From Oscillospiraceae bacterium (GTDB lineage: Bacteria; Bacillota; Clostridia; Oscillospirales; Ruminococcaceae), in contig JAJQGB010000004.1 of assembly GCA_021200775.1 (NCBI GenBank), positions 372,001-436,000 on the forward strand: 64,000 nucleotides of DNA. Direction: 5' to 3'. How positions within the stretch are numbered: the first letter of the stretch is position 1; the number at the start of each line of letters is the position of its first letter. The notes beneath the pieces were generated by a model that was not told where the DNA came from, made no database searches, and saw only the letters and a list, made by a program, of their open reading frames with translations. Position numbers and translations under genes: made by a program. Shown in pieces: positions 1-64,000 of the stretch.

Positions 1-268
1 TCTTCGTCGACCACCAGTAATCGTGGTTGCCTTTTAAGATAATCTTTTGTCCGTTCAGCTCGCTGATGAATCTGAAATCCTCTAGAGAGCTTTCCAAATC
101 CATTGCCCATGAAATATCTCCCGGTATTACAACCGTATCCTCAGGCTTGACTACATTCTGCCAGTTTCTTTTCAGCCTTTCAACATAGTTATCCCATCCG
201 CCAAATATGTCCATCGGCTTATCCGACGAAAGAGAAAGGTGTAAATCTGCGATTACGAACAAAGACAT
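1..268 (-). CDS. Metallophosphoesterase, partial (3' end outside window)
   Basis: This is the N-terminal 89 residues of a calcineurin-like metallophosphoesterase; the gene runs off the left edge. Visible metal-binding motifs are ADLHLS near residue 8 (D-x-H), PGDISWAM near residue 50 (GD) and KGNHDYWW near residue 82 (GNHD), spaced as in the family. The GDISW and GNHDYWW forms resemble the Firmicutes YmdB/YkuE-like phosphohydrolases of unknown substrate. The ATG at 268-266 begins MSLFVIADLHLS, so the family core starts almost at residue 1. No signal peptide is seen, so a cytoplasmic location is expected. The substrate cannot be inferred. Confidence 0.85.
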   Translation of the reverse strand, partial: MSLFVIADLHLSLSSDKPMDIFGGWDNYVERLKRNWQNVVKPEDTVVIPGDISWAMDLESSLEDFRFISELNGQKIILKGNHDYWWSTK

Positions 269-388
269 ATTGGCGACCAATCCTCAAAAACAACAATACA
301 TTCAGGCAGAATATAATCCAGACAAAGAGGAATAATACAAACAGTCCTTCTTTGTATGGATTAATACTGTCCGAAAGGAATAATACAG

Positions 389-559
389 ATGGAAAACGAT
401 AAAATCTACGGTATCAAGTGTGGCGTATCCGAATGTGTCTACAACAGAGAAGCCAAGGAGTGCGTTGCAGGAAAGATTGACGTCTGCTCCTGCGGGTGCT
501 CACATCCCAACTGCTCCGCTCAGACAGAGTGCAAAACCTTCAAGCCGAGAAGCTTTTAA
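389..559 (+). CDS. DUF1540 domain protein, Cys-rich, 56 aa
   Basis: A 56-residue protein with eight cysteines. The pattern (IKCGVSECVYN, then C-x8-C-x-C-x3-C-x6-C) matches the small DUF1540 proteins common in Clostridia, where the cysteines are thought to bind a metal. The biological role is unknown. It starts at ATG 389 behind an AAAGGAA ribosome-binding site and is followed directly by a clean terminator. It is therefore probably a single-gene transcript, divergent from the phosphoesterase and convergent with thrC. Confidence 0.8.
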   Translation: MENDKIYGIKCGVSECVYNREAKECVAGKIDVCSCGCSHPNCSAQTECKTFKPRSF

Positions 560-565
560 GGTTAT

Positions 566-602
566 TCAGCATCAGGCTAAAACAGTCTGATGCTGATTTT
601 TT
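566..602 (+). terminator. Rho-independent terminator after the DUF1540 gene
   Basis: Perfect 9-bp stem CAGCATCAG (567-575) / CTGATGCTG (587-595) with an 11-nt loop, followed by a T run. It sits between convergent genes and the T run abuts the thrC stop codon. Confidence 0.8.
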
Positions 603-2092
603 CAGAACAGGAAATCGAGAACCGCATCGCTCATCTTGTCGGGAGCGACAGTATTCGTGAATCTTACAGTCTTGTCCTTGATTGAAGCCAGAGACTCGGG
701 GGCAGGAACACCACACTTCTCTTCAAGAAGCTTCACCATCTCGAATTCATCGGCGCCGTCAGCGTCACAGCCAAGTGCACCAAGAACAGATGCTGAGAAC
801 TTATATGGGCTTGCAGTAGAAGCAATGACAGTCTTTGTGGTATCACCTGTCGCTTGAACGTAGCTCTCGTAAACTTTAGAAGCTACGGCTGTGTGAGTGT
901 CCATCGTGTAGGAATACTTCTCAAATATACTGCAAATCTGCGCCTTAGTTTCTTCGTCGGTGCAATAATCAGCATAGAATATCTCGTTGAGCTTTGACTT
1001 GATTTCATCCGAAACTTCAAATCTTCCAGTTTCGGACAAATCTTTATAAAGGCTCCTGATATACTCATCATCACCGCCAGAAAGCAGGAACAGGAGTCTC
1101 TCGATATTGGACGAAATCAGAATATCCATTGAGGGTGAAATTGTTGTATAGAACTTTCTGTTTCTGTCATAAACGCCGGTGCGAATAAAGTCAGTCAGAA
1201 CATTATTCGAGTTTGAAGCGCAGATAAGCTTGCCAACAGGGATTCCCATCATCTTGGCATAGTAAGCCGCCAAAATATTGCCGAAATTGCCGGTAGGGAC
1301 ACAGAAGTTGAGCTTGTCACCCATTTTGATTTCGCCGTCTTTTACCAGCTCGACATATGAAGATACATAGTAAACAATCTGCGGCACAAGTCTTCCCCAG
1401 TTAATTGAGTTTGCGCTGGAGAACATCATTCCACCGTCATCGAGCTTTTTAAGAACTTCGCTATCGGTAAATATCTTTTTGACACCTGTCTGGGCGTCGT
1501 CAAAGTTGCCGTCGATTGCACAAACGGAGACGTTACTTCCCTCCTGAGTTGTCATCTGAAGCTTCTGCATTGCGCTGACACCGTGAGCAGGATAGAAGAC
1601 CATTATGCTGGTACCCTCAACATTCTTGAAGCCCTCCAAAGCCGCCTTTCCGGTATCTCCGGAAGTAGCGACAAGTATTACAACCTTCTTGTCGATTCCA
1701 AGCTTCTTGACAGAGACAGTCAGAAGATACGGCAAAATCTGAAGCGCCATATCTTTGAAAGCGCACGTAGGACCATGCCAAAGTTCCAACATATACCTGC
1801 CGTCGAAAAGATGGGCAAGCTCCATAATACTTTCACTGTCAAAATTCTTGGTGTTATATGCGCCTTCTGTGCAATATCTGAGCTCAGCCTCAGTAAAGTC
1901 GGTGAGATACTTTGACAGAACGAACGAGGCTTTCTCAGGATAGCTCATATCCTGAAGGGCTATCAAATCTGCTTCCGTAAGTGTCGGAACCTCTGACGGG
2001 ATGAAAAGTCCTCCGTCAGAAGAAATACCCTGCGAAATTGCCTCGGCAGAGCTGAGATGAAGATTCTTGTTTCTTGTACTTTGATAGAACAT
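602..2092 (-). CDS. thrC: Threonine synthase
   Basis: PLP-dependent threonine synthase, converting O-phosphohomoserine to L-threonine. The 496-residue length and the N-terminal pattern (STRNKN, ISSDGGLFIP) are those of the longer thrC class. The PLP lysine is K113 in TCAFKDMALQ, and the phosphate-binding loop ATSGDTGKAA lies near residue 142. The start ATG at 2092 follows an AAAGGAGAA ribosome-binding site. It is the last gene of the lepB-rbgA-rnhB-yraN-thrC run, 18 nt behind yraN, so it is probably co-transcribed, which is an unusual partner for that translation and secretion operon. Confidence 0.93.
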   Translation of the reverse strand: MFYQSTRNKNLHLSSAEAISQGISSDGGLFIPSEVPTLTEADLIALQDMSYPEKASFVLSKYLTDFTEAELRYCTEGAYNTKNFDSESIMELAHLFDGRYMLELWHGPTCAFKDMALQILPYLLTVSVKKLGIDKKVVILVATSGDTGKAALEGFKNVEGTSIMVFYPAHGVSAMQKLQMTTQEGSNVSVCAIDGNFDDAQTGVKKIFTDSEVLKKLDDGGMMFSSANSINWGRLVPQIVYYVSSYVELVKDGEIKMGDKLNFCVPTGNFGNILAAYYAKMMGIPVGKLICASNSNNVLTDFIRTGVYDRNRKFYTTISPSMDILISSNIERLLFLLSGGDDEYIRSLYKDLSETGRFEVSDEIKSKLNEIFYADYCTDEETKAQICSIFEKYSYTMDTHTAVASKVYESYVQATGDTTKTVIASTASPYKFSASVLGALGCDADGADEFEMVKLLEEKCGVPAPESLASIKDKTVRFTNTVAPDKMSDAVLDFLF

Positions 2093-2110
2093 ATTTTCTC
2101 CTTTCGTGCC

Positions 2111-2467
2111 TTATGCTGTAAAGGCACGTTGAATATATTTGAAGCCCGTGACCTTAGTTCCCGTCAGTTCAACGACGGCAACATCAAACACGCACGAGCA
2201 GTCAATTCGGTAACGACGTATATAAAACTTTGCTGTTTTCAGTATATGAGCAATTTTGTCGGAATTGATGGCTTCTTCACCACTCTGAACAGGGTTAGGC
2301 TTCCTGGTTTTGACCTCAACAAAATGCACGACATCGCCTTTCTTTGCGACAATGTCAATCTCTCCGCCTCTGATTGTGAAGTTTCTTGAGAGAATTACGC
2401 ACCCGTTTTTCTCCAGAAATCTAGCAGTGTAATCCTCGCCGATATTCCCGATTTCTCTTGTTGTCAT
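2111..2467 (-). CDS. yraN: UPF0102 (YraN) family nuclease-like protein
   Basis: A 118-residue UPF0102 protein with a restriction-endonuclease-like fold. Visible family motifs are GNIGEDYTARFL at residues 7-18, RGGEIDIVAK near 33 and VHFVEVKTRK near 47; the E..D..E-x-K arrangement matches the catalytic core of that fold. A role linked to Holliday-junction processing has been suggested for the family but is not settled. It starts at ATG 2467, sharing one base with the rnhB stop codon (TAATG), which indicates translational coupling. rnhB-yraN adjacency is typical of Firmicutes. Confidence 0.88.
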   Translation of the reverse strand: MTTREIGNIGEDYTARFLEKNGCVILSRNFTIRGGEIDIVAKKGDVVHFVEVKTRKPNPVQSGEEAINSDKIAHILKTAKFYIRRYRIDCSCVFDVAVVELTGTKVTGFKYIQRAFTA

Positions 2468-3072
2468 TACTTCTCACTCAGATTCTTTAAAAAGCTCCTT
2501 CTGTGAACTTCGCTTATGCCGTATTTCTTTATCATTTCGTAATGAAGCTTGGTACCATAGCCCTTGTGTTTCTCAAACTGATATTCGGGATATTTTTTGG
2601 CGAGCTCCACCATGTATCTGTCCCTTTGAACCTTTGCAAGTATTGATGCGGCGGCTATTGACTGTGAAAGAGCATCTCCGTGAATCACTGTTGTGCATCT
2701 GCAAGGCAAATTCGGTGAACGGTTGCCATCAACCAGCGCCAGAACATTGTCAGAATCAAGCCCGAGACCTTCATATGCTCTTCGCATTGCGAGCATTGCC
2801 GCCTCCAGAATGTTGAATTCTTCTATTTCTTCAACCGTTGCTGTAGCTATACAGTATTTCAATGCCTTTTCGGTTATCACGTCAAACAGTGCTTCGCGCT
2901 TTTTGGCTGAGAGCTTTTTTGAATCATTTATGCCATCGATTACTGTATCTCTATCGAAAACGACTGCGGCGGCATAGACATCTCCTGCAAGAGGTCCTCT
3001 GCCGGCTTCATCTATTCCAACAATAATCGGAGACTCACTATCAAACTGTCGGTCAAATTCAAATAAAGTCAT
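2467..3072 (-). CDS. rnhB: Ribonuclease HII
   Basis: Type 2 RNase H that removes RNA from RNA-DNA hybrids and misincorporated ribonucleotides. The 201-residue length is usual. Motifs: GIDEAGRGPLAG at residues 19-30 with D21-E22 as catalytic acids, NDSKKLS near 50, VDGN near 114 and HGDALSQSIAAASILAKVQRD near 131-151 carrying the remaining acidic ligands. The start overlaps the rbgA stop by four bases. It is cytoplasmic. A type 1 enzyme is also present at 52681-53136, so the organism carries both classes. Confidence 0.94.
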   Translation of the reverse strand: MTLFEFDRQFDSESPIIVGIDEAGRGPLAGDVYAAAVVFDRDTVIDGINDSKKLSAKKREALFDVITEKALKYCIATATVEEIEEFNILEAAMLAMRRAYEGLGLDSDNVLALVDGNRSPNLPCRCTTVIHGDALSQSIAAASILAKVQRDRYMVELAKKYPEYQFEKHKGYGTKLHYEMIKKYGISEVHRRSFLKNLSEK

Positions 3073-3929
3073 GGTGTCTCCAAAGATATTCTTCCGAGTT
3101 TTCCGGAACGGAATTCATCGAGAAGCATTATAGCGGCTCTTTCGGTGTCGATTTCTCCTCCGGAAGCCAAGAATCCACGCTTCCTGCCAATAAGATCCAA
3201 AATCTCATAGTCGGTCATATTCTCAGTAACAGAGATTTTGTATCTTGTCTCTAACGGAGCCGGACTGACAGTTCTGAGGGTTCCGATAAAATGAACTGCA
3301 AGAGATTCCATATCCATTATGTCGTCCTTGACAGCACCGGTAAATGCAAGCGCAAGCCCGACATTCTGGTCTTCAAACTTAGGCCAGAGAACTCCAGGCA
3401 TATCGAGTAACTCAAAATCCTTTGAAAGGCTCACCCACTGCTTGCCTTTTGTAACGCCCGGGCGGTCTTCAACCTTTGTGCTCTTAGTTCCGGAAAGACG
3501 ATTTATAAGGGAAGACTTGCCAACATTTGGTATTCCAACTATCATAAGTCTCACTGCCCTGCCGGTCATGCCTTTCTGATTCCAGCGCTCGATTGTGTCC
3601 TTCAATGTCTCACGAACAAGCGGAAGCACCTTTGAGACGTTTTTGCCACTCTTGCAATCGGTTGCGAGTGCAGGCACGCCAGACTCTCTATACATCTGAA
3701 TCCAGCGACTGGTAACCGTTTCATCGGCGGTGTCGCACTTGTTGAGAAGAACTATTCTCGGTTTTCTTCCGACAAGCTCGTCCATCTCGGGGTTTCTGCT
3801 TGACATAGGAATTCTTGCATCGGTTACCTCGACAACGGCATCGACAAGTTTCAGACTGTCGGTCATCAACCGTCTGGTTTTTGCCATATGCCCCGGGAAC
3901 CACTGTATTGTTATATCTTTTTCTGCCAC
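3069..3929 (-). CDS. rbgA: Ribosome biogenesis GTPase RbgA (YlqF)
   Basis: Circularly permuted GTPase needed for late maturation of the 50S subunit. The permuted motif order is visible: G4 LLNKCD near residue 62, then G1 GIPNVGKSSLINRL near 157, then G3 DMPGVLWPK near 196. The N-terminal QWFPGHMAKTRR signature is diagnostic. The length, 286 residues, is normal. It starts at 3929 just downstream of lepB and overlaps rnhB by four bases. The lepB-rbgA-rnhB order is the classical Firmicutes arrangement. Confidence 0.94.
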   Translation of the reverse strand: MAEKDITIQWFPGHMAKTRRLMTDSLKLVDAVVEVTDARIPMSSRNPEMDELVGRKPRIVLLNKCDTADETVTSRWIQMYRESGVPALATDCKSGKNVSKVLPLVRETLKDTIERWNQKGMTGRAVRLMIVGIPNVGKSSLINRLSGTKSTKVEDRPGVTKGKQWVSLSKDFELLDMPGVLWPKFEDQNVGLALAFTGAVKDDIMDMESLAVHFIGTLRTVSPAPLETRYKISVTENMTDYEILDLIGRKRGFLASGGEIDTERAAIMLLDEFRSGKLGRISLETP

Positions 3930-3940
3930 ATAAACCTCCG

Positions 3941-4486
3941 TTATGAGAACACTGTTATCTTGGAAAACGGATAGAGCCGTAACACCACTTTTCCTAAAAT
4001 ATCCTCACGGTCGACAAGACCGACAGAGGCATCTCTTGAATCACGCGATCCCTGACGGTTATCACCCATGACGAAGTATTGCCCTTTGCCAACTGTCACG
4101 GGATACGTAAATCCGCCTTCGTCGTTCAGAGTGAGATTTCTTATATACGGCTCATCGAGGAGCACTCCATCAACATAGACGCTTCCGGTCTCGAAATCGA
4201 TATCGACAGTTTGACCCTCTGTAGCTATAATTCTCTTGACAATAACCTCGTCAAGCCCGGGACAGTTTGCAGAAATAATGTCACCCTGCTGGGGAGTGTA
4301 GAAAAGACTCCACAGAATCAGGAAATCGCCATCCTGAAGAGTGTCAGTCATAGAACTGCCGTTGACGACAGCTGTCCTCACCACAAAAGTGAAGAGCAAG
4401 ACCACAACGGCAAATGTTATGCAAAGCGATTTAAGCCAGTCAAGTACACCATCTGTACCACTTGTTTTCTTGTTTTTATCTTCCAT
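3941..4486 (-). CDS. lepB: Type I signal peptidase
   Basis: Membrane-bound signal peptidase I that cleaves Sec signal peptides. One N-terminal membrane segment (about CITFAVVVLLFTFVV) is followed by the catalytic serine in NGSSMTDTL, the catalytic lysine in VIVKRIIA and the box-E motif GDNRQGSRDSRD. The start was placed at ATG 4486: the GGGAGA ribosome-binding site at 4499-4494 is then 7 nt away. A longer reading would need a TTG at 4501 lying inside that site, and ATG 4489 is a close alternative. It is the first gene of the operon, behind the promoter at 4516-4544. Confidence 0.92.
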   Translation of the reverse strand: MEDKNKKTSGTDGVLDWLKSLCITFAVVVLLFTFVVRTAVVNGSSMTDTLQDGDFLILWSLFYTPQQGDIISANCPGLDEVIVKRIIATEGQTVDIDFETGSVYVDGVLLDEPYIRNLTLNDEGGFTYPVTVGKGQYFVMGDNRQGSRDSRDASVGLVDREDILGKVVLRLYPFSKITVFS

Positions 4487-4515
4487 CATCAAGTCTCCCA
4501 AAAATAAGTACTTCT

Positions 4516-4544
4516 ATTGTAGCAAGTTTTTCTTAAAAAAGCAA
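4516..4544 (-). promoter_or_regulatory. Sigma-A promoter of lepB operon
   Basis: TTGCTT (-35) and TACAAT (-10) separated by 17 bp, about 30 bp upstream of the lepB start. Confidence 0.65.
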
Positions 4545-4591
4545 GTGTTCGAGAAGGATTATTTGAATTTTCGCAGTCATTTCAGCACTCA

Positions 4592-4625
4592 AAAACAAAC
4601 CTTCCCGATTATTACCGGAAAGGTT
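4592..4625 (-). terminator. Terminator of the 47-aa gene
   Basis: On the minus strand the stem AACCTTTCCGG / TCGGGAAGGTT with a short loop is followed by TGTTTTTG. It lies downstream of the small gene at 4685-4828. Confidence 0.6.
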
Positions 4626-4684
4626 ATACATACCTGCACACAAATCAAAGCTTAAACATAATTTTGCACAGTAATAAGTCGGAA

Positions 4685-4828
4685 TTATTTGTACACATCG
4701 TCGTCATCTTCTACTGTATTAACATGGATTCTAATCTCATTCATACTTGTCCCCGAAGTGACAACAATCCAACAGTCTTCCTTGAAAACAGTTATTCCGA
4801 ACTCGTGCTTCTCATATTCAGTATTCAT
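4685..4828 (-). CDS. Small conserved-looking protein, 47 aa, unknown function
   Basis: I do not recognise this protein. It is acidic at the C-terminus (VEDDDDVYK) with a probable beta-rich middle (FGITVFKEDCWIVVTSG). Support that it is real: ATG 4828 follows a strong GGAGGG ribosome-binding site, a consensus promoter (TTGACA/TATAAT) lies 55 bp upstream, and a terminator follows. An extension to 4885 would overlap the -10 box and is rejected. There is no signal peptide or membrane segment. It stands alone between the lepB operon and the GH27 gene. Confidence 0.6.
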   Translation of the reverse strand: MNTEYEKHEFGITVFKEDCWIVVTSGTSMNEIRIHVNTVEDDDDVYK

Positions 4829-4883
4829 TGCGTCACCCTCCACAAAGCTGACATGCCGATTGTCGAATTTTGATGTTAAAATC

Positions 4884-4913
4884 ATTATACACTATATTCA
4901 GCCTTTATGTCAA
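4884..4913 (-). promoter_or_regulatory. Consensus promoter of the 47-aa gene
   Basis: TTGACA (4913-4908) and TATAAT (4889-4884), both perfect hexamers, 18-bp spacer. Confidence 0.75.
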
Positions 4914-4958
4914 GTTTTTTTAGTAGCTTTTATCGGTTTTGAAAAAACTTCGTACTGC

Positions 4959-4987
4959 TTGCAATGCGCCGAAAAATCGATTATAAT
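4959..4987 (+). promoter_or_regulatory. Promoter of the GH27 gene
   Basis: TTGCAA (4959-4964), 17-bp spacer, TATAAT (4982-4987). It is divergent from the promoter at 4884-4913 with 46 bp between the two -35 boxes. Confidence 0.7.
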
Positions 4988-5019
4988 GGCAGTTAGTAAA
5001 ATTTACTTGGAGGCATTTT

Positions 5020-6279
5020 ATGATTACAGCAAAATATCCGCCGATGGGCTGGAACAGTTGGGACTGCTACGGTGCGGCGGTTGATGAGAAGACCGTTAAG
5101 GCTAATGCGGACTATATGGCAAAGAACTTAAAACAATACGGATGGGAGTATATCGTGGTCGATATCGAATGGTATCAGCCGACGGTTAAGACGCACGAAT
5201 ATCTGCCGTTTGCGGAGCTTGTGATGGATGAGTACGGGAGACTTCTCCCTGCCGAAAACAGGTTTCCTTCCGCAAAAGGTGGAAAAGGCTTTGCGCCACT
5301 GGCAGAGTATGTCCACAATTTAGGCTTGAAGTTCGGAATCCACATTATGAGAGGAATCCCAAGGCAGGCGGTCCACGAAAATTGCCCGATTCTTGGAAGT
5401 GAGTTCACCGCCCGGCAAGTCGCCGAATACAACGATGTCTGCGAATGGAATCCGGACATGTACGGGCTGAATTACAACTGTAAGGGCGCCGCTGACTATT
5501 ACAACAGCATTTTCAGACTCTATGCCGAGTGGGGTGTGGACTTTGTCAAAGTCGACGATATCTGCCGCAACAACGACAATGAAGGCGAAATCATGCTTAT
5601 TGCGGATGCCATCAAAAACAGCGGTCGTGAGATGGTTCTCAGCCTTTCTCCGGGACCGGCAAAGGTTTCACAGGCGGAGTTCCTCAAAAAATATGCCAAT
5701 ATGTGGCGAATCACCGACGATTTCTGGGACAAGTGGGAGCTCCTTTATGCAATGTTCGAACGTGCCGAAGCCTGGTGCAACCACGCAGGACCAGGGCATT
5801 TCCCTGACTGCGACATGTTGCCGATTGGTCCCATAAATCAGGTCTACTCAAAAGAAAACCGCACTAACTTCACAAAAGACGAGCAGAAGACGATGATGTC
5901 TCTATGGTGCATGGTGCGCTCTCCACTGATGATTGGTGGCGAGATGAACGGCTTTGACGATTTCACCCTTTCACTTGTCACGAACGAGGAGCTCCTCGAA
6001 ATCGAAAAGACCACCTTCTGCGCCCACATGCTCGAAAGAAAGGACATTGACGGTTGCGAGACGATAACTTGGTTCGCCCCGAGAGTTGACGGCACCGGCT
6101 ACTACCTCGCCCTCTTCAACGCTGGTGAAAAGCCGGTCGAAATCAGCGTAGCCCTCGAATCCCTCGGCATAAGTGCCGAAAAGGCTTACGACATCTGGGA
6201 GAAGACGACCGAAGACGTCAATGATGCTGTTTCAGGTGTCGTCAATCCGCATGGAGTTAAGCTGGTAAGGTTGAAGTGA
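5020..6279 (+). CDS. GH27 family alpha-galactosidase
   Basis: Retaining glycoside hydrolase of family 27, most likely alpha-galactosidase acting on raffinose-type oligosaccharides or galactomannan side chains. Family marks: PPMGWNSWDCYG at residues 7-18, VVDIEWYQ near 46-53, WGVDFVKVDD at 171-180 with D179 as predicted nucleophile, WRITDDFWDKW with D234 as predicted acid/base, and MVRSPLMIGGEM further on. A C-terminal beta-domain ends at residue 419. No signal peptide is seen, so it should act in the cytoplasm on imported oligosaccharides. The start at 5020 follows TTGGAGGC. Alpha-N-acetylgalactosaminidase or isomalto-dextranase specificity, also found in GH27, cannot be excluded. Confidence 0.9.
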   Translation: MITAKYPPMGWNSWDCYGAAVDEKTVKANADYMAKNLKQYGWEYIVVDIEWYQPTVKTHEYLPFAELVMDEYGRLLPAENRFPSAKGGKGFAPLAEYVHNLGLKFGIHIMRGIPRQAVHENCPILGSEFTARQVAEYNDVCEWNPDMYGLNYNCKGAADYYNSIFRLYAEWGVDFVKVDDICRNNDNEGEIMLIADAIKNSGREMVLSLSPGPAKVSQAEFLKKYANMWRITDDFWDKWELLYAMFERAEAWCNHAGPGHFPDCDMLPIGPINQVYSKENRTNFTKDEQKTMMSLWCMVRSPLMIGGEMNGFDDFTLSLVTNEELLEIEKTTFCAHMLERKDIDGCETITWFAPRVDGTGYYLALFNAGEKPVEISVALESLGISAEKAYDIWEKTTEDVNDAVSGVVNPHGVKLVRLK

Positions 6280-6282
6280 TAC

Positions 6283-6320
6283 GATAATCCCGTCCAAAAC
6301 TGGGCGGGATTCATTATCCT
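6283..6320. terminator. Terminator between convergent genes
   Basis: Stem AATCCCGTCC (6286-6295) / GGGCGGGATT (6302-6311) with one G-U pair, extendable by flanking GATAAT / ATTATC. The T tract on the plus strand is interrupted. It lies between the GH27 gene and the convergent surface-protein gene. Confidence 0.6.
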
Positions 6321-6339
6321 TCATTCTTTTCGCTATAAC

Positions 6340-7146
6340 TTATTTGCGCTTTTTGGAGACTATTGCTACTCCAAGAGCTACAGCCGGTATTGAAAGCACC
6401 AGAAATGCACCGGTGGTAGGGTTGGATTCAGAGAAATCAACACTACCGCCTCCGCTTAAACCTTCGGAATCGCTTGCATCGCTTTCGATTACTCCTTCAG
6501 CCATTTCAACAATTCGTTCAGCCGCGTAGTCTGCGCTTATAAAATAATCGGAAAGTTGCACTGCTTCAGTATCCAACGATGAAGCTTCCACATCTTTAGC
6601 ATATGAATAAAAGTCAAAGTAAATCTCGTCGGTTCCATCGGATAATACCAATCCAAAACTATTGAAGAATGCATCTCCGCCGATGAACGCACTTGAATAA
6701 CCTTCGCATATTTTTTCATTTGCGATAAGCTCATAAAGAAGCTCATAGCTATAGCCCTGAGAAACACCTATAATGTACCAAGACCCGTCTTCTTCCTTAT
6801 ATCCCTCAGCATATCCCACGAAGTTCCCCGAAGAATCAACCGTCGGAACCATATAATCTCCATCCACTTCGTATAAGTCACTCAGCTCTGTGTACTCAGT
6901 GCCATATGTGTAGGAACGATATTGCAGGGCATAGTCGTCCAGGAAATTAACGTCGGCTGTTCCAAACAAAAACAAATATTCAAACTCGTCCTCGTCGTAG
7001 GCTTCAATTTTAACATTTTCGACTACCTCATTTTCATAGTCGAAAGATTCGTCATCAGTATCTTCAATAATTTCGTCTGCAAAAACGCCTATCGATAGTG
7101 CTAAAACTAATGCTAATGCTGTGATTATGGTTATGTATTTTTTCAT
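6340..7146 (-). CDS. Secreted acidic surface protein with NPTTG sorting signal
   Basis: A 268-residue exported protein of unknown function. It has an N-terminal signal peptide (MKKYITIITALALVLALSIG, cleavage about residue 23), an Asp/Glu/Tyr-rich ectodomain, and a C-terminal cell-wall sorting signal: NPTTG near residue 240, a hydrophobic stretch and the basic tail SKKRK. NPTTG suits class B sortases such as the two at the right end of this window. The ATG at 7146 follows AAGGGAGG. It lies 13 bp behind the interrupted protease gene, so both are probably one transcript from the promoter at 8260-8288. Confidence 0.8.
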   Translation of the reverse strand: MKKYITIITALALVLALSIGVFADEIIEDTDDESFDYENEVVENVKIEAYDEDEFEYLFLFGTADVNFLDDYALQYRSYTYGTEYTELSDLYEVDGDYMVPTVDSSGNFVGYAEGYKEEDGSWYIIGVSQGYSYELLYELIANEKICEGYSSAFIGGDAFFNSFGLVLSDGTDEIYFDFYSYAKDVEASSLDTEAVQLSDYFISADYAAERIVEMAEGVIESDASDSEGLSGGGSVDFSESNPTTGAFLVLSIPAVALGVAIVSKKRK

Positions 7147-7159
7147 TGTAGGTCCTCCC

Positions 7160-8161
7160 TTAGGAATTTATTACTATTTCAAATGTAGAATCGTAGTATT
7201 TCTTGTGTGACGATGAAGATGACGCTATTTCAGAAAATCTATACGCTTTGAAAGAATCACTGTGTTCCGAATCATTATACTTAATAAATTCATTTAATGT
7301 GCTAACAGCTGTTACCACAACTACATGCCCAGTAGTTTGGTCTGTGCTACTTCTATTAACAAGTCGAATAATCAACGGTGTTTGACTTCGTAGTATACTT
7401 GCAATCTGGGAAATAGTAAGTTGACTCTTACTATAGGAAGTAGTGTAAGTGTCGTTTGTTGCCACTTCCATAGCAGCTGCTATCTCAATAGAATTTGCTC
7501 CCTCGTTAATATCGCTTCCTTTGACAGCTGTAACAATTTCAGTTTGAGTCATCGTCGACTTACATAGCGATTGTGCACACATTTGAACGCAAGCAGCCCA
7601 ACACCAATTAGTTTTTTCTTGCGAAAGAGACGGTACAGGCACTAGTGTATCATTATTAAAAGATACAACGTAATAAGTTCCAGTAACCGTTATATCATCG
7701 GAAGTGTTATTTACGAAACGTACCGAATATGTGCCTGCGACACTAAAAGACACATATTTATTGTACGATGATGTGTTACTTACGTCGACTGAGTAATACC
7801 TGCTATTAGTTCGATTATACGCTCCAACTTACATGGTACCAGACAGTGTAGGCGAAAACTCATAATCAAAATAAATGTAGTCGCCTGCAAGCAGTTCAAC
7901 TTGTGCACTACTAGTTTTATATCCGCCAGCCGAGACAGTAGTGGTATAACTATTTCTTTGAATAGTATAATTTTCACCTATCTCTGTGCTTATCAAAGAA
8001 TCACCAGATGTATCGATTACGTCCCACGAATTCTCCTCTTCACTCTGTTCGATGGTCTCCAAATCAAGTAAGTTTTCAGATTCCAAACCACTTGCTGATA
8101 CCATCGTTAGCATGAGAGCTAAAGCCGTCAATGTAGATATAAACTTTAAAATCCCTCTCAT
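7160..8161 (-). pseudogene. Secreted papain-like cysteine protease interrupted by an in-frame TAA
   Basis: One continuous reading frame of 333 codons is broken only by TAA at 7831-7829. The first 110 codons encode a signal peptide (MRGILKFISTLTALALMLTM) and a presumed propeptide or beta-domain. The frame continues after the stop and holds a C39/C70-like papain-fold domain: KTNWCWAACVQM with the predicted catalytic Cys before W, the His in TTGHVVVVTA and a following Asn/Asp (KYNDSE). The downstream part could restart at GTG 7753, but would then lack an export signal. I therefore call the gene broken; a sequencing error or readthrough are alternatives. SD AGGAGG precedes ATG 8161. It is probably co-transcribed with the NPTTG protein. 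Confidence 0.75.
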
Positions 8162-8259
8162 TAGTATATACCTCCTGAAATTTTATTTCAGTCCCCTCCG
8201 ACCCTTCCTACTAACTCGTACGCTGAAATCAGAAAGTCTCGAAACGAGTCTGTAAGCTC

Positions 8260-8288
8260 ATAGTATCAGGTAAAAAGTAATTTGTCAA
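8260..8288 (-). promoter_or_regulatory. Promoter of the protease / NPTTG operon
   Basis: TTGACA (8288-8283), 17-bp spacer, TACTAT (8265-8260). The -35 box lies 6 bp from the tandem 20-bp repeat at 8295-8334, which places the repeat in a position to regulate it. Confidence 0.7.
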
Positions 8289-8294
8289 ACTTCG

Positions 8295-8334
8295 AACTTT
8301 CCAATCGTGCAAGTAACTTTCCAATCGTGCAAGT
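8295..8334. repeat. Perfect tandem 20-bp direct repeat between divergent promoters
   Basis: Two head-to-tail copies (8295-8314, 8315-8334) of AACTTTCCAATCGTGCAAGT. Together with following bases the second copy also forms the inverted arms TTTCCAA (8318-8324) and TTGGAAA (8334-8340). It fills the space between the -35 boxes of two divergent promoters and is a strong candidate operator, probably for the XRE-TPR regulator encoded next door. Confidence 0.8.
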
Positions 8335-8343
8335 TGGAAATTA

Positions 8344-8372
8344 TGGACAAGAACTTGATTTGATGATACAAT
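8344..8372 (+). promoter_or_regulatory. Promoter of the small secreted peptide gene
   Basis: TGGACA (8344-8349), 17-bp spacer, TACAAT (8367-8372), 9 bp downstream of the tandem repeat and about 59 bp upstream of the ATG. Confidence 0.65.
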
Positions 8373-8430
8373 AGAGCTGTAGCTATCAAAAGTATAAGAT
8401 AGCTAACATATTTTGAAAGAGGTAATTATA

Positions 8431-8652
8431 ATGAAAAAATCATTCACTATGCTTTTTGCAGTACTCGCAACACTTGTAATGGCAATATCCGTTGCGGCAA
8501 AAGATGTGTCGTCCGTGCCTGAGACGTCGCCAGAAACCGATATAGGCATATCATATTCGGAGTCTTATGAGGACAAAGAACATAACGATGAACCTGAGTG
8601 CAAGCCGAATTGTGAAGCGGGATTTCGTCATGATAGTGATGAAGATTACTGA
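8431..8652 (+). CDS. Small secreted peptide, 73 aa, candidate signalling pro-peptide
   Basis: A 73-residue product with a clear Sec signal peptide (MKKSFTMLFAVLATLVMAIS, cleavage near AKD) and an acidic mature part of about 49 residues containing a CKPNC pair near the end. I know no family for it. The ATG at 8431 follows AAAGAGGT; an in-frame TTG at 8413 is less plausible. It has its own promoter beside the tandem repeat, and its 3' end overlaps the convergent XRE-TPR regulator gene by 7 bp. Small exported peptide plus TPR regulator is the arrangement of RRNPP quorum-sensing pairs, so a pheromone precursor is inferred, not shown. Confidence 0.7.
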   Translation: MKKSFTMLFAVLATLVMAISVAAKDVSSVPETSPETDIGISYSESYEDKEHNDEPECKPNCEAGFRHDSDEDY

Positions 8653-9563
8653 CTGTCAATCTCTTTGAGCAAGCGATTTAGGCATTGTTTTAATTCTTCT
8701 GAATTCCAAACTTTTGGTGTGCAAAGCGAAAGAGCTTCATTGGCAAGCTTTTTCGCTTCTTCTTTATCGCCATAATTATTTCGACGAGACAAAGACCAAG
8801 CGCAATTATACATACAGCTAGAAATCATACTTAGATTTGAAACATAATCACAATAATTAATGCCATCTTTTGCAATTTGGATACTCTCGCTATATCTGCC
8901 TGCCAATCCAAGGCACTTTGAAAGATTATAACATATATCAACCAACCTTTTTGCTGAATATGACTTATCTACAGCATGCTTTTCATAATTATCTTTGATA
9001 TGCTGAAGTATATTGATAGCATGCTCGTATTCCTGTAATTCGCCATAAGTATCCGCAATATCACGCAAAATCTGAGCTTCCATATTGGTCATATACTTAG
9101 GCAATTTGCTTTCACTGTAGTTTGGAATTGTCAGTCGAAGTGAATCTTCAAGATGAGAAAGACGGGTTTTTGTATCAATCGCACCTTCTTCATGCAACAT
9201 TTTCGTGCCCATGACATCATACCGTTGTCTGTTTTCGACAGAAAAGTTTTCGTAATCCGCTCCAAGTTCATCAAGCATTGCACGTGCTTTTTCTTTGTCT
9301 CCGGAGATATTAACGTGGTTAATATCACGAATCTTTTGACGCACAATATAATCTTCATCATTAGTAGCTTCTCTCAAATAATCCGCCGACAAACCAAGTC
9401 GTTCAAGAAGCCTAGTCAGAACACCGGTATTGCTACTGAATTTCCCTGATTCGATTCTCAAAAGAGTGGACGCTGTGCAAATACCGATACATAATTCCTC
9501 TTGCGTTACTTTTTCTTCTTCCCGGCGCATTTTTATCATTTCGCCGATTTCTTTTTTATCCAT
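8646..9563 (-). CDS. XRE-family regulator with C-terminal TPR-like region (RRNPP-like)
   Basis: A 305-residue cytoplasmic regulator. Residues about 1-65 form a helix-turn-helix of the XRE type (IGEMIKMRREEEKVTQEELC, then STLLRIESGK). The rest is all-helical with TPR-like repeats (for example DTYGELQEYEHAINILQHI, LGLAGRYSESIQIAKDGI, NNYGDKEEAKKLANEAL). This HTH-plus-TPR build is that of Rgg/PlcR/PrgX-type peptide-sensing regulators. ATG 9563 follows GGGAGG; an ATG-less extension to 9623 runs into the promoter. Peptide-responsive control of the neighbouring divergent promoters is inferred. The ligand-binding residues cannot be verified by eye. Confidence 0.82.
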   Translation of the reverse strand: MDKKEIGEMIKMRREEEKVTQEELCIGICTASTLLRIESGKFSSNTGVLTRLLERLGLSADYLREATNDEDYIVRQKIRDINHVNISGDKEKARAMLDELGADYENFSVENRQRYDVMGTKMLHEEGAIDTKTRLSHLEDSLRLTIPNYSESKLPKYMTNMEAQILRDIADTYGELQEYEHAINILQHIKDNYEKHAVDKSYSAKRLVDICYNLSKCLGLAGRYSESIQIAKDGINYCDYVSNLSMISSCMYNCAWSLSRRNNYGDKEEAKKLANEALSLCTPKVWNSEELKQCLNRLLKEIDSQ

Positions 9564-9594
9564 ATCTAAGCCTCCCTTAAAGCTTTCTACTTTT

Positions 9595-9623
9595 ATTATA
9601 CCACTTCTCCCCACCCACTGCAA
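9595..9623 (-). promoter_or_regulatory. Promoter of the XRE-TPR regulator
   Basis: TTGCAG (9623-9618), 17-bp spacer, TATAAT (9600-9595), 32 bp upstream of the ATG. Confidence 0.7.
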
Positions 9624-9628
9624 TCATC

Positions 9629-9653
9629 AAAAAAGCCCGAAAAGTCGGGCTTT
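9629..9653 (-). terminator. Terminator of the MBL-surE-queH operon
   Basis: Stem AAAGCCCGA / TCGGGCTTT with an AAAG-type loop, read on the minus strand and followed by TTTTTT; it directly follows queH. Confidence 0.85.
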
Positions 9654-9658
9654 CTGAG

Positions 9659-10198
9659 TCATTTCTTCTTTTTAGTTAAATATCTTTCTTCTTCACTGAA
9701 AACACAGCCGCAGTACTTTTGCATGTAGTAGCCGGCTTCACGGGCTCGCTTTTGTCCCTCACGGAAATAGGGTCGGAAGTCACGGTAAAGGAAGGAGATA
9801 TTGTACTTGGCGGCTTTTCGCTCGGCGACTTCACGGATGAGGTCGTGCTTCTGATATGGGCTGATGAGGAGGGAGGTTGTAAAGCTGTCGAAGCCATTTT
9901 CGGAGGCGTATTTTGCCGCACGGTCGAGACGGATATCGTAGCATTTCTCGCATCTGTCCTCCAAATCGGGATAGACAAGGCGGACGAATTCACGAAGACC
10001 ATAGTCATCAACGGTCACAAGCGGCATGTTGACATTCTGAGCGTGGAAAATCAGGGTGTCACGGCGAGCCTTATATTCGGTGTAGGGATGAATATTCGGG
10101 TTGTACCAGAAGCCGGTGACGTCGATGTTCTCTTCCCTCAGAGTCTCAATGCACATCAATGAACAGGGCGCACAGCAGATGTGAAGAAGAGTTCTCAT
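9659..10198 (-). CDS. queH: Epoxyqueuosine reductase QueH
   Basis: A 179-residue QueH (former DUF208), which reduces epoxyqueuosine to queuosine in tRNA and replaces QueG in many anaerobes. Family signatures are present: HICCAPCS at residues 7-14, FWYNPNIHPYTEY near 30-42, DRCEKCYDIRL near 81-91 and KYCGCVFSEEE near the C-terminus; the paired cysteines ligate an Fe-S cluster and a mononuclear iron. The start overlaps the surE stop by four bases (ATGA), so the two are translationally coupled. No other queuosine gene is visible in the window. Confidence 0.92.
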   Translation of the reverse strand: MRTLLHICCAPCSLMCIETLREENIDVTGFWYNPNIHPYTEYKARRDTLIFHAQNVNMPLVTVDDYGLREFVRLVYPDLEDRCEKCYDIRLDRAAKYASENGFDSFTTSLLISPYQKHDLIREVAERKAAKYNISFLYRDFRPYFREGQKRAREAGYYMQKYCGCVFSEEERYLTKKKK

Positions 10199-10929
10199 TC
10201 GAAAACGCCGTCCTCTAAAACTCCGGAACGGACTTTGCCGATAGAGATGTAGTTGTTGACAACAGCCAGAGTGTCGCTTCCCTCTCCTGCTTCAAGGCAG
10301 GGCTCGCCGGTGACTGTGAGGGTAATGGTGCCGTCGGGATTCTCAGATGGAACATACTCGGTGGTGTAGTAGGATTTTCCCTCGGGGCGTCTGTCTTCAA
10401 GAATACCCTTGTAGTCCTTCAAGGTGCAACCAGGGAAGTTGACATTCCAGAGTTCATACTTTCCAATCGGACGATTGAGAAGGTCTTTCGCTATGGGAAC
10501 AAGCTTTTCACGGATAATCTCAAAAGCGCCGTTCATTGTGTTCGAGAAAGCTATTGCGGGAATTCCCCTGACTAAAGCTTCCTTTGCGGCTCCGATAGTA
10601 CCGGAGTACATAATGTCGATGCCGACATTGTAACCGTTGTTGATTCCAGAGAAGACAACATCGGGAGCTTCCGGCATGATGTTCATGAGAGCAACCTTTA
10701 CGCAGTCGGCAGGTGTTCCTGTAATGGAATAAGCACTAACGCCTTCAACCGGAAAATCGGTCTCATGCTTCAGGATGATTTCCCCAAAAACGCTGATTCT
10801 CTGGGACATGGCAGAGCACTGGGTTGCAGGTGCTACAACGTAAACCTCGCCAAGCTCTTTGGCGGCACGTGCAAGTTCGATAAGTCCTACGGAGCTGATT
10901 CCGTCATCATTTGTTACTAGAATTCTCAT
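10195..10929 (-). CDS. surE: 5'/3'-nucleotidase SurE
   Basis: Metal-dependent nucleotidase that dephosphorylates nucleoside 5'- and 3'-monophosphates in the cytoplasm. Motifs: ILVTNDDGI at the N-terminus, APATQCSAMSQ near 35-45, SGINNGYNVG near 95 and MYSGTIGAAKEA near 108. The length of 244 residues is normal. ATG 10929 overlaps the stop of the upstream MBL gene (TGATG); a TTG one codon earlier has a slightly better distance to the AAAGGAG site. It lies in a three-gene unit with an MBL hydrolase and queH. Confidence 0.92.
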   Translation of the reverse strand: MRILVTNDDGISSVGLIELARAAKELGEVYVVAPATQCSAMSQRISVFGEIILKHETDFPVEGVSAYSITGTPADCVKVALMNIMPEAPDVVFSGINNGYNVGIDIMYSGTIGAAKEALVRGIPAIAFSNTMNGAFEIIREKLVPIAKDLLNRPIGKYELWNVNFPGCTLKDYKGILEDRRPEGKSYYTTEYVPSENPDGTITLTVTGEPCLEAGEGSDTLAVVNNYISIGKVRSGVLEDGVFE

Positions 10930-12263
10930 CAAGTGTGAATCTCCTTTTTGTCAAGAAAGATGGTTTGTCCCTCTGTGGGAAGTATGCGGAAGCCAATATT
11001 CTCGGCATTGACATTCTCGGGACGCTGGCTGTGAATAGGTATCAGGCATTTGGGCGCAATAGTGTCAATCATATGTCTGAGGTAGTAAGGGATAGCGTGT
11101 CCTCCCAAGCCGAGCCTTACGTACTGGATTCCGGCTTTTTCGAGAAGCGACTGCATTTTCGGGTAAGATGGGTCATAATCCCCGAGAGGATAGCCGTCCA
11201 TGTGAAGATAAACCTCAGTTACGCTTCCCAAATCCAACAGTTCATAAGAATTGCGGTACGGGACTTGTAATACATAGCCAGCAGGATTAGCAAGTATTTC
11301 GTCTCTCGAAACAAGCTCCGCTCCGGCAGGAACAGGTCTACCGTCGACAGTTTCTGAGTAGACATAGAGTTTATCCTCCGGGAAGAACTCGCCCAGGTAA
11401 TCAGCCTGTGCATTATCGAGAACCAGTTTTCTGTCGTGCTGGGATGATAGCTTATAAAGATTGTGAATCCTGCCGACATTTCTTTCGTAAGGATTTATTA
11501 TGACAAGGCTATTTGAATTTGCAAGGATTTTGTCTACCTCATCGATAAGATTATATTCGGTTCTTGGCATCTCTTCGGGCTTTTCAAGAGTTAGCATATC
11601 GAACTCATCCCAGCTTGCGGTTGTGCCCTCAGTTATCATTATATCAATTCCTGCATCGTGACAGGTCTCGCCATAGCCCTCGGTCAGTTCTGGATTGAGA
11701 CCGTGGAAACGATAGTCGCCGGTGTAGGCGATGTTGCCATCGGGAGTTTCGATTATAAATCCGGTTGCTCCGGTGCAGTCATGGTCGATTGGAAGGACGT
11801 TTATTCTTATGTCCTCAACTGTAAAATAATCCCCATACGGAATTCCGATGCAGTTTTTATGCGCACGGTATGTAAATTCGCCCTGATTACAGAGCTTACG
11901 ATATAGTCTCAGAGAGTCCATGCTCATGTATACTGGAATATCCGGATCGAGCATGTCAAGACCACCCATATGGTCAATATGCATATGGGAAATTATGAAA
12001 AAGTGCGGCTTTTCCGTCTTGCCATAGGGAACGCAACCGATTTTCTCGGCAACAGACTCTTCATAGATTCCGTCTGCGGCTGGAAGACGACCAATTCTCA
12101 CATAATCCTCCGGGATATGTCCCTCACGAAGTAAAACATTACTGTCAATATCACGCATGACGGTGAAACCGAAGTCAAACATCAGGACTGCTTTGTCGGT
12201 TTCAACTTTTATAAATGTGCCCCCTATTACGTTTAATCCTTTATAGAATGTTATCTTAGTCAT
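10929..12263 (-). CDS. MBL-fold metallo-hydrolase, RNase J-like / beta-CASP-like
   Basis: A 444-residue metallo-beta-lactamase-fold hydrolase. Zinc motifs: ISHMHIDHMGG near residue 91 (HxHxDH), the IDHDCTGA histidine near 162, the GDYRFHG aspartate near 184 and a late histidine in IPIHSQRPENV. The later part (IINPYERNVGRI, IQYVRLGLGGHA) is like the RNA-metabolising or beta-CASP proteins related to RNase J. It is shorter than RNase J itself and lacks an obvious C-terminal domain, so I do not assign a substrate. It heads the MBL-surE-queH unit downstream of the Ugp-type importer. Confidence 0.75.
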   Translation of the reverse strand: MTKITFYKGLNVIGGTFIKVETDKAVLMFDFGFTVMRDIDSNVLLREGHIPEDYVRIGRLPAADGIYEESVAEKIGCVPYGKTEKPHFFIISHMHIDHMGGLDMLDPDIPVYMSMDSLRLYRKLCNQGEFTYRAHKNCIGIPYGDYFTVEDIRINVLPIDHDCTGATGFIIETPDGNIAYTGDYRFHGLNPELTEGYGETCHDAGIDIMITEGTTASWDEFDMLTLEKPEEMPRTEYNLIDEVDKILANSNSLVIINPYERNVGRIHNLYKLSSQHDRKLVLDNAQADYLGEFFPEDKLYVYSETVDGRPVPAGAELVSRDEILANPAGYVLQVPYRNSYELLDLGSVTEVYLHMDGYPLGDYDPSYPKMQSLLEKAGIQYVRLGLGGHAIPYYLRHMIDTIAPKCLIPIHSQRPENVNAENIGFRILPTEGQTIFLDKKEIHT

Positions 12264-12297
12264 AGTATAAATCTTTCTTTTGAAATACGCTTTTCAG

Positions 12298-12332
12298 AAA
12301 AGGGACTCGCCTTTTGCGGCAAGTCCCTTTTT
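12298..12332 (-). terminator. Terminator after the ABC importer operon
   Basis: Stem AAAAGGGACT / AGTCCCTTTT (12298-12307 / 12322-12331) with inner pairing. It lies between the solute-binding protein gene and the MBL gene and has T runs on both strands. Confidence 0.7.
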
Positions 12333-12364
12333 CGTGCTAATGATTACTGTAGACGATTACAGAG

Positions 12365-13660
12365 TTACTGCAAAATTCCGTTTACAAGAGCGGCAAGTTC
12401 ATCAAGAGCAGTCTGTCCGTCAGCACCTGCAAGAACCAATTCCTCGAACTTGGAACCGATGTCGTTGCGGACATCATAGCTTCCATCGAAGTTGAGTGAC
12501 GAGAAGTAAGCATCCTGCTGAGCGTAGCAAGCCTGAGCTGCCTCGCTTGAAGCCATGTATTCCTGATACTCGTCAGACTCGAAGCCTGAAGTACGGATAG
12601 GCATGTAACCGGTTGCCATTGCCCAGTAAACAGTGTTCTCAGTGTTGGTAAGGAACTTGAGGTATTCCCAAGCAGCAGCCTGCTTGTTAAGGTCAGTGGT
12701 GAACATCATTACGTTGGTACCAGCAGTGTTAGCAGCCTTAGTGGTGTTGCCAGGAAGAGTGGAAACGCCGAGCTCATAGCCTTCGTTCATGATGATGTAG
12801 GAAACACCAGTGGAAGAGCCGACATAAGCACCAACAAGGCAGCTGCCAAGAGGTCCGGAGAAGTAGAGGTCCTCACCTACGAGACGTGCATAACCATTGT
12901 TGTACATATCCATGAGGTAAGTGATGGCTTCAAGTCCTTCCTCAGTATCGAACTCTGCACCGTCTTCGCTGATGTACTCAGCACCATTCTGGAGAAGAGT
13001 TGCTTCGATAAGACCGGCGAGGTCATCGTAACCAAGGGATACCATGTCAAGCTCTCTCTGGAAGGTCTCACCTATAGTGATGAGGTCGTCCCAGGTTTCA
13101 GGAGCGGAAAGTCCGAGCTGATCGAAGAGTGTCTTGTTGTAGAAGTAAAGGTAGGTAGACTTGTTGAACGGCATACCGCTGACGAAGCCGAACTCACTGT
13201 TTTCATCACGATAGGATTCAAGGATATCCTCATAATTCATCTCGTCATAGTCTCTCTCAACATATGCATCAAGATGAACAAGCTTGTCAAGATAAGATGT
13301 GACATAGTTGTTATAAGCCTGTGAGAGATCGGGAAGAGTATCGGATGCTGCGCTTGCGGTGAGCTTGGTGGAAAGGTCAGTGTATGCGCCCTGGTTTACA
13401 AGGGTAACCGTGATTCCCCACTCGTTGGTTGCATTGAACTCATCGGTGATGGCAGTGAGAGCTTCTTCCTGCTTGTTCGACATTGCGTGCCAGAAGACGA
13501 TTTCGCAAGCTTCAATATCTGCGCTATCAATGATCTGATCAGCTGTCGGAGTGGTGGTGCCGCTACTGTCGTCATCGTTAGATGTGCTACCACAAGCGGT
13601 GAATACGCTGAGAAGCATCATAGCAGAGAGGAGCACGCAAAGAATTCTTTTCATTTTCAT
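12365..13660 (-). CDS. ABC transporter substrate-binding lipoprotein (UgpB-like)
   Basis: Extracytoplasmic solute-binding protein of the family 1 (sugar / glycerol-3-phosphate) type, 431 residues. The signal peptide ends in a lipobox, SVFTAC, giving a lipid-attached Cys at residue 23, followed by a flexible Ser/Thr/Asp linker. The core EIVFWHAMSNKQEEALTAI near residue 54 and GYMPIRTSG near 356 recall UgpB, where WHAM-type tryptophans contact glycerol-3-phosphate. The gene is last in the importer operon, 90 bp behind the second permease. Glycerol-phosphodiester or sn-glycerol-3-phosphate is the favoured substrate, but an oligosaccharide remains possible. Confidence 0.85.
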   Translation of the reverse strand: MKMKRILCVLLSAMMLLSVFTACGSTSNDDDSSGTTTPTADQIIDSADIEACEIVFWHAMSNKQEEALTAITDEFNATNEWGITVTLVNQGAYTDLSTKLTASAASDTLPDLSQAYNNYVTSYLDKLVHLDAYVERDYDEMNYEDILESYRDENSEFGFVSGMPFNKSTYLYFYNKTLFDQLGLSAPETWDDLITIGETFQRELDMVSLGYDDLAGLIEATLLQNGAEYISEDGAEFDTEEGLEAITYLMDMYNNGYARLVGEDLYFSGPLGSCLVGAYVGSSTGVSYIIMNEGYELGVSTLPGNTTKAANTAGTNVMMFTTDLNKQAAAWEYLKFLTNTENTVYWAMATGYMPIRTSGFESDEYQEYMASSEAAQACYAQQDAYFSSLNFDGSYDVRNDIGSKFEELVLAGADGQTALDELAALVNGILQ

Positions 13661-13750
13661 GTGATTTTTTCTCCTAACTTAAAGATTTTTTCCTGCCCAC
13701 GGTATAGGATTCCGGGAGCATCGGTTTATATCGTAGACGAGGAAGTGCAA

Positions 13751-14626
13751 TCAGCCTTTAACACCGCTGAAAGCAACGCCCTCGAGAACGTACTTACGGA
13801 GAACCAGGAAGAGAATTACAACGGGCATTACGAGCATACAGGATGCCGCCATTGTCAGCTGATAATCCGCACCGGATTCGGTCTGGAATCTTACGAGTCC
13901 GATTGAAAGGACACGCATATTCGGGTCGTTCGTAACGAGCAAAGGCCAGAGAAAAGCGTTCCACGAACTGATGAAGTTCAGTATTGCGATGGAAGCTAGA
14001 CAGCTCTTGTTCATCGGAACCATAATTCTAGTCATGAACTTGAAATCACTGCACTTATCAACCTTTGCCGCAAGGTATAGTTCATTCGGAACCTGCTCAA
14101 AGAACTGGCTCAGAAGATAGATATAGAATACGCTCGAAATGTAAGGAATAATCATTGAAGCGTAGGAGTCTATCCATCCCAGATTACTTACCGTCTGGTA
14201 ATTGGTGATTACGAGCATTTCACCGGGAATCATAAGCGTCGCCATGAAGATGGAGAACACGAGATTCTTTCCGGGGAAGTTCAGTCTTGAGAAAGCAAAT
14301 GCAGAAAGTGTGGAGGTGATGAGAACTCCGACTGTAGTGCAACATGCAACTATAACGGTATTCAGGAAGTACCTTGCAAACGGAGCCGAGTTCCACGCCT
14401 CAACATAGTTTGACCACTGAGGAATCGACGGGAAGAAAACCGGCGGAATTGCATTCAGCTCTTGATAAGTCTTCAGGCTGGAGAGTATCATGTACAGGAA
14501 CGGAAGCAATGTCATTGCGGCTCCCAATATGAGCACAACATACTCTATGACCTTTGTTATCACAGCCGAAGGCTTCATCTTGATATGCTGTGAATGAGTC
14601 TTTTTAGTGGCTTTAGTCATTGTCAT
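13751..14626 (-). CDS. ABC importer permease (UgpE-like)
   Basis: Inner-membrane permease of the MalG/UgpE class, 291 residues, with about six hydrophobic segments. The cytoplasmic EAA loop is present but divergent: NELYLAAKVDKCSDFKFMTRIMVPMNKS region, where the usual G of the loop is replaced. The start ATGA overlaps the stop of the first permease gene, so the two are coupled. It pairs with the 14623-15546 product to form the channel energised by the ATPase at 15562-16626. Confidence 0.88.
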   Translation of the reverse strand: MTMTKATKKTHSQHIKMKPSAVITKVIEYVVLILGAAMTLLPFLYMILSSLKTYQELNAIPPVFFPSIPQWSNYVEAWNSAPFARYFLNTVIVACCTTVGVLITSTLSAFAFSRLNFPGKNLVFSIFMATLMIPGEMLVITNYQTVSNLGWIDSYASMIIPYISSVFYIYLLSQFFEQVPNELYLAAKVDKCSDFKFMTRIMVPMNKSCLASIAILNFISSWNAFLWPLLVTNDPNMRVLSIGLVRFQTESGADYQLTMAASCMLVMPVVILFLVLRKYVLEGVAFSGVKG

Positions 14627-15546
14627 TTGCTCTTCACCTTATCCCTATCTCTCGTGACGTACCTTTCAATCATCGTAAAGACAAAGATAATCACGAACAA
14701 CACGACTGCCGCAGCCGCCGCAATACCGTAACGATAACTGTTGTAGAACTTGGAGTAAATGTAGTAAACAACCGTGATTGCGCTGTTTGCCGGTCCCGCA
14801 CGGGTTCCTCCGAACAGAGAGTAGACCTCGTTGTAGACCTTGAAAGCACTTATAAAGCCCATCATGAATGCGTATACGATAATCGGTCTCATCTGAGGAA
14901 CGGTGAGCTTGAAGAATACACGCATCTTCGGAGTCGAATCCACTCTCGCAGCTCTGTAAATATCCTGTGGGATTGTCTGAAGACCCGAAAGGAAAATCAG
15001 GATGTTGAACGCAAGGCTCTTCCACACACTGAATATTATCAATGCAGGCATGGCGTATTTTATCTCATTCAGCCACCCGATTGATTCTATTCCGAAAATA
15101 TTGAGAATACTGTTGATTAGACCATAGTTGGAGTTGAACATCCATCTCCATACCAAGCCGATAGCGATAACACTCGTTACATAAGGCAGGAAGTAGAGGG
15201 TCTGGAAGATTGCTTTTCCTCTTACTACGTCATTGATGAAAACTGCGATTATAAGCGAAAGAACTACGGAAATCGGAACCACGAATATTACGTAGATTCC
15301 TGTGTTCTTGAGAGCCGCTAGAAATGTGGCATCAGAGAAAAGCTCCTTGTAGTTCTCAAGATTGATTGCCGTATATGTGCCGTTGACGAGGTTGTAATCC
15401 TCCATAAAACTCATCATGAATGTTTTTATGAGCGGATAAATCGTGAAGACACACAATATGATGATGGACGGAAGAAGATACAGAAAGCCTTTAAAAGGTC
15501 TTAATTTTCTTCTGGCTGTATAGATGGGAGACGAATAATCCTTCAT
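14623..15546 (-). CDS. ABC importer permease (UgpA-like)
   Basis: Inner-membrane permease of the MalF/UgpA class. The first membrane segment (FLYLLPSIIILCVFTIYPL) is typical of the sugar-importer branch, and the EAA loop reads IYRAARVDSTPKMRVFFKLTVP. I place the start at ATG 15546, which is 6 nt behind a GGGGAGG site; an upstream GTG at 15552 is less likely. The gap to the ATPase gene is 15 bp and it overlaps the second permease by four bases. It is part of the operon driven by the promoter at 17000-17028. Confidence 0.88.
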   Translation of the reverse strand: MKDYSSPIYTARRKLRPFKGFLYLLPSIIILCVFTIYPLIKTFMMSFMEDYNLVNGTYTAINLENYKELFSDATFLAALKNTGIYVIFVVPISVVLSLIIAVFINDVVRGKAIFQTLYFLPYVTSVIAIGLVWRWMFNSNYGLINSILNIFGIESIGWLNEIKYAMPALIIFSVWKSLAFNILIFLSGLQTIPQDIYRAARVDSTPKMRVFFKLTVPQMRPIIVYAFMMGFISAFKVYNEVYSLFGGTRAGPANSAITVVYYIYSKFYNSYRYGIAAAAAVVLFVIIFVFTMIERYVTRDRDKVKSK

Positions 15547-15561
15547 TGGCACCCTCCCCTA

Positions 15562-16626
15562 TCAAACCTTGGCGAGCGTCAGATTATCCTCGCCGAAAAT
15601 CATAAGCTGGGATTGTCTTACTTTGAAGTTGAACTCGCTTCCCTGATAAAGTCTCTGGTCAGAATGAGTGAGAAGTCTGAACGGAGTTTCGTCCAAAGTG
15701 AAGAATACCTGAAGCTCACGACCGGTCATGAGAACTCTGTCAGCCGTTGCGGGAACACCGTCATCGCAAAGCTCAAAGTGCTCGGGGCGAATACCCATCT
15801 TATATGTACCGTTCGGGATTTCCTTAGACTTGTCCGCAAAATCTTCTCTTGCTCTCAGGAGGTTGCCACCGAGGAAGACGCCCTTATCGGTGACTTCGCC
15901 GTCGAACATGTTAATCTGAGGAGTGCCGAGGAAGTTTGCAACGAACGTATTGACAGGATTAAGATACATGTCCTGAGGCTTTTCAAACTGTTGCAGAACA
16001 CCAGCATCCATAACCGCTATACGGTCGGATATACTCATTGCTTCTTCCTGGTCATGAGTTACGAAGATGGTTGTAATCTTGACTTCCTGCTGAATACGGC
16101 GGATTTCCTCACGGGTTTCCACTCTCAGCTTGGCATCAAGATTAGACAAAGGCTCATCCAACAAAAGAACCTGAGGCTCCTTGACCAAAGCACGCGCAAT
16201 TGCAACACGCTGCTGCTGACCGCCTGAAAGAGCCTTCGGTTTTCTGGACAAAAGACCTTCAAGGTGGACAATCTCAGCCATTGCCTCTGCACGTTCCTTC
16301 GCCTCTTTCTTAGGAACCTTTCGGTTGATTAGCGGGAACATTATGTTGTCTAAAACGCTCATATGGGGATAAAGAGCGTAGTTCTGGAAGACGAGACCGA
16401 TTTCTCTGTCCTCGGGAGGAATCCTCGTGACATCAGTATCGCCGAATAGAATTGTACCCTCAGTGGGGTCTGTCAGACCGGAAAGCATAAACAGTGTAGT
16501 TGACTTTCCACAGCCGGATGGTCCCAGAAGACCTACCAGCTCGCCGCTCTCAATATCGAGCGTGAGACCGTCAACCGCTTTAAAATCACCGTACTTCTTG
16601 GTTAGACCTTGAATTGAAATTTTCAT
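15562..16626 (-). CDS. ugpC: ABC importer ATPase (UgpC/MalK-like)
   Basis: Nucleotide-binding subunit of the MalK/UgpC/MsmK type, 354 residues. Walker A GPSGCGKST at residues 35-43, Q-loop VFQNYALYPHMSV near 79, signature LSGGQQQR near 133, Walker B VLLLDEPLSNLDAKLR near 153 and H-loop VTHDQEEA near 188. A TOBE-type regulatory domain follows to the C-terminus. It is first in its operon, behind a leader of about 370 nt. Unlike many Firmicutes, which use a distant shared MsmK ATPase, this importer carries its own ATPase in the operon. Confidence 0.9.
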   Translation of the reverse strand: MKISIQGLTKKYGDFKAVDGLTLDIESGELVGLLGPSGCGKSTTLFMLSGLTDPTEGTILFGDTDVTRIPPEDREIGLVFQNYALYPHMSVLDNIMFPLINRKVPKKEAKERAEAMAEIVHLEGLLSRKPKALSGGQQQRVAIARALVKEPQVLLLDEPLSNLDAKLRVETREEIRRIQQEVKITTIFVTHDQEEAMSISDRIAVMDAGVLQQFEKPQDMYLNPVNTFVANFLGTPQINMFDGEVTDKGVFLGGNLLRAREDFADKSKEIPNGTYKMGIRPEHFELCDDGVPATADRVLMTGRELQVFFTLDETPFRLLTHSDQRLYQGSEFNFKVRQSQLMIFGEDNLTLAKV

Positions 16627-16999
16627 TCATGCACCTCTTATACACCGCTGAATTTTATCAGATGCCGGAGAAAACCGGTCATTGACACAATAATAATACT
16701 CTTTGCCGGGTTAAGTCTCAACTGTAGTCGAGTTAAGTATTGGTTAAATCGGACTTCGTCAAAAGACAGTTACCCTCTTCATATTTCTTATATCCCTATA
16801 TTGGTATATATGGCAATGTAGGTTAAACCCACAGCCCCATGCCGCTCAGAAAAATCAAAGCAACAACTGTGTATAAAAGCTGATGAATCAAAATGCCGTC
16901 GATGCGATGAACCTCACCCCGACTTACTTATGCACAGCAGTTAGATAAGCGGTGAACATCGGTGAAAAAATAATGTCGATTCGGTAACTCATCAGATAT
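16627..16999 (-). other. Long 5' leader of the ABC importer operon
   Basis: About 370 nt lie between the predicted transcription start near 16993 and the ugpC-like start. No open frame with a ribosome-binding site is convincing. Visible structure includes a hairpin near 16716-16735 (CTCGA / TTGAG type, flanked by TTAA) and a G-rich stretch around 16831-16850. I do not recognise a known riboswitch. It may be a cis-regulatory RNA. Confidence 0.4.
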
Positions 17000-17028
17000 A
17001 TTATATCCCTTATTTCTTCACTTGTCAA
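17000..17028 (-). promoter_or_regulatory. Perfect consensus promoter of the ABC importer operon
   Basis: TTGACA (17028-17023), 17-bp spacer, TATAAT (17005-17000). Both hexamers match consensus, which suggests control acts through a repressor or through the long leader. Confidence 0.8.
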
Positions 17029-17079
17029 CCACCGAATCCTCATTAAATTTTAAAATTCGATTTTTCGTTGAAAATAAGA

Positions 17080-17121
17080 AAAATGCACAGCGCTTGCGGT
17101 CAAGTACTGTGCATTTTTTTA
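17080..17121 (-). terminator. Terminator of pnp
   Basis: Long stem AAAATGCACAG / CTGTGCATTTT around a 16-nt loop. It ends just downstream of the pnp stop and has T runs on both sides, so it can also block plus-strand transcription. Confidence 0.85.
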
Positions 17122-17124
17122 ATA

Positions 17125-19266
17125 TCAGTCTTTCTTCTGAGCTCTCTTTGCTGCAAGGTCAATCAAAGCGTCCTTACGGCTGAGGTTGAGTCTGCCCTGG
17201 TCGTCGATTTCGATAACCTTAACAAGAATCTCGTCGCCAATAGACACTACGTCCTCGACCTTATTGACTCTCTGCATGTCGAGCTTGGAGATGTGAACCA
17301 AGCCGTCCTTGCCAGGAGCAATCTCTACGAATGCGCCGAAGTTCATGATTCTTACAACCTTGCCCTTGTAGATAGAGCCGATTTCCGGGTCGAAAGCAAT
17401 TGTATTGATGACGGAAATAGCCGCCTTAGCCTTTTCGAGGTCGAGACCGGATACGAATACATTACCGTCGTCGTTGATATCAATCTTGACATCATAGTCA
17501 GCAGAAATCTTCTGGATGACCTTTCCACCGGAACCAATGACTTCTCTAATCTTGTCTGTCGGAACCTTAGTTGTAAGCATCTTCGGAGCCCACTTCGATA
17601 CCTGAGGTCTCGGAGCATCGATAGCCTTAGCCATAATCTCGTCAAGTATATAATCTCTTGCCTTGTGAGTCTTCGCAAAAGCTTCCTCGATAATCTCGTA
17701 AGTAAGACCATCAACCTTGATGTCTACCTGGATTGCAGTGATACCCTTGTGAGTTCCGCCAACCTTGAAGTCCATATCGCCGAAGAAGTCTTCAAGACCC
17801 TGGATATCGACCATTGTTGCGAAGGAGCCATCTTCCTTGGTGATAAGACCGCAGGAAATACCTGCAACAGGAGCCTTTATTGGAACACCGGCATCCATAA
17901 GCGCCAAAGTTGAACCACAGATTGAGCCCTGTGAAGTGGAACCATTTGAGGAAAGAACCTCGGAAACAACTCTTATTGCATACGGGAATTCCTCAACGGA
18001 AGGAAGAACCGGAACGAGAGCCTTCTCAGCCAAAGCACCGTGACCGATTTCACGACGTCCGGGTCCACGGGAAGCCTTTGTCTCGCCTACAGAGTAGGAC
18101 GGGAAGTTGTACTGGTGCATATATCTCTTCTCGGTCTCTTCATCAAGACCGTCGAGCTTCTGGCACTCGCTTACGGGAGCCAGAGTTGCGATTGAGAGAA
18201 CCTGAGTCTGTCCACGGGTGAAGAGTCCTGAACCGTGAACTCTTGGGAGAAGACCGACTTCTGCAGCCAGAGGACGAATCTGGTCGAGGGTTCTTCCGTC
18301 GACGCGCTTGCCCTCATAGAGCCAGTTGCGAACAATCTTCTTCTGGAGCTTGTAGATGCACTCGTCAATCATTGCAATCTGCTCGGGATACTGCTCGTCA
18401 TACTTTGCGTGAATAGCATCCTTGATGGGCTGAAGTCTTGCTTCTCTTACGTTCTTGTCGTCAGTATCGAGAGCGACCTTTACGTCCTCTGCCGCCATCT
18501 CCTCGATAGCATCGAAGAGGTCGTGGTCTACTTCCATAGATTCAAACTCGAACTTCGGCTTGCCGATTTCAGCCTTGATGTCATTGATGAATGCGACCAT
18601 CTTCTGGATTTCCTTGTGTCCGGTCTTGATTGCATTAAGCATGGTTTCATCGTCAACCTCGTCTGCACCTGCTTCAATCATGACGATTTTCTCCATGGTT
18701 CCGGCAACGGTGAGATTCAGATGGTTTCTTGAGCGCTGTTCAAGGGTCGGGTTCAAAACGATTTCGCCGTCTACCAAACCTACGCTGATGCCTGCAATCG
18801 GTCCTGCCCACGGAATATCCGAGATAGAAAGAGCGATTGAGGTTGCAAGCATACCAGTGATTTCAGGCGAGCAATCGGGGTCAACCGACATAACGGTCAT
18901 TACAACTGTTACGTCGTTACGCATGTCCTTTGGGAACAAAGGACGAATCGGGCGGTCAACCATTCTCGAAGTGAGAATAGCCTTATCTGAAGGCTTGCCT
19001 TCTCTCTTTGTGAAGGAACCGGGGATTCTTCCTACTGAGTAGAGCTTCTCCTCATAGTCAACAGACAGCGGGAAGAAGTCGATGCCGTCTCTCGGCTTAA
19101 CCGATGCGGTTACGTTAGCCATAACGACAGTCTCACCATAGGTAACCCAGCAGGAGCCGTTAGCAAGCTCGCTGGTCTTACCGGTTTCAACGGTGAGAGG
19201 ACGTCCGGCAAATGTGGTTTCATACTTTCTGTACTTGTCAAACTTTTTGAGTTCTGACATTGCCAT
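17125..19266 (-). CDS. pnp: Polyribonucleotide nucleotidyltransferase (PNPase)
   Basis: Phosphorolytic 3'-5' exoribonuclease of RNA turnover, 713 residues. Two RNase PH-like cores are visible (first with RMVDRPIRPLFPKD near 101, second with RGQTQVLSIATLAP and SSNGSTSQGSICG), then a KH domain (TDKIREVIGSGGKVIQKI near 567) and an S1 domain (YKGKVVRIMNFGAFVEIAPG near 634). The start at 19266 follows GGAGG. It lies downstream of rpsO with a long hairpin between them, as in enterobacteria and many Firmicutes. Confidence 0.96.
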   Translation of the reverse strand: MAMSELKKFDKYRKYETTFAGRPLTVETGKTSELANGSCWVTYGETVVMANVTASVKPRDGIDFFPLSVDYEEKLYSVGRIPGSFTKREGKPSDKAILTSRMVDRPIRPLFPKDMRNDVTVVMTVMSVDPDCSPEITGMLATSIALSISDIPWAGPIAGISVGLVDGEIVLNPTLEQRSRNHLNLTVAGTMEKIVMIEAGADEVDDETMLNAIKTGHKEIQKMVAFINDIKAEIGKPKFEFESMEVDHDLFDAIEEMAAEDVKVALDTDDKNVREARLQPIKDAIHAKYDEQYPEQIAMIDECIYKLQKKIVRNWLYEGKRVDGRTLDQIRPLAAEVGLLPRVHGSGLFTRGQTQVLSIATLAPVSECQKLDGLDEETEKRYMHQYNFPSYSVGETKASRGPGRREIGHGALAEKALVPVLPSVEEFPYAIRVVSEVLSSNGSTSQGSICGSTLALMDAGVPIKAPVAGISCGLITKEDGSFATMVDIQGLEDFFGDMDFKVGGTHKGITAIQVDIKVDGLTYEIIEEAFAKTHKARDYILDEIMAKAIDAPRPQVSKWAPKMLTTKVPTDKIREVIGSGGKVIQKISADYDVKIDINDDGNVFVSGLDLEKAKAAISVINTIAFDPEIGSIYKGKVVRIMNFGAFVEIAPGKDGLVHISKLDMQRVNKVEDVVSIGDEILVKVIEIDDQGRLNLSRKDALIDLAAKRAQKKD

Positions 19267-19307
19267 AGTGTAATATCCTCCTTAAAAATAGTTTTTTATA
19301 TTTTCAA

Positions 19308-19379
19308 GCGGATGTTTTAGCAATAAGTTAAGGCTTTTTAATGCAAAAGGCTTTAACTTATTACTAAAAAACATCGCCT
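19308..19379 (-). promoter_or_regulatory. Long hairpin in the rpsO-pnp intergenic region (possible RNase III site)
   Basis: Inverted arms GATGTTTTAGCAATAAGTTA (19311-19330) and its near-complement ending ACATCGCC (19345-19378) form a stem of about 30 bp with few mismatches and a short A/T loop. It is AT-rich and lacks a U tract at the base, so it looks more like a processing or stability element in the pnp leader than a terminator. Confidence 0.55.
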
Positions 19380-19416
19380 GCAAATACAATTTTTTTGTTG
19401 CCAAGACTTATTCAAA

Positions 19417-19453
19417 GGGCAGTAAGCCGCTCGTGAAAGCCGCTACTGCCCTA
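19417..19453 (-). promoter_or_regulatory. Hairpin just downstream of rpsO, possible partial terminator
   Basis: Stem GGGCAGTA / TACTGCCC with an inner AGCCGCT-type duplication. The minus-strand transcript continues TTTGAATAAG, so the U tract is weak and readthrough into pnp is expected. Confidence 0.5.
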
Positions 19454-19464
19454 TGAGTCGTGAT

Positions 19465-19731
19465 TTACTTTCTCAAGCCGAGCTTTTCAACGATTTTGCG
19501 GTAGCGGTTGACGTCCTTCTTCTTGAGATAGTTGAGAAGATTACGTCTCTTACCTACCATCTTGAGAAGTCCTCTTCTTGAATGATGGTCGTTCTTGTTC
19601 GCCTTGAGATGCTCGGTGAGGTCGGCAATTCTCTTGGTGAGAATAGCAATCTGTACCTCAGGTGAGCCGGTGTCATTCTCGGACAGTCTGTTAGCCTCAA
19701 TAATTGCGGCTTTTTCTTCTTTTCTTAGCAT
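19465..19731 (-). CDS. rpsO: 30S ribosomal protein S15
   Basis: The 88-residue S15 binds 16S rRNA and nucleates the central domain of the 30S subunit. The sequence is highly conserved: [17 protein letters not shown] at residues 20-36, [18 protein letters not shown] near 46-63 and the C-terminus [12 protein letters not shown]. The start at ATG 19731 follows AGAGG; a longer in-frame reading into the leader is not real. It lies upstream of pnp. Confidence 0.97.
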
Positions 19732-19858
19732 TTGTAATACCTCTTTCAATTTATTTTTCCGTAAACATAGATAACGGCAGGTATCTCTCCCCTTTGGGGC
19801 TGAATCCGCTACCCGAGTCTGCGGTATTGTCCACGCAGAACAGTCCTCCTGCACAGAC
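19732..19858 (-). promoter_or_regulatory. Structured rpsO leader
   Basis: About 125 nt between the promoter and the S15 start contain several GC-rich hairpin elements (CCCCAAAGGGG near 19790-19800; CAGGAGGACTG near 19842-19852). S15 autoregulates translation through its leader in many bacteria; that this leader does so is inferred from position and structure. Confidence 0.5.
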
Positions 19859-19864
19859 TGATAT

Positions 19865-19893
19865 ATGTTATCACAAAATTTCTGATTTGTAAA
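19865..19893 (-). promoter_or_regulatory. Promoter of rpsO-pnp
   Basis: TTTACA (19893-19888), 17-bp spacer, TAACAT (19870-19865). Confidence 0.6.
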
Positions 19894-19955
19894 GGGGTTT
19901 CAGAGCGGTTTTTGAAATTTTTTTGAAGCACAGTTTTTCAAAGTCATCCAAAAAA

Positions 19956-20624
19956 TCATCCTGTCGGGTCAATCGGCAGTGGAATTCTACCTTCATCATC
20001 AGACACACTGATGTATGGCTTGGTTGTTGACTCGGTAGCTGTACTGGAAGCAGAGGATTCTGTTGAAGTGGTAGTAGCTGATGTTGTGCTCTCAGTCGTA
20101 GTCGTTGTCGATGTACCTGTATCAAGTTCCATTATCGTAGTCACGGTCGGTGAGTAGGACGGGTAGTAGAAAAAGCTGTACGAATCGACTGATTCATCGC
20201 CAAGGTCGACGGTTTCATCAGATTCATCTATGTCTACCGATTCATCCGACTCGTCAAGTATGATGTCTTCCGAGCTGTCACTTGCTATCACAGCTGTTGT
20301 GGGTGTTTTGGTAGTCGTAACGACAGTTGTCGATGGCGGAGAAGTCGTGGATTCGGGAGAAGTAGTGACTATCGGTTCGCTTGTCGTCGTACTTGGAGCG
20401 GTTGTCGTTGCAGGTGGAGATGTCTCCTCCGGAGCTGCAGTGGTTGTAGCAGGAGAAGTTTCTTCCTGTGAAGCTGAAGAAGTCTCTTCAGAATTGATGA
20501 CAGTCACTGATTCAGCTTCAGACTCTGGGGAAACTTTATAAATCCTTATACTCACACAACCAGAAAGCAAAACAGCGGTCAAGAGAATCGTAATGCATAT
20601 ATGCAGTATCTTATAGTGCTTCAT
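19956..20624 (-). CDS. Thr/Ser/Pro-rich lipoprotein, unknown function
   Basis: A 222-residue exported lipoprotein. The signal peptide ends in the lipobox LLSGC with Cys at residue 23. Almost the whole mature chain is low-complexity: Thr/Ser/Pro/Glu repeats of the PATTTAAPEET and STTTSEP kind, then an acidic block (DESDESVDIDESDETVDLGD) and a Tyr-rich patch. No catalytic domain is visible, so it may act as a stalk or spacer at the cell surface. It begins 15 bp behind the beta-helix protein gene and is probably co-transcribed with it. Confidence 0.7.
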   Translation of the reverse strand: MKHYKILHICITILLTAVLLSGCVSIRIYKVSPESEAESVTVINSEETSSASQEETSPATTTAAPEETSPPATTTAPSTTTSEPIVTTSPESTTSPPSTTVVTTTKTPTTAVIASDSSEDIILDESDESVDIDESDETVDLGDESVDSYSFFYYPSYSPTVTTIMELDTGTSTTTTTESTTSATTTSTESSASSTATESTTKPYISVSDDEGRIPLPIDPTG

Positions 20625-20639
20625 ATGCCCCCATTCTCC

Positions 20640-22283
20640 TTATCGCCAGCCATTATAATTGTATGCCACAACACTGTAATAGTAAATGGCTTTACAGAGA
20701 TTTGACAAATTTTCTGCGGTCTCGTCCGATTTCAGAGCATTGTAGACATAAGAAAGAACGCTATAGCTAGTGAACTCCTCGCCGTTTTTAAGAACTGTCT
20801 GTGTGTTTACCATATCTTTTGCTGGAACCTTAAACTCGACATAATATTCGTAGTTTTCATCAGTTACAGAATGTCTTTCAAGTACGGCATCGCCAAAAGT
20901 TAAAACATCTGAAATCTCTGTGGTGCCTTTCTCAATATATAGACGAATGACGACACTGCTTCCGAGAATCAGGGCTTTGGAAACTCCTTCTGTTCCTGTT
21001 CCAGAATAGCCACTGAGGTCTGCTGTCCACTCACCGACTACAGGGTCCGTCCACCCTGAAACATCAGAAAGTGAATTAGTGCACTCTGTGCCAGTATACA
21101 GACTTGCGTAGTAGCCGTAATTGAGAAGAGCTTTACAGAGCTCAGCCTCCGGTTCCCAGCCTTCTGTGCTGATAGCGTGCATGCAGTAGGTCTCCACTGA
21201 GTATTCGATAGTCTCAGAAGAATTGGTGCCGTCGGTCAAGGTAGCATAAATGGTTGAGCCGAATTGGTCAGGATTCACGTAAACCGTGTAACGGTAACAG
21301 TAAAGCCCATCAACCGTCTTTGGCTCGATGGCGGCAACAGTTCTCGTTTCTTCCTCACCCTCAATCTGCACCTGAAGCGTGTATATATCAGGATTCTCCT
21401 GCCCGGTCATATCGAAATAATATGTAACTCCAACCTCGCCATCCAAAGTAAGCGAATTTCCATAATATTCAGGCATCAAGGTCTTCGCCTTTACAACATA
21501 AGGATAATCAGAGTTGCCCGAATCTACACATTCGTAGCCTTCGGGAACATAGCTTGTCACGTCTGTGCTGTAATAGCCGGCGGTGATGGTGGCATTCGCT
21601 AAACTTGATTTGAATATTGCCTTTGCAGAAGAGGCGGTCGACTTTGTACAAACATAAGCGTTAGGGTTTGTAATTGAAAGAACATTGCCGCTTGCGCAAT
21701 AGATTCCATGAGCTTCAGTAACACTTTTAGTCGTGAGAGCAGATATTTCAACTGGGGTAGTGCCACTTACAGTAATAGTCCCATTCGTATTATAAATTGC
21801 GGCGTGTTCAGTGCCAACAACCTTGCCGCCAGTAATATTTATATTGCAACCAGTACTGTTAGAATATATACCATACGAACCACTTACAGTTCCACCACTC
21901 ATATTGAGCGTTCCGCCATTTGAAATCTTAATTGCATATGTATTAGTGGTATTTGTTGTCTGGACTAGGCTACCACCACCATCAGAACTACTGTCAATCA
22001 AATTAAGAGTTCCTCCAGAAATAAGGATAACATTAGTGCTTTCACTGCTTAGAGAATGTCCGTTTAAATCGATAGTCACCTCTGTGCCAGACTTAACTCC
22101 CAAAGCGCTTTTATTTGTAACGTCGCTGTCAAGGCGGTAATAACCTCCGTCTTCCAAATAACCACTCGCTGGTAATTCCAGATAGTTCTCATCTGCTGTC
22201 GCAATCGTACCTGCAAAATAGCTCGATGACAGGCAGAAAACCATCATCAAGGCTGTTAAGATGCATAATGCCCTCTTTTTCAT
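20640..22283 (-). CDS. Secreted beta-helix (pectate-lyase-like) protein
   Basis: A 547-residue exported protein. After a signal peptide (MKKRALCILTALMMVFCLSS) residues about 35-260 show short repeats typical of right-handed parallel beta-helices (VTIDLNGHSLSS, GGTLNMSGGTVSGSYGIYS, NINITGGKV). The rest is probably beta-sandwich (TYYFDMTGQENPDIYTLQVQ) followed by a helical C-terminus (SNLCKAIYYYSVVAYNYNGWR). There is no sorting signal or lipobox, so release or non-covalent attachment is expected. No catalytic residues are evident; an adhesive or scaffold role is as likely as polysaccharide lyase activity. ATG 22283 follows GGAGGG. Confidence 0.7.
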   Translation of the reverse strand: MKKRALCILTALMMVFCLSSSYFAGTIATADENYLELPASGYLEDGGYYRLDSDVTNKSALGVKSGTEVTIDLNGHSLSSESTNVILISGGTLNLIDSSSDGGGSLVQTTNTTNTYAIKISNGGTLNMSGGTVSGSYGIYSNSTGCNINITGGKVVGTEHAAIYNTNGTITVSGTTPVEISALTTKSVTEAHGIYCASGNVLSITNPNAYVCTKSTASSAKAIFKSSLANATITAGYYSTDVTSYVPEGYECVDSGNSDYPYVVKAKTLMPEYYGNSLTLDGEVGVTYYFDMTGQENPDIYTLQVQIEGEEETRTVAAIEPKTVDGLYCYRYTVYVNPDQFGSTIYATLTDGTNSSETIEYSVETYCMHAISTEGWEPEAELCKALLNYGYYASLYTGTECTNSLSDVSGWTDPVVGEWTADLSGYSGTGTEGVSKALILGSSVVIRLYIEKGTTEISDVLTFGDAVLERHSVTDENYEYYVEFKVPAKDMVNTQTVLKNGEEFTSYSVLSYVYNALKSDETAENLSNLCKAIYYYSVVAYNYNGWR

Positions 22284-22361
22284 AAGCCCTCCACTAATAT
22301 CCTAACTAAGAGCTAGTATTAATCCTTTAGGCGTCAACCGGTTAAGTCATATTGTGAGTTT

Positions 22362-22391
22362 ATTTTAACATGCTAGTGCTTTTGTTGTCAA
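22362..22391 (-). promoter_or_regulatory. Promoter of the beta-helix / lipoprotein pair
   Basis: TTGACA (22391-22386), 18-bp spacer, TAAAAT (22367-22362), 79 bp upstream of the ATG at 22283. Confidence 0.65.
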
Positions 22392-22497
22392 GACTATTTG
22401 CAAATTTTATCGACTTTTTTATCATAAAATATTCTCGCATAGCCAGGGATAATCTCCATTTAAATGCTTCTATTGCAATTCCCTCCGATATATGCTG

Positions 22498-22524
22498 AAA
22501 TCCCAAGACATTTGACTCGGGATT
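22498..22524 (-). terminator. Weak terminator of the RiPP-type cluster
   Basis: Stem AATCCC / GGGATT with imperfect inner pairs just downstream of the last cluster gene; the following T tract is poor. Confidence 0.4.
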
Positions 22525-22528
22525 CCTA

Positions 22529-22789
22529 TTAATTCTCTTCGCCTTTTTCAGCTTCTGCATTTTTCAGCCGTCGGCGTTTTTCCTGGATGCCTTTCAGGGA
22601 GCGACCGATTTTTTGGGAGAGCTCGCTGTCGGGGATGGAATGTTCCAGAACCATCTTCTCTTCCTCGGGAGTCCAGGCACGCTTCGGATACTTGTTTGCT
22701 GTTTTTCCATAGTATCGCTTTTTATCGATACGTTTCCTTAGTCGCTCATGCTCGGCTTTTACTTCTGGGTCTAGTTTCTTACGTGACAT
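22529..22789 (-). CDS. Small basic SANT/Myb-like protein, 86 aa
   Basis: A highly charged 86-residue protein. Residues about 38-75 (RAWTPEEEKMVLEH, SELSQKIGRSLKGIQEKRRR) fit a SANT/Myb-like helix-turn-helix, with the WTPEEE start and a basic recognition helix. The N-terminus is very basic (KRIDKKRYYGK). DNA binding is inferred; a target is unknown. It is the last gene of the run beginning with the RiPP-like precursor, 28 bp behind the membrane coiled-coil gene, so it may be a cluster regulator or an unrelated passenger. ATG 22789 follows GGAAGAG. Confidence 0.65.
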   Translation of the reverse strand: MSRKKLDPEVKAEHERLRKRIDKKRYYGKTANKYPKRAWTPEEEKMVLEHSIPDSELSQKIGRSLKGIQEKRRRLKNAEAEKGEEN

Positions 22790-22817
22790 AATTCACTCTT
22801 CCTTCTGATGTCAATTC

Positions 22818-23786
22818 TTAATACTCAATTTTGCTGTATATTTCTTGTATAATTATTTCTAACTCATCAATTCGCTCCCGGATTTCTTCTATTCGCTCTT
22901 CATTGGAGGTTTTCAAATCTTCTTCGGTCTGATTAATTTGCTGTAATTCTGCTACAACCTCTGCAACCGTTGAAAAAGAGCAATCGTCGTATTCTATGTA
23001 ACTTTTTGCTATGTCGATAAGATTGATTACGCTTTCTTCAGCCGCATTTCCTGAATTAATGCTTTCCATGTCAAATGCCAATAGCATTGATGTTTTATTC
23101 GCATAGAGCCACGATAAATAATTACTCATTGAATCGAAAGAATCATCAGACGCTATACGTACATAGTCAAAGTACACATAGCCATCGCTTGTCTGTCCTG
23201 ATTGTGGGGCACTTTCATGATAAGTGGTGTATCCGATGAAGCCATCATCCTTTATCAACTGTAGTGTAACAGTGTTCATAGAGCTGTTTCTGATAAGAAA
23301 AACACCTGTATGCTCTCTTTCGATTGAGTTCAAGTAATCCATAACGATTAAAACACTGTCATTAGTACTGGCAGAAAAATTGTCAGCGTACAGCATAATT
23401 TCCCAATTATCAGCTGCGTTTATAAAGCTCTCTACACTTGTCAAATCCATTTCGCAATCAATGATAAGAACGGGCTCAAAGCCATATACTTCAGACTTAT
23501 TCTCAATATACGAGATATCCGCTAAGTCGGAAATAATAAATCCAATCATTATCTCTGCTTTTTCGCTTGAATAGGTGATATTCTCCAAATCCTCCAGCTC
23601 ATCCTCCAGCTTGCGAAGTTCTATCTCATACGGTCTTGCTTCTGTCTGCAATTCCTCTATGGCTTCCTCCCGAATTTTTTGTTCTTGATTGTTTGTATGT
23701 ATCATGTATGCCAGCGTGCCTGCAAGAAGCACACTGAAAACTATGCATACTACATTTCTGATTTTTGTTACCCTGTTATGTGTCAT
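22818..23786 (-). CDS. Membrane-anchored coiled-coil protein, RiPP-cluster associated
   Basis: A 322-residue protein with one N-terminal membrane segment (VVCIVFSVLLAGTLAYMI), a coiled coil at about residues 35-75, an extracellular domain, and a second coiled coil at the C-terminus (NEERIEEIRERIDELEIIIQE is part of it). The middle (PVLIIDCEMDLTSVESFI, WEIMLYADNF, TGVFLIRNSSM) has the alternating strand pattern of a degenerate polysaccharide-deacetylase-like barrel, but the usual metal triad is not seen. ATG 23786 follows AGGAG and overlaps the end of the HPr-kinase-like gene. The function is unknown; extracellular display or export of the peptide is a guess. Confidence 0.6.
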   Translation of the reverse strand: MTHNRVTKIRNVVCIVFSVLLAGTLAYMIHTNNQEQKIREEAIEELQTEARPYEIELRKLEDELEDLENITYSSEKAEIMIGFIISDLADISYIENKSEVYGFEPVLIIDCEMDLTSVESFINAADNWEIMLYADNFSASTNDSVLIVMDYLNSIEREHTGVFLIRNSSMNTVTLQLIKDDGFIGYTTYHESAPQSGQTSDGYVYFDYVRIASDDSFDSMSNYLSWLYANKTSMLLAFDMESINSGNAAEESVINLIDIAKSYIEYDDCSFSTVAEVVAELQQINQTEEDLKTSNEERIEEIRERIDELEIIIQEIYSKIEY

Positions 23787-24498
23787 TACCACTCCTACCA
23801 CTTTGCTTCATTCCTTTATACGCCACAACGGCGGCTTCCTGAGACATATTACACCTTAATCTGTAGATGGGTACTTCCCGCACAAGCTGATTCAGCAAAT
23901 CCAGTTGTTTAATAATCTGCTCCGCATCATCGGGGAGCAAAACCTGATTAAACAGCGTGTCAATCATCTCGTCGCTCGTTGCTTTAACAATGCTGTTTTC
24001 AGTACCGCGTTCCAGAAGACACACCGCTTTCAGCGGCACATTCTCCGCGACACCAAGTCTTTCTTTTCCCCGCCATGGTGTGCCGCAGGCATAGAACTTT
24101 CCGTCAATCTTTCTGATGATTGGCTTATCTCCGTTAAGAATGTATGCTTTGCCTGCAAACTCTCGCAGCCAGTAATTTGCATGTGTGCTTTTGCCTGTTC
24201 CTCCCGGCGCGGTAAACACATATGCCTCACCGTCAAGAGCAACTACTGCGGAATGAAGCAAAAAGCCGTCATAATCCAGCATCTTCAAAGCAACTTTCCT
24301 ATACAGGCAATTGCCCTCACAGCCGGCGGAATCAAACTCGTGGTTAAGTCTCTCGACTTCCTCACAAATCTCATCCTCCGATGCAGACACGGTGAACAGA
24401 GCTTCTTTTTCAGTTTCATGACCACACCATACCCACTCCATAAAGTCCTGCTTATTATCCACGGCAAGCGGTATACCGGCAATTTCAATTTTTCTCAT
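23776..24498 (-). CDS. HPr kinase/phosphorylase-like P-loop protein of a RiPP cluster
   Basis: A 240-residue protein whose central part is the HPr kinase C-terminal type P-loop: FLLHSAVVALDGEAYVFTAP then GGTGKSTHANYWL near residues 99-111, followed by ILNGDKPIIRK and GTPWRGKE. It lacks the N-terminal HprK domain and the HprK catalytic His signature context. Such stand-alone HprK-like proteins occur beside PqqD-like proteins in RiPP clusters; in some lasso peptide clusters they phosphorylate the precursor. Kinase activity on the 60-residue precursor here is inferred. It lies between the PqqD-like gene and the membrane protein gene. Confidence 0.78.
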   Translation of the reverse strand: MRKIEIAGIPLAVDNKQDFMEWVWCGHETEKEALFTVSASEDEICEEVERLNHEFDSAGCEGNCLYRKVALKMLDYDGFLLHSAVVALDGEAYVFTAPGGTGKSTHANYWLREFAGKAYILNGDKPIIRKIDGKFYACGTPWRGKERLGVAENVPLKAVCLLERGTENSIVKATSDEMIDTLFNQVLLPDDAEQIIKQLDLLNQLVREVPIYRLRCNMSQEAAVVAYKGMKQSGRSGNDT

Positions 24499-24538
24499 AA
24501 ACTTGGACCTCCCTGAACACCGTCCGCTATGGAAACAA

Positions 24539-24805
24539 TCAGTCTACCAATACTCCGGCATCCGCAAATTTCTGAACAGCCAAACGATACGAGGTAGTGG
24601 CACGTTCTTCGGTGATCTGGTACTTTTCTGCCATTGCCGCCACAGTTTCTTCCTCAGTTTTCTCTGCCGCTAAGCACTCCCATATGAACTTTGCAGTCCC
24701 ATTAAGTTTGACTACGTATTTTCGCGTTCTGCTCGCTTTGCCAATAGGCACCGCCACAGTCTTGTCTCCTACATCACGCAAAACAAAATCCTTACTGATT
24801 TTCAT
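24539..24805 (-). CDS. PqqD family peptide chaperone (RiPP recognition element)
   Basis: An 88-residue PqqD-like protein, the winged-helix-type element that binds a RiPP leader peptide and presents it to the modifying enzyme. Family features: an N-terminal strand pair (FVLRDVGDKTVAVPIG), then LNGTAKFIWECLAAEKTEEE near residue 34-53 and a helical end (EERATTSYRLAVQKFADAGVLVD). It sits 21 bp downstream of the radical SAM gene and 40 bp upstream of the HprK-like gene. It overlaps nothing and starts at ATG 24805 behind GGAGG. Confidence 0.88.
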   Translation of the reverse strand: MKISKDFVLRDVGDKTVAVPIGKASRTRKYVVKLNGTAKFIWECLAAEKTEEETVAAMAEKYQITEERATTSYRLAVQKFADAGVLVD

Positions 24806-24826
24806 ATTGTTTTAACCTCCTGGTGT

Positions 24827-26158
24827 TTATTTTAAGGTTGATTTGTAATAATCAACAATATCTTCCTTTAATCTGTTGAGCTTATCCTCACGCATATACG
24901 GCTCGCATTTATGCGCACTTGGGCAGCATTGAAGCATAATGCAATTAGGAAACAGCGGGCATGTGTCGCACTCTGAATCCGGCTCATCTGTAACTTTCCA
25001 CTCGTTGACAACATCTTCATCAGTTATTCCTGTGTATATGCTGCCGCAGGTTTTCGCCCAATAAACATGCTGGCATTCTCGCAGGTCTCCGTTTGGAGCG
25101 ATCACTATCGCTGAATCACTGTCTGCCATACAGTAATTTGTATGTATTCTATTCAATGAATCCGTCCGGTACTGCTTAATGCCCTTTGACCGAATATATT
25201 CCTTCAATCTCCGCAAATCAGCGTAGGCATCTTCCGAAGTTCCCCTCAAAGGAGTATCCGATTTCCCGTCACTGATGTGTTTTACGGAAACATAGAAGTT
25301 TTCATACTGCTTATATCTGTCGGATACATAATCACAGAGATTTATTAAGTCCTCAACATTCTCCCGATCCACATTCATTCGCAGGTTTATCGTGACACCT
25401 GATACCAAAAGCCGCTCTATATTATCCGTGACCCTTACAAACGCACTGCCTAGGTTATTGACATACGCCTTGCGCTTATTATATATATCCTCAGTTCCGT
25501 CCAGCGTAATCTGAACATTATTCAAGTGCCAGTCGTTCACAGCTTTTTCTATCAGTTCTTCTGTGAAGAGGTATCCGTTTGAAGTCATCCGTGAGGAGAA
25601 CGATATGCCGAGAGCGGAGAGTCCGCCGGATATAACATCTATAACTTCTGAATTAAACAGCGGCTCGCCGCCAAACCAGTGAAGGTAAACCTTCTCACCG
25701 CCGCTAGTAGATTCTATGAATCTAACAACATCCAAAGCCGTCTGGCGGCTCATAGAAACCTTCTCGCACCCATGCTCATAGCAGTAAAAGCACCTGGCAT
25801 TGCAGTCCATTGTGGTAACTACGGTATATGAGGACAGATGTTCCGGTGCATACATCACTGATGCAAGAGAGCGGATGTCCAGTGCCAGCTTTTTGTCATC
25901 GCGATTCTGAGGAACGAGAAACCAATTATCATAGAGATATTGCCGCAAAGAACTATCTGAATCATCAGAATTAAGTGTATTGTATTCCTCAGTATCCAGC
26001 AACAACATTTCCTTTGTAACAGTGTTATATATAAGGAAAGACTCGTCCACAGGAGGAGCAACAACACAGTATGAAAAAAGACGTAGGGAAGACTCATCCC
26101 CTGAGGTTTGACAACCCAATATTTTCTTAATTTTATGCCCCTTCTTGATTACTTTCAT
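24827..26158 (-). CDS. Radical SAM/SPASM peptide maturase
   Basis: A 443-residue radical SAM enzyme with SPASM-type C-terminus. Residues about 1-105 are a leader-binding-type N-domain. The [4Fe-4S]-SAM motif is CNARCFYC (C119, C123, C126), followed by HWFGGEPLF near 155-163. The Cys-rich end (NYCMADS, LRECQHVYW, SECDTCPLFPNCIMLQCCP) should hold auxiliary clusters. This build is that of ranthipeptide, sactipeptide and related maturases. I start it at ATG 26158 behind GAGG, not at 26203. It lies between the precursor and the PqqD-like gene, so crosslinking of the precursor is the likely reaction; the bond type is unknown. Confidence 0.88.
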   Translation of the reverse strand: MKVIKKGHKIKKILGCQTSGDESSLRLFSYCVVAPPVDESFLIYNTVTKEMLLLDTEEYNTLNSDDSDSSLRQYLYDNWFLVPQNRDDKKLALDIRSLASVMYAPEHLSSYTVVTTMDCNARCFYCYEHGCEKVSMSRQTALDVVRFIESTSGGEKVYLHWFGGEPLFNSEVIDVISGGLSALGISFSSRMTSNGYLFTEELIEKAVNDWHLNNVQITLDGTEDIYNKRKAYVNNLGSAFVRVTDNIERLLVSGVTINLRMNVDRENVEDLINLCDYVSDRYKQYENFYVSVKHISDGKSDTPLRGTSEDAYADLRRLKEYIRSKGIKQYRTDSLNRIHTNYCMADSDSAIVIAPNGDLRECQHVYWAKTCGSIYTGITDEDVVNEWKVTDEPDSECDTCPLFPNCIMLQCCPSAHKCEPYMREDKLNRLKEDIVDYYKSTLK

Positions 26159-26270
26159 ATTCCTCAACCTCTCAATATATATTCCATACCACGATTTCGG
26201 CACTCAAAACAGGGTTCTATATAGCTATAAAATCTTCCTTTGAAAGCCGAACGATAGGTGTTTTAAGTAT

Positions 26271-26314
26271 AAAAATCCCCCATGGCCAGCTGTAACCATG
26301 ACCACAGGGGATCT
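26271..26314 (-). terminator. Attenuating terminator between precursor and radical SAM genes
   Basis: The minus-strand RNA forms about 14 pairs (AUCCCCUGUGGUCA with UGGCCAUGGGGGAU, several wobble) followed by UUUUUAU. Placement after the precursor suggests partial termination, giving more precursor than enzyme. Confidence 0.65.
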
Positions 26315-26347
26315 TTTATAGATCATTCTATTTCAACTAAGGCAAAA

Positions 26348-26530
26348 TCATTCTTTGGCACATTCCGGCAGGTCTCCAGAAAAACCGCCACCATCATCAA
26401 GCGTTGTACCTGCAGAAGTAACAACTACTGAATCATCGCCCTCAAGAGAAACAACATTAACCTCTGGCTCAACATATGTAGTTTCCACGGTATCACTTCC
26501 TTCGTAAAATTTAGACGTATCTTTTGCCAT
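26348..26530 (-). CDS. RiPP-like precursor peptide, 60 aa
   Basis: A 60-residue peptide with no signal sequence. The N-terminal part (residues 1-30, with VEPEVNVVSLEGDD) reads as a leader of the kind seen in Clostridia next to PqqD/radical SAM genes. The C-terminal part, after VVVTSAG, is TTLDDGGGFSGDLPECAKE: glycine-rich, with one Cys at 57 and acidic residues, and is the presumed core. ATG 26530 follows a strong AAGGAGGAA site and a consensus promoter. It is the first gene of the cluster. A one-Cys core argues against a classical multi-thioether sactipeptide or ranthipeptide. Confidence 0.8.
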   Translation of the reverse strand: MAKDTSKFYEGSDTVETTYVEPEVNVVSLEGDDSVVVTSAGTTLDDGGGFSGDLPECAKE

Positions 26531-26537
26531 AAAAAAT

Positions 26538-26616
26538 TCCTCCTTAGATTTCGCAAAGGAGGAGAAATGTAGATATGAAAAATCCTCCGTTGCACTTTGT
26601 TAAATAGTGTCGGAGG
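26538..26616 (-). promoter_or_regulatory. Leader of the precursor mRNA with competing SD pairings
   Basis: Upstream hairpin CCTCCG (26616-26611) / CGGAGG (26589-26584) with inner CACT / AGTG pairs. A CTCCTCC stretch (26564-26558) follows, then the ribosome-binding site AAGGAGGA (26545-26538). CTCCTCC can pair with either GGAGG copy, so mutually exclusive structures are possible. Confidence 0.45.
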
Positions 26617-26728
26617 TTTGGTATGGGTGCTTGATTTCGACGAAAAAATATCCGCAGAAACCAGTACCCCCCCCGAATGAATACATATTGTGGTATGGTC
26701 TTAATGCTCAATCCCCAAGCATGTATAT

Positions 26729-26757
26729 ATTATAATACGGTTCGTGGGGGTTGTCAA
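26729..26757 (-). promoter_or_regulatory. Perfect consensus promoter of the RiPP-type cluster
   Basis: TTGACA (26757-26752), 17-bp spacer, TATAAT (26734-26729), about 200 bp upstream of the precursor start. Confidence 0.8.
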
Positions 26758-26814
26758 GCGTTTTTTTAAATTTTTCTGAAAAAATTTTTCGCCGGAGATT
26801 TTTTAAAAAAGTGC

Positions 26815-26843
26815 TTGACAAAGTTCCGGAGTTGTGCTATCAT
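26815..26843 (+). promoter_or_regulatory. Promoter of the initiator tRNA gene
   Basis: TTGACA (26815-26820), 17-bp spacer ending TGTGC (extended -10), TATCAT (26838-26843). Confidence 0.75.
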
Positions 26844-26880
26844 ATATGAGCGTTCGGGGCTAGCGCCCCTTACGATATAT

Positions 26881-26956
<76 letters not shown>

Positions 26957-26960
26957 GAAT

Positions 26961-26996
26961 AAAATTCCGAATCGTTATGGCGGTTCGGGATTTTTT
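26961..26996 (+). terminator. Terminator of the tRNA gene
   Basis: Stem ATTCCGAATCG / CGGTTCGGGAT (one mismatch, one wobble) followed by TTTTTT. Confidence 0.75.
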
Positions 26997-27038
26997 GTTG
27001 TTCTCAGAAAAAGTCAATAATCGTCTCATAATCGGTCA

Positions 27039-27067
27039 TTGAATTTTATACAATTTTATAGTATAAT
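27039..27067 (+). promoter_or_regulatory. Promoter of the GH43 gene
   Basis: TTGAAT (27039-27044), 17-bp spacer, TATAAT (27062-27067), 33 bp upstream of the ATG. Confidence 0.7.
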
Positions 27068-27099
27068 TTGTCCATACCCTTTAGAAAGGAACATTTAAA

Positions 27100-28908
27100 A
27101 TGAAGAAAAGGATAATTAACTTCATGACAATTGCTACGATACTTGTCACTTCCCTCACAGCTTGCGGAAGTGCAACAGCATCAGACTTCACCATTTCAAA
27201 GGATTTGGTTGACACCCAGGAGCTCGGCTACAGTGTTGGGAATTCTCTCACTGAAGCTTACAAGACTGTAGGTGAGAACAACCCGATTTCGTCGGTCACC
27301 TTCTTTGCCGACCCGACTTCGGTTGAGTATAACGGCAGGCTCTATGTCTACGGAACGAACGACAGCGAACAGTATGACAAGGGCACCGGCTCGGATGAGA
27401 ATACTTACGGTTCGATTGGCTCGCTCGTCTGCTACTCCACCGACGACATGGTGAACTGGACCTATGAGTGCACCATCGAGGTCACCGACATTGCGACATG
27501 GGCTGGGTGCTCTTGGGCTCCGTCCATCGTTTCAAGAGAGAAATCGAATGGAAAGACAGAGTTCTTCCTCTACTTTGCTAACGGCGCAGGAGGAATCGGA
27601 GTTCTCACTTCTGACTCCCCCACCGGTCCGTGGAAAGACCCTCTCGGCAAGGCTCTTATTGATAATTCCACAGGTGCTTTGGCTAAAGACCCGGTTTACT
27701 GGTGCTTCGACCCTGGCGTTGTTATCGACGATGACGGCGTGGGATGGCTTGCTTTCGGCGGAGGAAGTGCCGTTCACGATGACGAGGACGGAATGTTCAC
27801 AGGTAACTGCCGTCTTGTAAAGCTCGGAAGCGACATGATTTCCCTTGCCAGTGACATTGTGAAGATTCCCGCCGTTTACCACTTCGAGGCAAACGAATTG
27901 AACTACATCAATGGCACGTATGTCCTGACTTACTGCTCGAACTATACAGACAGATATGCGTGGTCTTCATACGATTCTGATGAGGACGCACCGACGACTT
28001 GTTCAATGGTCTACATGACATCGACCGACCCTCTCAACCCGGATAGCTGGGTATATGGCGGCTTATATCTCTCGAATCCTTCGCGCTATGGCTTCCCATT
28101 CAGCAACAACCATTCGCACCTGCAGAAGTTCGGGGACACATATTATATTCTGTATCAGACAGTTATGCTCCTTGACAATATGAATTCATCCGCAAGTGGC
28201 TACAGAAGCATTGGGGTTGATGTTATAGATGTAGACGAAGATACCGTTACTATCTCCCCTGCTACTATGACTCGTGAAGGAGTCGAACAGTTGAAAGACC
28301 TGAATGCGTTTTCGGTTAATCAGGCGGAAACAGCGGTTACAACTGCTGGAATCAAGTACCACACAAGTGATGGCAAAACCTACATCACAAGCATTTCAGA
28401 TGGCGACTGGTCGGCGGTTTCGTCGGTTGATTTCGGAAATGGCGCAAACGCATTTGCGGCTACTGTCAGAGGAAAAGGCATAATTGAGGTAAGGCTTGAT
28501 TCGGTTGACGGAACTGTTGTCGGAAACGTTCAGTTCAATACCGGAAGCGATTTCCAGACGATTGTATGCACTCTTGACAAGATGGTTTCGGGCACTCATG
28601 ATCTTTACTTCGTATTCGGCGGAAGCTTCGTCTTTGACGAATGGCAGTTTGCGTACATCTCGGACGAAACAGTTTCCGGACTAAGTGCCAATGCAAGCAC
28701 TGGCAAGGTCAAGCTTTCCTGGAATTCGAGTACCGATTCCGAGTACACAATCTACTACAAGAGGAGTTCCTCCTCTGAATGGAAGATTGCCGGAACCACC
28801 ACGAAAAGCTCTGTAAGTATCACAGGGCTCATGAGTGGCGTTAGCTACCAGTTCGTGATTAAAAACAGCACATCAAGCACGGATATTGTGACTGCCACGC
28901 CTTCATAA
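27100..28908 (+). CDS. GH43 lipoprotein glycosidase with CBM6-like and FN3 domains
   Basis: A 602-residue surface glycosidase, probably arabinofuranosidase or beta-xylosidase acting on arabinoxylan. The lipobox LTSLTAC gives Cys22. The five-bladed GH43 domain covers about residues 60-390: FFADPTSV (base Asp), CFDPGVVIDDDG (pKa-modulating Asp) and YHFEANELNY (acid Glu) are in the expected order. Residues about 400-515 look like a CBM6-type beta-sandwich (FDEWQFAY at its end), and 520-602 a fibronectin type III domain. ATG 27100 follows AAAGGAAC. It is flanked by its own promoter and terminator. Confidence 0.88.
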   Translation: MKKRIINFMTIATILVTSLTACGSATASDFTISKDLVDTQELGYSVGNSLTEAYKTVGENNPISSVTFFADPTSVEYNGRLYVYGTNDSEQYDKGTGSDENTYGSIGSLVCYSTDDMVNWTYECTIEVTDIATWAGCSWAPSIVSREKSNGKTEFFLYFANGAGGIGVLTSDSPTGPWKDPLGKALIDNSTGALAKDPVYWCFDPGVVIDDDGVGWLAFGGGSAVHDDEDGMFTGNCRLVKLGSDMISLASDIVKIPAVYHFEANELNYINGTYVLTYCSNYTDRYAWSSYDSDEDAPTTCSMVYMTSTDPLNPDSWVYGGLYLSNPSRYGFPFSNNHSHLQKFGDTYYILYQTVMLLDNMNSSASGYRSIGVDVIDVDEDTVTISPATMTREGVEQLKDLNAFSVNQAETAVTTAGIKYHTSDGKTYITSISDGDWSAVSSVDFGNGANAFAATVRGKGIIEVRLDSVDGTVVGNVQFNTGSDFQTIVCTLDKMVSGTHDLYFVFGGSFVFDEWQFAYISDETVSGLSANASTGKVKLSWNSSTDSEYTIYYKRSSSSEWKIAGTTTKSSVSITGLMSGVSYQFVIKNSTSSTDIVTATPS

Positions 28909-28920
28909 AATACTATAAAA

Positions 28921-28957
28921 AATCAGGGACACCGCAACTTTGCGATGTCCCTTTTTA
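28921..28957 (+). terminator. Terminator of the GH43 gene
   Basis: Stem AGGGACACCGCAA / TTGCGATGTCCCT followed by TTTTA; it also faces the convergent gene ending at 28963. Confidence 0.8.
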
Positions 28958-28962
28958 TTTGG

Positions 28963-29751
28963 TTATTTCTTCTTGTCTTTTGATTTCTTCGGCTTCTTCT
29001 TTTTCTGATTCTGATATGGATACGGACTCATCTTGGCTTTTTCTCTCTTATCGTCGAGGATGAAGCCGTAAATCGTGAGTACAGCGAATATTACAAGCCC
29101 GATTCCAGCCGGAACTGCCACGCACCAATAAGGAATGGTGTCGGAAGCTTCCGGAAGAGCCTGAATTTTCAGAGTGTAGCCGAGAGCCGTTCCGCTGATT
29201 CCCATTGCTGAAAGACCTTCAGTGAAAAGCTCCTCTTCGGAAGAAGTCATCGTCTTGAAGCGACCGGTTATCTCAACTATGCTTCCCTGATATCCGGAAT
29301 CCGGGTCAGCGGCATAGGAAAGATATGCGTCTATGACTTCCTGAATATCGTCGTCACCGCGCTTGTCCGCTTCGACAAGGGTTGCAACCTGTTCGCCGTT
29401 GATATCGAGATACATTACGTAATAGTAGTAGTTTGCGGCATCCTCAGTGGCGGCAATATAGCCAATCTGTGCTAAGAACTTGTAGGCACTGCCGGTGACG
29501 TACTGGTCGGTCAGATCATATGTGAGAGTTACATCCGACAGGTCGATAACATTTTCGGCTTTCTTGACGTTTCTGTAGATGGTACCGATAGTTGCCACTG
29601 TCGGCAGGAATGCAACGAGGCAAATGATAGTCGCAATCAGAAGTATATAGATAGTTTTACCGGTGAGGAACCGCTTTAGCTTGGTGTCCTCAGTAGGCGC
29701 AAACTCTTCTTTGACTTCGTAGGTTTCGTTATTTCCGTCTAAAATACTCAT
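28963..29751 (-). CDS. Two-TM membrane protein, unknown function
   Basis: A 262-residue membrane protein I do not recognise by name. One membrane segment lies at about residues 33-58 (IYILLIATIICLVAFLP) and one at 207-232 (AVPAGIGLVIFAVLTIYGFIL). Between them is an ectodomain of about 145 residues rich in Tyr and acidic residues, and the tail is strongly basic (QKKKKPKKSKDKKK). The topology places both ends inside. ATG 29751 follows GGAGG. It has its own promoter inside the 3' end of the downstream-lying ABC gene, so it is not clearly part of that operon. Confidence 0.7.
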   Translation of the reverse strand: MSILDGNNETYEVKEEFAPTEDTKLKRFLTGKTIYILLIATIICLVAFLPTVATIGTIYRNVKKAENVIDLSDVTLTYDLTDQYVTGSAYKFLAQIGYIAATEDAANYYYYVMYLDINGEQVATLVEADKRGDDDIQEVIDAYLSYAADPDSGYQGSIVEITGRFKTMTSSEEELFTEGLSAMGISGTALGYTLKIQALPEASDTIPYWCVAVPAGIGLVIFAVLTIYGFILDDKREKAKMSPYPYQNQKKKKPKKSKDKKK

Positions 29752-29805
29752 TTTGTGTCCTCCATGACGTGGGTTCTGCGGAAAACCGCAACACTATTAC
29801 TGGAA

Positions 29806-29834
29806 ATTATAGCACATTACTTCGCTCACGTCAA
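29806..29834 (-). promoter_or_regulatory. Promoter of the two-TM protein
   Basis: TTGACG (29834-29829), 17-bp spacer ending TGTGC, TATAAT (29811-29806). The -35 box overlaps the stop region of the upstream ABC gene. Confidence 0.65.
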
Positions 29835-31720
29835 TTATTTTGTAAGAGGTTTTCTTTTTCAAACTGCAACATGTAGAGCTCATAGTAGTGTCCCTTCAGT
29901 GCAATGAGCTCGTCATGGGTTCCGCTTTCGAGGATTTCGCCGTGAGAAAGGTAGATGATTCTGTCTGCTTTTCTTATGGTAGACAGTCTGTGGGCAACTA
30001 TAAGGAGCGTTCCGATGTTCATCATCTTTTCGAGCGAATCCTGAATCAGGATTTCGGTTTCGGTATCGATGTTGGCGGTAGCTTCGTCGAGAATCATGAC
30101 TTCCGGCTTGTGAATTATGGTTCTTGCGAACGAAAGAAGCTGGCGCTGACCTGCTGAGAAGTTGTTTCCACGCTCTCTTACCTCTTCGTCTAGACCCTTG
30201 TCAAGCTTTTCTATAATCTTATCGGCATTGACATAGCGGCAGACGGACATTATCTCCTCATCGGTGAAGCTGTCTTCACGGAGAACAATATTGCTTCGGA
30301 TTGTTCCTGAGAAGAGGAAGACGTCCTGAAGCATCTGACCGAAATGCTTTCTCAGACTTGAAACGGTGTAGTGCTTGATGTCGACGCCGTCGATGAGAAT
30401 CTGACCTTTCTGAATGTCATAGTTGCGGCAGATTAGGGAGAGTATCGTCGTCTTGCCGGAGCCGGTTGCTCCTACGAATGCGACTGTCTCTCCGGCGTTG
30501 ACCTTGAAGGAAACATCTTTCAGAACCCACTCGCCTTCGTTATAGGCAAACCAGACATTCCTGAACTCGATATCGCCCTTGCAGGTTTCGAGGTCTACGG
30601 CGTCCGGCTCGTCCTGAATTTCGGGAACCATGTCGAAGATGGTAAATATCTTCTCAGCCGAAGCAAATGCCGACTGAAGCCAGTTGAACTGCTCGGCGAG
30701 GTTCTGAATCGGGTTATAGAACTTCGAGATGTACATATAGAAGGAGACGATAGTACCACTGGTGATGGTCTGACCGAGGAAAACAGTATCTTTGATGTAT
30801 CCCCTGCCGCCGAGGTAGAAGAGGCAGAGTATAGACGAAACATAGAGCATATAAACAAGCGGACGGAAGACTGCAAATGTTAATATTTGCTGAGTCTGTG
30901 CACGCTCCAGCTTCTTGTTTCTCTGCTGGAACTCGCCGAGCTTTCTGTCCTCACGGTTGAAAATCTGGATGATTTTCATACCCGAAAGGTGTTCGGATAT
31001 AAACGTATTTATTTCGGTTGTACCGTCTTTGACTCGTCTGTAGGCACGGCGGGAGAACTTTCTGAAGATGACTGTGAACAACAGAATAAACGGCACGAAG
31101 CAAAGCACCATCAGTGTCAGCTGGTAGTTCAGCATCAGCATCGCAACAAGAACTCCAATGATTACAAAGAAGTTCTTGATGAGATTTACGAGGATATTCG
31201 TAAACATTACAGAGATGGCGTTGGTGTCGTTTGTAACTCTGGTGACAAGCTTTCCGACGGGGATGTTGTTGAGCTGGGCATGAGAAAGGCTCTCGATGTG
31301 CTTCATCAGGTCTTCACGGAGTGCAGAAAGAATCTTCTGACCGATTTTCTGAAGAACAATTGCCTGGACATAGGTGCATATCATCGAAATGATGAGGATG
31401 CTTGCATAAACTGCGATGTAGGCGAAAATTTCATTCATCTCGAAGTCGCCGACAATCATGTCTTCGATTTCGCCGATAATCAAAGGAGAAATAATGTCGT
31501 AGGCAACGGACACAAGCATTACGAAGAGAACGAAGATGAACTGTCCCAGATAGGGCTTGGCGTATTTGAGAAGCCTTTTCAGGATTTCGCCGTCGGACAT
31601 GTTTCTGTCGAAGCCCATTGCTTCTTTTCTGTCTTTAACAGAGAGATAAGCAACGATAAATACGATTGAGACGACGCCGATTACTGCGCCGACAGCCAAA
31701 AGAGGATAAAACTCACGCAT
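29831..31720 (-). CDS. Heterodimeric ABC exporter, canonical-Glu subunit (LmrD/BmrD-like)
   Basis: A 629-residue half-transporter with six membrane segments and a C-terminal ATPase. Walker A GATGSGKTT near 413, Walker B MILDEATANID with the catalytic Glu intact, H-loop VAHRLSTIRKAD. Its signature is FSAGQRQLL, a departure from LSGGQ. With the partner at 31713-33497 this gives one degenerate and one competent ATP site, as in LmrCD, BmrCD and TM287/288. It probably exports drugs or lipids. It overlaps the partner gene by 8 bp. Residues 1-30 include an extra membrane segment before the core. Confidence 0.9.
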   Translation of the reverse strand: MREFYPLLAVGAVIGVVSIVFIVAYLSVKDRKEAMGFDRNMSDGEILKRLLKYAKPYLGQFIFVLFVMLVSVAYDIISPLIIGEIEDMIVGDFEMNEIFAYIAVYASILIISMICTYVQAIVLQKIGQKILSALREDLMKHIESLSHAQLNNIPVGKLVTRVTNDTNAISVMFTNILVNLIKNFFVIIGVLVAMLMLNYQLTLMVLCFVPFILLFTVIFRKFSRRAYRRVKDGTTEINTFISEHLSGMKIIQIFNREDRKLGEFQQRNKKLERAQTQQILTFAVFRPLVYMLYVSSILCLFYLGGRGYIKDTVFLGQTITSGTIVSFYMYISKFYNPIQNLAEQFNWLQSAFASAEKIFTIFDMVPEIQDEPDAVDLETCKGDIEFRNVWFAYNEGEWVLKDVSFKVNAGETVAFVGATGSGKTTILSLICRNYDIQKGQILIDGVDIKHYTVSSLRKHFGQMLQDVFLFSGTIRSNIVLREDSFTDEEIMSVCRYVNADKIIEKLDKGLDEEVRERGNNFSAGQRQLLSFARTIIHKPEVMILDEATANIDTETEILIQDSLEKMMNIGTLLIVAHRLSTIRKADRIIYLSHGEILESGTHDELIALKGHYYELYMLQFEKENLLQNN

Positions 31721-33497
31721 TTACGACACCTCTTTCATTTTCAAGACGCTGCAAGTCGACTGTCAGCTTGTACTGCGGACAGCTCTTATATAGCTCTTCG
31801 TGGTTTCCGACTGCAAGGATATTACCGTCGTCGATGAAGATAATCTTGTCCATATGCTCGATGGTGGTGACTCTGTGGGCGATGAGAATTGTTGTCTTGC
31901 CCTTACGGGAATTTTTAAGACCGGCTAGAATCTCTTTCTCGGTTTCGATGTCGACAGCGGAGACGGAGTCGTCCAGGATAAGAATCGAAGCGTCTTTCAT
32001 GAGGGCTCGTGCTATGGAAATTCTCTGCTTCTGTCCGCCGGAGACGGTCACGCCACGCTCGCCCAGGACTGTATCGTAGCCTTCGGCGAACTCGACGATA
32101 TTGTCGTCGACTGCAGAGAGTTTTGCGGCTTCGACTGCTTTTTCGTGTGATACGTCATCAGACGCAAATTCGATATTATGCTCTATCGTGTCGCTGAAGA
32201 GGAAGTTATCCTGTGGGACATAGGCGCAGTATTTTCTGAGAGATGCTATCGAGATTGAATTTACATCCTTGCCGTCGACGAAAATCTTGCCGTCTGGGAC
32301 GCTGTAGATTCGGAGTATAAGGTCGGCAAGAGTGGTCTTGCCTGCTCCGGTTCTGCCGATTACACCGACGCTTTCACCGGCGTTTATCTTGAACGAAGCG
32401 TTCTTTAAAACGTCATACTCGCCGTCGGGATATCTGAATGTCAGGTCTTTGAACTCAATGTCACCCTTGACATCTTTGATATCGGTAACATCTTCCCTGT
32501 CTTTTACGTCGACTTCGGCGTCCAGAAGTTCGCTGATTCTCTTTAAGGACGCTGTGCCCTGAGAATGCATGTTGATGAGCTCGGCGACTGCCATAACAGG
32601 CCAGACGATTGAGTTGAAGTATCCCATAAATTCGACAAGCTGTCCTGCGTTGAAGGTGCCCTTGTAGACAAGATAGCTTCCGTAGCCCAGGATAACGCAG
32701 ATTACGGACTCGACAAGAAGTGTTACGAAGATTGTCATCAAGGTTGAAAGGCGTGTGTATTCGACGTTGGCGTCTTCATTCTCCTTGTTGAGCTTGCGGA
32801 ACGCCATAAGCTCCTTGCTTTCTTTTACAAATGCCTTGATTACCGCAATTCCCGAGAAGCTTTCCTGAGAGAAATCGGAGAGCTTCGAGAATGCCTCCTG
32901 ACGGACTTCCCACTTCTTCTCCATGTACTGCATGAGCGTCAAGCCGACGCCGAAGAGAAGTGCTATCGGAATCATGCAGAGAAGCGACATCAGTGCGTTC
33001 ATGCGGAGCATCTTTATAAACGAGAGAATTCCCAAGAATGCGGCATCACAGGTCATAAGGATTCCGTTTGAATAGCAATCACGGATGGTTTCAAGGTCGT
33101 TTGTGAAGAGCGACATCAGGTTACCGACCTTGTTCTTCTGGTAATACTGCTGGGATAAATCCTTGCAGTGGTCGAACATACGGAATCTCAAATCTGCCGC
33201 AACCTTGTTTCCGCTTCCGTTGAAGCAGACACGCCAGAGGAATCTCCCACAGACTATTCCGACGATGATACCTATCATCGGCAGGCAGACTTCGTCGAGA
33301 AGAAAATCCATGTCAAATGCCGCCGTTGTGCCGTCATCAAGGGTGATAAAGCCATCGTTCAGACCGTTAATGACGTTTCTATAGAGCTCAGGGATGATGA
33401 GCTGGAGATAATCGACTAAGATAAGCGCGGCTATACCGATTATCAACAGATAGGCGTACTTTATGTAGTAGCGATTTATGTGCTTTCCGAAAAGCAT
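31713..33497 (-). CDS. Heterodimeric ABC exporter, degenerate-site subunit (LmrC/BmrC-like)
   Basis: A 594-residue half-transporter: six membrane segments and a C-terminal ATPase. Walker A GRTGAGKTT, signature VSGGQKQR, and Walker B ILILDDSVSAVD, in which the catalytic Glu is replaced by Asp, the hallmark of the non-canonical subunit of BmrCD-type exporters. The start at ATG 33497 follows GGAGGG; an upstream extension to 33524 enters the promoter. It is first in a two-gene operon with 29831-31720. The substrate is unknown; multidrug export is the family default. Confidence 0.9.
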   Translation of the reverse strand: MLFGKHINRYYIKYAYLLIIGIAALILVDYLQLIIPELYRNVINGLNDGFITLDDGTTAAFDMDFLLDEVCLPMIGIIVGIVCGRFLWRVCFNGSGNKVAADLRFRMFDHCKDLSQQYYQKNKVGNLMSLFTNDLETIRDCYSNGILMTCDAAFLGILSFIKMLRMNALMSLLCMIPIALLFGVGLTLMQYMEKKWEVRQEAFSKLSDFSQESFSGIAVIKAFVKESKELMAFRKLNKENEDANVEYTRLSTLMTIFVTLLVESVICVILGYGSYLVYKGTFNAGQLVEFMGYFNSIVWPVMAVAELINMHSQGTASLKRISELLDAEVDVKDREDVTDIKDVKGDIEFKDLTFRYPDGEYDVLKNASFKINAGESVGVIGRTGAGKTTLADLILRIYSVPDGKIFVDGKDVNSISIASLRKYCAYVPQDNFLFSDTIEHNIEFASDDVSHEKAVEAAKLSAVDDNIVEFAEGYDTVLGERGVTVSGGQKQRISIARALMKDASILILDDSVSAVDIETEKEILAGLKNSRKGKTTILIAHRVTTIEHMDKIIFIDDGNILAVGNHEELYKSCPQYKLTVDLQRLENERGVVNA

Positions 33498-33529
33498 ATA
33501 ATCCCTCCAAATTACAAAATTCAAAGGCG

Positions 33530-33558
33530 ATTATAGCACATTGCACCGTTGAAATCAA
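33530..33558 (-). promoter_or_regulatory. Promoter of the heterodimeric ABC exporter
   Basis: TTGATT (33558-33553), 17-bp spacer ending TGTGC, TATAAT (33535-33530). Confidence 0.7.
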
Positions 33559-33606
33559 GAGGCAATTTCGCTATATTGTATTTCACCGAAAGACAAATTT
33601 TTGGCA

Positions 33607-33636
33607 CGAAAAAGCCCCGAGATAATTCCCGGGGGC
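33607..33636 (-). terminator. Terminator of the second ABC exporter pair
   Basis: The minus-strand stem AGCCCCCGGGA / TCTCGGGGCT is followed by TTTTTCG, immediately after the stop at 33642. Confidence 0.8.
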
Positions 33637-33641
33637 TTATC

Positions 33642-35525
33642 TTACTGCTCTTCTTTTGTGTAATACTGAGCCTGTGCGTTCCAGAGTTCACTGTACTTGC
33701 CGTTTTGCTCAATTAACTCATCATGACTTCCCTTCTGTACGATTGAGCCGTGGTCGAAGACTGCGATTTCGTCGCAGAAGCGGCAGCTTGAAAGCCTGTG
33801 ACTGATATAGATAGCGGTCTTATCCCCTACTATGTCGTTGAACTTTGAGTATATCTCCGCTTCCGCCATCGGATCGAGGGCGGCTGTCGGTTCGTCAAGG
33901 ACGATGAATGGCGAATCTTTATACAAAGCTCTTGCGAGCGCTATCTTCTGAGCCTCACCGCCGGAGACGTTCACGCCGTTCTGGTCGACTTCGGTATAAA
34001 GCGTCGTTTCCAAGCCGCTTGGGAACTCTCTCAACCTGTCGCCGAAGCCGGTTTTTACGAGACAGTCGGTGGCTTTGTCTTTATCATAAGTCATACTTGA
34101 AGCTACAACCTCGCCCAATTTAAATGCAGGGAGCTTGAAGTCCTGGAATACAACCGAGAAGACGTCGAGGTATTCGCGATAGTTATACTTTGTGATGTTG
34201 ATGCCGTTGAGGAGGATTTCGCCCTCGGTCGGGTCATAGAGACGGCAGAGAAGCAGTATGAAAGTTGTCTTGCCGGAGCCGTTCTCGCCTACAACCGCAA
34301 GGCGTTCGCCGACTCTGAACTTGACGTTGACGTGGCGAAGAGCATAGTTGTCGCTTCCGGGATATTTGAAGGATACATCTCTGAACTCGATTTCGTAATC
34401 TCTGTCAAGCCTCTTTTCAACCGTCAGAGAGCCCTTGTACATGCTGTGGGGGATGTCGAGGTATTCAAGGGACATTTCGAGGAACGGAGTGTTGGCTTTT
34501 AGCTGACCAAGAATTGAGAGGGTTTGGGTGAGACCGCCTGAAACACTGGTGATTGCGGCGACGTACTGGGTGACATAGCCGATTCCGAATGCACCGCCAA
34601 GAGCTTTCAGGCAGACATAGACATAGGCAAGCCCTGAGAACATTGTCGCAATTCCGCTTCCAAGAGCGCTGAAGGCTCCCATTCCTCTTCGTGCAAAGTG
34701 AGCAAACATGCCATCGGACATGAATATCCCCGTTTTGTCGCAGTTGTATTTCTCACTCATCTTGTGCTGATTGTACATTCTCACGTCGAGAGAATACTTT
34801 TCTTCGGTTCCTAAGAATGAGTGGAAAGCGGCAAGTCTGTTGGCTAAGTTGTGGTCACCGATATATTTTGACCAATAGCTTGAAGCTTTGTTGGAACACA
34901 TCGGCGCTAAAAGTGTAACACCGATCATTACTGCAACTACAAGAATTATGCAGATGGGATTATTGAGAAACGCAAGGGATGAGCCGTCAGGAACTCTTGT
35001 TGTAAAGAGAGTTACAGTCAGGGCAACACCGCCTATGATTGTGAAAACGCCTTTGATGAGGTCTTCAACCCAGCTGAGAAGATGATGCACAAGTCCCCAG
35101 CCTGCGCTATTGACATTCTGAGTAATTGTAGAATAGGTATCCTTTGTCTTCTGGCTGTCGGCGTCGGCAAAATCCATGTCAAGTTGCTTTTTGGTGTAGT
35201 TGCCCATTCCCCTGAAGAAGTTTGCCATGCCGCCGTAGGTGTTTTTGTACTTATTCAGAAATCCGCTTATGAGCGCAACTGCTGCTGCCAGAGCAAGCGT
35301 TACCAGAACAAGCATTGTGAGACGGTCTCTGTCTCTGTTTCCAGAGAGCTCTGTTATGATTAGAGCCGACATATAGATTCCGATGTAGGGGCTAAGAGCA
35401 GTCCAGACGGAATTGACTACTGTCGAGATAACCATATGGGGACTGTTTTTATAGAGAATTTTGATACCCTGAATCGTCTTGGATGCCATCCGGCGATAGG
35501 TGATTTTGTCCTTGTTCTTACTCAT
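33642..35525 (-). CDS. ABC exporter half-transporter, pair under two-component control (second gene)
   Basis: A 627-residue ABC exporter subunit. Six membrane segments, then Walker A GENGSGKTTF, signature VSGGEAQK, Walker B FIVLDEPTAALDP and H-loop ISHRLSSCRFCDE. The signature is non-classical (SGGEAQK), but the catalytic Glu is kept. ATG 35525 follows GGGAGGG and overlaps the end of the first subunit gene by 8 bp, so the two are coupled and should form a heterodimer. Similar pairs sit beside AgrA/GHKL systems in gut Clostridia and are thought to handle peptides or antimicrobials; the substrate here is not known. Confidence 0.88.
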   Translation of the reverse strand: MSKNKDKITYRRMASKTIQGIKILYKNSPHMVISTVVNSVWTALSPYIGIYMSALIITELSGNRDRDRLTMLVLVTLALAAAVALISGFLNKYKNTYGGMANFFRGMGNYTKKQLDMDFADADSQKTKDTYSTITQNVNSAGWGLVHHLLSWVEDLIKGVFTIIGGVALTVTLFTTRVPDGSSLAFLNNPICIILVVAVMIGVTLLAPMCSNKASSYWSKYIGDHNLANRLAAFHSFLGTEEKYSLDVRMYNQHKMSEKYNCDKTGIFMSDGMFAHFARRGMGAFSALGSGIATMFSGLAYVYVCLKALGGAFGIGYVTQYVAAITSVSGGLTQTLSILGQLKANTPFLEMSLEYLDIPHSMYKGSLTVEKRLDRDYEIEFRDVSFKYPGSDNYALRHVNVKFRVGERLAVVGENGSGKTTFILLLCRLYDPTEGEILLNGINITKYNYREYLDVFSVVFQDFKLPAFKLGEVVASSMTYDKDKATDCLVKTGFGDRLREFPSGLETTLYTEVDQNGVNVSGGEAQKIALARALYKDSPFIVLDEPTAALDPMAEAEIYSKFNDIVGDKTAIYISHRLSSCRFCDEIAVFDHGSIVQKGSHDELIEQNGKYSELWNAQAQYYTKEEQ

Positions 35526-37365
35526 TGATGTCACCCTCCCTGTAGTATTTACTCTGAACTTCGAAGAGTTCTGCATATTTTCCGCCTTGTTTAAGCAGTT
35601 GCTCGTGGGTTCCCTCTTCCAGTATCTTATGGTCGCCTATCAGGATGATTCTGTCGCAGAATCGGGTCGAGGCGAGACGATGGGAGATATAGACTGAGGA
35701 GCGTCCCACGGTCATGTCGTTATACTTATTGTAAAGGTCGGCTTCGGCTATCGGGTCGAGTGCCGCTGTCGGCTCGTCAAGGACAATTACGGGAGCGTCT
35801 TTATACAAGGCTCTTGCAAGCATCAGCCTCTGTGTCTGACCGCCGGAAAGATTGACGGCATCCTCATATACTTCACGGTTGAGCTTTTCCTCAAGACCGT
35901 CCTTGAAGCCTTTGACCATTTCGGTGAGTCCGGCTTTCTCGATGTAGGAATTAACCTTGTCATAGTCGATGTCGTGGTCGGTCTGGGCGACGTTTTCGGC
36001 GACCGAGCCAGCCCAGAGAACGCAATTCTGGAATACTGCCGAGAAGACTTTATAGTATTCACGGCGATTGAATTCACGGATGTCAACGCCGTTAAGGAGA
36101 ACTCTGCCCTCTGTCGGGTCTTCCATGCCGGTGATGAGTTTGACAAGTGTTGTCTTTCCTGCGCCGTTAAGTCCCACCACAGCAAGCTTCTCTCCTGCGT
36201 GAAGTGTCAGATTGATGTCTTCGAGGGTGTAGCTGTCGGATGAGGGATACTTGAACCAGACATGGTCAAGAACTATCTCATATCCCCCGTCAGCAGGAAC
36301 AGGGACATCGGAGCCATCCTCGAACTTGAATTGTTCGGGATAGTTGATGACTTCAAGGACATTTGAAAGCTCCAGGCACTGCCTGTGCATAGTGGTGAGG
36401 TCTCCCAAAACTCCTGTTACCCAATCGGTGAATCCGCCGACGGTTGAGAAGTAGAGGATGAACATCGAGACGTCGATTGAACCGTCAAGAACGAGGGCTA
36501 TGAAGTAAGCATAGGCTACGGCGTTTCTTAAGAAGCTCAGGACGAGGTCGGCAACTCTGCCCCAGATGTAGACATTCTCGCATTTGCGATGGAAGGCTTC
36601 AAGGAGAAGGCACTGCTTGTCGTAAAGCTCCGTAAACCAGCTCTTGATGCCGAAGATGCGGACATCCTTTGCAAAGCTCGTTTCGGAGGCTGTTTTGCGG
36701 ACATAGCTCAGAGTCTCATCAATCTTCGCTTCTTCCTCACGATGATTATAGCCGTAGCTGTTGAGCTTGTTCGTGATGAAATAGCCGACAAGAGCGGTCA
36801 CCGTCACAAGAAGGAGTATCCAGACGTTTGCCGTCGAAAGTATTGCGGCATAGATGATAAGTCCCAACAGATTACTCAGGAACGAGCAAATCGTTTTCCA
36901 GATTGCCTCGCAAGCCGAAGAGTTAGAGTATGTGGTTGGCAAAGCCTTATTGAGAATCGTCTGGAACTTTTCGTTGCCTAAGTTCGGGTAGGATGTTTCA
37001 GCACACTTTGTGTTGATGAGGTTTATGATTTCCGAACGGGTTGTTATCCTGCCATAGAGGATATTAGAGTCGATGTATTGCCTTGCCATAGCGAGGAACA
37101 CTAAAATCAGCGTGAATCCGATTATCGTCATAAGAAGTTCTGACACAGTTCCGTTTCGCTCTAATACTGCAATTATCGAGGGCGAGATATAGAGTCCCGC
37201 TACGCTCTGACCTGTTACTACGAGCGAGAAAAGAAGCCCTAAGATTACAACCTTTTTCTCACCATTAGTCCAGGCGCATTTAATCATGAACCAGACACAG
37301 CTAAGGATGCCGTACTTTGGTTTTTCTTTAATTTTGTCTTTTGTCTTATCTTTGGTATTTGTCAT
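35518..37365 (-). CDS. ABC exporter half-transporter, pair under two-component control (first gene)
   Basis: A 615-residue ABC exporter subunit. A charged Lys/Asp-rich N-terminus (KDKTKDKIKEKPK) precedes six membrane segments. The ATPase has Walker A GLNGAGKTT, signature LSGGQTQR, Walker B VIVLDEPTAALDP and H-loop ISHRLASTRFCD, all canonical. The start is placed at ATG 37365 behind GGCGG; a TATAAT at 37395-37390 could belong to an internal promoter, but its -35 is poor. It lies 100 bp downstream of the interrupted kinase gene, suggesting co-transcription from the regulator promoter at 38858. Confidence 0.88.
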   Translation of the reverse strand: MTNTKDKTKDKIKEKPKYGILSCVWFMIKCAWTNGEKKVVILGLLFSLVVTGQSVAGLYISPSIIAVLERNGTVSELLMTIIGFTLILVFLAMARQYIDSNILYGRITTRSEIINLINTKCAETSYPNLGNEKFQTILNKALPTTYSNSSACEAIWKTICSFLSNLLGLIIYAAILSTANVWILLLVTVTALVGYFITNKLNSYGYNHREEEAKIDETLSYVRKTASETSFAKDVRIFGIKSWFTELYDKQCLLLEAFHRKCENVYIWGRVADLVLSFLRNAVAYAYFIALVLDGSIDVSMFILYFSTVGGFTDWVTGVLGDLTTMHRQCLELSNVLEVINYPEQFKFEDGSDVPVPADGGYEIVLDHVWFKYPSSDSYTLEDINLTLHAGEKLAVVGLNGAGKTTLVKLITGMEDPTEGRVLLNGVDIREFNRREYYKVFSAVFQNCVLWAGSVAENVAQTDHDIDYDKVNSYIEKAGLTEMVKGFKDGLEEKLNREVYEDAVNLSGGQTQRLMLARALYKDAPVIVLDEPTAALDPIAEADLYNKYNDMTVGRSSVYISHRLASTRFCDRIILIGDHKILEEGTHEQLLKQGGKYAELFEVQSKYYREGDINE

Positions 37366-37465
37366 ATTGGCACCGCCTTTCATGATTTTATTATAGCGGA
37401 AAATTTAAAGAGCGCACGTTTTGGGGACGAAACGCTCTTCTCGGGGGACGAATTGCAGATTTTTG

Positions 37466-38113
37466 CTATTGCGGAAGGAGAATTTCGGTCGAAAAGGCTC
37501 CGTCCTCGCTGTTGCGGGAAATATAGCCGCCGTACTTCTTGACAAGACTGTCAATGCGAGAAAGTCCCAAGCCGTGACCTTCGCCCTTGGTGGTGCTAAA
37601 AACAGTACGCTTCCCGTCGGCGGTGAAGTTAGTAAATGAGATGTAGAACTGGCTGTCACGAACTGCCATATAAACGCGAATCATGCGCTTGTCTTCCGGC
37701 AATTTCTTTGAAGCTTCTATTGCATTATCGAAAAGATTTCCGATTATTGAGCAAAGATCTATATCGGAAACCGTGAGCTTTACGGGGATTTCGGCATCTG
37801 CCTTGACGGGGATTTTTGCCGCTTTGGCAAGGGAAATCTTGCTGTTGAGGATGGCGTCGCACATGGCATTGCCGGAATGGATGACGGTGTCGACGGTGTT
37901 GAGGTCGGTTTCGAGTGCATTTAGGTAATCCATGACAGAATCCATGTTGCCGGACATAACACGGGTTTTGAGAATCTGGATGTGATTGCGATAATCGTGC
38001 CGCTAGCCCCGGATTTGCCTGTACATGTTGTCAACCTCGGCGTAGTGGGTCTTCAGGAGCTCCTGCTGATAGGCGTCTATTTTCCTGTTCATTTTCTTTG
38101 AAAGCTTGGGCAT
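37466..38113 (-). pseudogene. GHKL sensor histidine kinase interrupted by an in-frame amber codon
   Basis: One frame of 215 codons is interrupted only by TAG at 38005-38003. The sequence around it reads MYRQIRG-stop-RHDYRNHIQ; in this kinase family the position is normally Trp (RGWRHDY), so a TGG-to-TAG change explains it. The H-box (RHDYRNHIQ) and the ATP domain (IIGNLFDNAIEASKK, then GHGLGLSRIDSLVKKYGG) are otherwise intact. No membrane segment is present, so it is a short soluble GHKL protein. A restart at ATG 37957 would lack the phospho-accepting His. It follows the LytTR regulator and precedes the ABC pair. Confidence 0.78.
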
Positions 38114-38118
38114 CACAT

Positions 38119-38823
38119 TCACTCCTTCCCTACTCTATGGATTAATGCTCTGTTAAGCGGCTCATATTGTCCACGAGGCAACGGGATTACGATATTGTCT
38201 TTAAGATAGATTTCGGTTTTGGTAACTTTTCTGACATAACGAAGATTGACGATATAGGAGCGCCCGGTGCGGTAGAAGTTCTCATCTAATAAGCTCTCAA
38301 ACTCTCCAAGAGTCTTCTTGACGGTATAATCTTCATCGGCGTGGACGGTGACGTAATTTTTGATAACTTCGAGATACTTTATATCAATCAGAGGGACTTT
38401 GACGGTTTCATCAGGGAGTTCGAGAGTCAGCATACGCTCGCTTCGGGCGATTCGGACTATGGCTTTGTCGAGGACTTCAAAAAGCTTTGCTTCTTTCAAG
38501 GGCTTCATGAGGTAGTTGAGGGCGTCGACGTCGTAGCCTTCTGCGATGTAATCAGAATAGCCGGTGATGAAGATAATCTGGACGTAGCGGTTCTCCTCAC
38601 GGAGCTTCTTTGCGAGGCTTACTCCGTCCATTCCGCCCATTTCTATGTCAAGAAGCAGGATATCGTAGTCCTTTGTCTCGGAATATGAGAATAAAAATGC
38701 CTCTGCGGAATCGAAAATGTTGATTTCGGTTGTCATGTCTCTGGCAGTCGCCCACTTTTGGGTCGGTTCATGAACCAGAGATGTCATATCATGAGAATCG
38801 TCGCAGATTGCTATCTTATACAC
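38119..38823 (-). CDS. LytTR-family response regulator (AgrA-like)
   Basis: A 234-residue response regulator. The receiver domain (residues 1-120) has the acidic pocket ICDD at 6-9, the phospho-acceptor Asp in DILLLDIEMGGMDG near 59 and the conserved Lys in YLMKPLK. The LytTR DNA-binding domain follows (YLEVIKNYVTVHA, FYRTGRSYIVNLRYVRKV). I choose GTG 38823 as start because a GGGAGGAGG site lies 7 nt upstream; an ATG further out would precede the promoter. The kinase gene begins 6 bp downstream. The likely target is the adjacent ABC exporter pair. Confidence 0.9.
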   Translation of the reverse strand: MYKIAICDDSHDMTSLVHEPTQKWATARDMTTEINIFDSAEAFLFSYSETKDYDILLLDIEMGGMDGVSLAKKLREENRYVQIIFITGYSDYIAEGYDVDALNYLMKPLKEAKLFEVLDKAIVRIARSERMLTLELPDETVKVPLIDIKYLEVIKNYVTVHADEDYTVKKTLGEFESLLDENFYRTGRSYIVNLRYVRKVTKTEIYLKDNIVIPLPRGQYEPLNRALIHRVGKE

Positions 38824-38857
38824 GGCGGAGCCTCCTCCCTTGAATACTCTATATTTA

Positions 38858-38886
38858 AATTTAGCACATATCAGCTTAAATGTCAA
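38858..38886 (-). promoter_or_regulatory. Promoter of the regulator-kinase-ABC unit
   Basis: TTGACA (38886-38881), 17-bp spacer ending TGTGC, TAAATT (38863-38858). Confidence 0.65.
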
Positions 38887-38892
38887 TATAAC

Positions 38893-38926
38893 AAAAGAGC
38901 CTGCCAGGGTTGGCAAGCTCTTTTTA
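38893..38926 (-). terminator. Terminator of rpsB-tsf
   Basis: Stem AAGAGCTTGCCA / GGCAGGCTCTT on the minus strand followed by TTG and T-rich sequence, 12 bp after the tsf stop. Confidence 0.8.
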
Positions 38927-38937
38927 CAGATTTTTGA

Positions 38938-39849
38938 TTACTTAATCATGGAAGCGATTTCTTCAGCGAAGTTCTCTTCCTTCTTGGCGATACCCTCGCC
39001 TCTCTCGTAACGGACAAACTGCTTGATTGCAATCTTGCCGCCGAGATCCTTAGCGCACTTCTCGACATACTTGCCGACGGTGTACTCGTTACCCTTGACG
39101 AATTCCTGCTCTACGAGGCAGTTCTCAGTGTAATACTTACCGAGCTTGCCTTCTGCAATCTTTGCAAGGACAGCCTCAGGCTTATTAGCCATCTTCGGAT
39201 CCTCAGCCATCTGAGCCATTACAATCTTCTTCTCGCCTTCGAGAACGTCAGCAGGAACTGAAGCTCTGTCGAGATAAGCAGGGCTCATAGCGGCAATCTG
39301 CAAAGCGCAGTCCTTGCCACAAGCATAAGCCTTGTCGCCGAGGTCGGTGTCGAGCTGAACGAGAACGCCGATTCTGCCTTCGCCGTGAACATAGGAAACG
39401 AGGTCGCCTTCGAGACGGACGAATCTTCTAATCTGGATGTTCTCTCTTATCTTCAAGAAGAGTTCCTGGAGCTCTTCCTGAACGGTCATTTCAGAACCTA
39501 CTGCCTTGCAAGCTTTGAGCGCTTCGACATCTGCAGGATTCTCAGCAATGATAGTTTCGGCAACAGTCTTGACGAAAGCCTTGAACTGGTCGGTATTTGC
39601 AACGAAGTCGGTTTCGGAGTTTACTTCGACAACTACGCCGACGCCATTCTCAACGAATGCCTCAACCAAGCCTTCAGCGGAAACTCTGCCAGCCTTCTTA
39701 GCCTGGGATGCGAGACCCTTTTCTCTCAAAATAACTATTGCCTGCTCGAAATCGCCGTCAGCTTCAACCAAAGCTTTCTTGCAATCCATCATGCCGACGC
39801 CGGTTCTTTCTCTTAAAGAAGCAACGTCCTTTGCGGTTATATTAGCCAT
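38938..39849 (-). CDS. tsf: Elongation factor Ts
   Basis: Guanine-nucleotide exchange factor for EF-Tu, 303 residues. The N-terminal UBA-like domain (DVASLRERTGVGMMDCKKAL at residues 8-27) and the TDFVANTDQF motif near 80-90, whose Asp-Phe contacts EF-Tu, are both present. The C-terminal half carries the dimerisation subdomain. It lies 36 bp behind rpsB, the universal order, and starts at ATG 39849 behind AAAGGAA. Confidence 0.96.
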   Translation of the reverse strand: MANITAKDVASLRERTGVGMMDCKKALVEADGDFEQAIVILREKGLASQAKKAGRVSAEGLVEAFVENGVGVVVEVNSETDFVANTDQFKAFVKTVAETIIAENPADVEALKACKAVGSEMTVQEELQELFLKIRENIQIRRFVRLEGDLVSYVHGEGRIGVLVQLDTDLGDKAYACGKDCALQIAAMSPAYLDRASVPADVLEGEKKIVMAQMAEDPKMANKPEAVLAKIAEGKLGKYYTENCLVEQEFVKGNEYTVGKYVEKCAKDLGGKIAIKQFVRYERGEGIAKKEENFAEEIASMIK

Positions 39850-39885
39850 AGTAAAGATTCCTTTCTTGCTATCGTTATATTTGAA

Positions 39886-40626
39886 TTATTCCTCGACAGG
39901 AGCTTCCTCTGCGGGAGCTTCCTCCTCAGCAGGAGCATCAGCTTCGCCCTGTCTGCCTTCGATGATGGCGTCTGCCATTGCGCCGGAAATGAGCTTGACA
40001 GCTCTTATAGCGTCATCGTTGCCGGGGATTACATAGTCGACTTCGTCGGGGTCGCAGTTGGTATCTACGATAGCAACTATCGGAATACCGAGTTTTCTTG
40101 CTTCAGAAACGGCAATCTTCTCACGCTTCGGGTCAACGATGAAGAGTGCTGCAGGAAGCTTCTCCATGGTCTTGATACCGCCGAGATACTTCTCTAACTT
40201 CTCGATTTCGAGGGTGAGCTTTGCAACTTCCTTCTTCGGGAGAAGTTCAAATGTGCCGTCGGACTCCATCTTGTGGAGCTGTTCGAGACGTGCGATTCTT
40301 GTCTTGATGGTCTCGAAGTTGGTCATCATACCGCCGAGCCAACGGGCATTTACATAGTGAGCACCGGCTCTTGTAGCCTCTTCCTTGATGGAATCACCAG
40401 CCTGCTTCTTGGTTCCTACGAAGAGAACCTCGCCGCCGTTTGCGGATACGTCTCTTAAGAACATGTAAGCCTCATCGAGCTTCTTTACTGTCTTCTGAAG
40501 GTCGATGATATAAATTCCGTTTCTTTCTGTGAAGATGTAGGGAGCCATCTTCGGGTTCCATCTTCTTGTCTGGTGACCGAAATGTACACCGGCTTCAAGA
40601 AGCTGTTTCATTGATACTACTGACAT
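39886..40626 (-). CDS. rpsB: 30S ribosomal protein S2
   Basis: Ribosomal protein S2, 246 residues. Family signatures: [20 protein letters not shown] near residues 6-25, the [10 protein letters not shown] region near 106 and [18 protein letters not shown] near 188. A short Glu/Ala-rich tail ([13 protein letters not shown]) ends the protein, as in many Firmicutes. ATG 40626 follows TAGGAGG; a longer reading into the leader is not supported. It is first in rpsB-tsf. Confidence 0.96.
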
Positions 40627-40736
40627 TGTAGTTCCTCCTAATTTGGTTTTTAATTTAATCCTCCGCACAGGTTACCTTGCCTTCACCTGGACTCCCAGGA
40701 ACCACAGCAAAACCCATGCGTGCGAATTGCGGTAAT
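40627..40736 (-). promoter_or_regulatory. rpsB leader, about 100 nt
   Basis: The leader between the promoter and S2 holds a short stem (CCTGGGAGTCCAGG) and GGTTACC-type inverted sequence near 40675. Ribosomal-protein S2 leaders are often autoregulatory; here this is only suggested by position and the hairpin. Confidence 0.35.
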
Positions 40737-40765
40737 ATTATATCACGGGAATCGGGGAAATGCAA
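40737..40765 (-). promoter_or_regulatory. Promoter of rpsB-tsf
   Basis: TTGCAT (40765-40760), 17-bp spacer, TATAAT (40742-40737). Confidence 0.65.
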
Positions 40766-40805
40766 GCGTTTTTTTGAGAAAATCGAAATATTTGGGGAGA
40801 AATTT

Positions 40806-40943
40806 GTAGTGGCAGATGATATCAGCCACTACATATCGTCTGCGGCGGCTGAAGCCGCCTTGCCGAGCCATTTCGATAAAAGCGAAATGGCACCCCTCAG
40901 TCTGCGCCTGCGGCGCATCCAGCTCCCCTTGTCAGGGGAGCCA
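40806..40943. repeat. Palindrome-array repeat, copy 1
   Basis: Five consecutive palindromes: GTAGTGGC / GCCACTAC (40806-40832), GGCGGC / GCCGCC (40844-40859), GCCATTTCG / CGAAATGGC (40867-40891), TGCGCC / GGCGCA (40903-40917), CTCCCCTT / AGGGGAG (40923-40940). It shares CACCCCTCAG and the CCAGCTCCCCTTG...CAGGGGAGCCA end with the copy at 52553-52646, while the other stems differ in sequence but are still perfect palindromes. No coding capacity. The rest of the 40766-40805 stretch shows nothing further. Confidence 0.8.
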
Positions 40944-40952
40944 GTTGTGCTT

Positions 40953-43088
40953 CTATATACGCTTCTTGCTTATTGCGCCGGCGAATGCAATAGCCATCGG
41001 CAGAAGCGCTACTGCGAATCCCGTTGTCGGATTCCCTTCTGGAAGCGTCTCTTCGTCAGGTTCGGTGTCGGAATTTGTGTTCTCTATCAGCTCGGTGATT
41101 TCGACTTCTTCGGAATCAACTTCTTCCGAGTCGACTTCTTCAGATTCCGTCTGAGTGAGAGTGCCGATTATCAGGAGGCTGGTGCCGGTTGTGACAGGGT
41201 CAGAATTGTAGCTTGCGCCGCCAAACTCCACCGTCGCCACCCTCGTAACCACTCCGAGAACATTTCTTGAAGTGACTGTAGCATCCACAACCTGCACGTC
41301 CCCGCAAGCCGAGCACTCAAACGTCGCCGTAGCCGACTTCAAATCTCCCGACCAAGCAAAGCCCTGGTATACGTAACTGTGCCCGAGCGCCTCGGTCTCG
41401 TCCGCAGTGTATGTGTCTCCGCAGTTGGAGCAGGTATAGGTAGTGTAGCCCTTCTCTGTGCAAGTCGGGGCAGTTACAACTGATTCGTAGGTGTGACCGG
41501 TAGCCGGGATTACCTCACCGGTTGAAATCGTCTCCCCACAAACGGCGCAAACCTCATCACCTGTGTAGCCATCCTCGGTGCAAGTAGCATCTTTAGCATT
41601 CTGAGTTTCGATTGTATGAGCAGTTTGTGTATAAGTCGCCGTATATGTTGCGTCGCCCGTTACATCCGAAACTGTCGGCGTCCAATCCTTAAATGTGTAG
41701 TGATACTGAGTACCCGCCGCCTTAGTCGGCTCTTTCCCATCGTAGCTTGGCATTGTGCCATAGGCTACATTGGTATCTTTTTCAAGCTCGGTGCCGTCTT
41801 CATCAAGCCATCTGACGGTGTAGGCATTGAGAGTTGCGGAATAGGTAGCCGTATATGTCACATTCCCAGTCACATCAGATACTTCCGGCGTCCAGTCTGC
41901 GAATGTGTACGTGTACTGTGGATCTGCCGCCTTAGTCGGCTCTTTCCCATCGTAGCTTGGCATTGTGCCATAGGCTACATTGGTATCAATTTCAAGCTCT
42001 GTGCCGTCTTCATCAAGCCATCTAACTGTGTAAGTTGAGAGTGCCAATTCCAGATATCCGGCACTATTTACCTGAACTATGTAGCTTGAATTATCAGAGA
42101 AGATATAGCTAATAGCACTGCTGTAATAGCTTGTATTTGTCTCAGTAGTAATCTGAACTGCTGAGCTTGATGTTGGTGTAGTATAGGTTGTCACGCTGAT
42201 GGATGCGCCGGTTGTCAGTTCTCCGTTCAGGTTGATGTAACTGTTGTTGGAAGAACCGCCATGCAAATATACATTCGAAGTTTTTTTCGATGTTTCATCA
42301 CCTATGGTATTACCGGTTACGACCGGTGAGCCGGATACCGTGAAACTGCTATAAACAGTAACAAATACACCTCCACCATTCTCAGCATTATTGTCTGAAA
42401 TCGTACCGTCGCTCATGGTAAAGCTATTTCGATAAGCAATTACCCCACCGCCGCTATTCGATGCCGTATTGCCTGATATCGTACCTCCGCTCATGGTAAA
42501 CGTACCGTAATTAAACACCCCACCGCCGCTTTCCGATGCGATATTTTCCGATATCACACCGCCGGTCATAGTAAAGGTACCGTAGACGTAGACATACACG
42601 CCGCCGCCATGGGTGGCTTTGTTGTTCGAGATCATGCCACCTTCCATGGTAAAACTGCCGCTATTGGATACATACACGCCGCCGCCATATGTACCGGAAT
42701 TGCCTGTAATAGTGCCGCCGCTCATAGTGAAACTTCCGGTTCCACCTACATACACACCGCCGCCATAAGTCGCTGAACCTCCAGTGATTTTGCCTGTTTT
42801 GGCAGAGCTACTATCTATCAACATCAAAGTACCGTTTGCCGTAATAACAGAGTTGTTGCCCGTTCCGGTTAGAGTATAGCCATTCAGATCGATAGTAACA
42901 GTATTGCCGGAAGAAATGACAATGTTATTAGTCAATGTGACATCACTGTTTAAATAGTAGTTTCCAGAACTGAGTTGTCCACCTTCATTTGTCAGCGCCG
43001 TTCCTAAAGACGTAGCAAACGCCATCACCGTCATTGCCACCACTGCCAGACACAAGGTCAGAACCACTGCTAATAATTTTTTCTTCAT
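40953..43088 (-). CDS. Large surface protein: beta-helix, two InlB-like repeats, zinc-ribbon-like repeats, NPTTG anchor
   Basis: A 711-residue cell-wall protein. Signal peptide (MKKKLLAVVLTLCLAVVAMT); residues about 40-300 are a beta-helix built from GGGVYV...GSFTMSGGTISGN units, as in polymorphic outer membrane/adhesin-type proteins; about 360-500 hold two 70-residue InlB/Flg_new-like repeats (YTVRWLDEDGTELE...); about 510-600 have two CTE..GY..C..CG repeats with Cys pairs; then an acidic SEEVDSEEVDSEEVE linker and the sorting signal LPEGNPTTG, hydrophobic stretch, SKKRI. Adhesion is inferred. ATG 43088 follows AAGGAGG. The palindrome array lies 10 bp beyond its stop. Confidence 0.85.
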   Translation of the reverse strand: MKKKLLAVVLTLCLAVVAMTVMAFATSLGTALTNEGGQLSSGNYYLNSDVTLTNNIVISSGNTVTIDLNGYTLTGTGNNSVITANGTLMLIDSSSAKTGKITGGSATYGGGVYVGGTGSFTMSGGTITGNSGTYGGGVYVSNSGSFTMEGGMISNNKATHGGGVYVYVYGTFTMTGGVISENIASESGGGVFNYGTFTMSGGTISGNTASNSGGGVIAYRNSFTMSDGTISDNNAENGGGVFVTVYSSFTVSGSPVVTGNTIGDETSKKTSNVYLHGGSSNNSYINLNGELTTGASISVTTYTTPTSSSAVQITTETNTSYYSSAISYIFSDNSSYIVQVNSAGYLELALSTYTVRWLDEDGTELEIDTNVAYGTMPSYDGKEPTKAADPQYTYTFADWTPEVSDVTGNVTYTATYSATLNAYTVRWLDEDGTELEKDTNVAYGTMPSYDGKEPTKAAGTQYHYTFKDWTPTVSDVTGDATYTATYTQTAHTIETQNAKDATCTEDGYTGDEVCAVCGETISTGEVIPATGHTYESVVTAPTCTEKGYTTYTCSNCGDTYTADETEALGHSYVYQGFAWSGDLKSATATFECSACGDVQVVDATVTSRNVLGVVTRVATVEFGGASYNSDPVTTGTSLLIIGTLTQTESEEVDSEEVDSEEVEITELIENTNSDTEPDEETLPEGNPTTGFAVALLPMAIAFAGAISKKRI
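41717..41987. repeat. Internal direct repeat (period 210 bp) in the surface protein gene
   Basis: A 61-bp block is identical at 41717-41777 and 41927-41987 and similarity extends on both sides. It encodes the two 70-residue InlB-like modules. Nucleotide identity beyond what protein conservation needs suggests recent duplication or gene conversion. Confidence 0.85.
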
Positions 43089-43154
43089 TAAAAGCGCCTC
43101 CTTAAAGTGGGTTTGGGTGTAATAAGTACTCACTTATTTTAATTCCCTCATCTA

Positions 43155-43184
43155 ATTATAACATAAAACATCCCTCTTTGTCAA
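43155..43184 (-). promoter_or_regulatory. Consensus promoter of the large surface protein
   Basis: TTGACA (43184-43179), 18-bp spacer, TATAAT (43160-43155). Confidence 0.75.
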
Positions 43185-43211
43185 TAGACTTTCGAGGGAT
43201 TTGGAAAATTT

Positions 43212-44351
43212 TTAGTTTTTCAGAAGCTTCAGCTTCGGGAGGTTGGTGTCTTCGGCGAAGTTCTGGGCGTTGTAGAGGATGAGGATGGAGTCGTAGGAGG
43301 AGAGGTCAGAGATGTAGGTGCTGAGGGTTGTCAGGTATCTCAGGTCGATGACGTCGATTTCGGAGTAGTTTTCGGCGAGGAACGGGATGAAGCAGTTGGC
43401 ATAGGAGTCCTTGATGACAAGGAGCTTGCCGCCGGTGGAGTCGGAGACTACTTGGGTGAAGGCGTTGTTCGAGCCTAAATAGCAGAGGTATTTGTCCTTT
43501 CCCGAAAGATAGCTTTCGTCGAAGACACTGACATAGACCGGGTTGCCGTCTTCATCTGTTGAGACTTTAGAGACGTTGCGGGAGTTGCTCAGATAGAACT
43601 CGATGGTGTCGGCTTCTATGCCATCGTAGAGGACTTTTGAGTGAAGCGAGCCGTAGAAGCTGTGGGAGGCATATTTCACGTCGAACTTGTCTAACGTCGA
43701 GGCGGTGTAGCCCATAGTGTCTGCGGCGGAGATGTAGGCAAGATAGGCGCCTGTAGACGTCCAGTGGTGGTCGGTGCGGTAATAAATATACTCCTCCCTG
43801 GCAGAATATAGAGTACTGTAGACGTCTATCGTCTCGGCAGAAGAATTCTCGGAAAGATAATTGTAGGCATAGTTGATGAGCTCCCGCTGGCTGACTTTTT
43901 TAGAGGTGTAGGAAACTTCGTCCGAATAGATTTCTGCGGCAGTCGGCACGAGCATGACGTAAACCGGAGTGTCGGAAAGCTCGCTGAGGTATGTTATCGC
44001 TTCAAGAGAGTTGTCAACGATTGAATAGTCGATTTCGTCGGTGAGTTCCAGAAGGCGGTCGGAGGTGATGTAAACGTCGTTTACTTCGTTTCTGCCTTGC
44101 AGAAGTTCAAGGCTGGTGTGAAGAGTTATCCAGTTAGTGCGCATGGCGAAATGGTCGTCAAGCCAGGAGGTGAGGTCTTCCGAGTAGTCTCCCGAGAACC
44201 AGTCGGAGATGGAGAAATCGGGCATTTCCGCTAGATAGCGGTTTTCAGTTTCGGAATAGTCGTCCTCGGGGATAGCCAAAGAAACCACGGCAAGGACAAT
44301 GAGAAAGCCGAGGAAAACGGCGATATTGAGAATCTGAACTGCTTTTTTCAT
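43212..44351 (-). CDS. DHHW / AlgJ-AlgX-like protein of exopolysaccharide acetylation
   Basis: A 379-residue membrane-anchored extracellular protein of the DHHW family, related to the SGNH-type acetyltransferase domains of AlgJ and AlgX. One N-terminal membrane segment (LNIAVFLGFLIVLAVVSLA) is followed by NRYLAEMPDFS near 37, the family hallmark TDHHWTSTGAYLAY near residue 191 and the Ser/Asp-containing IKDSYANCFIPFLAENY near 318. It is coded 19 bp behind an MBOAT gene, so the two should together transfer acyl groups onto a surface glycan. ATG 44351 follows GGCAGGG. Confidence 0.85.
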   Translation of the reverse strand: MKKAVQILNIAVFLGFLIVLAVVSLAIPEDDYSETENRYLAEMPDFSISDWFSGDYSEDLTSWLDDHFAMRTNWITLHTSLELLQGRNEVNDVYITSDRLLELTDEIDYSIVDNSLEAITYLSELSDTPVYVMLVPTAAEIYSDEVSYTSKKVSQRELINYAYNYLSENSSAETIDVYSTLYSAREEYIYYRTDHHWTSTGAYLAYISAADTMGYTASTLDKFDVKYASHSFYGSLHSKVLYDGIEADTIEFYLSNSRNVSKVSTDEDGNPVYVSVFDESYLSGKDKYLCYLGSNNAFTQVVSDSTGGKLLVIKDSYANCFIPFLAENYSEIDVIDLRYLTTLSTYISDLSSYDSILILYNAQNFAEDTNLPKLKLLKN

Positions 44352-44370
44352 CGGTATGCCCTGCCTTTCT

Positions 44371-45765
44371 TTAGAAGTTGAAGTATAAGAACGGGTTGTA
44401 GCTGGAGTTGACGAGATATGCCGTCGATGCAATCAGGATGGCGGCAGTCGCAATCGGGGTGATAGCCATAACGACTTTTGAGTCCTTGCCGCCAAGACGG
44501 GAGATGTAATTGCCGGTGGCTCCCGACGAGAAGAAGAGACAGAGTGCCAACGGAATAGCGGCTTCCGCAAGGAGAGCTGAGGTCTGCGAATTGAGGAAGC
44601 TTCCGCCTGCGCCGAACATCGCACCTAAATATTGAACGCCGAGCGAAAGACTATCAGTGTCAAAGAATACCCAGCCGATTACGACGGCGAGCATGGTGTA
44701 GAGCCAGGAAATTGGCTTTGGGAGCTTCTTTAAGACTTTCGAGAAGCCGAGGTGCTCGATTACTATAAGTATGCCGAACCAGAGTCCCCAGAGGACGAAA
44801 TTCCAGCTTGCGCCGTGCCAGAGACCGGTGAGAAGCCAGACGATGAGGAGATTGCGGACGGTTTTAAGCGTCCCTTCCCTGCTCCCTCCAAGTGGGAAAT
44901 AGACATATTCCCGGAACCATGAACCGAGGCTGATGTGCCAGCGCCGCCAGAACTCGGAAACGGATTTCGAGAGATACGGAAGGTTGAAGTTCTCCATAAA
45001 ATCGAAGCCAAGCATCTTTCCAAGACCTATTGCCATATCCGAATAGCCTGAGAAGTCGAAGTAAATCTGGAAGGTGAACGAGATGATGCCTATCCATGCG
45101 GTCAGGGCGGGCATTTCAGAATAATCCATAGCTTTGATTTCCGACCAGATGGTGCCGATATTATTCGCCAATAGGACTTTTTTGGCAAGTCCGAAAGTAA
45201 ATATTGTGACGCCTTCGGAGAATTTCGAGAGAGTCACTGTGCGCTGTCCGAGCTGTTCCTCAACATCCTGATACTTGACAATCGGTCCCGCAACTATCTG
45301 CGGGAACATGGCGATGTAGGCGAAGAAGTTGACAAAGTTGCGCTGAGGCTTGCTTGTGCCACGGTAAACATCGATTGTGTAGGACATGCTCTGAAATGTA
45401 AAGAACGAGATGCCAATCGGAAGCGGAAGTCCCGGGTCGGGAATCGAGATATTAAAGATTGAATTAATCGTTGTGATGGCGAACGAAGTGTATTTGAATA
45501 TAAAGAGTATAGCTAAATCAAGAATAATCGAAAGCAAGAGTAAGAGCTTCCGCTTATTCTCAAACTTCGACATCAGGAGTCCGGCAATATAGTTGATTAT
45601 AGAGGTTATGATGAGGACAACGACGTAAATTGGCTCTCCCCAGGCATAGAAAACAAGCCCCGTGAGTGCAAGCATGGGGTTTTTGAACTTCATCGGCACG
45701 GCACAGCATAATAGCAGTGCTACCGGCAAAAAGTAAAAGAGAAATTCTACGCTAGAGAATACCAT
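44371..45765 (-). CDS. MBOAT family O-acyltransferase (AlgI/DltB-like)
   Basis: A 464-residue multi-pass membrane O-acyltransferase. The family core is intact: PLPIGISFFTFQSMSYTIDVYRG near 113, FFAYIAMFPQIVAGPIVKY near 146, FDFSGYSDMAIGLGKMLGFDFMENF near 237 (split here by eye) and the catalytic His in WLLTGLWHGASWNF near 311. It moves an acyl group across the membrane for the extracellular DHHW partner coded next. It follows rnmV by 6 bp and so appears to be co-transcribed with holA and rnmV, an unexpected mix of housekeeping and envelope genes. Confidence 0.92.
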   Translation of the reverse strand: MVFSSVEFLFYFLPVALLLCCAVPMKFKNPMLALTGLVFYAWGEPIYVVVLIITSIINYIAGLLMSKFENKRKLLLLLSIILDLAILFIFKYTSFAITTINSIFNISIPDPGLPLPIGISFFTFQSMSYTIDVYRGTSKPQRNFVNFFAYIAMFPQIVAGPIVKYQDVEEQLGQRTVTLSKFSEGVTIFTFGLAKKVLLANNIGTIWSEIKAMDYSEMPALTAWIGIISFTFQIYFDFSGYSDMAIGLGKMLGFDFMENFNLPYLSKSVSEFWRRWHISLGSWFREYVYFPLGGSREGTLKTVRNLLIVWLLTGLWHGASWNFVLWGLWFGILIVIEHLGFSKVLKKLPKPISWLYTMLAVVIGWVFFDTDSLSLGVQYLGAMFGAGGSFLNSQTSALLAEAAIPLALCLFFSSGATGNYISRLGGKDSKVVMAITPIATAAILIASTAYLVNSSYNPFLYFNF

Positions 45766-45771
45766 TTTCGG

Positions 45772-46359
45772 TTACTGTCCTTTGTTTATTTCGTCCGCAA
45801 TCTGGCGGTATTTTTCGTATCCAACAGTGCGGTTGATTGCCTCTAAAAGCCCGTTCGGATTGAGTCTTTCGGGCAAGTTAAGCCTGCGTTTTAGCTCGTC
45901 ACGACGTCCGGAAGAATCAGGTCCGCCGGTGAAGCCGTCTTCGTAAAAATCCATCCTGGTGACAAGGCGACTTTCCAACTGATTCTCCTCTTCCGAGAAT
46001 GGCTTTAAGACTTCCAGAAGAATGTTGTCGGGTATTCCCTCAACACCTAATTTGCCCTCGGCTGACGGCGCAAGTTTGCGCTTTTCCTTGCCGTAGATGT
46101 CGGGAATATAGGCACAGCGGACGTTGCCGTTCTTGATGATGCCTTTTATATGTCCACGGATTCTGAATCCGGCAGAGTCGCTGTCGGTAAGGATTATGAG
46201 TCCGCCGTTTTCGGAATAGTATCTGAGAAGCTTTATTGTCTCAGCATCCTTGAAGACACCGAAGCCGTTTACAACAACTATCGGGCAGTCGACAAGACGG
46301 GAAAGCTTTGCTTTGTCGTATTTGCCTTCGACAACAATTGCGCCGTTTATATGGAGCAT
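45772..46359 (-). CDS. rnmV: Ribonuclease M5 (TOPRIM, 5S rRNA maturation)
   Basis: A 195-residue RNase M5-like protein. The TOPRIM domain is visible: VVEGKYDK near residue 9-16 (catalytic Glu), then GLIILTDSDSAGFRIRGHIK near 53-72 with the D-x-D pair. The C-terminal half carries the second domain typical of the family. It matures 5S rRNA by double-strand cleavage. Some Firmicutes copies of this build are annotated DUF4093. It lies 3 bp behind holA. Confidence 0.85.
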   Translation of the reverse strand: MLHINGAIVVEGKYDKAKLSRLVDCPIVVVNGFGVFKDAETIKLLRYYSENGGLIILTDSDSAGFRIRGHIKGIIKNGNVRCAYIPDIYGKEKRKLAPSAEGKLGVEGIPDNILLEVLKPFSEEENQLESRLVTRMDFYEDGFTGGPDSSGRRDELKRRLNLPERLNPNGLLEAINRTVGYEKYRQIADEINKGQ

Positions 46360-46362
46360 TGG

Positions 46363-47415
46363 CTACCTCCTGTAGGCAAGAATCTTGCTTATGGCTTCTT
46401 CGAGAAGAATCTTTGGGTCGGTGCGCTTTGATTTCATATCGATGTCGCACTGAGAGAGAATCCCCAAACCATAGCGGAGCTTTTCAAGAGGAATACTCAT
46501 GCAGTCTCTGAAAGCGTTTCTGACGGCAAATTCCCTGCCACGATATGAAAAATCCTTTGCGACGTCGTCCTGATGATAGCCGTTAATCACTGCGGTTTTG
46601 GCACGGTATAAGTCCAGAAACGAACCGGAAATTACAGAAAGAAGCACTATCGGCTCTGCTTGCCTTGAATAGAGCTTGTCGAGGGTTCTGAAGGCTTCGC
46701 TTCCCTTCCCTGACAAAACTGCACGGGATAGCTTATATGCATCAGTTTCAAGCTGGTCGGAGACAAGAAGGTCTATCATTTCTTTAGTTATCTCGCCCGA
46801 ACCGGCATATGCCGAGAGCTTGTCGAGCTCGTTGTCTATCATGAGAATGCTACAGTTCTGAAGGCTGGCAAGATATTCGGCATTCTTCGGCGACATAAAA
46901 CAGCCGACGGGAGTGAGTCTGGAATTGATATGATTTACAAGTTCGTTCGGCTTCTTCTGCTGGAATTCGGTGACTATTCCGCCGAGTTTTGAAATGTGGT
47001 CGCAGAGCTTCTTGTTCTTCGAAGTAAGTGCCTTCTTCCCTGCGGCGAGGTCAACGCCGGTAGTATAGAAGATAAACGTAGTAGTACTCGGGTCAAGGTC
47101 GGAGATGGCTTTGAAAAGTGTGTCCTGTTCGTCTTTTTTCAGGTTATCGGCATTTAAGTCGTTGATGAGGGTTACCGTTCTGTCGGCAAATATTGGGAGC
47201 GATTCTGCAATATCGGAAAGTTCAGACGCAGAGAAATCGGCACCGGTGATGAAATGATAATTCAAGTCCCTTTGGTCTTTCGGCAGAAGCTTGTCCCGAA
47301 GCTTCTTGGCGATATTCTCAGCCGTGGCGACATCCTTGCCCCAGAAGAAATAGACGCCTCGGATATCTCCCTTTCTTATTGACTTTATGAGTTCTGTATC
47401 TGACATATAAGGCAT
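46363..47415 (-). CDS. holA: DNA polymerase III subunit delta
   Basis: A 350-residue clamp-loader delta subunit. The degenerate AAA+ fold begins with VYFFWGKDVATAENIAKKL near residue 21; later landmarks are SLPIFADRTVTLIND near 76, the EFQQKKPNELVNHI stretch near 151 and the C-terminal helical collar (YRGREFAVRNAFRDC, LRYGLGILSQCDIDMKS). Such a DIDMKS-like end, with the Lys-Ser before a proline-type tail, is typical. ATG 47415 follows GGAGG. It starts the holA-rnmV-MBOAT-DHHW unit. Confidence 0.9.
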   Translation of the reverse strand: MPYMSDTELIKSIRKGDIRGVYFFWGKDVATAENIAKKLRDKLLPKDQRDLNYHFITGADFSASELSDIAESLPIFADRTVTLINDLNADNLKKDEQDTLFKAISDLDPSTTTFIFYTTGVDLAAGKKALTSKNKKLCDHISKLGGIVTEFQQKKPNELVNHINSRLTPVGCFMSPKNAEYLASLQNCSILMIDNELDKLSAYAGSGEITKEMIDLLVSDQLETDAYKLSRAVLSGKGSEAFRTLDKLYSRQAEPIVLLSVISGSFLDLYRAKTAVINGYHQDDVAKDFSYRGREFAVRNAFRDCMSIPLEKLRYGLGILSQCDIDMKSKRTDPKILLEEAISKILAYRR

Positions 47416-47444
47416 GAAGTCGCCTCCAATCAAGTAATGCAACC

Positions 47445-47473
47445 ATTATAATACATTATCTCCCGATTTGCAA
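47445..47473 (-). promoter_or_regulatory. Promoter of holA operon
   Basis: TTGCAA (47473-47468), 17-bp spacer, TATAAT (47450-47445). It is back to back with the plus-strand promoter starting at 47475. Confidence 0.7.
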
Positions 47474-47474
47474 G

Positions 47475-47503
47475 TTGACTTTATCGCAAAAGCGGACTAT
47501 AAT
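47475..47503 (+). promoter_or_regulatory. Promoter of the 47544 lipoprotein gene
   Basis: TTGACT (47475-47480), 17-bp spacer, TATAAT (47498-47503). Only one base separates its -35 from that of the holA promoter, so the two may exclude each other. Confidence 0.7.
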
Positions 47504-47543
47504 ATGTGTAACGCATTTTTTATAGCAAGGATCTGAAGATACA

Positions 47544-48548
47544 ATGAAAATTAAAAATATACTTATCATGATTACGGTGGTGGTTCTCGGGATGTCGCTT
47601 TGCGGGTGCTCGATGACAAGTAGCCTGAGCACAGACTCTAATATGAACTTTGACCAGTACGGAGAAAACTATCCGCAGATTGCGGAGGGCGACGACGCCT
47701 ACTACTACGCTGATGGCGAAGACATCCGTGCATACTACACCGATACAGAAGAAACAGCTGTCTTTTGCAAAGGCGTCGGGAATATCGACTACCTCGGGTA
47801 TTACGACGGCGGAGTTTATACTCTCAGTAACAGCATTCTCTATTCTGTTTCCCAGAACATCAAGGTGAAGCAGTTTGAAATTCCGGAAGCTGAAAACCTC
47901 AGCAAAAAGCAGTATGTCATGCACTCGGGATGGTTTATTCTCAGTGGACTTTCTGAAGATGGAAATGCAGAAGTTCTGACATATTCTCTCGAATCGGGAG
48001 AGTGCGAGACGGTTTATGAGCTTGCAGAAGCTGACTACGTCAGACTTTGCCCATATTCGGACATTTTGTATATACTTTCGGGAAATTCCGAAATTACTGA
48101 GCTTTGCGGATATAATCTGAATTCCGGAGAAACAAGTGTCCTCTACAGCTCGGGGGACTGCGTCTTCACAGACCCATTCTTCAGAGCGACGGTTGAGGCA
48201 GCATACATGAGCGAAAGCGGAGCGGTTTATGTCTATGACGTAACAACCGGCACAATTTCAATATCGTTTGACTTCAATTCGGACGATACGACGGCTTATG
48301 AAATTGGCGGAATTGTCGAGTATTACGTCTTTGCTGGCTACAGCGATGAAAGCGGATATCATCTCTATGTAAAAGACATCTATGGAAACGATAAAATTGT
48401 CACGGATATTGCCCTTTCGGAAGATATTGAAGCCGTTATCTGCGGCAACGACAGCCAGAGAGTTTTTGTCTGGGTAAATCCCGGTTCAAGCGACGGCTCC
48501 GTAATTGCCGTGAATTTCTTAAATGGCGACTTCCAGACTCTATGGTAA
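47544..48548 (+). CDS. Lipoprotein with beta-propeller-like repeats
   Basis: A 334-residue exported lipoprotein of unknown function. The signal peptide ends in the lipobox SLCGC (Cys22). The mature chain shows recurring strand-turn units such as YYADGEDIRAYYTDTEETAV, GVYTLSNSILYSV, EVLTYSLESGECETVYEL and AVYVYDVTTGTISISFDF, which fit blades of a WD/PQQ-like propeller. No catalytic motif is seen; a binding or scaffold role at the surface is plausible. It is a single gene ahead of prfB and has its own promoter. Confidence 0.72.
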   Translation: MKIKNILIMITVVVLGMSLCGCSMTSSLSTDSNMNFDQYGENYPQIAEGDDAYYYADGEDIRAYYTDTEETAVFCKGVGNIDYLGYYDGGVYTLSNSILYSVSQNIKVKQFEIPEAENLSKKQYVMHSGWFILSGLSEDGNAEVLTYSLESGECETVYELAEADYVRLCPYSDILYILSGNSEITELCGYNLNSGETSVLYSSGDCVFTDPFFRATVEAAYMSESGAVYVYDVTTGTISISFDFNSDDTTAYEIGGIVEYYVFAGYSDESGYHLYVKDIYGNDKIVTDIALSEDIEAVICGNDSQRVFVWVNPGSSDGSVIAVNFLNGDFQTLW

Positions 48549-48578
48549 CCGCGCCGGCGGGAAATGTTGAAATATCCC

Positions 48579-48607
48579 TTGAAATAATCACTGAGATATG
48601 ATACAAT
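48579..48607 (+). promoter_or_regulatory. Promoter of prfB
   Basis: TTGAAA (48579-48584), 17-bp spacer, TACAAT (48602-48607), about 41 bp upstream of the ATG. Confidence 0.65.
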
Positions 48608-48647
48608 AACGCACGGATTAATAATTACAATTACCATGGAGGAAAAT

Positions 48648-49766
48648 ATGCTTTTAATAGATGAATTAGCGAGAACGCTTAACGAATATCGCCCGAAGCT
48701 TTCAGAGCTCCACAAGGCTCTCAATATCGAATCGGCGAAGGAAGAAATTGAACAGTTACACAACAAGGCGGCTGAGCCCGGATTCTGGGACGACATGGAT
48801 AAGTCGCAGAAGATTTTGCAGAGGACAAAATCGCTTGAAAATGCAGTCGAGAACGACCGCAAGCTATTCTCTCAGGCGGACGACATCGAGACTATGATTG
48901 AAATGTACAACGAGGAAGGCGACGAAGAGATACTGGAAGAAATCAAGTCGGAGCTTGAAGAATTCTCGGCAAAGATTGACCAGCTAACACTCTCTACCCT
49001 TCTGACTGGTGAGTATGACCACTCGAACGCCATCCTCAACTTCCATGCAGGAGCCGGAGGAACCGAAGCGCAGGACTGGACGGAGATGCTTCTCAGAATG
49101 TACACCCGTTGGGGCGAGGCACACGGCTACAAAGTGTCGGTTCTCGACGTATTGGACGGCACCGACGCAGGAATCAAAAGTGCTTCAGTCATCATTGAGG
49201 GCGAAAATGCCTATGGTTATCTGAAGAGTGAAGCGGGAGTTCACCGTCTTGTCAGAATATCGCCGTTTGATGCGGCAGGAGCCAGACACACATCCTTCTC
49301 GGCAGTCGAAGTCATGCCGGAAATCAACGACGACATGAGTGTCGAAATCAGACCCGAAGACATCAAGATGGATGTTTTCCGTTCGAGTGGAGCAGGCGGT
49401 CAGCACATCAACAAGACGAGCTCGGCGGTAAGACTCACCCACATTCCGACAGGAATCGTCACCTCCTGCCAGACGCAGAGAAGTCAGGTTCAGAACCGTG
49501 ACTACGCAATGAAAATGCTTGTTGCGAAGCTGGTTGAAATCAAGGAGCGTGAGCACCTCGCAAAAATCGAGGACATCAAGGGCGTCCAGAAGGAAATAGC
49601 CTGGGGCTCGCAGATTCGCTCCTATGTCTTCATGCCATACACGTTAGTCAAAGACCACCGCACCGGCTATGAAAACGGCAATGTACAGGCTGTCATGGAC
49701 GGCGAGCTGGATGGGTTTATAAATGCCTATCTCAAAGCACTGTCGAATGGGACGCTGGAGAAATAA
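48648..49766 (+). CDS. prfB: Peptide chain release factor 2 (no frameshift site)
   Basis: RF2, which ends translation at UGA and UAA. From ATG 48648 (GGAGGAAAAT upstream) it has 372 residues, with the stop-recognition SPF at about 205-207 and the GGQ peptidyl-hydrolase motif at about 250-252 (SSGAGGQHINK). The reading frame is continuous: the N-terminal region lacks the CUUUGAC-type programmed +1 frameshift that autoregulates prfB in most bacteria. An in-frame ATG at 48636 contains the ribosome-binding site and is rejected. Confidence 0.95.
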   Translation: MLLIDELARTLNEYRPKLSELHKALNIESAKEEIEQLHNKAAEPGFWDDMDKSQKILQRTKSLENAVENDRKLFSQADDIETMIEMYNEEGDEEILEEIKSELEEFSAKIDQLTLSTLLTGEYDHSNAILNFHAGAGGTEAQDWTEMLLRMYTRWGEAHGYKVSVLDVLDGTDAGIKSASVIIEGENAYGYLKSEAGVHRLVRISPFDAAGARHTSFSAVEVMPEINDDMSVEIRPEDIKMDVFRSSGAGGQHINKTSSAVRLTHIPTGIVTSCQTQRSQVQNRDYAMKMLVAKLVEIKEREHLAKIEDIKGVQKEIAWGSQIRSYVFMPYTLVKDHRTGYENGNVQAVMDGELDGFINAYLKALSNGTLEK

Positions 49767-49778
49767 TTGAAACAGAAA

Positions 49779-49813
49779 CAAGCACGGCTGAGGCTATCTC
49801 GCCGTGCTTTTTG
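49779..49813 (+). terminator. Terminator of prfB
   Basis: Stem AGCACGGC (49781-49788) / GCCGTGCT (49801-49808) followed by TTTTTG. Confidence 0.85.
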
Positions 49814-49866
49814 ATTACAAAACGGTTAAAATTTGTCACAATCAGGTAACAGCTTGGTTTAAGTCA

Positions 49867-49894
49867 TTGACTTTCTTCTTTTATATGTTATAAT
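49867..49894 (+). promoter_or_regulatory. Promoter of the 49967 lipoprotein gene
   Basis: TTGACT (49867-49872), 16-bp spacer, TATAAT (49889-49894). Confidence 0.6.
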
Positions 49895-49966
49895 TGTATC
49901 GGGAATCAGATATATGAAACGCTGTAACTGATTCTTTGGATTAGAAATCGAAAGGATGAATGTAAA

Positions 49967-51199
49967 ATGAAAAAACTTCTGGCAATTATTTTAGCATTGC
50001 TCATGCTACTCTCGCTTGTTTCCTGTGGAAATGTGCAGGAAGAAGCTGAGGTAACCGAACAGCCTATTGTAACTGAGGACATTGAGGCAGAGGAGATGGT
50101 TATAGAGGATGATGCGGTAGTTGATGACGATGACGCCATCGGTGAAACAGTAGCGGAAGAGGCTTCTGATGAAATCGTGCACGTTGTAGGCTGGACGGAC
50201 GAGTTCGACGATATGCCTTATCCATTTGGAAGCAGTCACGAGGGCGACCCGGACTATTACTATTACCGGACTACTATTGACAGTTTCGAGGAAGCCGACA
50301 ACTACTTCAGAAGCTACTGCGGAAGTGAAGAATACGCCGCATGGCTGAGCGAATACAGGAATTCCGGTTGCGTCTACACAGCGATTGACGAGTTTGCCAA
50401 CGTCTATTCTTGCATAAAATACTTCAATATTCCAGACGATGACGCAAGAGAAATCCTCGAGAGCACGGAAAGCTTCACTGATGAAGAGATTGACCTGATA
50501 CTCTCTGACGATGCCGAGGCGGTTGCAAAGTACTTTGTCGCCGATACTGTCTTCAGAAAAGGCAAGAATATTTACTCACTTTGCTGGATTTACAACCACT
50601 CGATAGAGGATTACAAGGAATGTGGGCTGACATCCAGCGACATGGCTTTATCCTTCCTGTATTTCGACAATGTTAACCTCACCGATGAGGCGGAGGAAGC
50701 CATAAAAGCCAAAATTCAGAGATTCCTTAACACTGAATCTAATCAAATGATTTGCAGTGAAGAGCTGAAAGGCTTAGTCTCAGAATATATAGTCCTCAGA
50801 AAGCTATTCAGTACCGGATATATGTCATCATCGTATGAAATGGTTGAGGTCGACGGTCACGAGTACTACCAGGTAACCGACCAGAGGTATAACACCTGGG
50901 AGGAATGGGAAGCCTATATCCGCTATTACTTCACAGATGATTTGGCAGAAGAACGTCTTGAAGATGATCTGTTCCTGAATGTTGACGGCTATCTTTACTG
51001 TAGCTCTGGTGGCATTGGCTATCCTTACACCGACGACTATACATACGAGCTTCTAACTAACGGAGGTGGCGTCGCCACTGTCAAGGTCAGTATTCCGTCC
51101 GCATGGGACGATGACGAACCGAATGTTCGGATTCTGACACTCGTGCTGGATGACGAGCACTGGAAGATTTCAGATATAGCTGATATAGCTCTCCAATAG
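49967..51199 (+). CDS. Acidic lipoprotein, unknown function (possible IseA-like C-terminus)
   Basis: A 410-residue lipoprotein. Signal peptide with lipobox SLVSC (Cys20), then a very acidic linker (residues about 25-70). The middle is helical (AAWLSEYRNSGCVYTAIDEF). The C-terminal 150 residues (YYQVTDQRYNTWEEWEAYIR, YFTDDLAEERLEDDLFLNVD, GYLYCSSGGIGYPYT) resemble by eye the IseA-type inhibitors of DL-endopeptidases, but this is a weak impression. It is a single gene with its own promoter and terminator, convergent with the serine hydrolase. Confidence 0.7.
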   Translation: MKKLLAIILALLMLLSLVSCGNVQEEAEVTEQPIVTEDIEAEEMVIEDDAVVDDDDAIGETVAEEASDEIVHVVGWTDEFDDMPYPFGSSHEGDPDYYYYRTTIDSFEEADNYFRSYCGSEEYAAWLSEYRNSGCVYTAIDEFANVYSCIKYFNIPDDDAREILESTESFTDEEIDLILSDDAEAVAKYFVADTVFRKGKNIYSLCWIYNHSIEDYKECGLTSSDMALSFLYFDNVNLTDEAEEAIKAKIQRFLNTESNQMICSEELKGLVSEYIVLRKLFSTGYMSSSYEMVEVDGHEYYQVTDQRYNTWEEWEAYIRYYFTDDLAEERLEDDLFLNVDGYLYCSSGGIGYPYTDDYTYELLTNGGGVATVKVSIPSAWDDDEPNVRILTLVLDDEHWKISDIADIALQ

Positions 51200-51210
51200 G
51201 CAAAAAATAA

Positions 51211-51244
51211 AAAAGCACGGCAGGAGTTATCTTGCCGTGCTTAT
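51211..51244. terminator. Bidirectional terminator between convergent genes
   Basis: Stem AAGCACGGCA / TGCCGTGCTT with an A run before and a T-rich run after. Its core matches the prfB terminator at 49779-49813. Confidence 0.85.
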
Positions 51245-51254
51245 TTTATGTGTA

Positions 51255-52433
51255 TTACAGGTCTAAATCGCTTCTAACGGCATTGATTAGCTTGCGGGTC
51301 ATGCCGCAGGTGCCGCAGTCGACTCTTTGCATACCGATAAGGATTGTAAGACCGCTTTCGGGGCTGTTCGAGAAGTAGGGTCCGAGCCAGCCGTCCCAGC
51401 CGTATTCGCCTTTTTCGGCGAAGATGACAGCTTGCCCGGGGTCAACGCAGTTGCGCATAAGGTTGCCATAGCTGAAGCCACGGAGCCCGCCCCAGTGCTC
51501 GCTGAGATCTTTCTGTTGCCACGGCATAAGGCTCGGGCTTGTCATGTACTTTACTGCCGATTTTGAGAGAATTCTCTTGCCGTTATACTCGCCACCGTTC
51601 TGGAGCATGGTGGCAAACTTGGCGTAATCGTCAAGGGTGGAGACAAGTCCCGCTCCGCCAGACTCGAACTCAGGCGGCTTTACCATCGAATACCTGATGC
51701 CGAGGTGGTTTCTGTCCTTGTCCTCTTCTTCGATGCACCATTTTTCATAGTTGGTGCGGTATATCTTGGAAAGTCTATGCTGTTTCTCCGGCGGAACCCA
51801 GAAGCCTGTGTCGTTCATACCCAGCGGCTCAAAAATCTCTTTTTCAAGGAACTCGCCGAATTTCATTCCTGAGACAAGCTCAACTACAGCACCTAAAATA
51901 TCTGCTGAAGAGCCGTACATGAACTTCTCACCGGGGTCGAAGCTCAAATCGCACTCGGCAATTCTCTTGGCAAACTCCATTGTAGTCATCGGATTGTCGC
52001 CGGTGAGACGCTGGTTGAGTTCCCAGAAGACCTCCGAGACCTGCTGCTCGGCAATGCCTTCTCCGGGATAAGGAATTCCGGAAGTCATATTCAGCAAATC
52101 TTTAACCATAATCTCGTTCTGAGTCTTTACACGCTTGCCGTTCTTATAAGTATAGGCAGGTTTGAAGCCCGGGAAGAACCAACAAAGGCAGTTGGAGATG
52201 TCGAGGAGTCCCCTGTCCGCCAAAATCATGACTGCGGCGGCGGTTATCGGCTTACTCATTGAGTAAAGGCGCATAATAGTGTCACGTGAGAACAGAACTT
52301 TATTCTCCATATCTCTGTAGCCGTAATCTTCATAGATAAGCTCCTTGCCGTTCTGAAGGACAAGCATATTCACACCGGCAGTGAAGCGATTGTCTTCACA
52401 CTCCTGCCGCATTATTTCTTTGTAATTGTTCAT
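51255..52433 (-). CDS. Serine hydrolase of the beta-lactamase / class C-like family
   Basis: A 392-residue penicillin-recognising-fold hydrolase without a signal peptide. Motif 1 is S58-M-S-K61 (RLYSMSKPITA), motif 2 is the YGSS near residue 174 (Y-x-S type), and GWDGW near 350 probably takes the place of motif 3. The N-terminus (ILQ-type NMLVLQNGKELIYEDYGYRD) is typical of the EstB/AmpC-like esterases. Being cytoplasmic, it more likely hydrolyses esters or small peptides than beta-lactams. ATG 52433 follows GGAGG. Confidence 0.85.
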   Translation of the reverse strand: MNNYKEIMRQECEDNRFTAGVNMLVLQNGKELIYEDYGYRDMENKVLFSRDTIMRLYSMSKPITAAAVMILADRGLLDISNCLCWFFPGFKPAYTYKNGKRVKTQNEIMVKDLLNMTSGIPYPGEGIAEQQVSEVFWELNQRLTGDNPMTTMEFAKRIAECDLSFDPGEKFMYGSSADILGAVVELVSGMKFGEFLEKEIFEPLGMNDTGFWVPPEKQHRLSKIYRTNYEKWCIEEEDKDRNHLGIRYSMVKPPEFESGGAGLVSTLDDYAKFATMLQNGGEYNGKRILSKSAVKYMTSPSLMPWQQKDLSEHWGGLRGFSYGNLMRNCVDPGQAVIFAEKGEYGWDGWLGPYFSNSPESGLTILIGMQRVDCGTCGMTRKLINAVRSDLDL

Positions 52434-52466
52434 AGTATACCTCCAAGAAATATTTAAGCTGGTTCA

Positions 52467-52495
52467 ATTATATACCCGCTGAGGCAATGTGTCAA
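52467..52495 (-). promoter_or_regulatory. Consensus promoter of the serine hydrolase gene
   Basis: TTGACA (52495-52490), 17-bp spacer, TATAAT (52472-52467). Confidence 0.75.
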
Positions 52496-52514
52496 TGAAA
52501 TTCTTTGAAAAGGG

Positions 52515-52543
52515 TTGAAGTTGTGGAGGATTTGGAGTAGAAT
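52515..52543 (+). promoter_or_regulatory. Possible promoter of rnhA-cysteine desulfurase
   Basis: TTGAAG (52515-52520), 17-bp spacer, TAGAAT (52538-52543). It is upstream of the palindrome array, which would then lie in the 5' UTR. Confidence 0.5.
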
Positions 52544-52552
52544 AGCCTTAAG

Positions 52553-52646
52553 AAGTTTGGCTGACGCCAAACTTGCTTCTTTCGCCCTTGGCGAAAGAAG
52601 CACCCCTCAGGCACTTCGTGCCAGCTCCCCTTGACAGGGGAGCCAT
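52553..52646. repeat. Palindrome-array repeat, copy 2
   Basis: Four consecutive palindromes: AAGTTTGG / CCAAACTT (52553-52574), GCTTCTTTCGCC / GGCGAAAGAAGC (52575-52601), GGCACTTCGTGCC (52610-52622), CTCCCCTTG / CAGGGGAG (52625-52642). It shares CACCCCTCAG and the CAGCTCCCC...GGGGAGCCA end with copy 1 at 40806-40943. It lies just upstream of rnhA. Confidence 0.8.
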
Positions 52647-52680
52647 TAGTCGCTCAAACTACAATTTGGATGGTGAAGAT

Positions 52681-53136
52681 TTGAAAACTGTTAATATATA
52701 CACCGACGGGGCTTGCTCGGGAAATCCGGGAGCCGGAGGTTGGGGTGCGATACTCGAATATAAGGGTTTTAAGAAAGAGATGAGTGGGGCTGAAGCGTCC
52801 ACGACAAACAACCGGATGGAGCTTTCGGCGGCGGTTTTTGCTCTCGAAGCGCTGAATGAACCGTGCAAGGTTATTCTCACGACTGATTCACAATATCTCG
52901 TGAATGGGATGACTAAGGGCTGGGCGAAATCGTGGAAGAAGAATGGCTGGATTAAGTCGGACAAGAAGCCGGCGCTTAATTCCGATTTGTGGGACAGGCT
53001 TTTAACACTTGATGAGATTCACAATATCAAGTTTGTCTGGGTTAAAGGTCATGCCGGACATCCGGAAAACGAACGATGCGACCGGCTTGCGGTCGGAGCC
53101 TACACCAAGCTGAAAGAAGGGCTGAAGAATGGATAA
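52681..53136 (+). CDS. rnhA: Ribonuclease HI
   Basis: Type 1 RNase H, 151 residues. Catalytic acids are in place: D in [13 protein letters not shown] near residue 9, E in [11 protein letters not shown] near 47, D in LTTDSQYLV near 69 and D in [10 protein letters not shown] near 134. The [10 protein letters not shown] handle region is also present. The start is set at TTG 52681 (GGTGAAGAT upstream), because no ATG is in frame and the sequence further upstream is the palindrome repeat. It overlaps the cysteine desulfurase gene by 8 bp. Confidence 0.92.
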
Positions 53137-54295
53137 GCGATATATCTATGCCGACAATGCCGCAACGACAAAAGTTTCGGACAGCGTCTTAAAAGCGATG
53201 ATGCCATATTTTCAGGATAACTTTGCGAATCCTTCGGGGCTCTACTCCCCCGCCACTTCGGCGGCAAGAGCCGTAAGACAGGCAAGGGCGGATATTGCGA
53301 AATGCCTTAACGCTGAGCCAGGAGAAGTGTTCTTCACTTCCTGCGGAACAGAAGCAGACAACTGGGCGATAAAATCGGCTGTTGAGCTGACAGGCAAGAA
53401 AAGAATTATAACATCGAAGCTTGAACACCATGCAGTCTTGAAAACCTGCGAATACTTGCAGACAAAGGGATTTGAGATTACGTATCTTCCATGCCCTGAG
53501 AATGGAATTATCGAGCCTGAAGAGCTGAAAAAAGCCATAGGAAATGACGTTGCGGTTGTGAGCATTATGCTTGCGAATAATGAGATTGGAACGATTCAGA
53601 AGGTTTCCGAGATGGCGAAGATTTGCCACGAATACGGCGTCCTGATTCACACCGATGCGGTGCAGGCTGTCGGGAATATTCCAGTTGATTTCAAGGCTCT
53701 GGGAGTTGATATGCTTTCCCTTTCGGGGCACAAGATTCATGCGCCCAAAGGCATTGGGGCTCTTATTGTCAGAAAAGGCATCAATCTGCCATCGTTTATT
53801 CACGGTGGAAAGCAGGAGGTCGGCAAGCGTGCCGGGACGGAGAACGTCCCCTACATAATGGGGCTTCGGCAGGCGATTTTGGATGCTACGACTGACACCG
53901 AAAAGCGTTCGGAATATGTTTTATCCCTCAGGGAAAGGCTGATCGACGGGCTACTTAAAATTGAGATGACGAGGCTCAACGGCGACAGAGACAACCGGCT
54001 TCCGGGAAATGCGAATATCTCGTTCTACGGGATTGAAGGAGAAAGTCTGGCACTGCTCCTTGACATGAAGGGCATCTGCGTTTCGTCAGGCTCTGCCTGT
54101 ACCACGGGCGATACCGAGCCGTCGCATGTTCTGAAAGCTATTGGACTTTCCGACGAATGGGCGAAGGGAGCGCTCAGAATTACTCTTTCGGAAGAGAATA
54201 CTATCGAAGACGTCGACTATATTGTTGAGATGATTACAGAGATTGTTGCGAAGCTGAGAGCTTCGAGTACACTCTGGAAGAAAACAGCCCTGTAA
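53129..54295 (+). CDS. Cysteine desulfurase (NifS/IscS family)
   Basis: A 388-residue PLP enzyme that removes sulfur from cysteine for Fe-S clusters or thio-modification. [11 protein letters not shown] at residues 7-17, TSKLEHHAV near 96-104, the PLP lysine in [12 protein letters not shown] near 204 and the active-site Cys in [12 protein letters not shown] near 327. It is coupled to rnhA by an 8-bp overlap. It belongs to the class with a Cys-containing loop of the group II-like short type. A second cysteine desulfurase lies at 58336-59487 beside thiI, so the two probably serve different sulfur pathways. Confidence 0.92.
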
Positions 54296-54298
54296 TTT

Positions 54299-54331
54299 TA
54301 AAAGCCCCTGCATTTTTATGCAAGGGCTTTT
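54299..54331 (+). terminator. Terminator of rnhA-cysteine desulfurase
   Basis: Stem AAAAGCCCCTGCAT / ATGCAAGGGCTTTT followed by TTTTTT. Confidence 0.85.
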
Positions 54332-54350
54332 TTGATACCGAATTATCATT

Positions 54351-56066
54351 TTATGTATTTGAAAGAGTATATAAAGAGTAAAACAGTCCGTTTTCCTGCA
54401 TGAGGGAGTTGAAATCTCCCTGTTCCTCGATTTTGCCCTCACGGAGGACGAAGATTTCGTCATATAACTTCAATATGCTTTCTTCAAGTCTGTGGGTGAC
54501 AGTTACACTCGTTACGTCATCGAGATTGAGTATAGATTCGTTGACGCTCTTGGCGGTTTCGGCGTCGAGAGCGGCGGTGGCTTCGTCGACAAGAAGAACA
54601 GGAGTGCCTTTGAGAAGGCATCTCGCAATCGAGATTCGCTGGCGTTCTCCTCCGGAGAGACCGTTGCCGTTTTCGCCGCAGATGTAGTCATAGCCCTTCT
54701 CGGAAATCAGCTTGTCGAGACCTGCACGCTCGGCGGCAGTCTCTACATCTTTCTCAGGGAAATCGCCGAACATGGTGATGTTATTTTTGATTGTGTCGTT
54801 GAAGCAGAAGACGTCCTGACCGATGAGGCTCATGACATCATAGAGGCTGTCGGCATTGACATCTCTGAGCTCATGACCGTCAATAGTGATGGAGCCGGTA
54901 TAGGTCGAATTTGCACCCATCAGGAGATTCAAGAGCGTCGACTTGCCGCTTCCCGACATCCCTACAATGGCGTATCTGCCGCCTTTTCTGAGATTCAAGT
55001 TGATACCGTTCAGGATAGTGTCCTCACCATAGCCGAATGTGACATCTTTAAGAGCGATTTCGTTTTTGAGGTCTGCATCTATCTTCAAGCCGTCATTGCG
55101 GACATTCTCTTCGGCGACCTCGGACATCTTGACGACAAGAGCCCTGGCGGATTTGATTCCGGCGAAGAGCTGAGGGAGCTCACGAATCGGGCTGACGAGG
55201 TAGTTTGCACCGTTTGCGAATATGAGAACGGTACCGACAGTAATATTGCCTCTGAGTGCCAGAAAAGTTGCGACTGCAAAAAGTCCCAACTGCATGAAAA
55301 GCGATGCGGCAGATGCAGAGACATACATAAGTCTCTGATACCAACGGCGGGAGAATTTCTTATCTTCAAGCTGTTCGTTTTCACTTGAAAATACGGTCTT
55401 CACTCTCGATTCCGCCTTGAAGCTCTTGATGACCGAAAAGCCTCGGAGCAAGTCCTGAAGGGAGCCGACGAACTTCTCGTTCTGCTCACTGACTGCTTTT
55501 TCGTTTTCAGCCATCTTCCCACCCGTCGAGATTGCGACTACCAAAGGCAGTATGCAAAGAACAATAGAAACCACCGTAAGAACAGGGCTATAATACATCA
55601 GCAGGCAAAGCGTTGCGACAAAAAGAAACAGGTCAAAGACGACATCGAATATATTGGCAAGATATTTGTCCTCGATTGCGGTTACGTCGTTTGTCAAAGC
55701 CGATAGATATCTGCCGGTGTTTTCTTTCGAGAACGCCGAGATTGCTTTTGCAGTGAGCTTGCCATAACAGAAGTTGCGATAGTTCCTGACGGCTTTCTGG
55801 ATGAAACGGGCCTTCAGCCTTCCCTCTAAAACACCAAGAACGAAGTAGGCTGCTATTGCGACAAGAATCAATAGCGCAACCTTCAGAAGCTGAGCTTCCG
55901 TGCCATCTGTGATTATATCCAAGAGCTGTCCTATGAGTACTGTAATAGAGAGATATGCGGCAGTCAGAAATGGCGTTATCAGCAAAACTGCGACGAATAG
56001 TAGCTTGTTTCCCTTGTAGAATGAGCGGAAATAGTCTTTGCTCTTTGGGGCTGTTTTGTTTTTCAT
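54351..56066 (-). CDS. ABC exporter-fold half-transporter behind a DtxR-like operator
   Basis: A 571-residue ABC half-transporter: six membrane segments (first NKLLFVAVLLITPFLTAAYL), then Walker A GMSGSGKST near 366, signature LSGGERQR near 469, Walker B LLVDEATAALD and H-loop VTHRLEES. ATG 56066 follows GGGAGG. No partner is coded next to it, so it may be a homodimer. An inverted repeat of the iron-regulator type overlaps its promoter, so a metal-linked or siderophore-linked role is possible. Otherwise lipid or drug export is the family default. Confidence 0.88.
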   Translation of the reverse strand: MKNKTAPKSKDYFRSFYKGNKLLFVAVLLITPFLTAAYLSITVLIGQLLDIITDGTEAQLLKVALLILVAIAAYFVLGVLEGRLKARFIQKAVRNYRNFCYGKLTAKAISAFSKENTGRYLSALTNDVTAIEDKYLANIFDVVFDLFLFVATLCLLMYYSPVLTVVSIVLCILPLVVAISTGGKMAENEKAVSEQNEKFVGSLQDLLRGFSVIKSFKAESRVKTVFSSENEQLEDKKFSRRWYQRLMYVSASAASLFMQLGLFAVATFLALRGNITVGTVLIFANGANYLVSPIRELPQLFAGIKSARALVVKMSEVAEENVRNDGLKIDADLKNEIALKDVTFGYGEDTILNGINLNLRKGGRYAIVGMSGSGKSTLLNLLMGANSTYTGSITIDGHELRDVNADSLYDVMSLIGQDVFCFNDTIKNNITMFGDFPEKDVETAAERAGLDKLISEKGYDYICGENGNGLSGGERQRISIARCLLKGTPVLLVDEATAALDAETAKSVNESILNLDDVTSVTVTHRLEESILKLYDEIFVLREGKIEEQGDFNSLMQENGLFYSLYTLSNT

Positions 56067-56086
56067 GATAATTCCTCCCAAATTGA

Positions 56087-56104
56087 AGTTAGCCGAGGCT
56101 AACT
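56087..56104. promoter_or_regulatory. Inverted repeat operator, DtxR/IdeR-like
   Basis: AGTTAGCC (56087-56094) GA GGCTAACT (56097-56104), a perfect 8-bp dyad next to the -10 box. The TTAG...GCC...CTAA pattern recalls the DtxR/IdeR operator. Confidence 0.6.
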
Positions 56105-56107
56105 AAC

Positions 56108-56136
56108 ATTATATACTATGTCTGTTTCGATGTCAA
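56108..56136 (-). promoter_or_regulatory. Perfect consensus promoter of the ABC half-transporter
   Basis: TTGACA (56136-56131), 17-bp spacer, TATAAT (56113-56108), abutting the dyad at 56087-56104. Confidence 0.8.
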
Positions 56137-56271
56137 TAGGTGTTTTAAATATTTTCAAGGTACATAGGTTTTGAGTCATGAGTGCTCCTGCCGAAAAGCT
56201 CATCTTTGGTTTGTGCTAGTGTAAATGAAAACAGCATTTGATGCCTCAAATGCCGTTTACTGTGATATATA

Positions 56272-56490
56272 TTATGCCACTCCGATTTCATTGCGAAAAT
56301 CTCTCAGCATAGACATAATCTCTTCTTCACTGATGTCGGGCTCTTCCTGATGATCTTTGGTATAATCATCATAACCAAAATTACACTGCCGCATAAACCT
56401 AGCCGCTCCGACCGGTCCGAGTGCGTCGTTCAACGCCTTAACTCCTACCGCCTGAACTTCTAAAGTGTTGTCAATATTAACATGTGTCAT
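56272..56490 (-). CDS. Small partner of PIN-domain protein, possible antitoxin
   Basis: A 72-residue protein coded one base after the PIN gene. The sequence ALNDALGPVGAARFMRQCNFG then YDDYTKDHQEE matches, by memory, a family of small acidic proteins paired with PIN-domain proteins in many bacteria and archaea. It lacks an obvious DNA-binding domain such as AbrB, Phd or RHH. ATG 56490 follows GGAGG, and that site lies inside the last codons of the toxin-like gene. A role in neutralising the PIN protein is inferred. Confidence 0.75.
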   Translation of the reverse strand: MTHVNIDNTLEVQAVGVKALNDALGPVGAARFMRQCNFGYDDYTKDHQEEPDISEEEIMSMLRDFRNEIGVA

Positions 56491-56491
56491 A

Positions 56492-56941
56492 TCAATTACC
56501 TCCGTACAAAATCTCATCCAACAACTTTACCGGATTCATCACGCGAACTCCTAAGTTCATCCGAGATGCCATCCTTTCTAATTTATCATCTGTAGTCAAC
56601 ATCACATCTGCCCCTGCGGCTTCAGCTGATGCGATTTGCAAGCTATCCTTTCTGCGAATATTTGATTCGCTCATAATTTGCCGTGAACGTGAAAAAATCT
56701 CGTCTGTCAGCACGACTTGCGAATGGGTAACCCGGTATAATCCCAGAACATTCTGCTTTTTAACCAAATCTGACATATTCCAAAGTTCAAGCAATATTAT
56801 CTCGCTTCCTATGATTTCGATTTCACCAATCTCGCCCTTGCGAAGAATCCGTAAAATCGCATCCGCTTCTACATTTACTCTTTCTTGGGTTGTTCCGTCA
56901 AACGGTCTATTATAACAACAACTGTCCAGATATACTTTCAT
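56492..56941 (-). CDS. PIN-domain protein, VapC-like toxin candidate
   Basis: A 149-residue PIN-type ribonuclease-like protein. It opens with MKVYLDSCCYNRPFDG (first Asp of the acidic site at 6) and carries EADAILRIL near 26, IIGSEIILLELWN near 43 and the later acidic residues in RRKDSLQIASAEAAGAD and MLTTDDKLERMA (D near 117). The Cys-Cys-Tyr-Asn-Arg-Pro start is the hallmark of a PIN subfamily with unsettled function. It is first in a two-gene unit with its own promoter, toxin-like gene upstream, the reverse of the usual antitoxin-first order. ATG 56941 has only a weak ribosome-binding site. Confidence 0.8.
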   Translation of the reverse strand: MKVYLDSCCYNRPFDGTTQERVNVEADAILRILRKGEIGEIEIIGSEIILLELWNMSDLVKKQNVLGLYRVTHSQVVLTDEIFSRSRQIMSESNIRRKDSLQIASAEAAGADVMLTTDDKLERMASRMNLGVRVMNPVKLLDEILYGGN

Positions 56942-56980
56942 TCTCACACCATCCCAAGCTTTATCGTCTCTTATACCTAG

Positions 56981-57009
56981 ATTTTATCACAAATATGGCA
57001 TATTATCAA
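56981..57009 (-). promoter_or_regulatory. Promoter of the PIN gene pair
   Basis: TTGATA (57009-57004), 17-bp spacer, TAAAAT (56986-56981). Confidence 0.6.
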
Positions 57010-57034
57010 GTGCTAATTTGAAAAAATCATAGTT

Positions 57035-58144
57035 TCAAGATGTAGAGGCGGAGTAGAGCTCAAATATTATGCTGTTCGACACGAGTGCTCCCTTATCGGT
57101 GAGGGTGATGCGGTTATCGGTGAGAGTCAGGAAGCCGGCGTCGGCATAGGGTTTGGATTTGCGCATTACGGCGTAGGCGTTGCCACCGAGGTCAGTTACT
57201 CGTTCCAGGGAGAGACCATCGCTGAGGCGAAGCGAAAGCATGATGTATTCTTCGAGACGGTCGGGGTTTGAGTCCTCTATGAGTTCCGGCTGGGTTTCGG
57301 ATGTAATAAAAGATTTCAGGTCGTTCGGGACGTAGAAGCGCTTGCCCTGGAAGAGTGAATGTGCAGACGGTCCGAAGCCGAGGTAATCTTCACCGGTCCA
57401 ATACTTCATGTTGTGACGGGAGCGGAGCCCGGTTTTCGCAAAATTCGAGATTTCGTAGCGTTCGTAGCCCATGGTTCTCAGCTCGTCGCACAAGGCGAGA
57501 TACATATCGCAGACGGCGTCTTCATCAGCGACGGAAGTGCGAATCTCGTCGCAATCGTATGGCGTGCCGTCTTCGATTTTAAGCATATATGAGGAAATGT
57601 GCGAGATGCCGAGGCTTGTCAGTTGCCAGCAGGAGTTAAGAAGGCTGTCCATTGTTTGGTAGGGCGTTCCTATCATCAGATCGCAGGAGATGTTCTCGAA
57701 TCCGGTGTCTCTTGCCATATCGATGGCTTTCAGAGCAGTTTTGGCGTCGTGGAGCCGTCCCAAAGCTTTAAGCTCGTTGTCATTGAGAGACTGAACACCG
57801 AAAGAAAGGCGATTTACTCCCACCCTGTAGTAGCCGGAGAGATTTTCAGGGGTCACAGACGATGGATTCGCCTCCATCGTGACTTCGCTTGACGGAGACA
57901 GATTAAAGTTCGAACGGATTGCGTCCATGACGGTGTTTACATCTCCGGGAGTCAGAAGCGATGGGGTTCCTCCTCCAAAATAAACTGTATCACATGGGAG
58001 ACGCATGTCGGAATACTTCCGGATATTCCGTGATATGGCGTCGACGTAGTCGTTTTTTACGTTTTCGTTATAGCCGATTGAGTAAAATGCGCAGTATGGG
58101 CACTTTCTCAGGCAAAACGGGACGTGGATGTAAATTCCGAGCAT
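57035..58144 (-). CDS. hemW: Radical SAM coproporphyrinogen oxidase-like protein HemW
   Basis: A 369-residue HemW family protein, a radical SAM haem chaperone long misannotated as HemN. IYIHVPFCLRKCPYCAFYS at residues 4-22 holds CxxxCxxC (C11, C15, C18). VYFGGGTPSLLTP near 54-66 is the GGGTPS motif, and FGVQSLNDNELKALGRLHD near 134 is the family core. It lacks HemN's extra N-terminal cysteine context. ATG 58144 follows GGAGGAAACAC. It is a single gene, divergent from the cysteine desulfurase-thiI operon. Confidence 0.92.
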   Translation of the reverse strand: MLGIYIHVPFCLRKCPYCAFYSIGYNENVKNDYVDAISRNIRKYSDMRLPCDTVYFGGGTPSLLTPGDVNTVMDAIRSNFNLSPSSEVTMEANPSSVTPENLSGYYRVGVNRLSFGVQSLNDNELKALGRLHDAKTALKAIDMARDTGFENISCDLMIGTPYQTMDSLLNSCWQLTSLGISHISSYMLKIEDGTPYDCDEIRTSVADEDAVCDMYLALCDELRTMGYERYEISNFAKTGLRSRHNMKYWTGEDYLGFGPSAHSLFQGKRFYVPNDLKSFITSETQPELIEDSNPDRLEEYIMLSLRLSDGLSLERVTDLGGNAYAVMRKSKPYADAGFLTLTDNRITLTDKGALVSNSIIFELYSASTS

Positions 58145-58174
58145 GTGTTTCCTCCTTCAAGATTTCTTATGACG

Positions 58175-58203
58175 ATTTTAGCACAATACCCAGGAATAAT
58201 CAA
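58175..58203 (-). promoter_or_regulatory. Promoter of hemW
   Basis: TTGATT (58203-58198), 17-bp spacer ending TGTGC, TAAAAT (58180-58175). Confidence 0.65.
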
Positions 58204-58243
58204 GCAACAAGAAGATGGTTTTGTGAAACTTCGGCTTCAAGAA

Positions 58244-58272
58244 TTGATTTTTTTCGCAAGATGCGTTATAAT
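58244..58272 (+). promoter_or_regulatory. Promoter of the cysteine desulfurase-thiI operon
   Basis: TTGATT (58244-58249), 17-bp spacer, TATAAT (58267-58272). Confidence 0.65.
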
Positions 58273-58335
58273 GTAGAAAGCTATGAATTTTTTGCGACTC
58301 CATGCAATAATTTGGGGGTTCAGATTGTATTATAT

Positions 58336-59487
58336 ATGAATACGAAGCAGATTTATCTTGACAATGCCGCTACTACTAAAGTTATGGATGAGGTCAGCGA
58401 GGCGGCTGTACATGCGATGACGGAGGTTTATGGGAATCCGTCAAGTCTTCATCGCTTAGGAATCGATGCGGAAAGGCTTATTTCCTACTCAAAAAAGCAG
58501 ATTATGGCAGCTCTCGGAGTAACTTCTGAGCAGGGAGAGATTATATTCACTTCCGGCGCTACCGAGGGCAACAACACGGCTATTTTCGGGATTACCGAGA
58601 CCTACGGGAAGCGCAGGAAGAGAGTTGTTACGACCACTGTCGAGCACCCTTCGGTTGAGAAGGCGTTTGACAGGCTCGAAGAAAAGGGATTTGAAGTTGT
58701 ACGGGTAAGCCCGGATGAATACGGCGAGATTACCGCCGAATCGCTCGTCGAAGCTGTTGATGAAAATACATGCCTCATAAGCGCTATGCTTGTCAACAAT
58801 GAAAATGGGTATGTTCTCCCAATTGGCGAAGCATTCCAGAAAATCAAGAAGCGCTATCCCGATTGCTTCACCCATTGCGACTGTGTTCAGGGATTCGAGA
58901 AGATTCCGCTTTCACAGAAGAAGCTGTGTGCGGACATAATCACCCTTAGTGGGCACAAGATTCATGCTCCGAAAGGTATTGGGGCGATGTTTATCAAGAA
59001 AGGCATCCGCCTGACTCCGCTTATGGTCGGCGGCGGACAGCAGAAAGGAATTCGCTCGGGAACCGAACCGGTGCCGATGATATATGCTTTCGGGAAGGCT
59101 GTTGAAATTCTCAGCGGAAATCTCACCGAAAGATATAACCACGTAGCCGAAATCAATAACTACGCAAGAAAGAAGCTTTCTGAGATTGGTGCGGTGATTC
59201 TCTCAAAAGAGTTGGCAAGCCCGTATATTCTGAGTCTGGCGGTGCCGAACATAAAGAGTGAAACGATGCTTCACTTCCTTGAAGAGAAAAATATCTTTGT
59301 TTCAAGCGGTTCTGCCTGCTCAAAAGGCAAAACCAGCGATGTGCCGACGGAGTTCAAGGTAAGTCCCGAATATCTTGACAGCATTATAAGACTCAGCTTC
59401 TCTTTTGAGACGAGTAATGATGACATCGACGCTCTTGTGGAAGCTGTTTCTAATGGCATGAAAAATCTTGCTAAAATAAGGAAGTAG
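58336..59487 (+). CDS. Cysteine desulfurase, thiI-associated (NifZ-like)
   Basis: A 383-residue PLP cysteine desulfurase. [14 protein letters not shown] at residues 6-19, VVTTTVEHPSV near 96, PLP lysine in [12 protein letters not shown] near 199, active-site Cys in FVSSGSACSKGK near 322. Adjacent thiI suggests it plays the part of Bacillus NifZ, giving persulfide to ThiI for 4-thiouridine. ATG 58336 is preceded by GGGGG at a longer than usual distance (about 16 nt), so translation initiation may be weak; a longer upstream reading is not supported because it enters the promoter. Confidence 0.88.
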   Translation: MNTKQIYLDNAATTKVMDEVSEAAVHAMTEVYGNPSSLHRLGIDAERLISYSKKQIMAALGVTSEQGEIIFTSGATEGNNTAIFGITETYGKRRKRVVTTTVEHPSVEKAFDRLEEKGFEVVRVSPDEYGEITAESLVEAVDENTCLISAMLVNNENGYVLPIGEAFQKIKKRYPDCFTHCDCVQGFEKIPLSQKKLCADIITLSGHKIHAPKGIGAMFIKKGIRLTPLMVGGGQQKGIRSGTEPVPMIYAFGKAVEILSGNLTERYNHVAEINNYARKKLSEIGAVILSKELASPYILSLAVPNIKSETMLHFLEEKNIFVSSGSACSKGKTSDVPTEFKVSPEYLDSIIRLSFSFETSNDDIDALVEAVSNGMKNLAKIRK

Positions 59488-59498
59488 GAAGTAGACAT

Positions 59499-60689
59499 AT
59501 GCAGAAGATAATACTTTGCAAATACGGCGAAATAGTTTTGAAGGGCTTGAACCGCCAGACGTTCGAGCAGACGCTTATGCGGAATGTCAAAAGAAGGCTT
59601 GCGCCGCTTGGCGAGTTTGAATGCAGACAGATTCAGTCGACACTGTTTATCGAGCCGAAGAGCGACGACATCGACTTTGACGAAGCTTTTGAAAGAGTAA
59701 GAAAAGTTTACGGCTTCTCAAAGATTTGCGTAGCCATTCCGGCAGAAAAGAATCTTGATTCCATTTTCGATGCTGTAGTAGAAAATCTTTCTGACGAACT
59801 CACGAGTGCAAAGACTTTTAAAGTCGTTGCGAAGCGCTCGGACAAGAGCTTCGAGCTAACTTCAATGCAGATTATGGCTGAGCTCGGCGGAATGATTTTA
59901 GAGAAGTTCCCGCACCTCAAAGTCGACGTAAAGAAGCCGGAGCTTACTGTTATATGCGAAATAAGGGACCGTGCGGCTTATGTTCATCTGCCGGATATTG
60001 ATGCCGCAGGAGGACTGCCGGTCGGTACGTCGGGAAGAGCACTACTGCTTCTTTCGGGCGGAATCGACTCCCCTATCGCAGGAATCATGATTGCGAAGCG
60101 TGGAGTTGTTATCGGAGGAATCCACTTCCAGTCGCCACCGTATACTTCTGAGCGTGCACTTATCAAAGTCAAGAAGCTTGCCTGCAAGATGACCGAATAC
60201 TGCGGAACTATGTCGGTGTTCGTGGTGCCGTTTACGAAAATTCAGGAAGCTATCAGGGACAACTGCCCCGAAGAGCTCTTTACAATCATAATGAGAAGAC
60301 TCATGATGGAGATAGCACAACGGGTTGCCGAAAAATACGAGTATCAGGCGCTCATTACAGGCGAGAGCATAGGACAGGTTGCTTCTCAGACAACCGCCGC
60401 TATGGTTACGACAGATGCCGTTTGCAGGATTCCTGTATTCCGTCCGTGCATAGGTCTTGACAAGCAGGAAATTATCGACAGAGCCTACAAGGCTGGCACA
60501 TTCGACATTTCGATAGAGCCTTACGAGGACTGCTGCACGGTATTTACTCCGAAGCACCCTAAGACGAAGCCGGCGCTCAGGGACGTTGAAGAAGCACAGA
60601 ATGCTTTTGACTTTGAGCCGCTGATTCAGGAGGCTGTCGACGGAGTTACGGTTGAGACCTTCAAGCCTTACGTTGAGTACGATTTTTAA
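59499..60689 (+). CDS. thiI: tRNA 4-thiouridine synthase ThiI
   Basis: A 396-residue ThiI that adenylates U8 of tRNA and inserts sulfur. Residues 1-165 are the N-terminal ferredoxin-like and THUMP domains (KYGEIVLKGLNRQTFE at 8-23). The PP-loop SGGIDSPIAG lies near 186-195. It ends at the PP-loop domain (CCTVFTPKHPKTKP near 347) and has no C-terminal rhodanese domain, the short Gram-positive form that needs a partner desulfurase, which is coded 11 bp upstream. Confidence 0.95.
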   Translation: MQKIILCKYGEIVLKGLNRQTFEQTLMRNVKRRLAPLGEFECRQIQSTLFIEPKSDDIDFDEAFERVRKVYGFSKICVAIPAEKNLDSIFDAVVENLSDELTSAKTFKVVAKRSDKSFELTSMQIMAELGGMILEKFPHLKVDVKKPELTVICEIRDRAAYVHLPDIDAAGGLPVGTSGRALLLLSGGIDSPIAGIMIAKRGVVIGGIHFQSPPYTSERALIKVKKLACKMTEYCGTMSVFVVPFTKIQEAIRDNCPEELFTIIMRRLMMEIAQRVAEKYEYQALITGESIGQVASQTTAAMVTTDAVCRIPVFRPCIGLDKQEIIDRAYKAGTFDISIEPYEDCCTVFTPKHPKTKPALRDVEEAQNAFDFEPLIQEAVDGVTVETFKPYVEYDF

Positions 60690-60701
60690 GGTGATTACAG
60701 T

Positions 60702-61250
60702 ATGCTTTCATGTGAATTAAGACGAATTTCCATGCTTAGCCCTTCCGAAATTTCGACATATATTGACAAAGCGGCACAAAATGTAGTACAATATTATATT
60801 GCGAATAAGATTAGCATAGCGACTGCTGAAAGCTGTACCGGAGGAATGTTGGCTAGTGCTATCACCTCCGTTTCGGGAGCTTCCGAGATGTTTGAATGTG
60901 GGGTTGTCACTTATTCGGAAAAAATCAAGTCGGAGCTCTTGGAAATTCCTCAGGATTTCATAGACAGATATGGTGTTGTTTCGGACGAGGTTGCGCTTGC
61001 AATGGCTGTAGCAGTCCTTGAAAAGTCGGGAGCGGATGTCGGAGTAGGCATCACAGGAATTGCAGGACCTACCGGCGGCACTGAGGAGCAACCTGTTGGA
61101 ACGATTTACGTTTCGGTTGTAACCAAGGGCAATGATATTACAGAAAATCTTGCTCTCAGCGAGCCGGAATCGGGAGTTGACGTAAGGCTTCGGAACAGGC
61201 TTATGGCAGTCCTCTATTCGCTCGAAACGGCTCTTGAAATTTTAAAGTAA
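60702..61250 (+). CDS. pncC: CinA C-terminal domain nicotinamide-nucleotide amidase
   Basis: A 182-residue PncC-like amidase that deamidates NMN to nicotinate mononucleotide, in NAD recycling. The CinA_C signatures are IATAESCTGGMLASAIT near residue 37-54, GVVTYSEKIKSELL near 67, and VGVGITGIAGPTGGTEEQPVG near 106. The N-terminal CinA domain is absent. The start at ATG 60702 follows AAGGTGAT; an inner ATG (11th codon) is possible. It lies 12 bp behind thiI, probably in the same operon. Confidence 0.9.
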   Translation: MLSCELRRISMLSPSEISTYIDKAAQNVVQYYIANKISIATAESCTGGMLASAITSVSGASEMFECGVVTYSEKIKSELLEIPQDFIDRYGVVSDEVALAMAVAVLEKSGADVGVGITGIAGPTGGTEEQPVGTIYVSVVTKGNDITENLALSEPESGVDVRLRNRLMAVLYSLETALEILK

Positions 61251-61316
61251 TCAGTCAGGTCGGCTTTACAAGCCCTTAAAGCGGGCAGTGTTTCTCAGAA
61301 GGAGAATCAGATTATC

Positions 61317-62438
61317 ATGTCAATGCTTAACGAGGTTCGCCCTGCCGGAACAGTGGAGCGAGACCGTTCCTTCAAAGGAAGAATCAAAGAGCTTCTTCCC
61401 TGGAAGGGCGACAGCATTAAAGAAATAATAAGAAAAGTCGTATATATTGGCTCTGTCTGTGCGCTTATCTATTGCGGCTACACTGTGTATGAGTATAAAT
61501 TCGGAACTGTGGATATGTATGAGGACCAGCAGTATTTATCCAACCTGTACCATTCTTCTGACACCTCAGAAGAGACTGAAACCACCGACAACTCTGTAAC
61601 TCAGGATGTCACCGTCAGCAATGTTGTCACTACAGACGACACAAGTACAGATACAGAGGTGACTGTTTCAAAATATCCGGAAGGTATGCTTTCGAGCTTT
61701 GAGGCGATATACGACATAAATCCGGATGTTATCGGCTGGCTTTCCATCGACACCCTTACCGATGATGACGGAAATGCATATATCGACTATCCGGTTATGC
61801 AGACTACCGACAACGATTATTACCTTACTCACGACGTTTTCGGGACTGAGACGACTTATGGTGCACTCTTTGCTGACTATAACGCAAAAATCACGGCGGA
61901 CAGTCATCCGCAGAACACCATCATCTATGGTCACAGCATGGCTAGCGGAACATATTTCAGGCATCTGCTGGACTATAAGAACAGCGTTTCTACTGTCTCA
62001 AACAACAGGGTTATCACCTACTCGACTCTCTACGAAGAAAATCAGTATATCGTGGTTGCCTGCTTCATAATCGGAATCTACGATTATCAGGATGACAATC
62101 CGCTGTTTTTGTACCACACAATCTATGATTTCGATACTATAGAGGATTTCGACTATTGGTATCAGAATATCCTTTACCGCAACTACTACACAACCGACAT
62201 CGAGTGCACTATGGAGGATGAGTACATCACACTCTCCACCTGCTCTTACGAGATTTCGGATTTACGTTGCGTAATCGTTGCGAGAAAGCTTCATGACAGC
62301 GAAGACCCGAGCGTTTACACCTACAAATCGAATCCGAACGCCAGAAAACCGGCGGCTTACTATATTGCGTATGGCATGAGTGTACCGGACGACGGCGGAC
62401 CGGATTATCAGTACTACAAAGAAGAAGACGACGAATAA
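61317..62438 (+). CDS. Class B sortase, membrane-anchored
   Basis: A 373-residue class B sortase. One membrane segment at about residues 40-56 (VVYIGSVCALIYCGY) gives an N-in topology. A Thr/Ser/Asp linker (about 70-118) leads to the sortase domain with catalytic His206 (TIIYGHSMAS), Cys309 (ITLSTCSYE) and Arg317 (SDLRCVIVARK). The family joins NPxT-type signals to peptidoglycan or pili; the NPTTG proteins at 6340 and 40953 are candidate substrates. ATG 61317 follows AAGGAG. A second sortase gene is 49 bp downstream. Confidence 0.92.
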   Translation: MSMLNEVRPAGTVERDRSFKGRIKELLPWKGDSIKEIIRKVVYIGSVCALIYCGYTVYEYKFGTVDMYEDQQYLSNLYHSSDTSEETETTDNSVTQDVTVSNVVTTDDTSTDTEVTVSKYPEGMLSSFEAIYDINPDVIGWLSIDTLTDDDGNAYIDYPVMQTTDNDYYLTHDVFGTETTYGALFADYNAKITADSHPQNTIIYGHSMASGTYFRHLLDYKNSVSTVSNNRVITYSTLYEENQYIVVACFIIGIYDYQDDNPLFLYHTIYDFDTIEDFDYWYQNILYRNYYTTDIECTMEDEYITLSTCSYEISDLRCVIVARKLHDSEDPSVYTYKSNPNARKPAAYYIAYGMSVPDDGGPDYQYYKEEDDE

Positions 62439-62487
62439 CAAGTCGGACAAGGACGAATAAAACGAACCCCATAAGGAGTATAATTGA

Positions 62488-63378
62488 ATGAATCAGGCTA
62501 AACCGATTAACAAGACAGCACTATTTCTGGCGGCAGTTATGGCAATAAGCATCTTTACCGGATGCTCGAAGAAGATTGAAGATGAGCCGGAGGTGACTGA
62601 GGGAACAACAGCGGCAACGGAAGCAACTACTGCTCCGACAACTACCACCGAAGCTACGACAGAACCTGAGCCAGAGCCGGAGCCTGAGATGCTCGAAAAG
62701 TATGTCGAGTATTACGAACAGAATAACGACTTTGTCGGCTGGATTTGCATACCGACGCTGACAGATTCGAGTGGAGACCCGTACATAGATTACCCTGTCG
62801 TTCAGGCGGACGATAATTCGGAGTATCTTGATCTTTCATTTGAGAGAACCAAATCGTCAGCAGGTTGCATTTACGCCGACTATAAGGTTCCGATAACAGC
62901 TACATCACGTGCCGACAACATCACCCTTTACGGGCACAGCATGGCGAACGGCACATTCTTCCGTCACCTCCTTGATTATAAAGACGGCGTCAGCACCGTT
63001 CAGAAAAACTATGTCATCAACTTTGACACCCTCTGGGAGGAAAACGAGTATGTCATTGTCGCATGCTTCCTTATCGGTATCTACGAATGGCAGGACAGCG
63101 AACCGCTGTTTGAGTACTACAAGTGCCGCAACTTCGATTCGGAAGAGGATTTCAACTACTTCTATGAAAATATAATGCTTAGAACCTATTACACCAGCAA
63201 CATTGAGTGCGAATATGGCGATGAGTTCCTTACTCTCTCCACCTGCGCTTATGACTTCGACGATTCACGTTGGGTTGTTGTTGCGAGAAAGGTTCGTGAG
63301 GGCGAGGATATCTCCGGCTATACATATGAAAAGAACTCTTCGAGACACAAGCCGGACAGCGTTTCATACAACTATTGA
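62488..63378 (+). CDS. Class B sortase, predicted lipoprotein
   Basis: A 296-residue class B sortase. His150 (TLYGHSMAN), Cys253 (TLSTCAYDF) and Arg261 (DSRWVVVARK) are all kept. Instead of a plain membrane anchor it has a signal peptide with a lipobox, IFTGC (Cys26), followed by a Thr/Pro/Glu linker (about 36-68). A lipid-anchored sortase is unusual. The catalytic domain is close in sequence to the preceding sortase, so tandem duplication with change of anchor is likely. ATG 62488 follows AAGGAG. Confidence 0.9.
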   Translation: MNQAKPINKTALFLAAVMAISIFTGCSKKIEDEPEVTEGTTAATEATTAPTTTTEATTEPEPEPEPEMLEKYVEYYEQNNDFVGWICIPTLTDSSGDPYIDYPVVQADDNSEYLDLSFERTKSSAGCIYADYKVPITATSRADNITLYGHSMANGTFFRHLLDYKDGVSTVQKNYVINFDTLWEENEYVIVACFLIGIYEWQDSEPLFEYYKCRNFDSEEDFNYFYENIMLRTYYTSNIECEYGDEFLTLSTCAYDFDDSRWVVVARKVREGEDISGYTYEKNSSRHKPDSVSYNY

Positions 63379-63430
63379 ATCTGAATAAAACAGGAAATAT
63401 CAGCCAAGAATCTGACAGAAAGGAGCTGAT

Positions 63431-64000
63431 GTGTTGAAGAAAAGATTTACCATCAAACGAGTTATAATTATTCTGAGTCTGGTGCTCGTGTATTCCGCCG
63501 CAATGAATTATATAAGAGTTCTTGCAAAGAGCACGGTACTTAGCGACGTTTCCTTCGACAGCGATTCCGCTACTGCTATTTCTGATGAGATTACGGATGA
63601 TGGAATCGAGACGGAGAGTTTATCGGAAGAAGCCGCAGAAGTCGTCAGGTATTACGATTCTCAGATACAAAAGATTGATATCGACTCCTACGAGATATTT
63701 GCTCCGGTTACAACCGAGGTAACAGCAGTTACTACCGTATCAGAGACGACTGAAATCATCACGACAACCGCTCCACCGGAGACCTCTGCAACCACTGCCG
63801 GCACAACCGTCACCACAACTACTGCGGCTACAACTACTGTAACCACTACTACTGAGGCAACCACCACGGAGGAGGACGTCGAAGTCGACGAGGACGAAGA
63901 CGTCGATATCGATGACGAAAGCGAAGCTGAAGTTGAAGAAGACGATTCATCAAGCAGTCTTCTTTACTCCATAAGCTCGACGACAAGCTATGCTAACGAC
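63431..64000 (+). CDS. Exported Thr-rich protein, partial (3' end outside window)
   Basis: The first 190 codons of a gene cut by the right edge. An N-terminal hydrophobic segment (VIIILSLVLVYSAAM) is a signal anchor or signal peptide. Then come a mixed stretch (VVRYYDSQIQKIDIDSYEIF), a long Thr-rich tract (residues about 95-135) and an acidic tract (EDVEVDEDEDVDIDDES). It probably carries a catalytic or binding domain further on. The start is GTG 63431, or TTG 63434, behind GAAAGGAG; no ATG fits. Its place after two sortases suggests a cell-wall protein. Confidence 0.7.
   Translation, partial: MLKKRFTIKRVIIILSLVLVYSAAMNYIRVLAKSTVLSDVSFDSDSATAISDEITDDGIETESLSEEAAEVVRYYDSQIQKIDIDSYEIFAPVTTEVTAVTTVSETTEIITTTAPPETSATTAGTTVTTTTAATTTVTTTTEATTTEEDVEVDEDEDVDIDDESEAEVEEDDSSSSLLYSISSTTSYAND

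Follow-up and report, generated by a model that had tools for sequence, protein, structure and literature searches.

The operon and its precursor peptide

The locus studied here, in a window of 64,000 nucleotides (the whole stretch of DNA analysed), raises the question of whether a short peptide gene and the enzyme genes that follow it make a modified peptide on their own account or as part of something larger. The first-pass annotation had described a peptide gene followed by genes for a radical SAM/SPASM enzyme (rSAM), a PqqD-like protein, an HprK-like protein, a membrane coiled-coil protein and a SANT-like protein. All six ORFs were found, on the minus strand and in that order, and the operon is of RiPP type, as had been proposed: a precursor with a conserved leader and a variable core lies beside the enzyme gene, an arrangement conserved across genomes. 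Since the leader family and the enzyme neighbours recur in other genomes, the operon is more than a chance assembly. The reading preferred here, which is given a probability of about 0.6, is that the operon makes a modified peptide and represents one specialised branch of a genus-specific dispersed-precursor system. The unit may extend down to 19956, thereby taking in a secreted protein and a stalk lipoprotein, and its features are the following:

19956..20624, minus strand: Thr/Ser-rich lipoprotein with a short C-terminal tail (...GRIPLPIDPTG), lipobox by eye
20640..22283, minus strand: large secreted protein, signal peptide by eye
22362..22391, minus strand: second promoter-like site (11/12), ahead of the secreted-protein and stalk-lipoprotein genes
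22529..22789, minus strand: presumed SANT-like protein, 86 aa, 10 copies found in the genome
22818..23801, minus strand: one-TM coiled-coil protein (by eye), with relatives in HprK-PqqD loci of the genus
23776..24498, minus strand: HprK-like kinase (profile, alignment, AlphaFold2 model)
24539..24805, minus strand: PqqD-like leader-binding protein (RRE), Pfam PF05402
24827..26158, minus strand: radical SAM/SPASM enzyme (Pfam, alignment), ORF open from 26203
26280..26301, minus strand: strong terminator-like hairpin with U-run between precursor and rSAM, putative attenuator
26348..26530, minus strand: precursor peptide, 60 aa, C-terminal C57-A-K-E60, leader HMM E 2.4e-6 (self-included)
26414..26476, minus strand: leader motif YVEPEVNVVSLEGDDSVVVTS, precursor residues 19-39, from leader comparison
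26520..26728, minus strand: 5' leader RNA, conserved, in which one hairpin is terminator-like (CCTCCG..CGGAGG + T5) and another covers the ribosome site
26729..26757, minus strand: sigma-70 promoter TTGACA-17-TATAAT (12/12), its block kept in most aligned copies

The ORFs of the two last genes of the operon are thus present, while their names fared less well: the coiled-coil protein reached no family cut-off in Pfam or NCBIfam, and the 86-aa protein, which we take to be SANT-like, had no Pfam or NCBIfam match at E≤1. Neither the secreted protein nor the lipoprotein had a Pfam match at E≤0.1; elsewhere in the genus, genes related to that of the former stand ahead of peptide genes. No transporter or protease was recognised in the operon, in line with the earlier remark that no dedicated transporter is adjacent, and this counts against the preferred reading. 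Two ABC-type ORFs, starting at 29831, lie beyond a divergent gene.

The perfect promoter claimed ahead of a 60-residue peptide is borne out, and an AGGAGG lies ~8 nt upstream of the precursor ATG. Likewise, the Gly-rich acidic part noted after VVVTSAG is real, the leader (consensus Y..PEV.VV.L...D.VVVTS) ending about VVVTS and giving way to a variable Gly/acidic core. The leader HMM was built from 15 seeds hand-picked from rSAM loci, the window peptide among them, and 41 of its 45 matches at E≤1e-3, seeds counted, lie within 4 kb of an rSAM gene on the same strand. Across 89 rSAM loci (the window, its own-genome paralogue, seven family loci and 80 named loci), 46 leader-like peptides were found near the rSAM gene in 40 (E≤0.01), so for this leader family the precursor is conserved with the enzyme genes, the point on which the first-pass annotation had let its proposal stand or fall; the 49 loci lacking a nearby leader-model peptide at this threshold count against the preferred reading. 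Within 5 kb of the rSAM gene, a PqqD-like gene occurs in 51 loci, an HprK-like gene in 39 and both in 32, and the 31 with neither, some on short contigs, also weigh against it.

The promoter and 5' leader are common to 26 aligned copies and head many of the peptide units. In a search of 22200-27100 against Rfam only a tRNA reached the gathering score, and a known family for the 5' leader was rejected on its weak matches (13.7-15.3 bits versus cut-offs of 55-70). RNAalifold on the 26-copy alignment detected no two-sided change among 21 pairs, and the leader structure therefore rests on conserved pairs and sequence rather than on covariation. This structured leader would set expression, while the hairpin 3' of the peptide gene (folded as 26262-26326, -27.5 kcal/mol, z -4.6) may act by attenuation, holding enzyme levels under peptide levels.

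Enzymes and predicted modifications

The presence of a PqqD-like protein is confirmed by PF05402 (44.7 bits versus a cut-off of 23.4), and this protein would bind the precursor leader and present the peptide to the rSAM/SPASM enzyme; conservation of the leader sequence fits such RRE binding, and another partner could also make use of it, a point against the preferred reading. The enzyme has the predicted CNARCFYC motif and matches Pfam Radical_SAM at 44.1 bits (cut-off 29.5); its ORF is open from a GTG at 26203, and comparison with relatives favours a start at the ATG at 26158. A 5-row alignment has ten invariant cysteines, C119, C123 and C126 of the CX3CX2C motif being followed by C343, C362, C397, C400, C406, C412 and C418, which we take to belong to a SPASM domain, one that had no Pfam SPASM match. 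With none of the 25 NCBIfam models listed does the protein come near the cut-off (best TIGR04463, a RiPP maturase, 143.2 versus 525), so its reaction is not readable from a family, which counts against the preferred reading; a phmmer search for relatives of solved structure gave none at E≤0.01.

The cores themselves point to the chemistry. The single core Cys had been thought not to fit, an objection that falls with the 46 rSAM-linked cores, 44 of which have one to four Cys and 11 exactly one; a Cys thioether is therefore the expected chemistry for the window peptide. Asp or Glu stands at Cys+3 in 32 rSAM-linked cases versus 17.0 in shuffles, an excess reached in 4 of 5000 shuffles after correction over 14 offsets, and the window peptide fits this pattern with C57-A-K-E60. 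Upstream of Cys, acidic residues occur at chance except at position -1 (29 versus 19.3 expected), and D53 is thus not favoured as partner of C57. The enzyme would most likely join C57 to an acidic residue as a thioether, Glu60 being the likely partner and best candidate, in a CX2E ring.

The HprK-like protein had no Pfam match at E≤1, and its NCBIfam matches, to ScmC/HprK_rel_A, are all sub-threshold. Its family profile finds the HPr kinase 1ko7 (E 0.0016) and the PEPCK 1ii2 (E 0.00094), and its AlphaFold2 model is confident (pLDDT 93). H82, the P-loop residues G100, G102, K103 and T105, N122 and D124 are invariant in an alignment of 24 rows drawn from the 33 HprK-like genes listed, which upholds the earlier call of an HprK-like P-loop protein; H82 and D124 are presumably the catalytic His and Asp. 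This kinase would act after the rSAM enzyme, phosphorylating a Ser/Thr.

That order could be reversed, with HprK phosphorylating the C-terminal Ser of the peptides in the manner of paeninodin-type lasso kinases and the rSAM enzyme being late and optional. In three related genomes (G304, G305 and G309) this rSAM is absent while the peptides, the SANT-like gene and HprK are retained; the rSAM is thus not needed by the whole system, which also weighs against the preferred reading. Ser ends 21 of the 92 genus peptides, SDS 15 of them. Nonetheless, Ser makes up 0.164 of core residues, so that 21/92 is only a mild excess, and the window peptide ends in Glu, while the known lasso kinases described in PMC8498205 modify a C-terminal Ser. 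This alternative is less likely than not. The Glu terminus also counts against the preferred reading, and phosphorylation of the window core in particular is not supported.

A dispersed peptide family and its surface-protein neighbours

The peptide family, its link to SANT-like genes, the shared 5' leader and the surface-protein modules lie outside the interval considered by the first-pass annotation and were for that reason missed. The genome itself has ~33 leader-sharing peptides; among the 32 distinct ones read, 18 stand in one tandem array and 29 have no core Cys, and many leader-sharing precursors lie away from the enzyme genes. Within the genus, core Cys occurs in 4/4 rSAM-adjacent peptides versus 4/88 others. 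Each of the ten SANT-like genes found has a linked peptide gene. In the genus, 5 of 31 genomes have a SANT-like gene, and their peptides number 34, 29, 25, 9 and 7, versus at most four in each of the remaining 26. Chance ORFs are ruled out as the source of these peptides by this tracking of peptide number with the SANT-like gene (kinship of the five positives ignored), as well as by 18 ortholog pairs from three comparisons, for which dN/dS is 0.12-0.32 (with dS close to saturation in many). HprK-like genes and peptides occur together in 11 of the 31 genomes, HprK alone in three, peptides alone in three and neither in 14 (Fisher p 0.001, relatedness of the genomes not corrected for). One or a few PqqD/HprK sets may serve ~30 dispersed precursors with a common leader and differing cores by processing in trans, the rSAM branch acting on Cys-bearing cores and the Cys-free ones being handled by PqqD/HprK alone.

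Alternatively, the operon might be an antimicrobial RiPP cluster in its own right, in which case the genome's remaining leader-like peptides would form a separate look-alike family and would not be its substrates. The Cys-bearing rSAM-linked cores are indeed unlike the mostly Cys-free others, and rSAM clusters of other genera can have ABC-type (16/89) or signal-peptidase-like (14/89) genes within 5 kb. This is nevertheless unlikely, considering that (i) the window operon itself has a SANT-like gene and the shared 5' leader, (ii) genus relatives of its HprK (59-61%) have peptide genes and SANT-like genes as neighbours but no rSAM of this kind next to these, and (iii) one leader model covers the window and array peptides, the window peptide being part of the model and among its weaker members.

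Many peptide genes sit between a secreted-protein gene and a stalk-lipoprotein gene, and many precursors would accordingly share a unit with three other products, namely a secreted protein, a lipoprotein bearing a tail and a SANT-like protein. Some peptides match the neighbouring lipoprotein at the C-terminus with differing codons, and about half show no match. For 21 pairs with a lipoprotein-like ORF directly downstream of the peptide (at L190, where two peptides precede the lipoprotein, the nearer was used and the other dropped), true pairs score 388 versus 277.7 ± 20.6 permuted, with 0/20000 permutations as high; individual scores are at least 20 in 8/21 and below 16 in 9/21. The pairs are not independent and were therefore regrouped into four tail types (20/21 pairs, untyped L215 dropped), by which the true pairing ranks 1 of 24, and the type to which the window lipoprotein belongs matches least (13.5, versus 11.6-12.4 for other types). 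The window pair, whose genes are not adjacent, was left out of this test, and by eye its two tails do not clearly match. A TM-bearing neighbour was present for 33 peptides outside the genus, of which three score at least 25 (0.16 expected, 0/1000 draws) and four at least 20 (0.88 expected, 17/1000 draws), with obvious matches by eye at L072 and L096; in a looser scan at score 25 the excess was modest (1.8% of 223 versus 0.5% of 3209).

That the peptides are cytosolic partners of the neighbouring secreted protein (chaperones, anti-activators or targeting adaptors), with PqqD/HprK in that pathway and the rSAM recruited, draws on the 23 places, in the stretches examined, where a peptide gene lies directly 3' of a secreted-protein gene and on G304, G305 and G309, and is quite improbable in view of such RiPP hallmarks as the leader/core split with variable cores, the PqqD/HprK/signal-peptidase-like loci of the same genomes and the Cys in rSAM-linked cores.

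The dispersed-precursor reading may be extended, as a tentative and rather doubtful proposal, to a surface peptide-pairing system. Each unit would encode a secreted protein, a peptide processed by PqqD/HprK, and a stalk protein anchored in the membrane or wall, the C-terminal tail of which copies the peptide C-terminus, so that the released modified peptide and the tethered copy would compete for one receptor; the shared, undescribed leader RNA and the SANT-like protein would coordinate ~30 peptides, and rSAM cassettes such as that of the window would be exchanged into the position after the shared promoter and ahead of the SANT-like gene, yielding a crosslinked variant. With dozens of similar peptide genes, a common leader and type of gene start, and matching surface proteins, the gut-bacterial system may represent a novel form of peptide signalling or display. 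If this is true, a single small set of enzymes in some gut bacteria reads dozens of peptides per genome by their leaders, a departure from the one-cluster-one-product picture of genome mining; a crosslinking enzyme of the CX2(D/E) type and a peptide kinase would both have ready-made substrates, and the role of the adjoining stalk lipoproteins and secreted proteins would become testable.

Comparison with known systems

The SynChlorMet cassette (NCBIfam TIGR04248/4249/4250) likewise has rSAM/SPASM, PqqD-like and HprK-like proteins, and the best NCBIfam match of the window HprK-like protein is its ScmC. Nonetheless, the window proteins stay far below its cut-offs (ScmC 24 versus 125, ScmD 14.6 versus 100, ScmE 43.9 versus 400), and here there are many precursors with a different leader. 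The literature search found no paper on SynChlorMet and none joining radical SAM, PqqD, HprK and RiPP, a weak absence as subscription journals fell mostly outside its scope. Radical SAM, HPr kinase and RiPP appear together in PMC4289311, where the HPr kinase, in the part available, belongs to lasso clusters, and the available part of the Bacteroidales RiPP survey PMC10352776 contains no HPr term.

PapB-type ranthipeptide maturases share a SPASM rSAM and a Cys with Asp/Glu a few residues later, PapB, according to the available part of PMC9413430, taking Cys-Xn-Asp with n of 0-6 and also Glu as partner. The window rSAM falls below the PapB cut-off (NF047865, 90.1 versus 340 bits), and here one to four Cys lie in short cores, with Cys+3 (CX2) rather than CX3D and a separate PqqD. 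The lasso peptides paeninodin and pseudomycoidin, as presented in PMC8498205, share an HprK-like kinase and a PqqD-like B1, and some loci here have nucleotidyltransferase-like neighbours (by eye; no NCBIfam match). The eight operon products scanned include no Pfam match to a B2 protease or C cyclase, and the window core does not share the terminal Ser of the kinase substrates.

The prochlorosins and SyncA/ProcM (PMC10783134 and PMC9872173, in the parts available) are alike in that one enzyme set serves many leader-sharing, core-diverse precursors. They differ in relying on LanM, while here rSAM, PqqD and HprK would process in trans the peptides of units that also bring secreted and stalk proteins, a SANT-like gene and a shared 5' leader. 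The system would be of the dispersed-substrate RiPP kind, already known in outline.

Composition of the window operon and of its enzyme family

The RiPP-type cluster proposed by the first-pass annotation was found to be real, with all six of its open reading frames (ORFs) present on the minus strand of the window where they had been placed, and with the perfect promoter claimed ahead of the peptide gene matching at 12 of 12 positions. Features at the head of the operon are as follows:

26881-26953, plus strand: tRNA gene, a short way upstream of the operon's promoter and directed away from it
26757-26729, minus strand: promoter
26348-26530, minus strand: precursor peptide MAKDTSKFYEGSDTVETTYVEPEVNVVSLEGDDSVVVTSAGTTLDDGGGFSGDLPECAKE, starting about 8 nt after AGGAGG
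26262-26326, minus strand: hairpin followed by a U-run, between the peptide and rSAM genes (-27.5 kcal/mol, z -4.6)

The hairpin and U-run would yield more peptide than enzyme. The earlier reading of the genes was mostly, not wholly, good. The PqqD-like protein scores above the Pfam cut-off, and the HprK-like protein, whose structure model is confident, is matched by family profile only (1ko7 HPr kinase, E 0.0016; PEPCK, E 0.00094). The SANT-like label of the last ORF is provisional and draws no Pfam or NCBIfam support.

A contig scan yielded at least 505 relatives of the rSAM enzyme among 593 candidate stretches, and the best 80 of them (by record title, Clostridia, Bacteroidales/Prevotella, Atopobiaceae/Coriobacteriaceae and one Lentisphaeria) were kept, forming a set of 89 loci together with the window, the own-genome paralogue and seven family loci. 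Within 5 kb of rSAM, labels assigned by eye and from scores below NCBIfam cut-offs indicate PqqD-like genes in 51 loci, HprK-like genes in 39, both in 32 and neither in 31, as well as ABC-type (16), S24/S26 signal-peptidase-like (14) and nucleotidyltransferase-like (9) genes. Close full-length relatives are few among the matches listed: the own-genome paralogue (47%), two in the congeneric genome G308 (46 and 47%) and those of loci L041-L043 (48-51%).

On contig C9 of the window's own genome (G000), the genome's second rSAM, the 47% paralogue (L033, 6631-12120), is accompanied by a four-Cys precursor, a nucleotidyltransferase-like gene (by eye) lying 5' of the enzyme and two SANT-like/peptide pairs 3' of it. 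Three tandem rSAM genes of the window-enzyme family, with short leader-like peptides close by, occur in L062, L070 and L088, and in loci with Prevotella/Bacteroidales titles (L053, L056, L074, L084, L090, L111) the order after rSAM is PqqD, then HprK-like (one or two genes), then PqqD again.

Peptide leaders, cores and genomic distribution

An HMM of the conserved N-terminal peptide leader, partly circular in that it was built from 15 hand-picked peptides of rSAM loci, matched 45 of 13,283 small ORFs at E<=1e-3, of which 41 lie within 4 kb of rSAM on the same strand, in 37 loci. At E<=0.01, 40 of the 89 loci have leader-like peptides near rSAM, 46 peptides in all, and 44 of these carry core Cys (one in 11, two in 17, three in 12, four in 4). 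Asp/Glu occurs at Cys+3 in 32 of 90 cases against 17.0 expected from within-core shuffles (z 4.2; 2/5000 shuffles at that offset, 4/5000 taking the best of 14 offsets) and is also above shuffles at Cys-1 (29 against 19.3), the effective number in these tests being below the nominal one because the cores are partly related. The sole Cys of the window peptide agrees with the main pattern (C57-A-K-E60).

Trained on 18 G000 peptides, model A2 gave at E<=1 34 matches in G000, 29 in G304, 25 in G308, 9 in G309 and 7 in G305, with 0-4 in each of the other 26 genomes of the genus. In the fetched stretches, 92 distinct peptides were obtained at E<=0.5 (G000 32, G304 23, G308 22, G305 7, G309 5, G301 3). 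A single tandem array (L203 8159-10896, C9 of G000) holds 18 of those of G000, and its G304 counterpart (L177) holds 15, each count including one member at E 0.4-0.5. Two ORFs resembling large serine recombinases by eye (L203 4500-7474) stand just upstream of the 18-peptide array, which suggests that the array is mobile or exchangeable.

Peptide-leader positions 1, 4, 6, 8, 9 and 11 (Y, H/Y/P, M/L/I, I/V, I/V, F) hold 2.1-3.7 bits, and positions 19-36 less than 0.8 bits each. Leader/core dN/dS values for ortholog pairs between three genomes (8, 5 and 5 pairs) are 0.23/0.22, 0.12/0.32 and 0.16/0.15, low values which indicate that the peptide ORFs are genes; paralogue cores, by contrast, have diverged. 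Core Cys is found in 4/4 rSAM-adjacent against 4/88 other peptides of the 92 (Fisher p 2.5e-5), and in 3/32 peptides of G000.

Ten SANT-like copies were found in G000, nine of them separated from a peptide gene by 2 to ~700 nt, a stretch that sometimes includes a lipoprotein gene, and the tenth, that of the window, in line with the peptide at ~3.5 kb. The gene occurs in 5 of the 31 genus genomes, exactly those with at least 7 peptides, an agreement of 1 in 169,911 if labels are independent, though the five genomes might form a single clade. Of the 31 genomes, 14 have HprK-like genes, 14 have peptides and 11 have both (Fisher p 0.001); G299, G310 and G322 have HprK without peptides, and G307, G313 and G320 peptides without HprK, those of G313 and G320 at E 0.18 and 0.29.

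The promoter element and surface-protein units

The window promoter with its 5' leader RNA (26522-26792) and the SANT-like gene (22553-22790) align with counterparts in G304 (L204) and G308 (L191), where the same downstream genes, presumably rpsO-pnp, adjoin. Between them, L204 and L191 hold secreted protein, peptide and lipoprotein genes, whereas G000 holds peptide-rSAM-PqqD-HprK-membrane protein, with a secreted-protein/lipoprotein pair after; from the alignments, we read this difference as a cassette swap. The element has 26 aligned copies in five genomes, the window's included (69-90% identity over the matched part), 22 before secreted-protein ORFs, mostly starting MAKRL, and 4 before peptides, including that of the window, whose unusual MAK start probably derives from it. 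In 20 of the 31 genomes the element has at least one match at E<=0.001; many of these matches are short. Pairings conserved in the 5' leader are GGGUAC/GUACCC, CCUCCG/CGGAGG plus a U-run and, across the ribosome site, CCUCC/GGAGG; the 26-copy alignment gave no covariation support for the structure.

In 23 places (manual count; G000, G304, G305, G308, G309), a large secreted-protein gene has a peptide gene directly behind it, and the next gene often encodes a Thr/Ser-rich lipoprotein with a short tail of one of four main types (WQGAVPV, VWGPLF, GWTDYY, ELPAVPIT-like). The C-termini of several peptides look like the tail of the protein encoded next to them; no clear match was seen in 9 of 21 pairs (score <16), and the weakest match among the tail types compared was that of the type found on the window's lipoprotein. 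Where the match is clear, codons differ (for example L096, GAT ACG CCT ATC GGC against GAT ACA CCC ATA GGG; L072, GAA ACT CCC against GAG ACA CCG), so the likeness is held at the protein level and is not a fresh DNA copy. In L043, the DNA is nearly identical and could be such a copy. By eye, the L072 stalk protein appears to carry repeats of S-layer type. Outside the genus, TM-bearing proteins near rSAM/peptide loci (L037, L079, L110) carry ELP..P-like tails. A literature search found no paper describing a dispersed, leader-RNA-headed, surface-linked peptide family.

Proposed processing and relation to known systems

Dispersed peptides may be processed in trans by the PqqD/HprK loci of the window and C9 (113802) and by the HprK of C6. 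Relatives of the C9 locus have a signal-peptidase-like neighbour. An HprK - PqqD - small ORF - membrane coiled-coil arrangement, followed by a large ORF, was observed in L197 (5853-10608), L198, L182, L183 and, in the own genome, L136; the small ORF of L197 is signal-peptidase-like, and the large ORF of L197 and L136 is a P-type ATPase by Pfam. This locus type is a candidate central processing locus of the genus. A 151-aa neighbour in L197, with weak signal peptidase I likeness (27.1 of 47 bits), could cleave after the small residues closing the peptide leader.

The sequence evidence comprises a conserved peptide leader beside RRE and rSAM genes, Cys cores with acidic +3 residues and a kinase-like gene. 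As described in PMC8498205, PqqD-type proteins bind RiPP leaders, and HprK homologues of lasso clusters phosphorylate a C-terminal Ser; a Ser/Thr of the window peptide might be phosphorylated. PapB, as described in PMC9413430, forms Cys-Asp/Glu thioethers (n 0-6), and the acidic Cys+3 preference seen here in sequence would fit a CX2E thioether on the window peptide, C57-E60 being favoured over D53-C57 because PapB yielded no product when the order was transposed. The rSAM part of the system is of a kind already known, the branch itself being new, and what is unusual is the peptide family surrounding the rSAM operon, which is dispersed, headed by leader RNA and linked to surface proteins.
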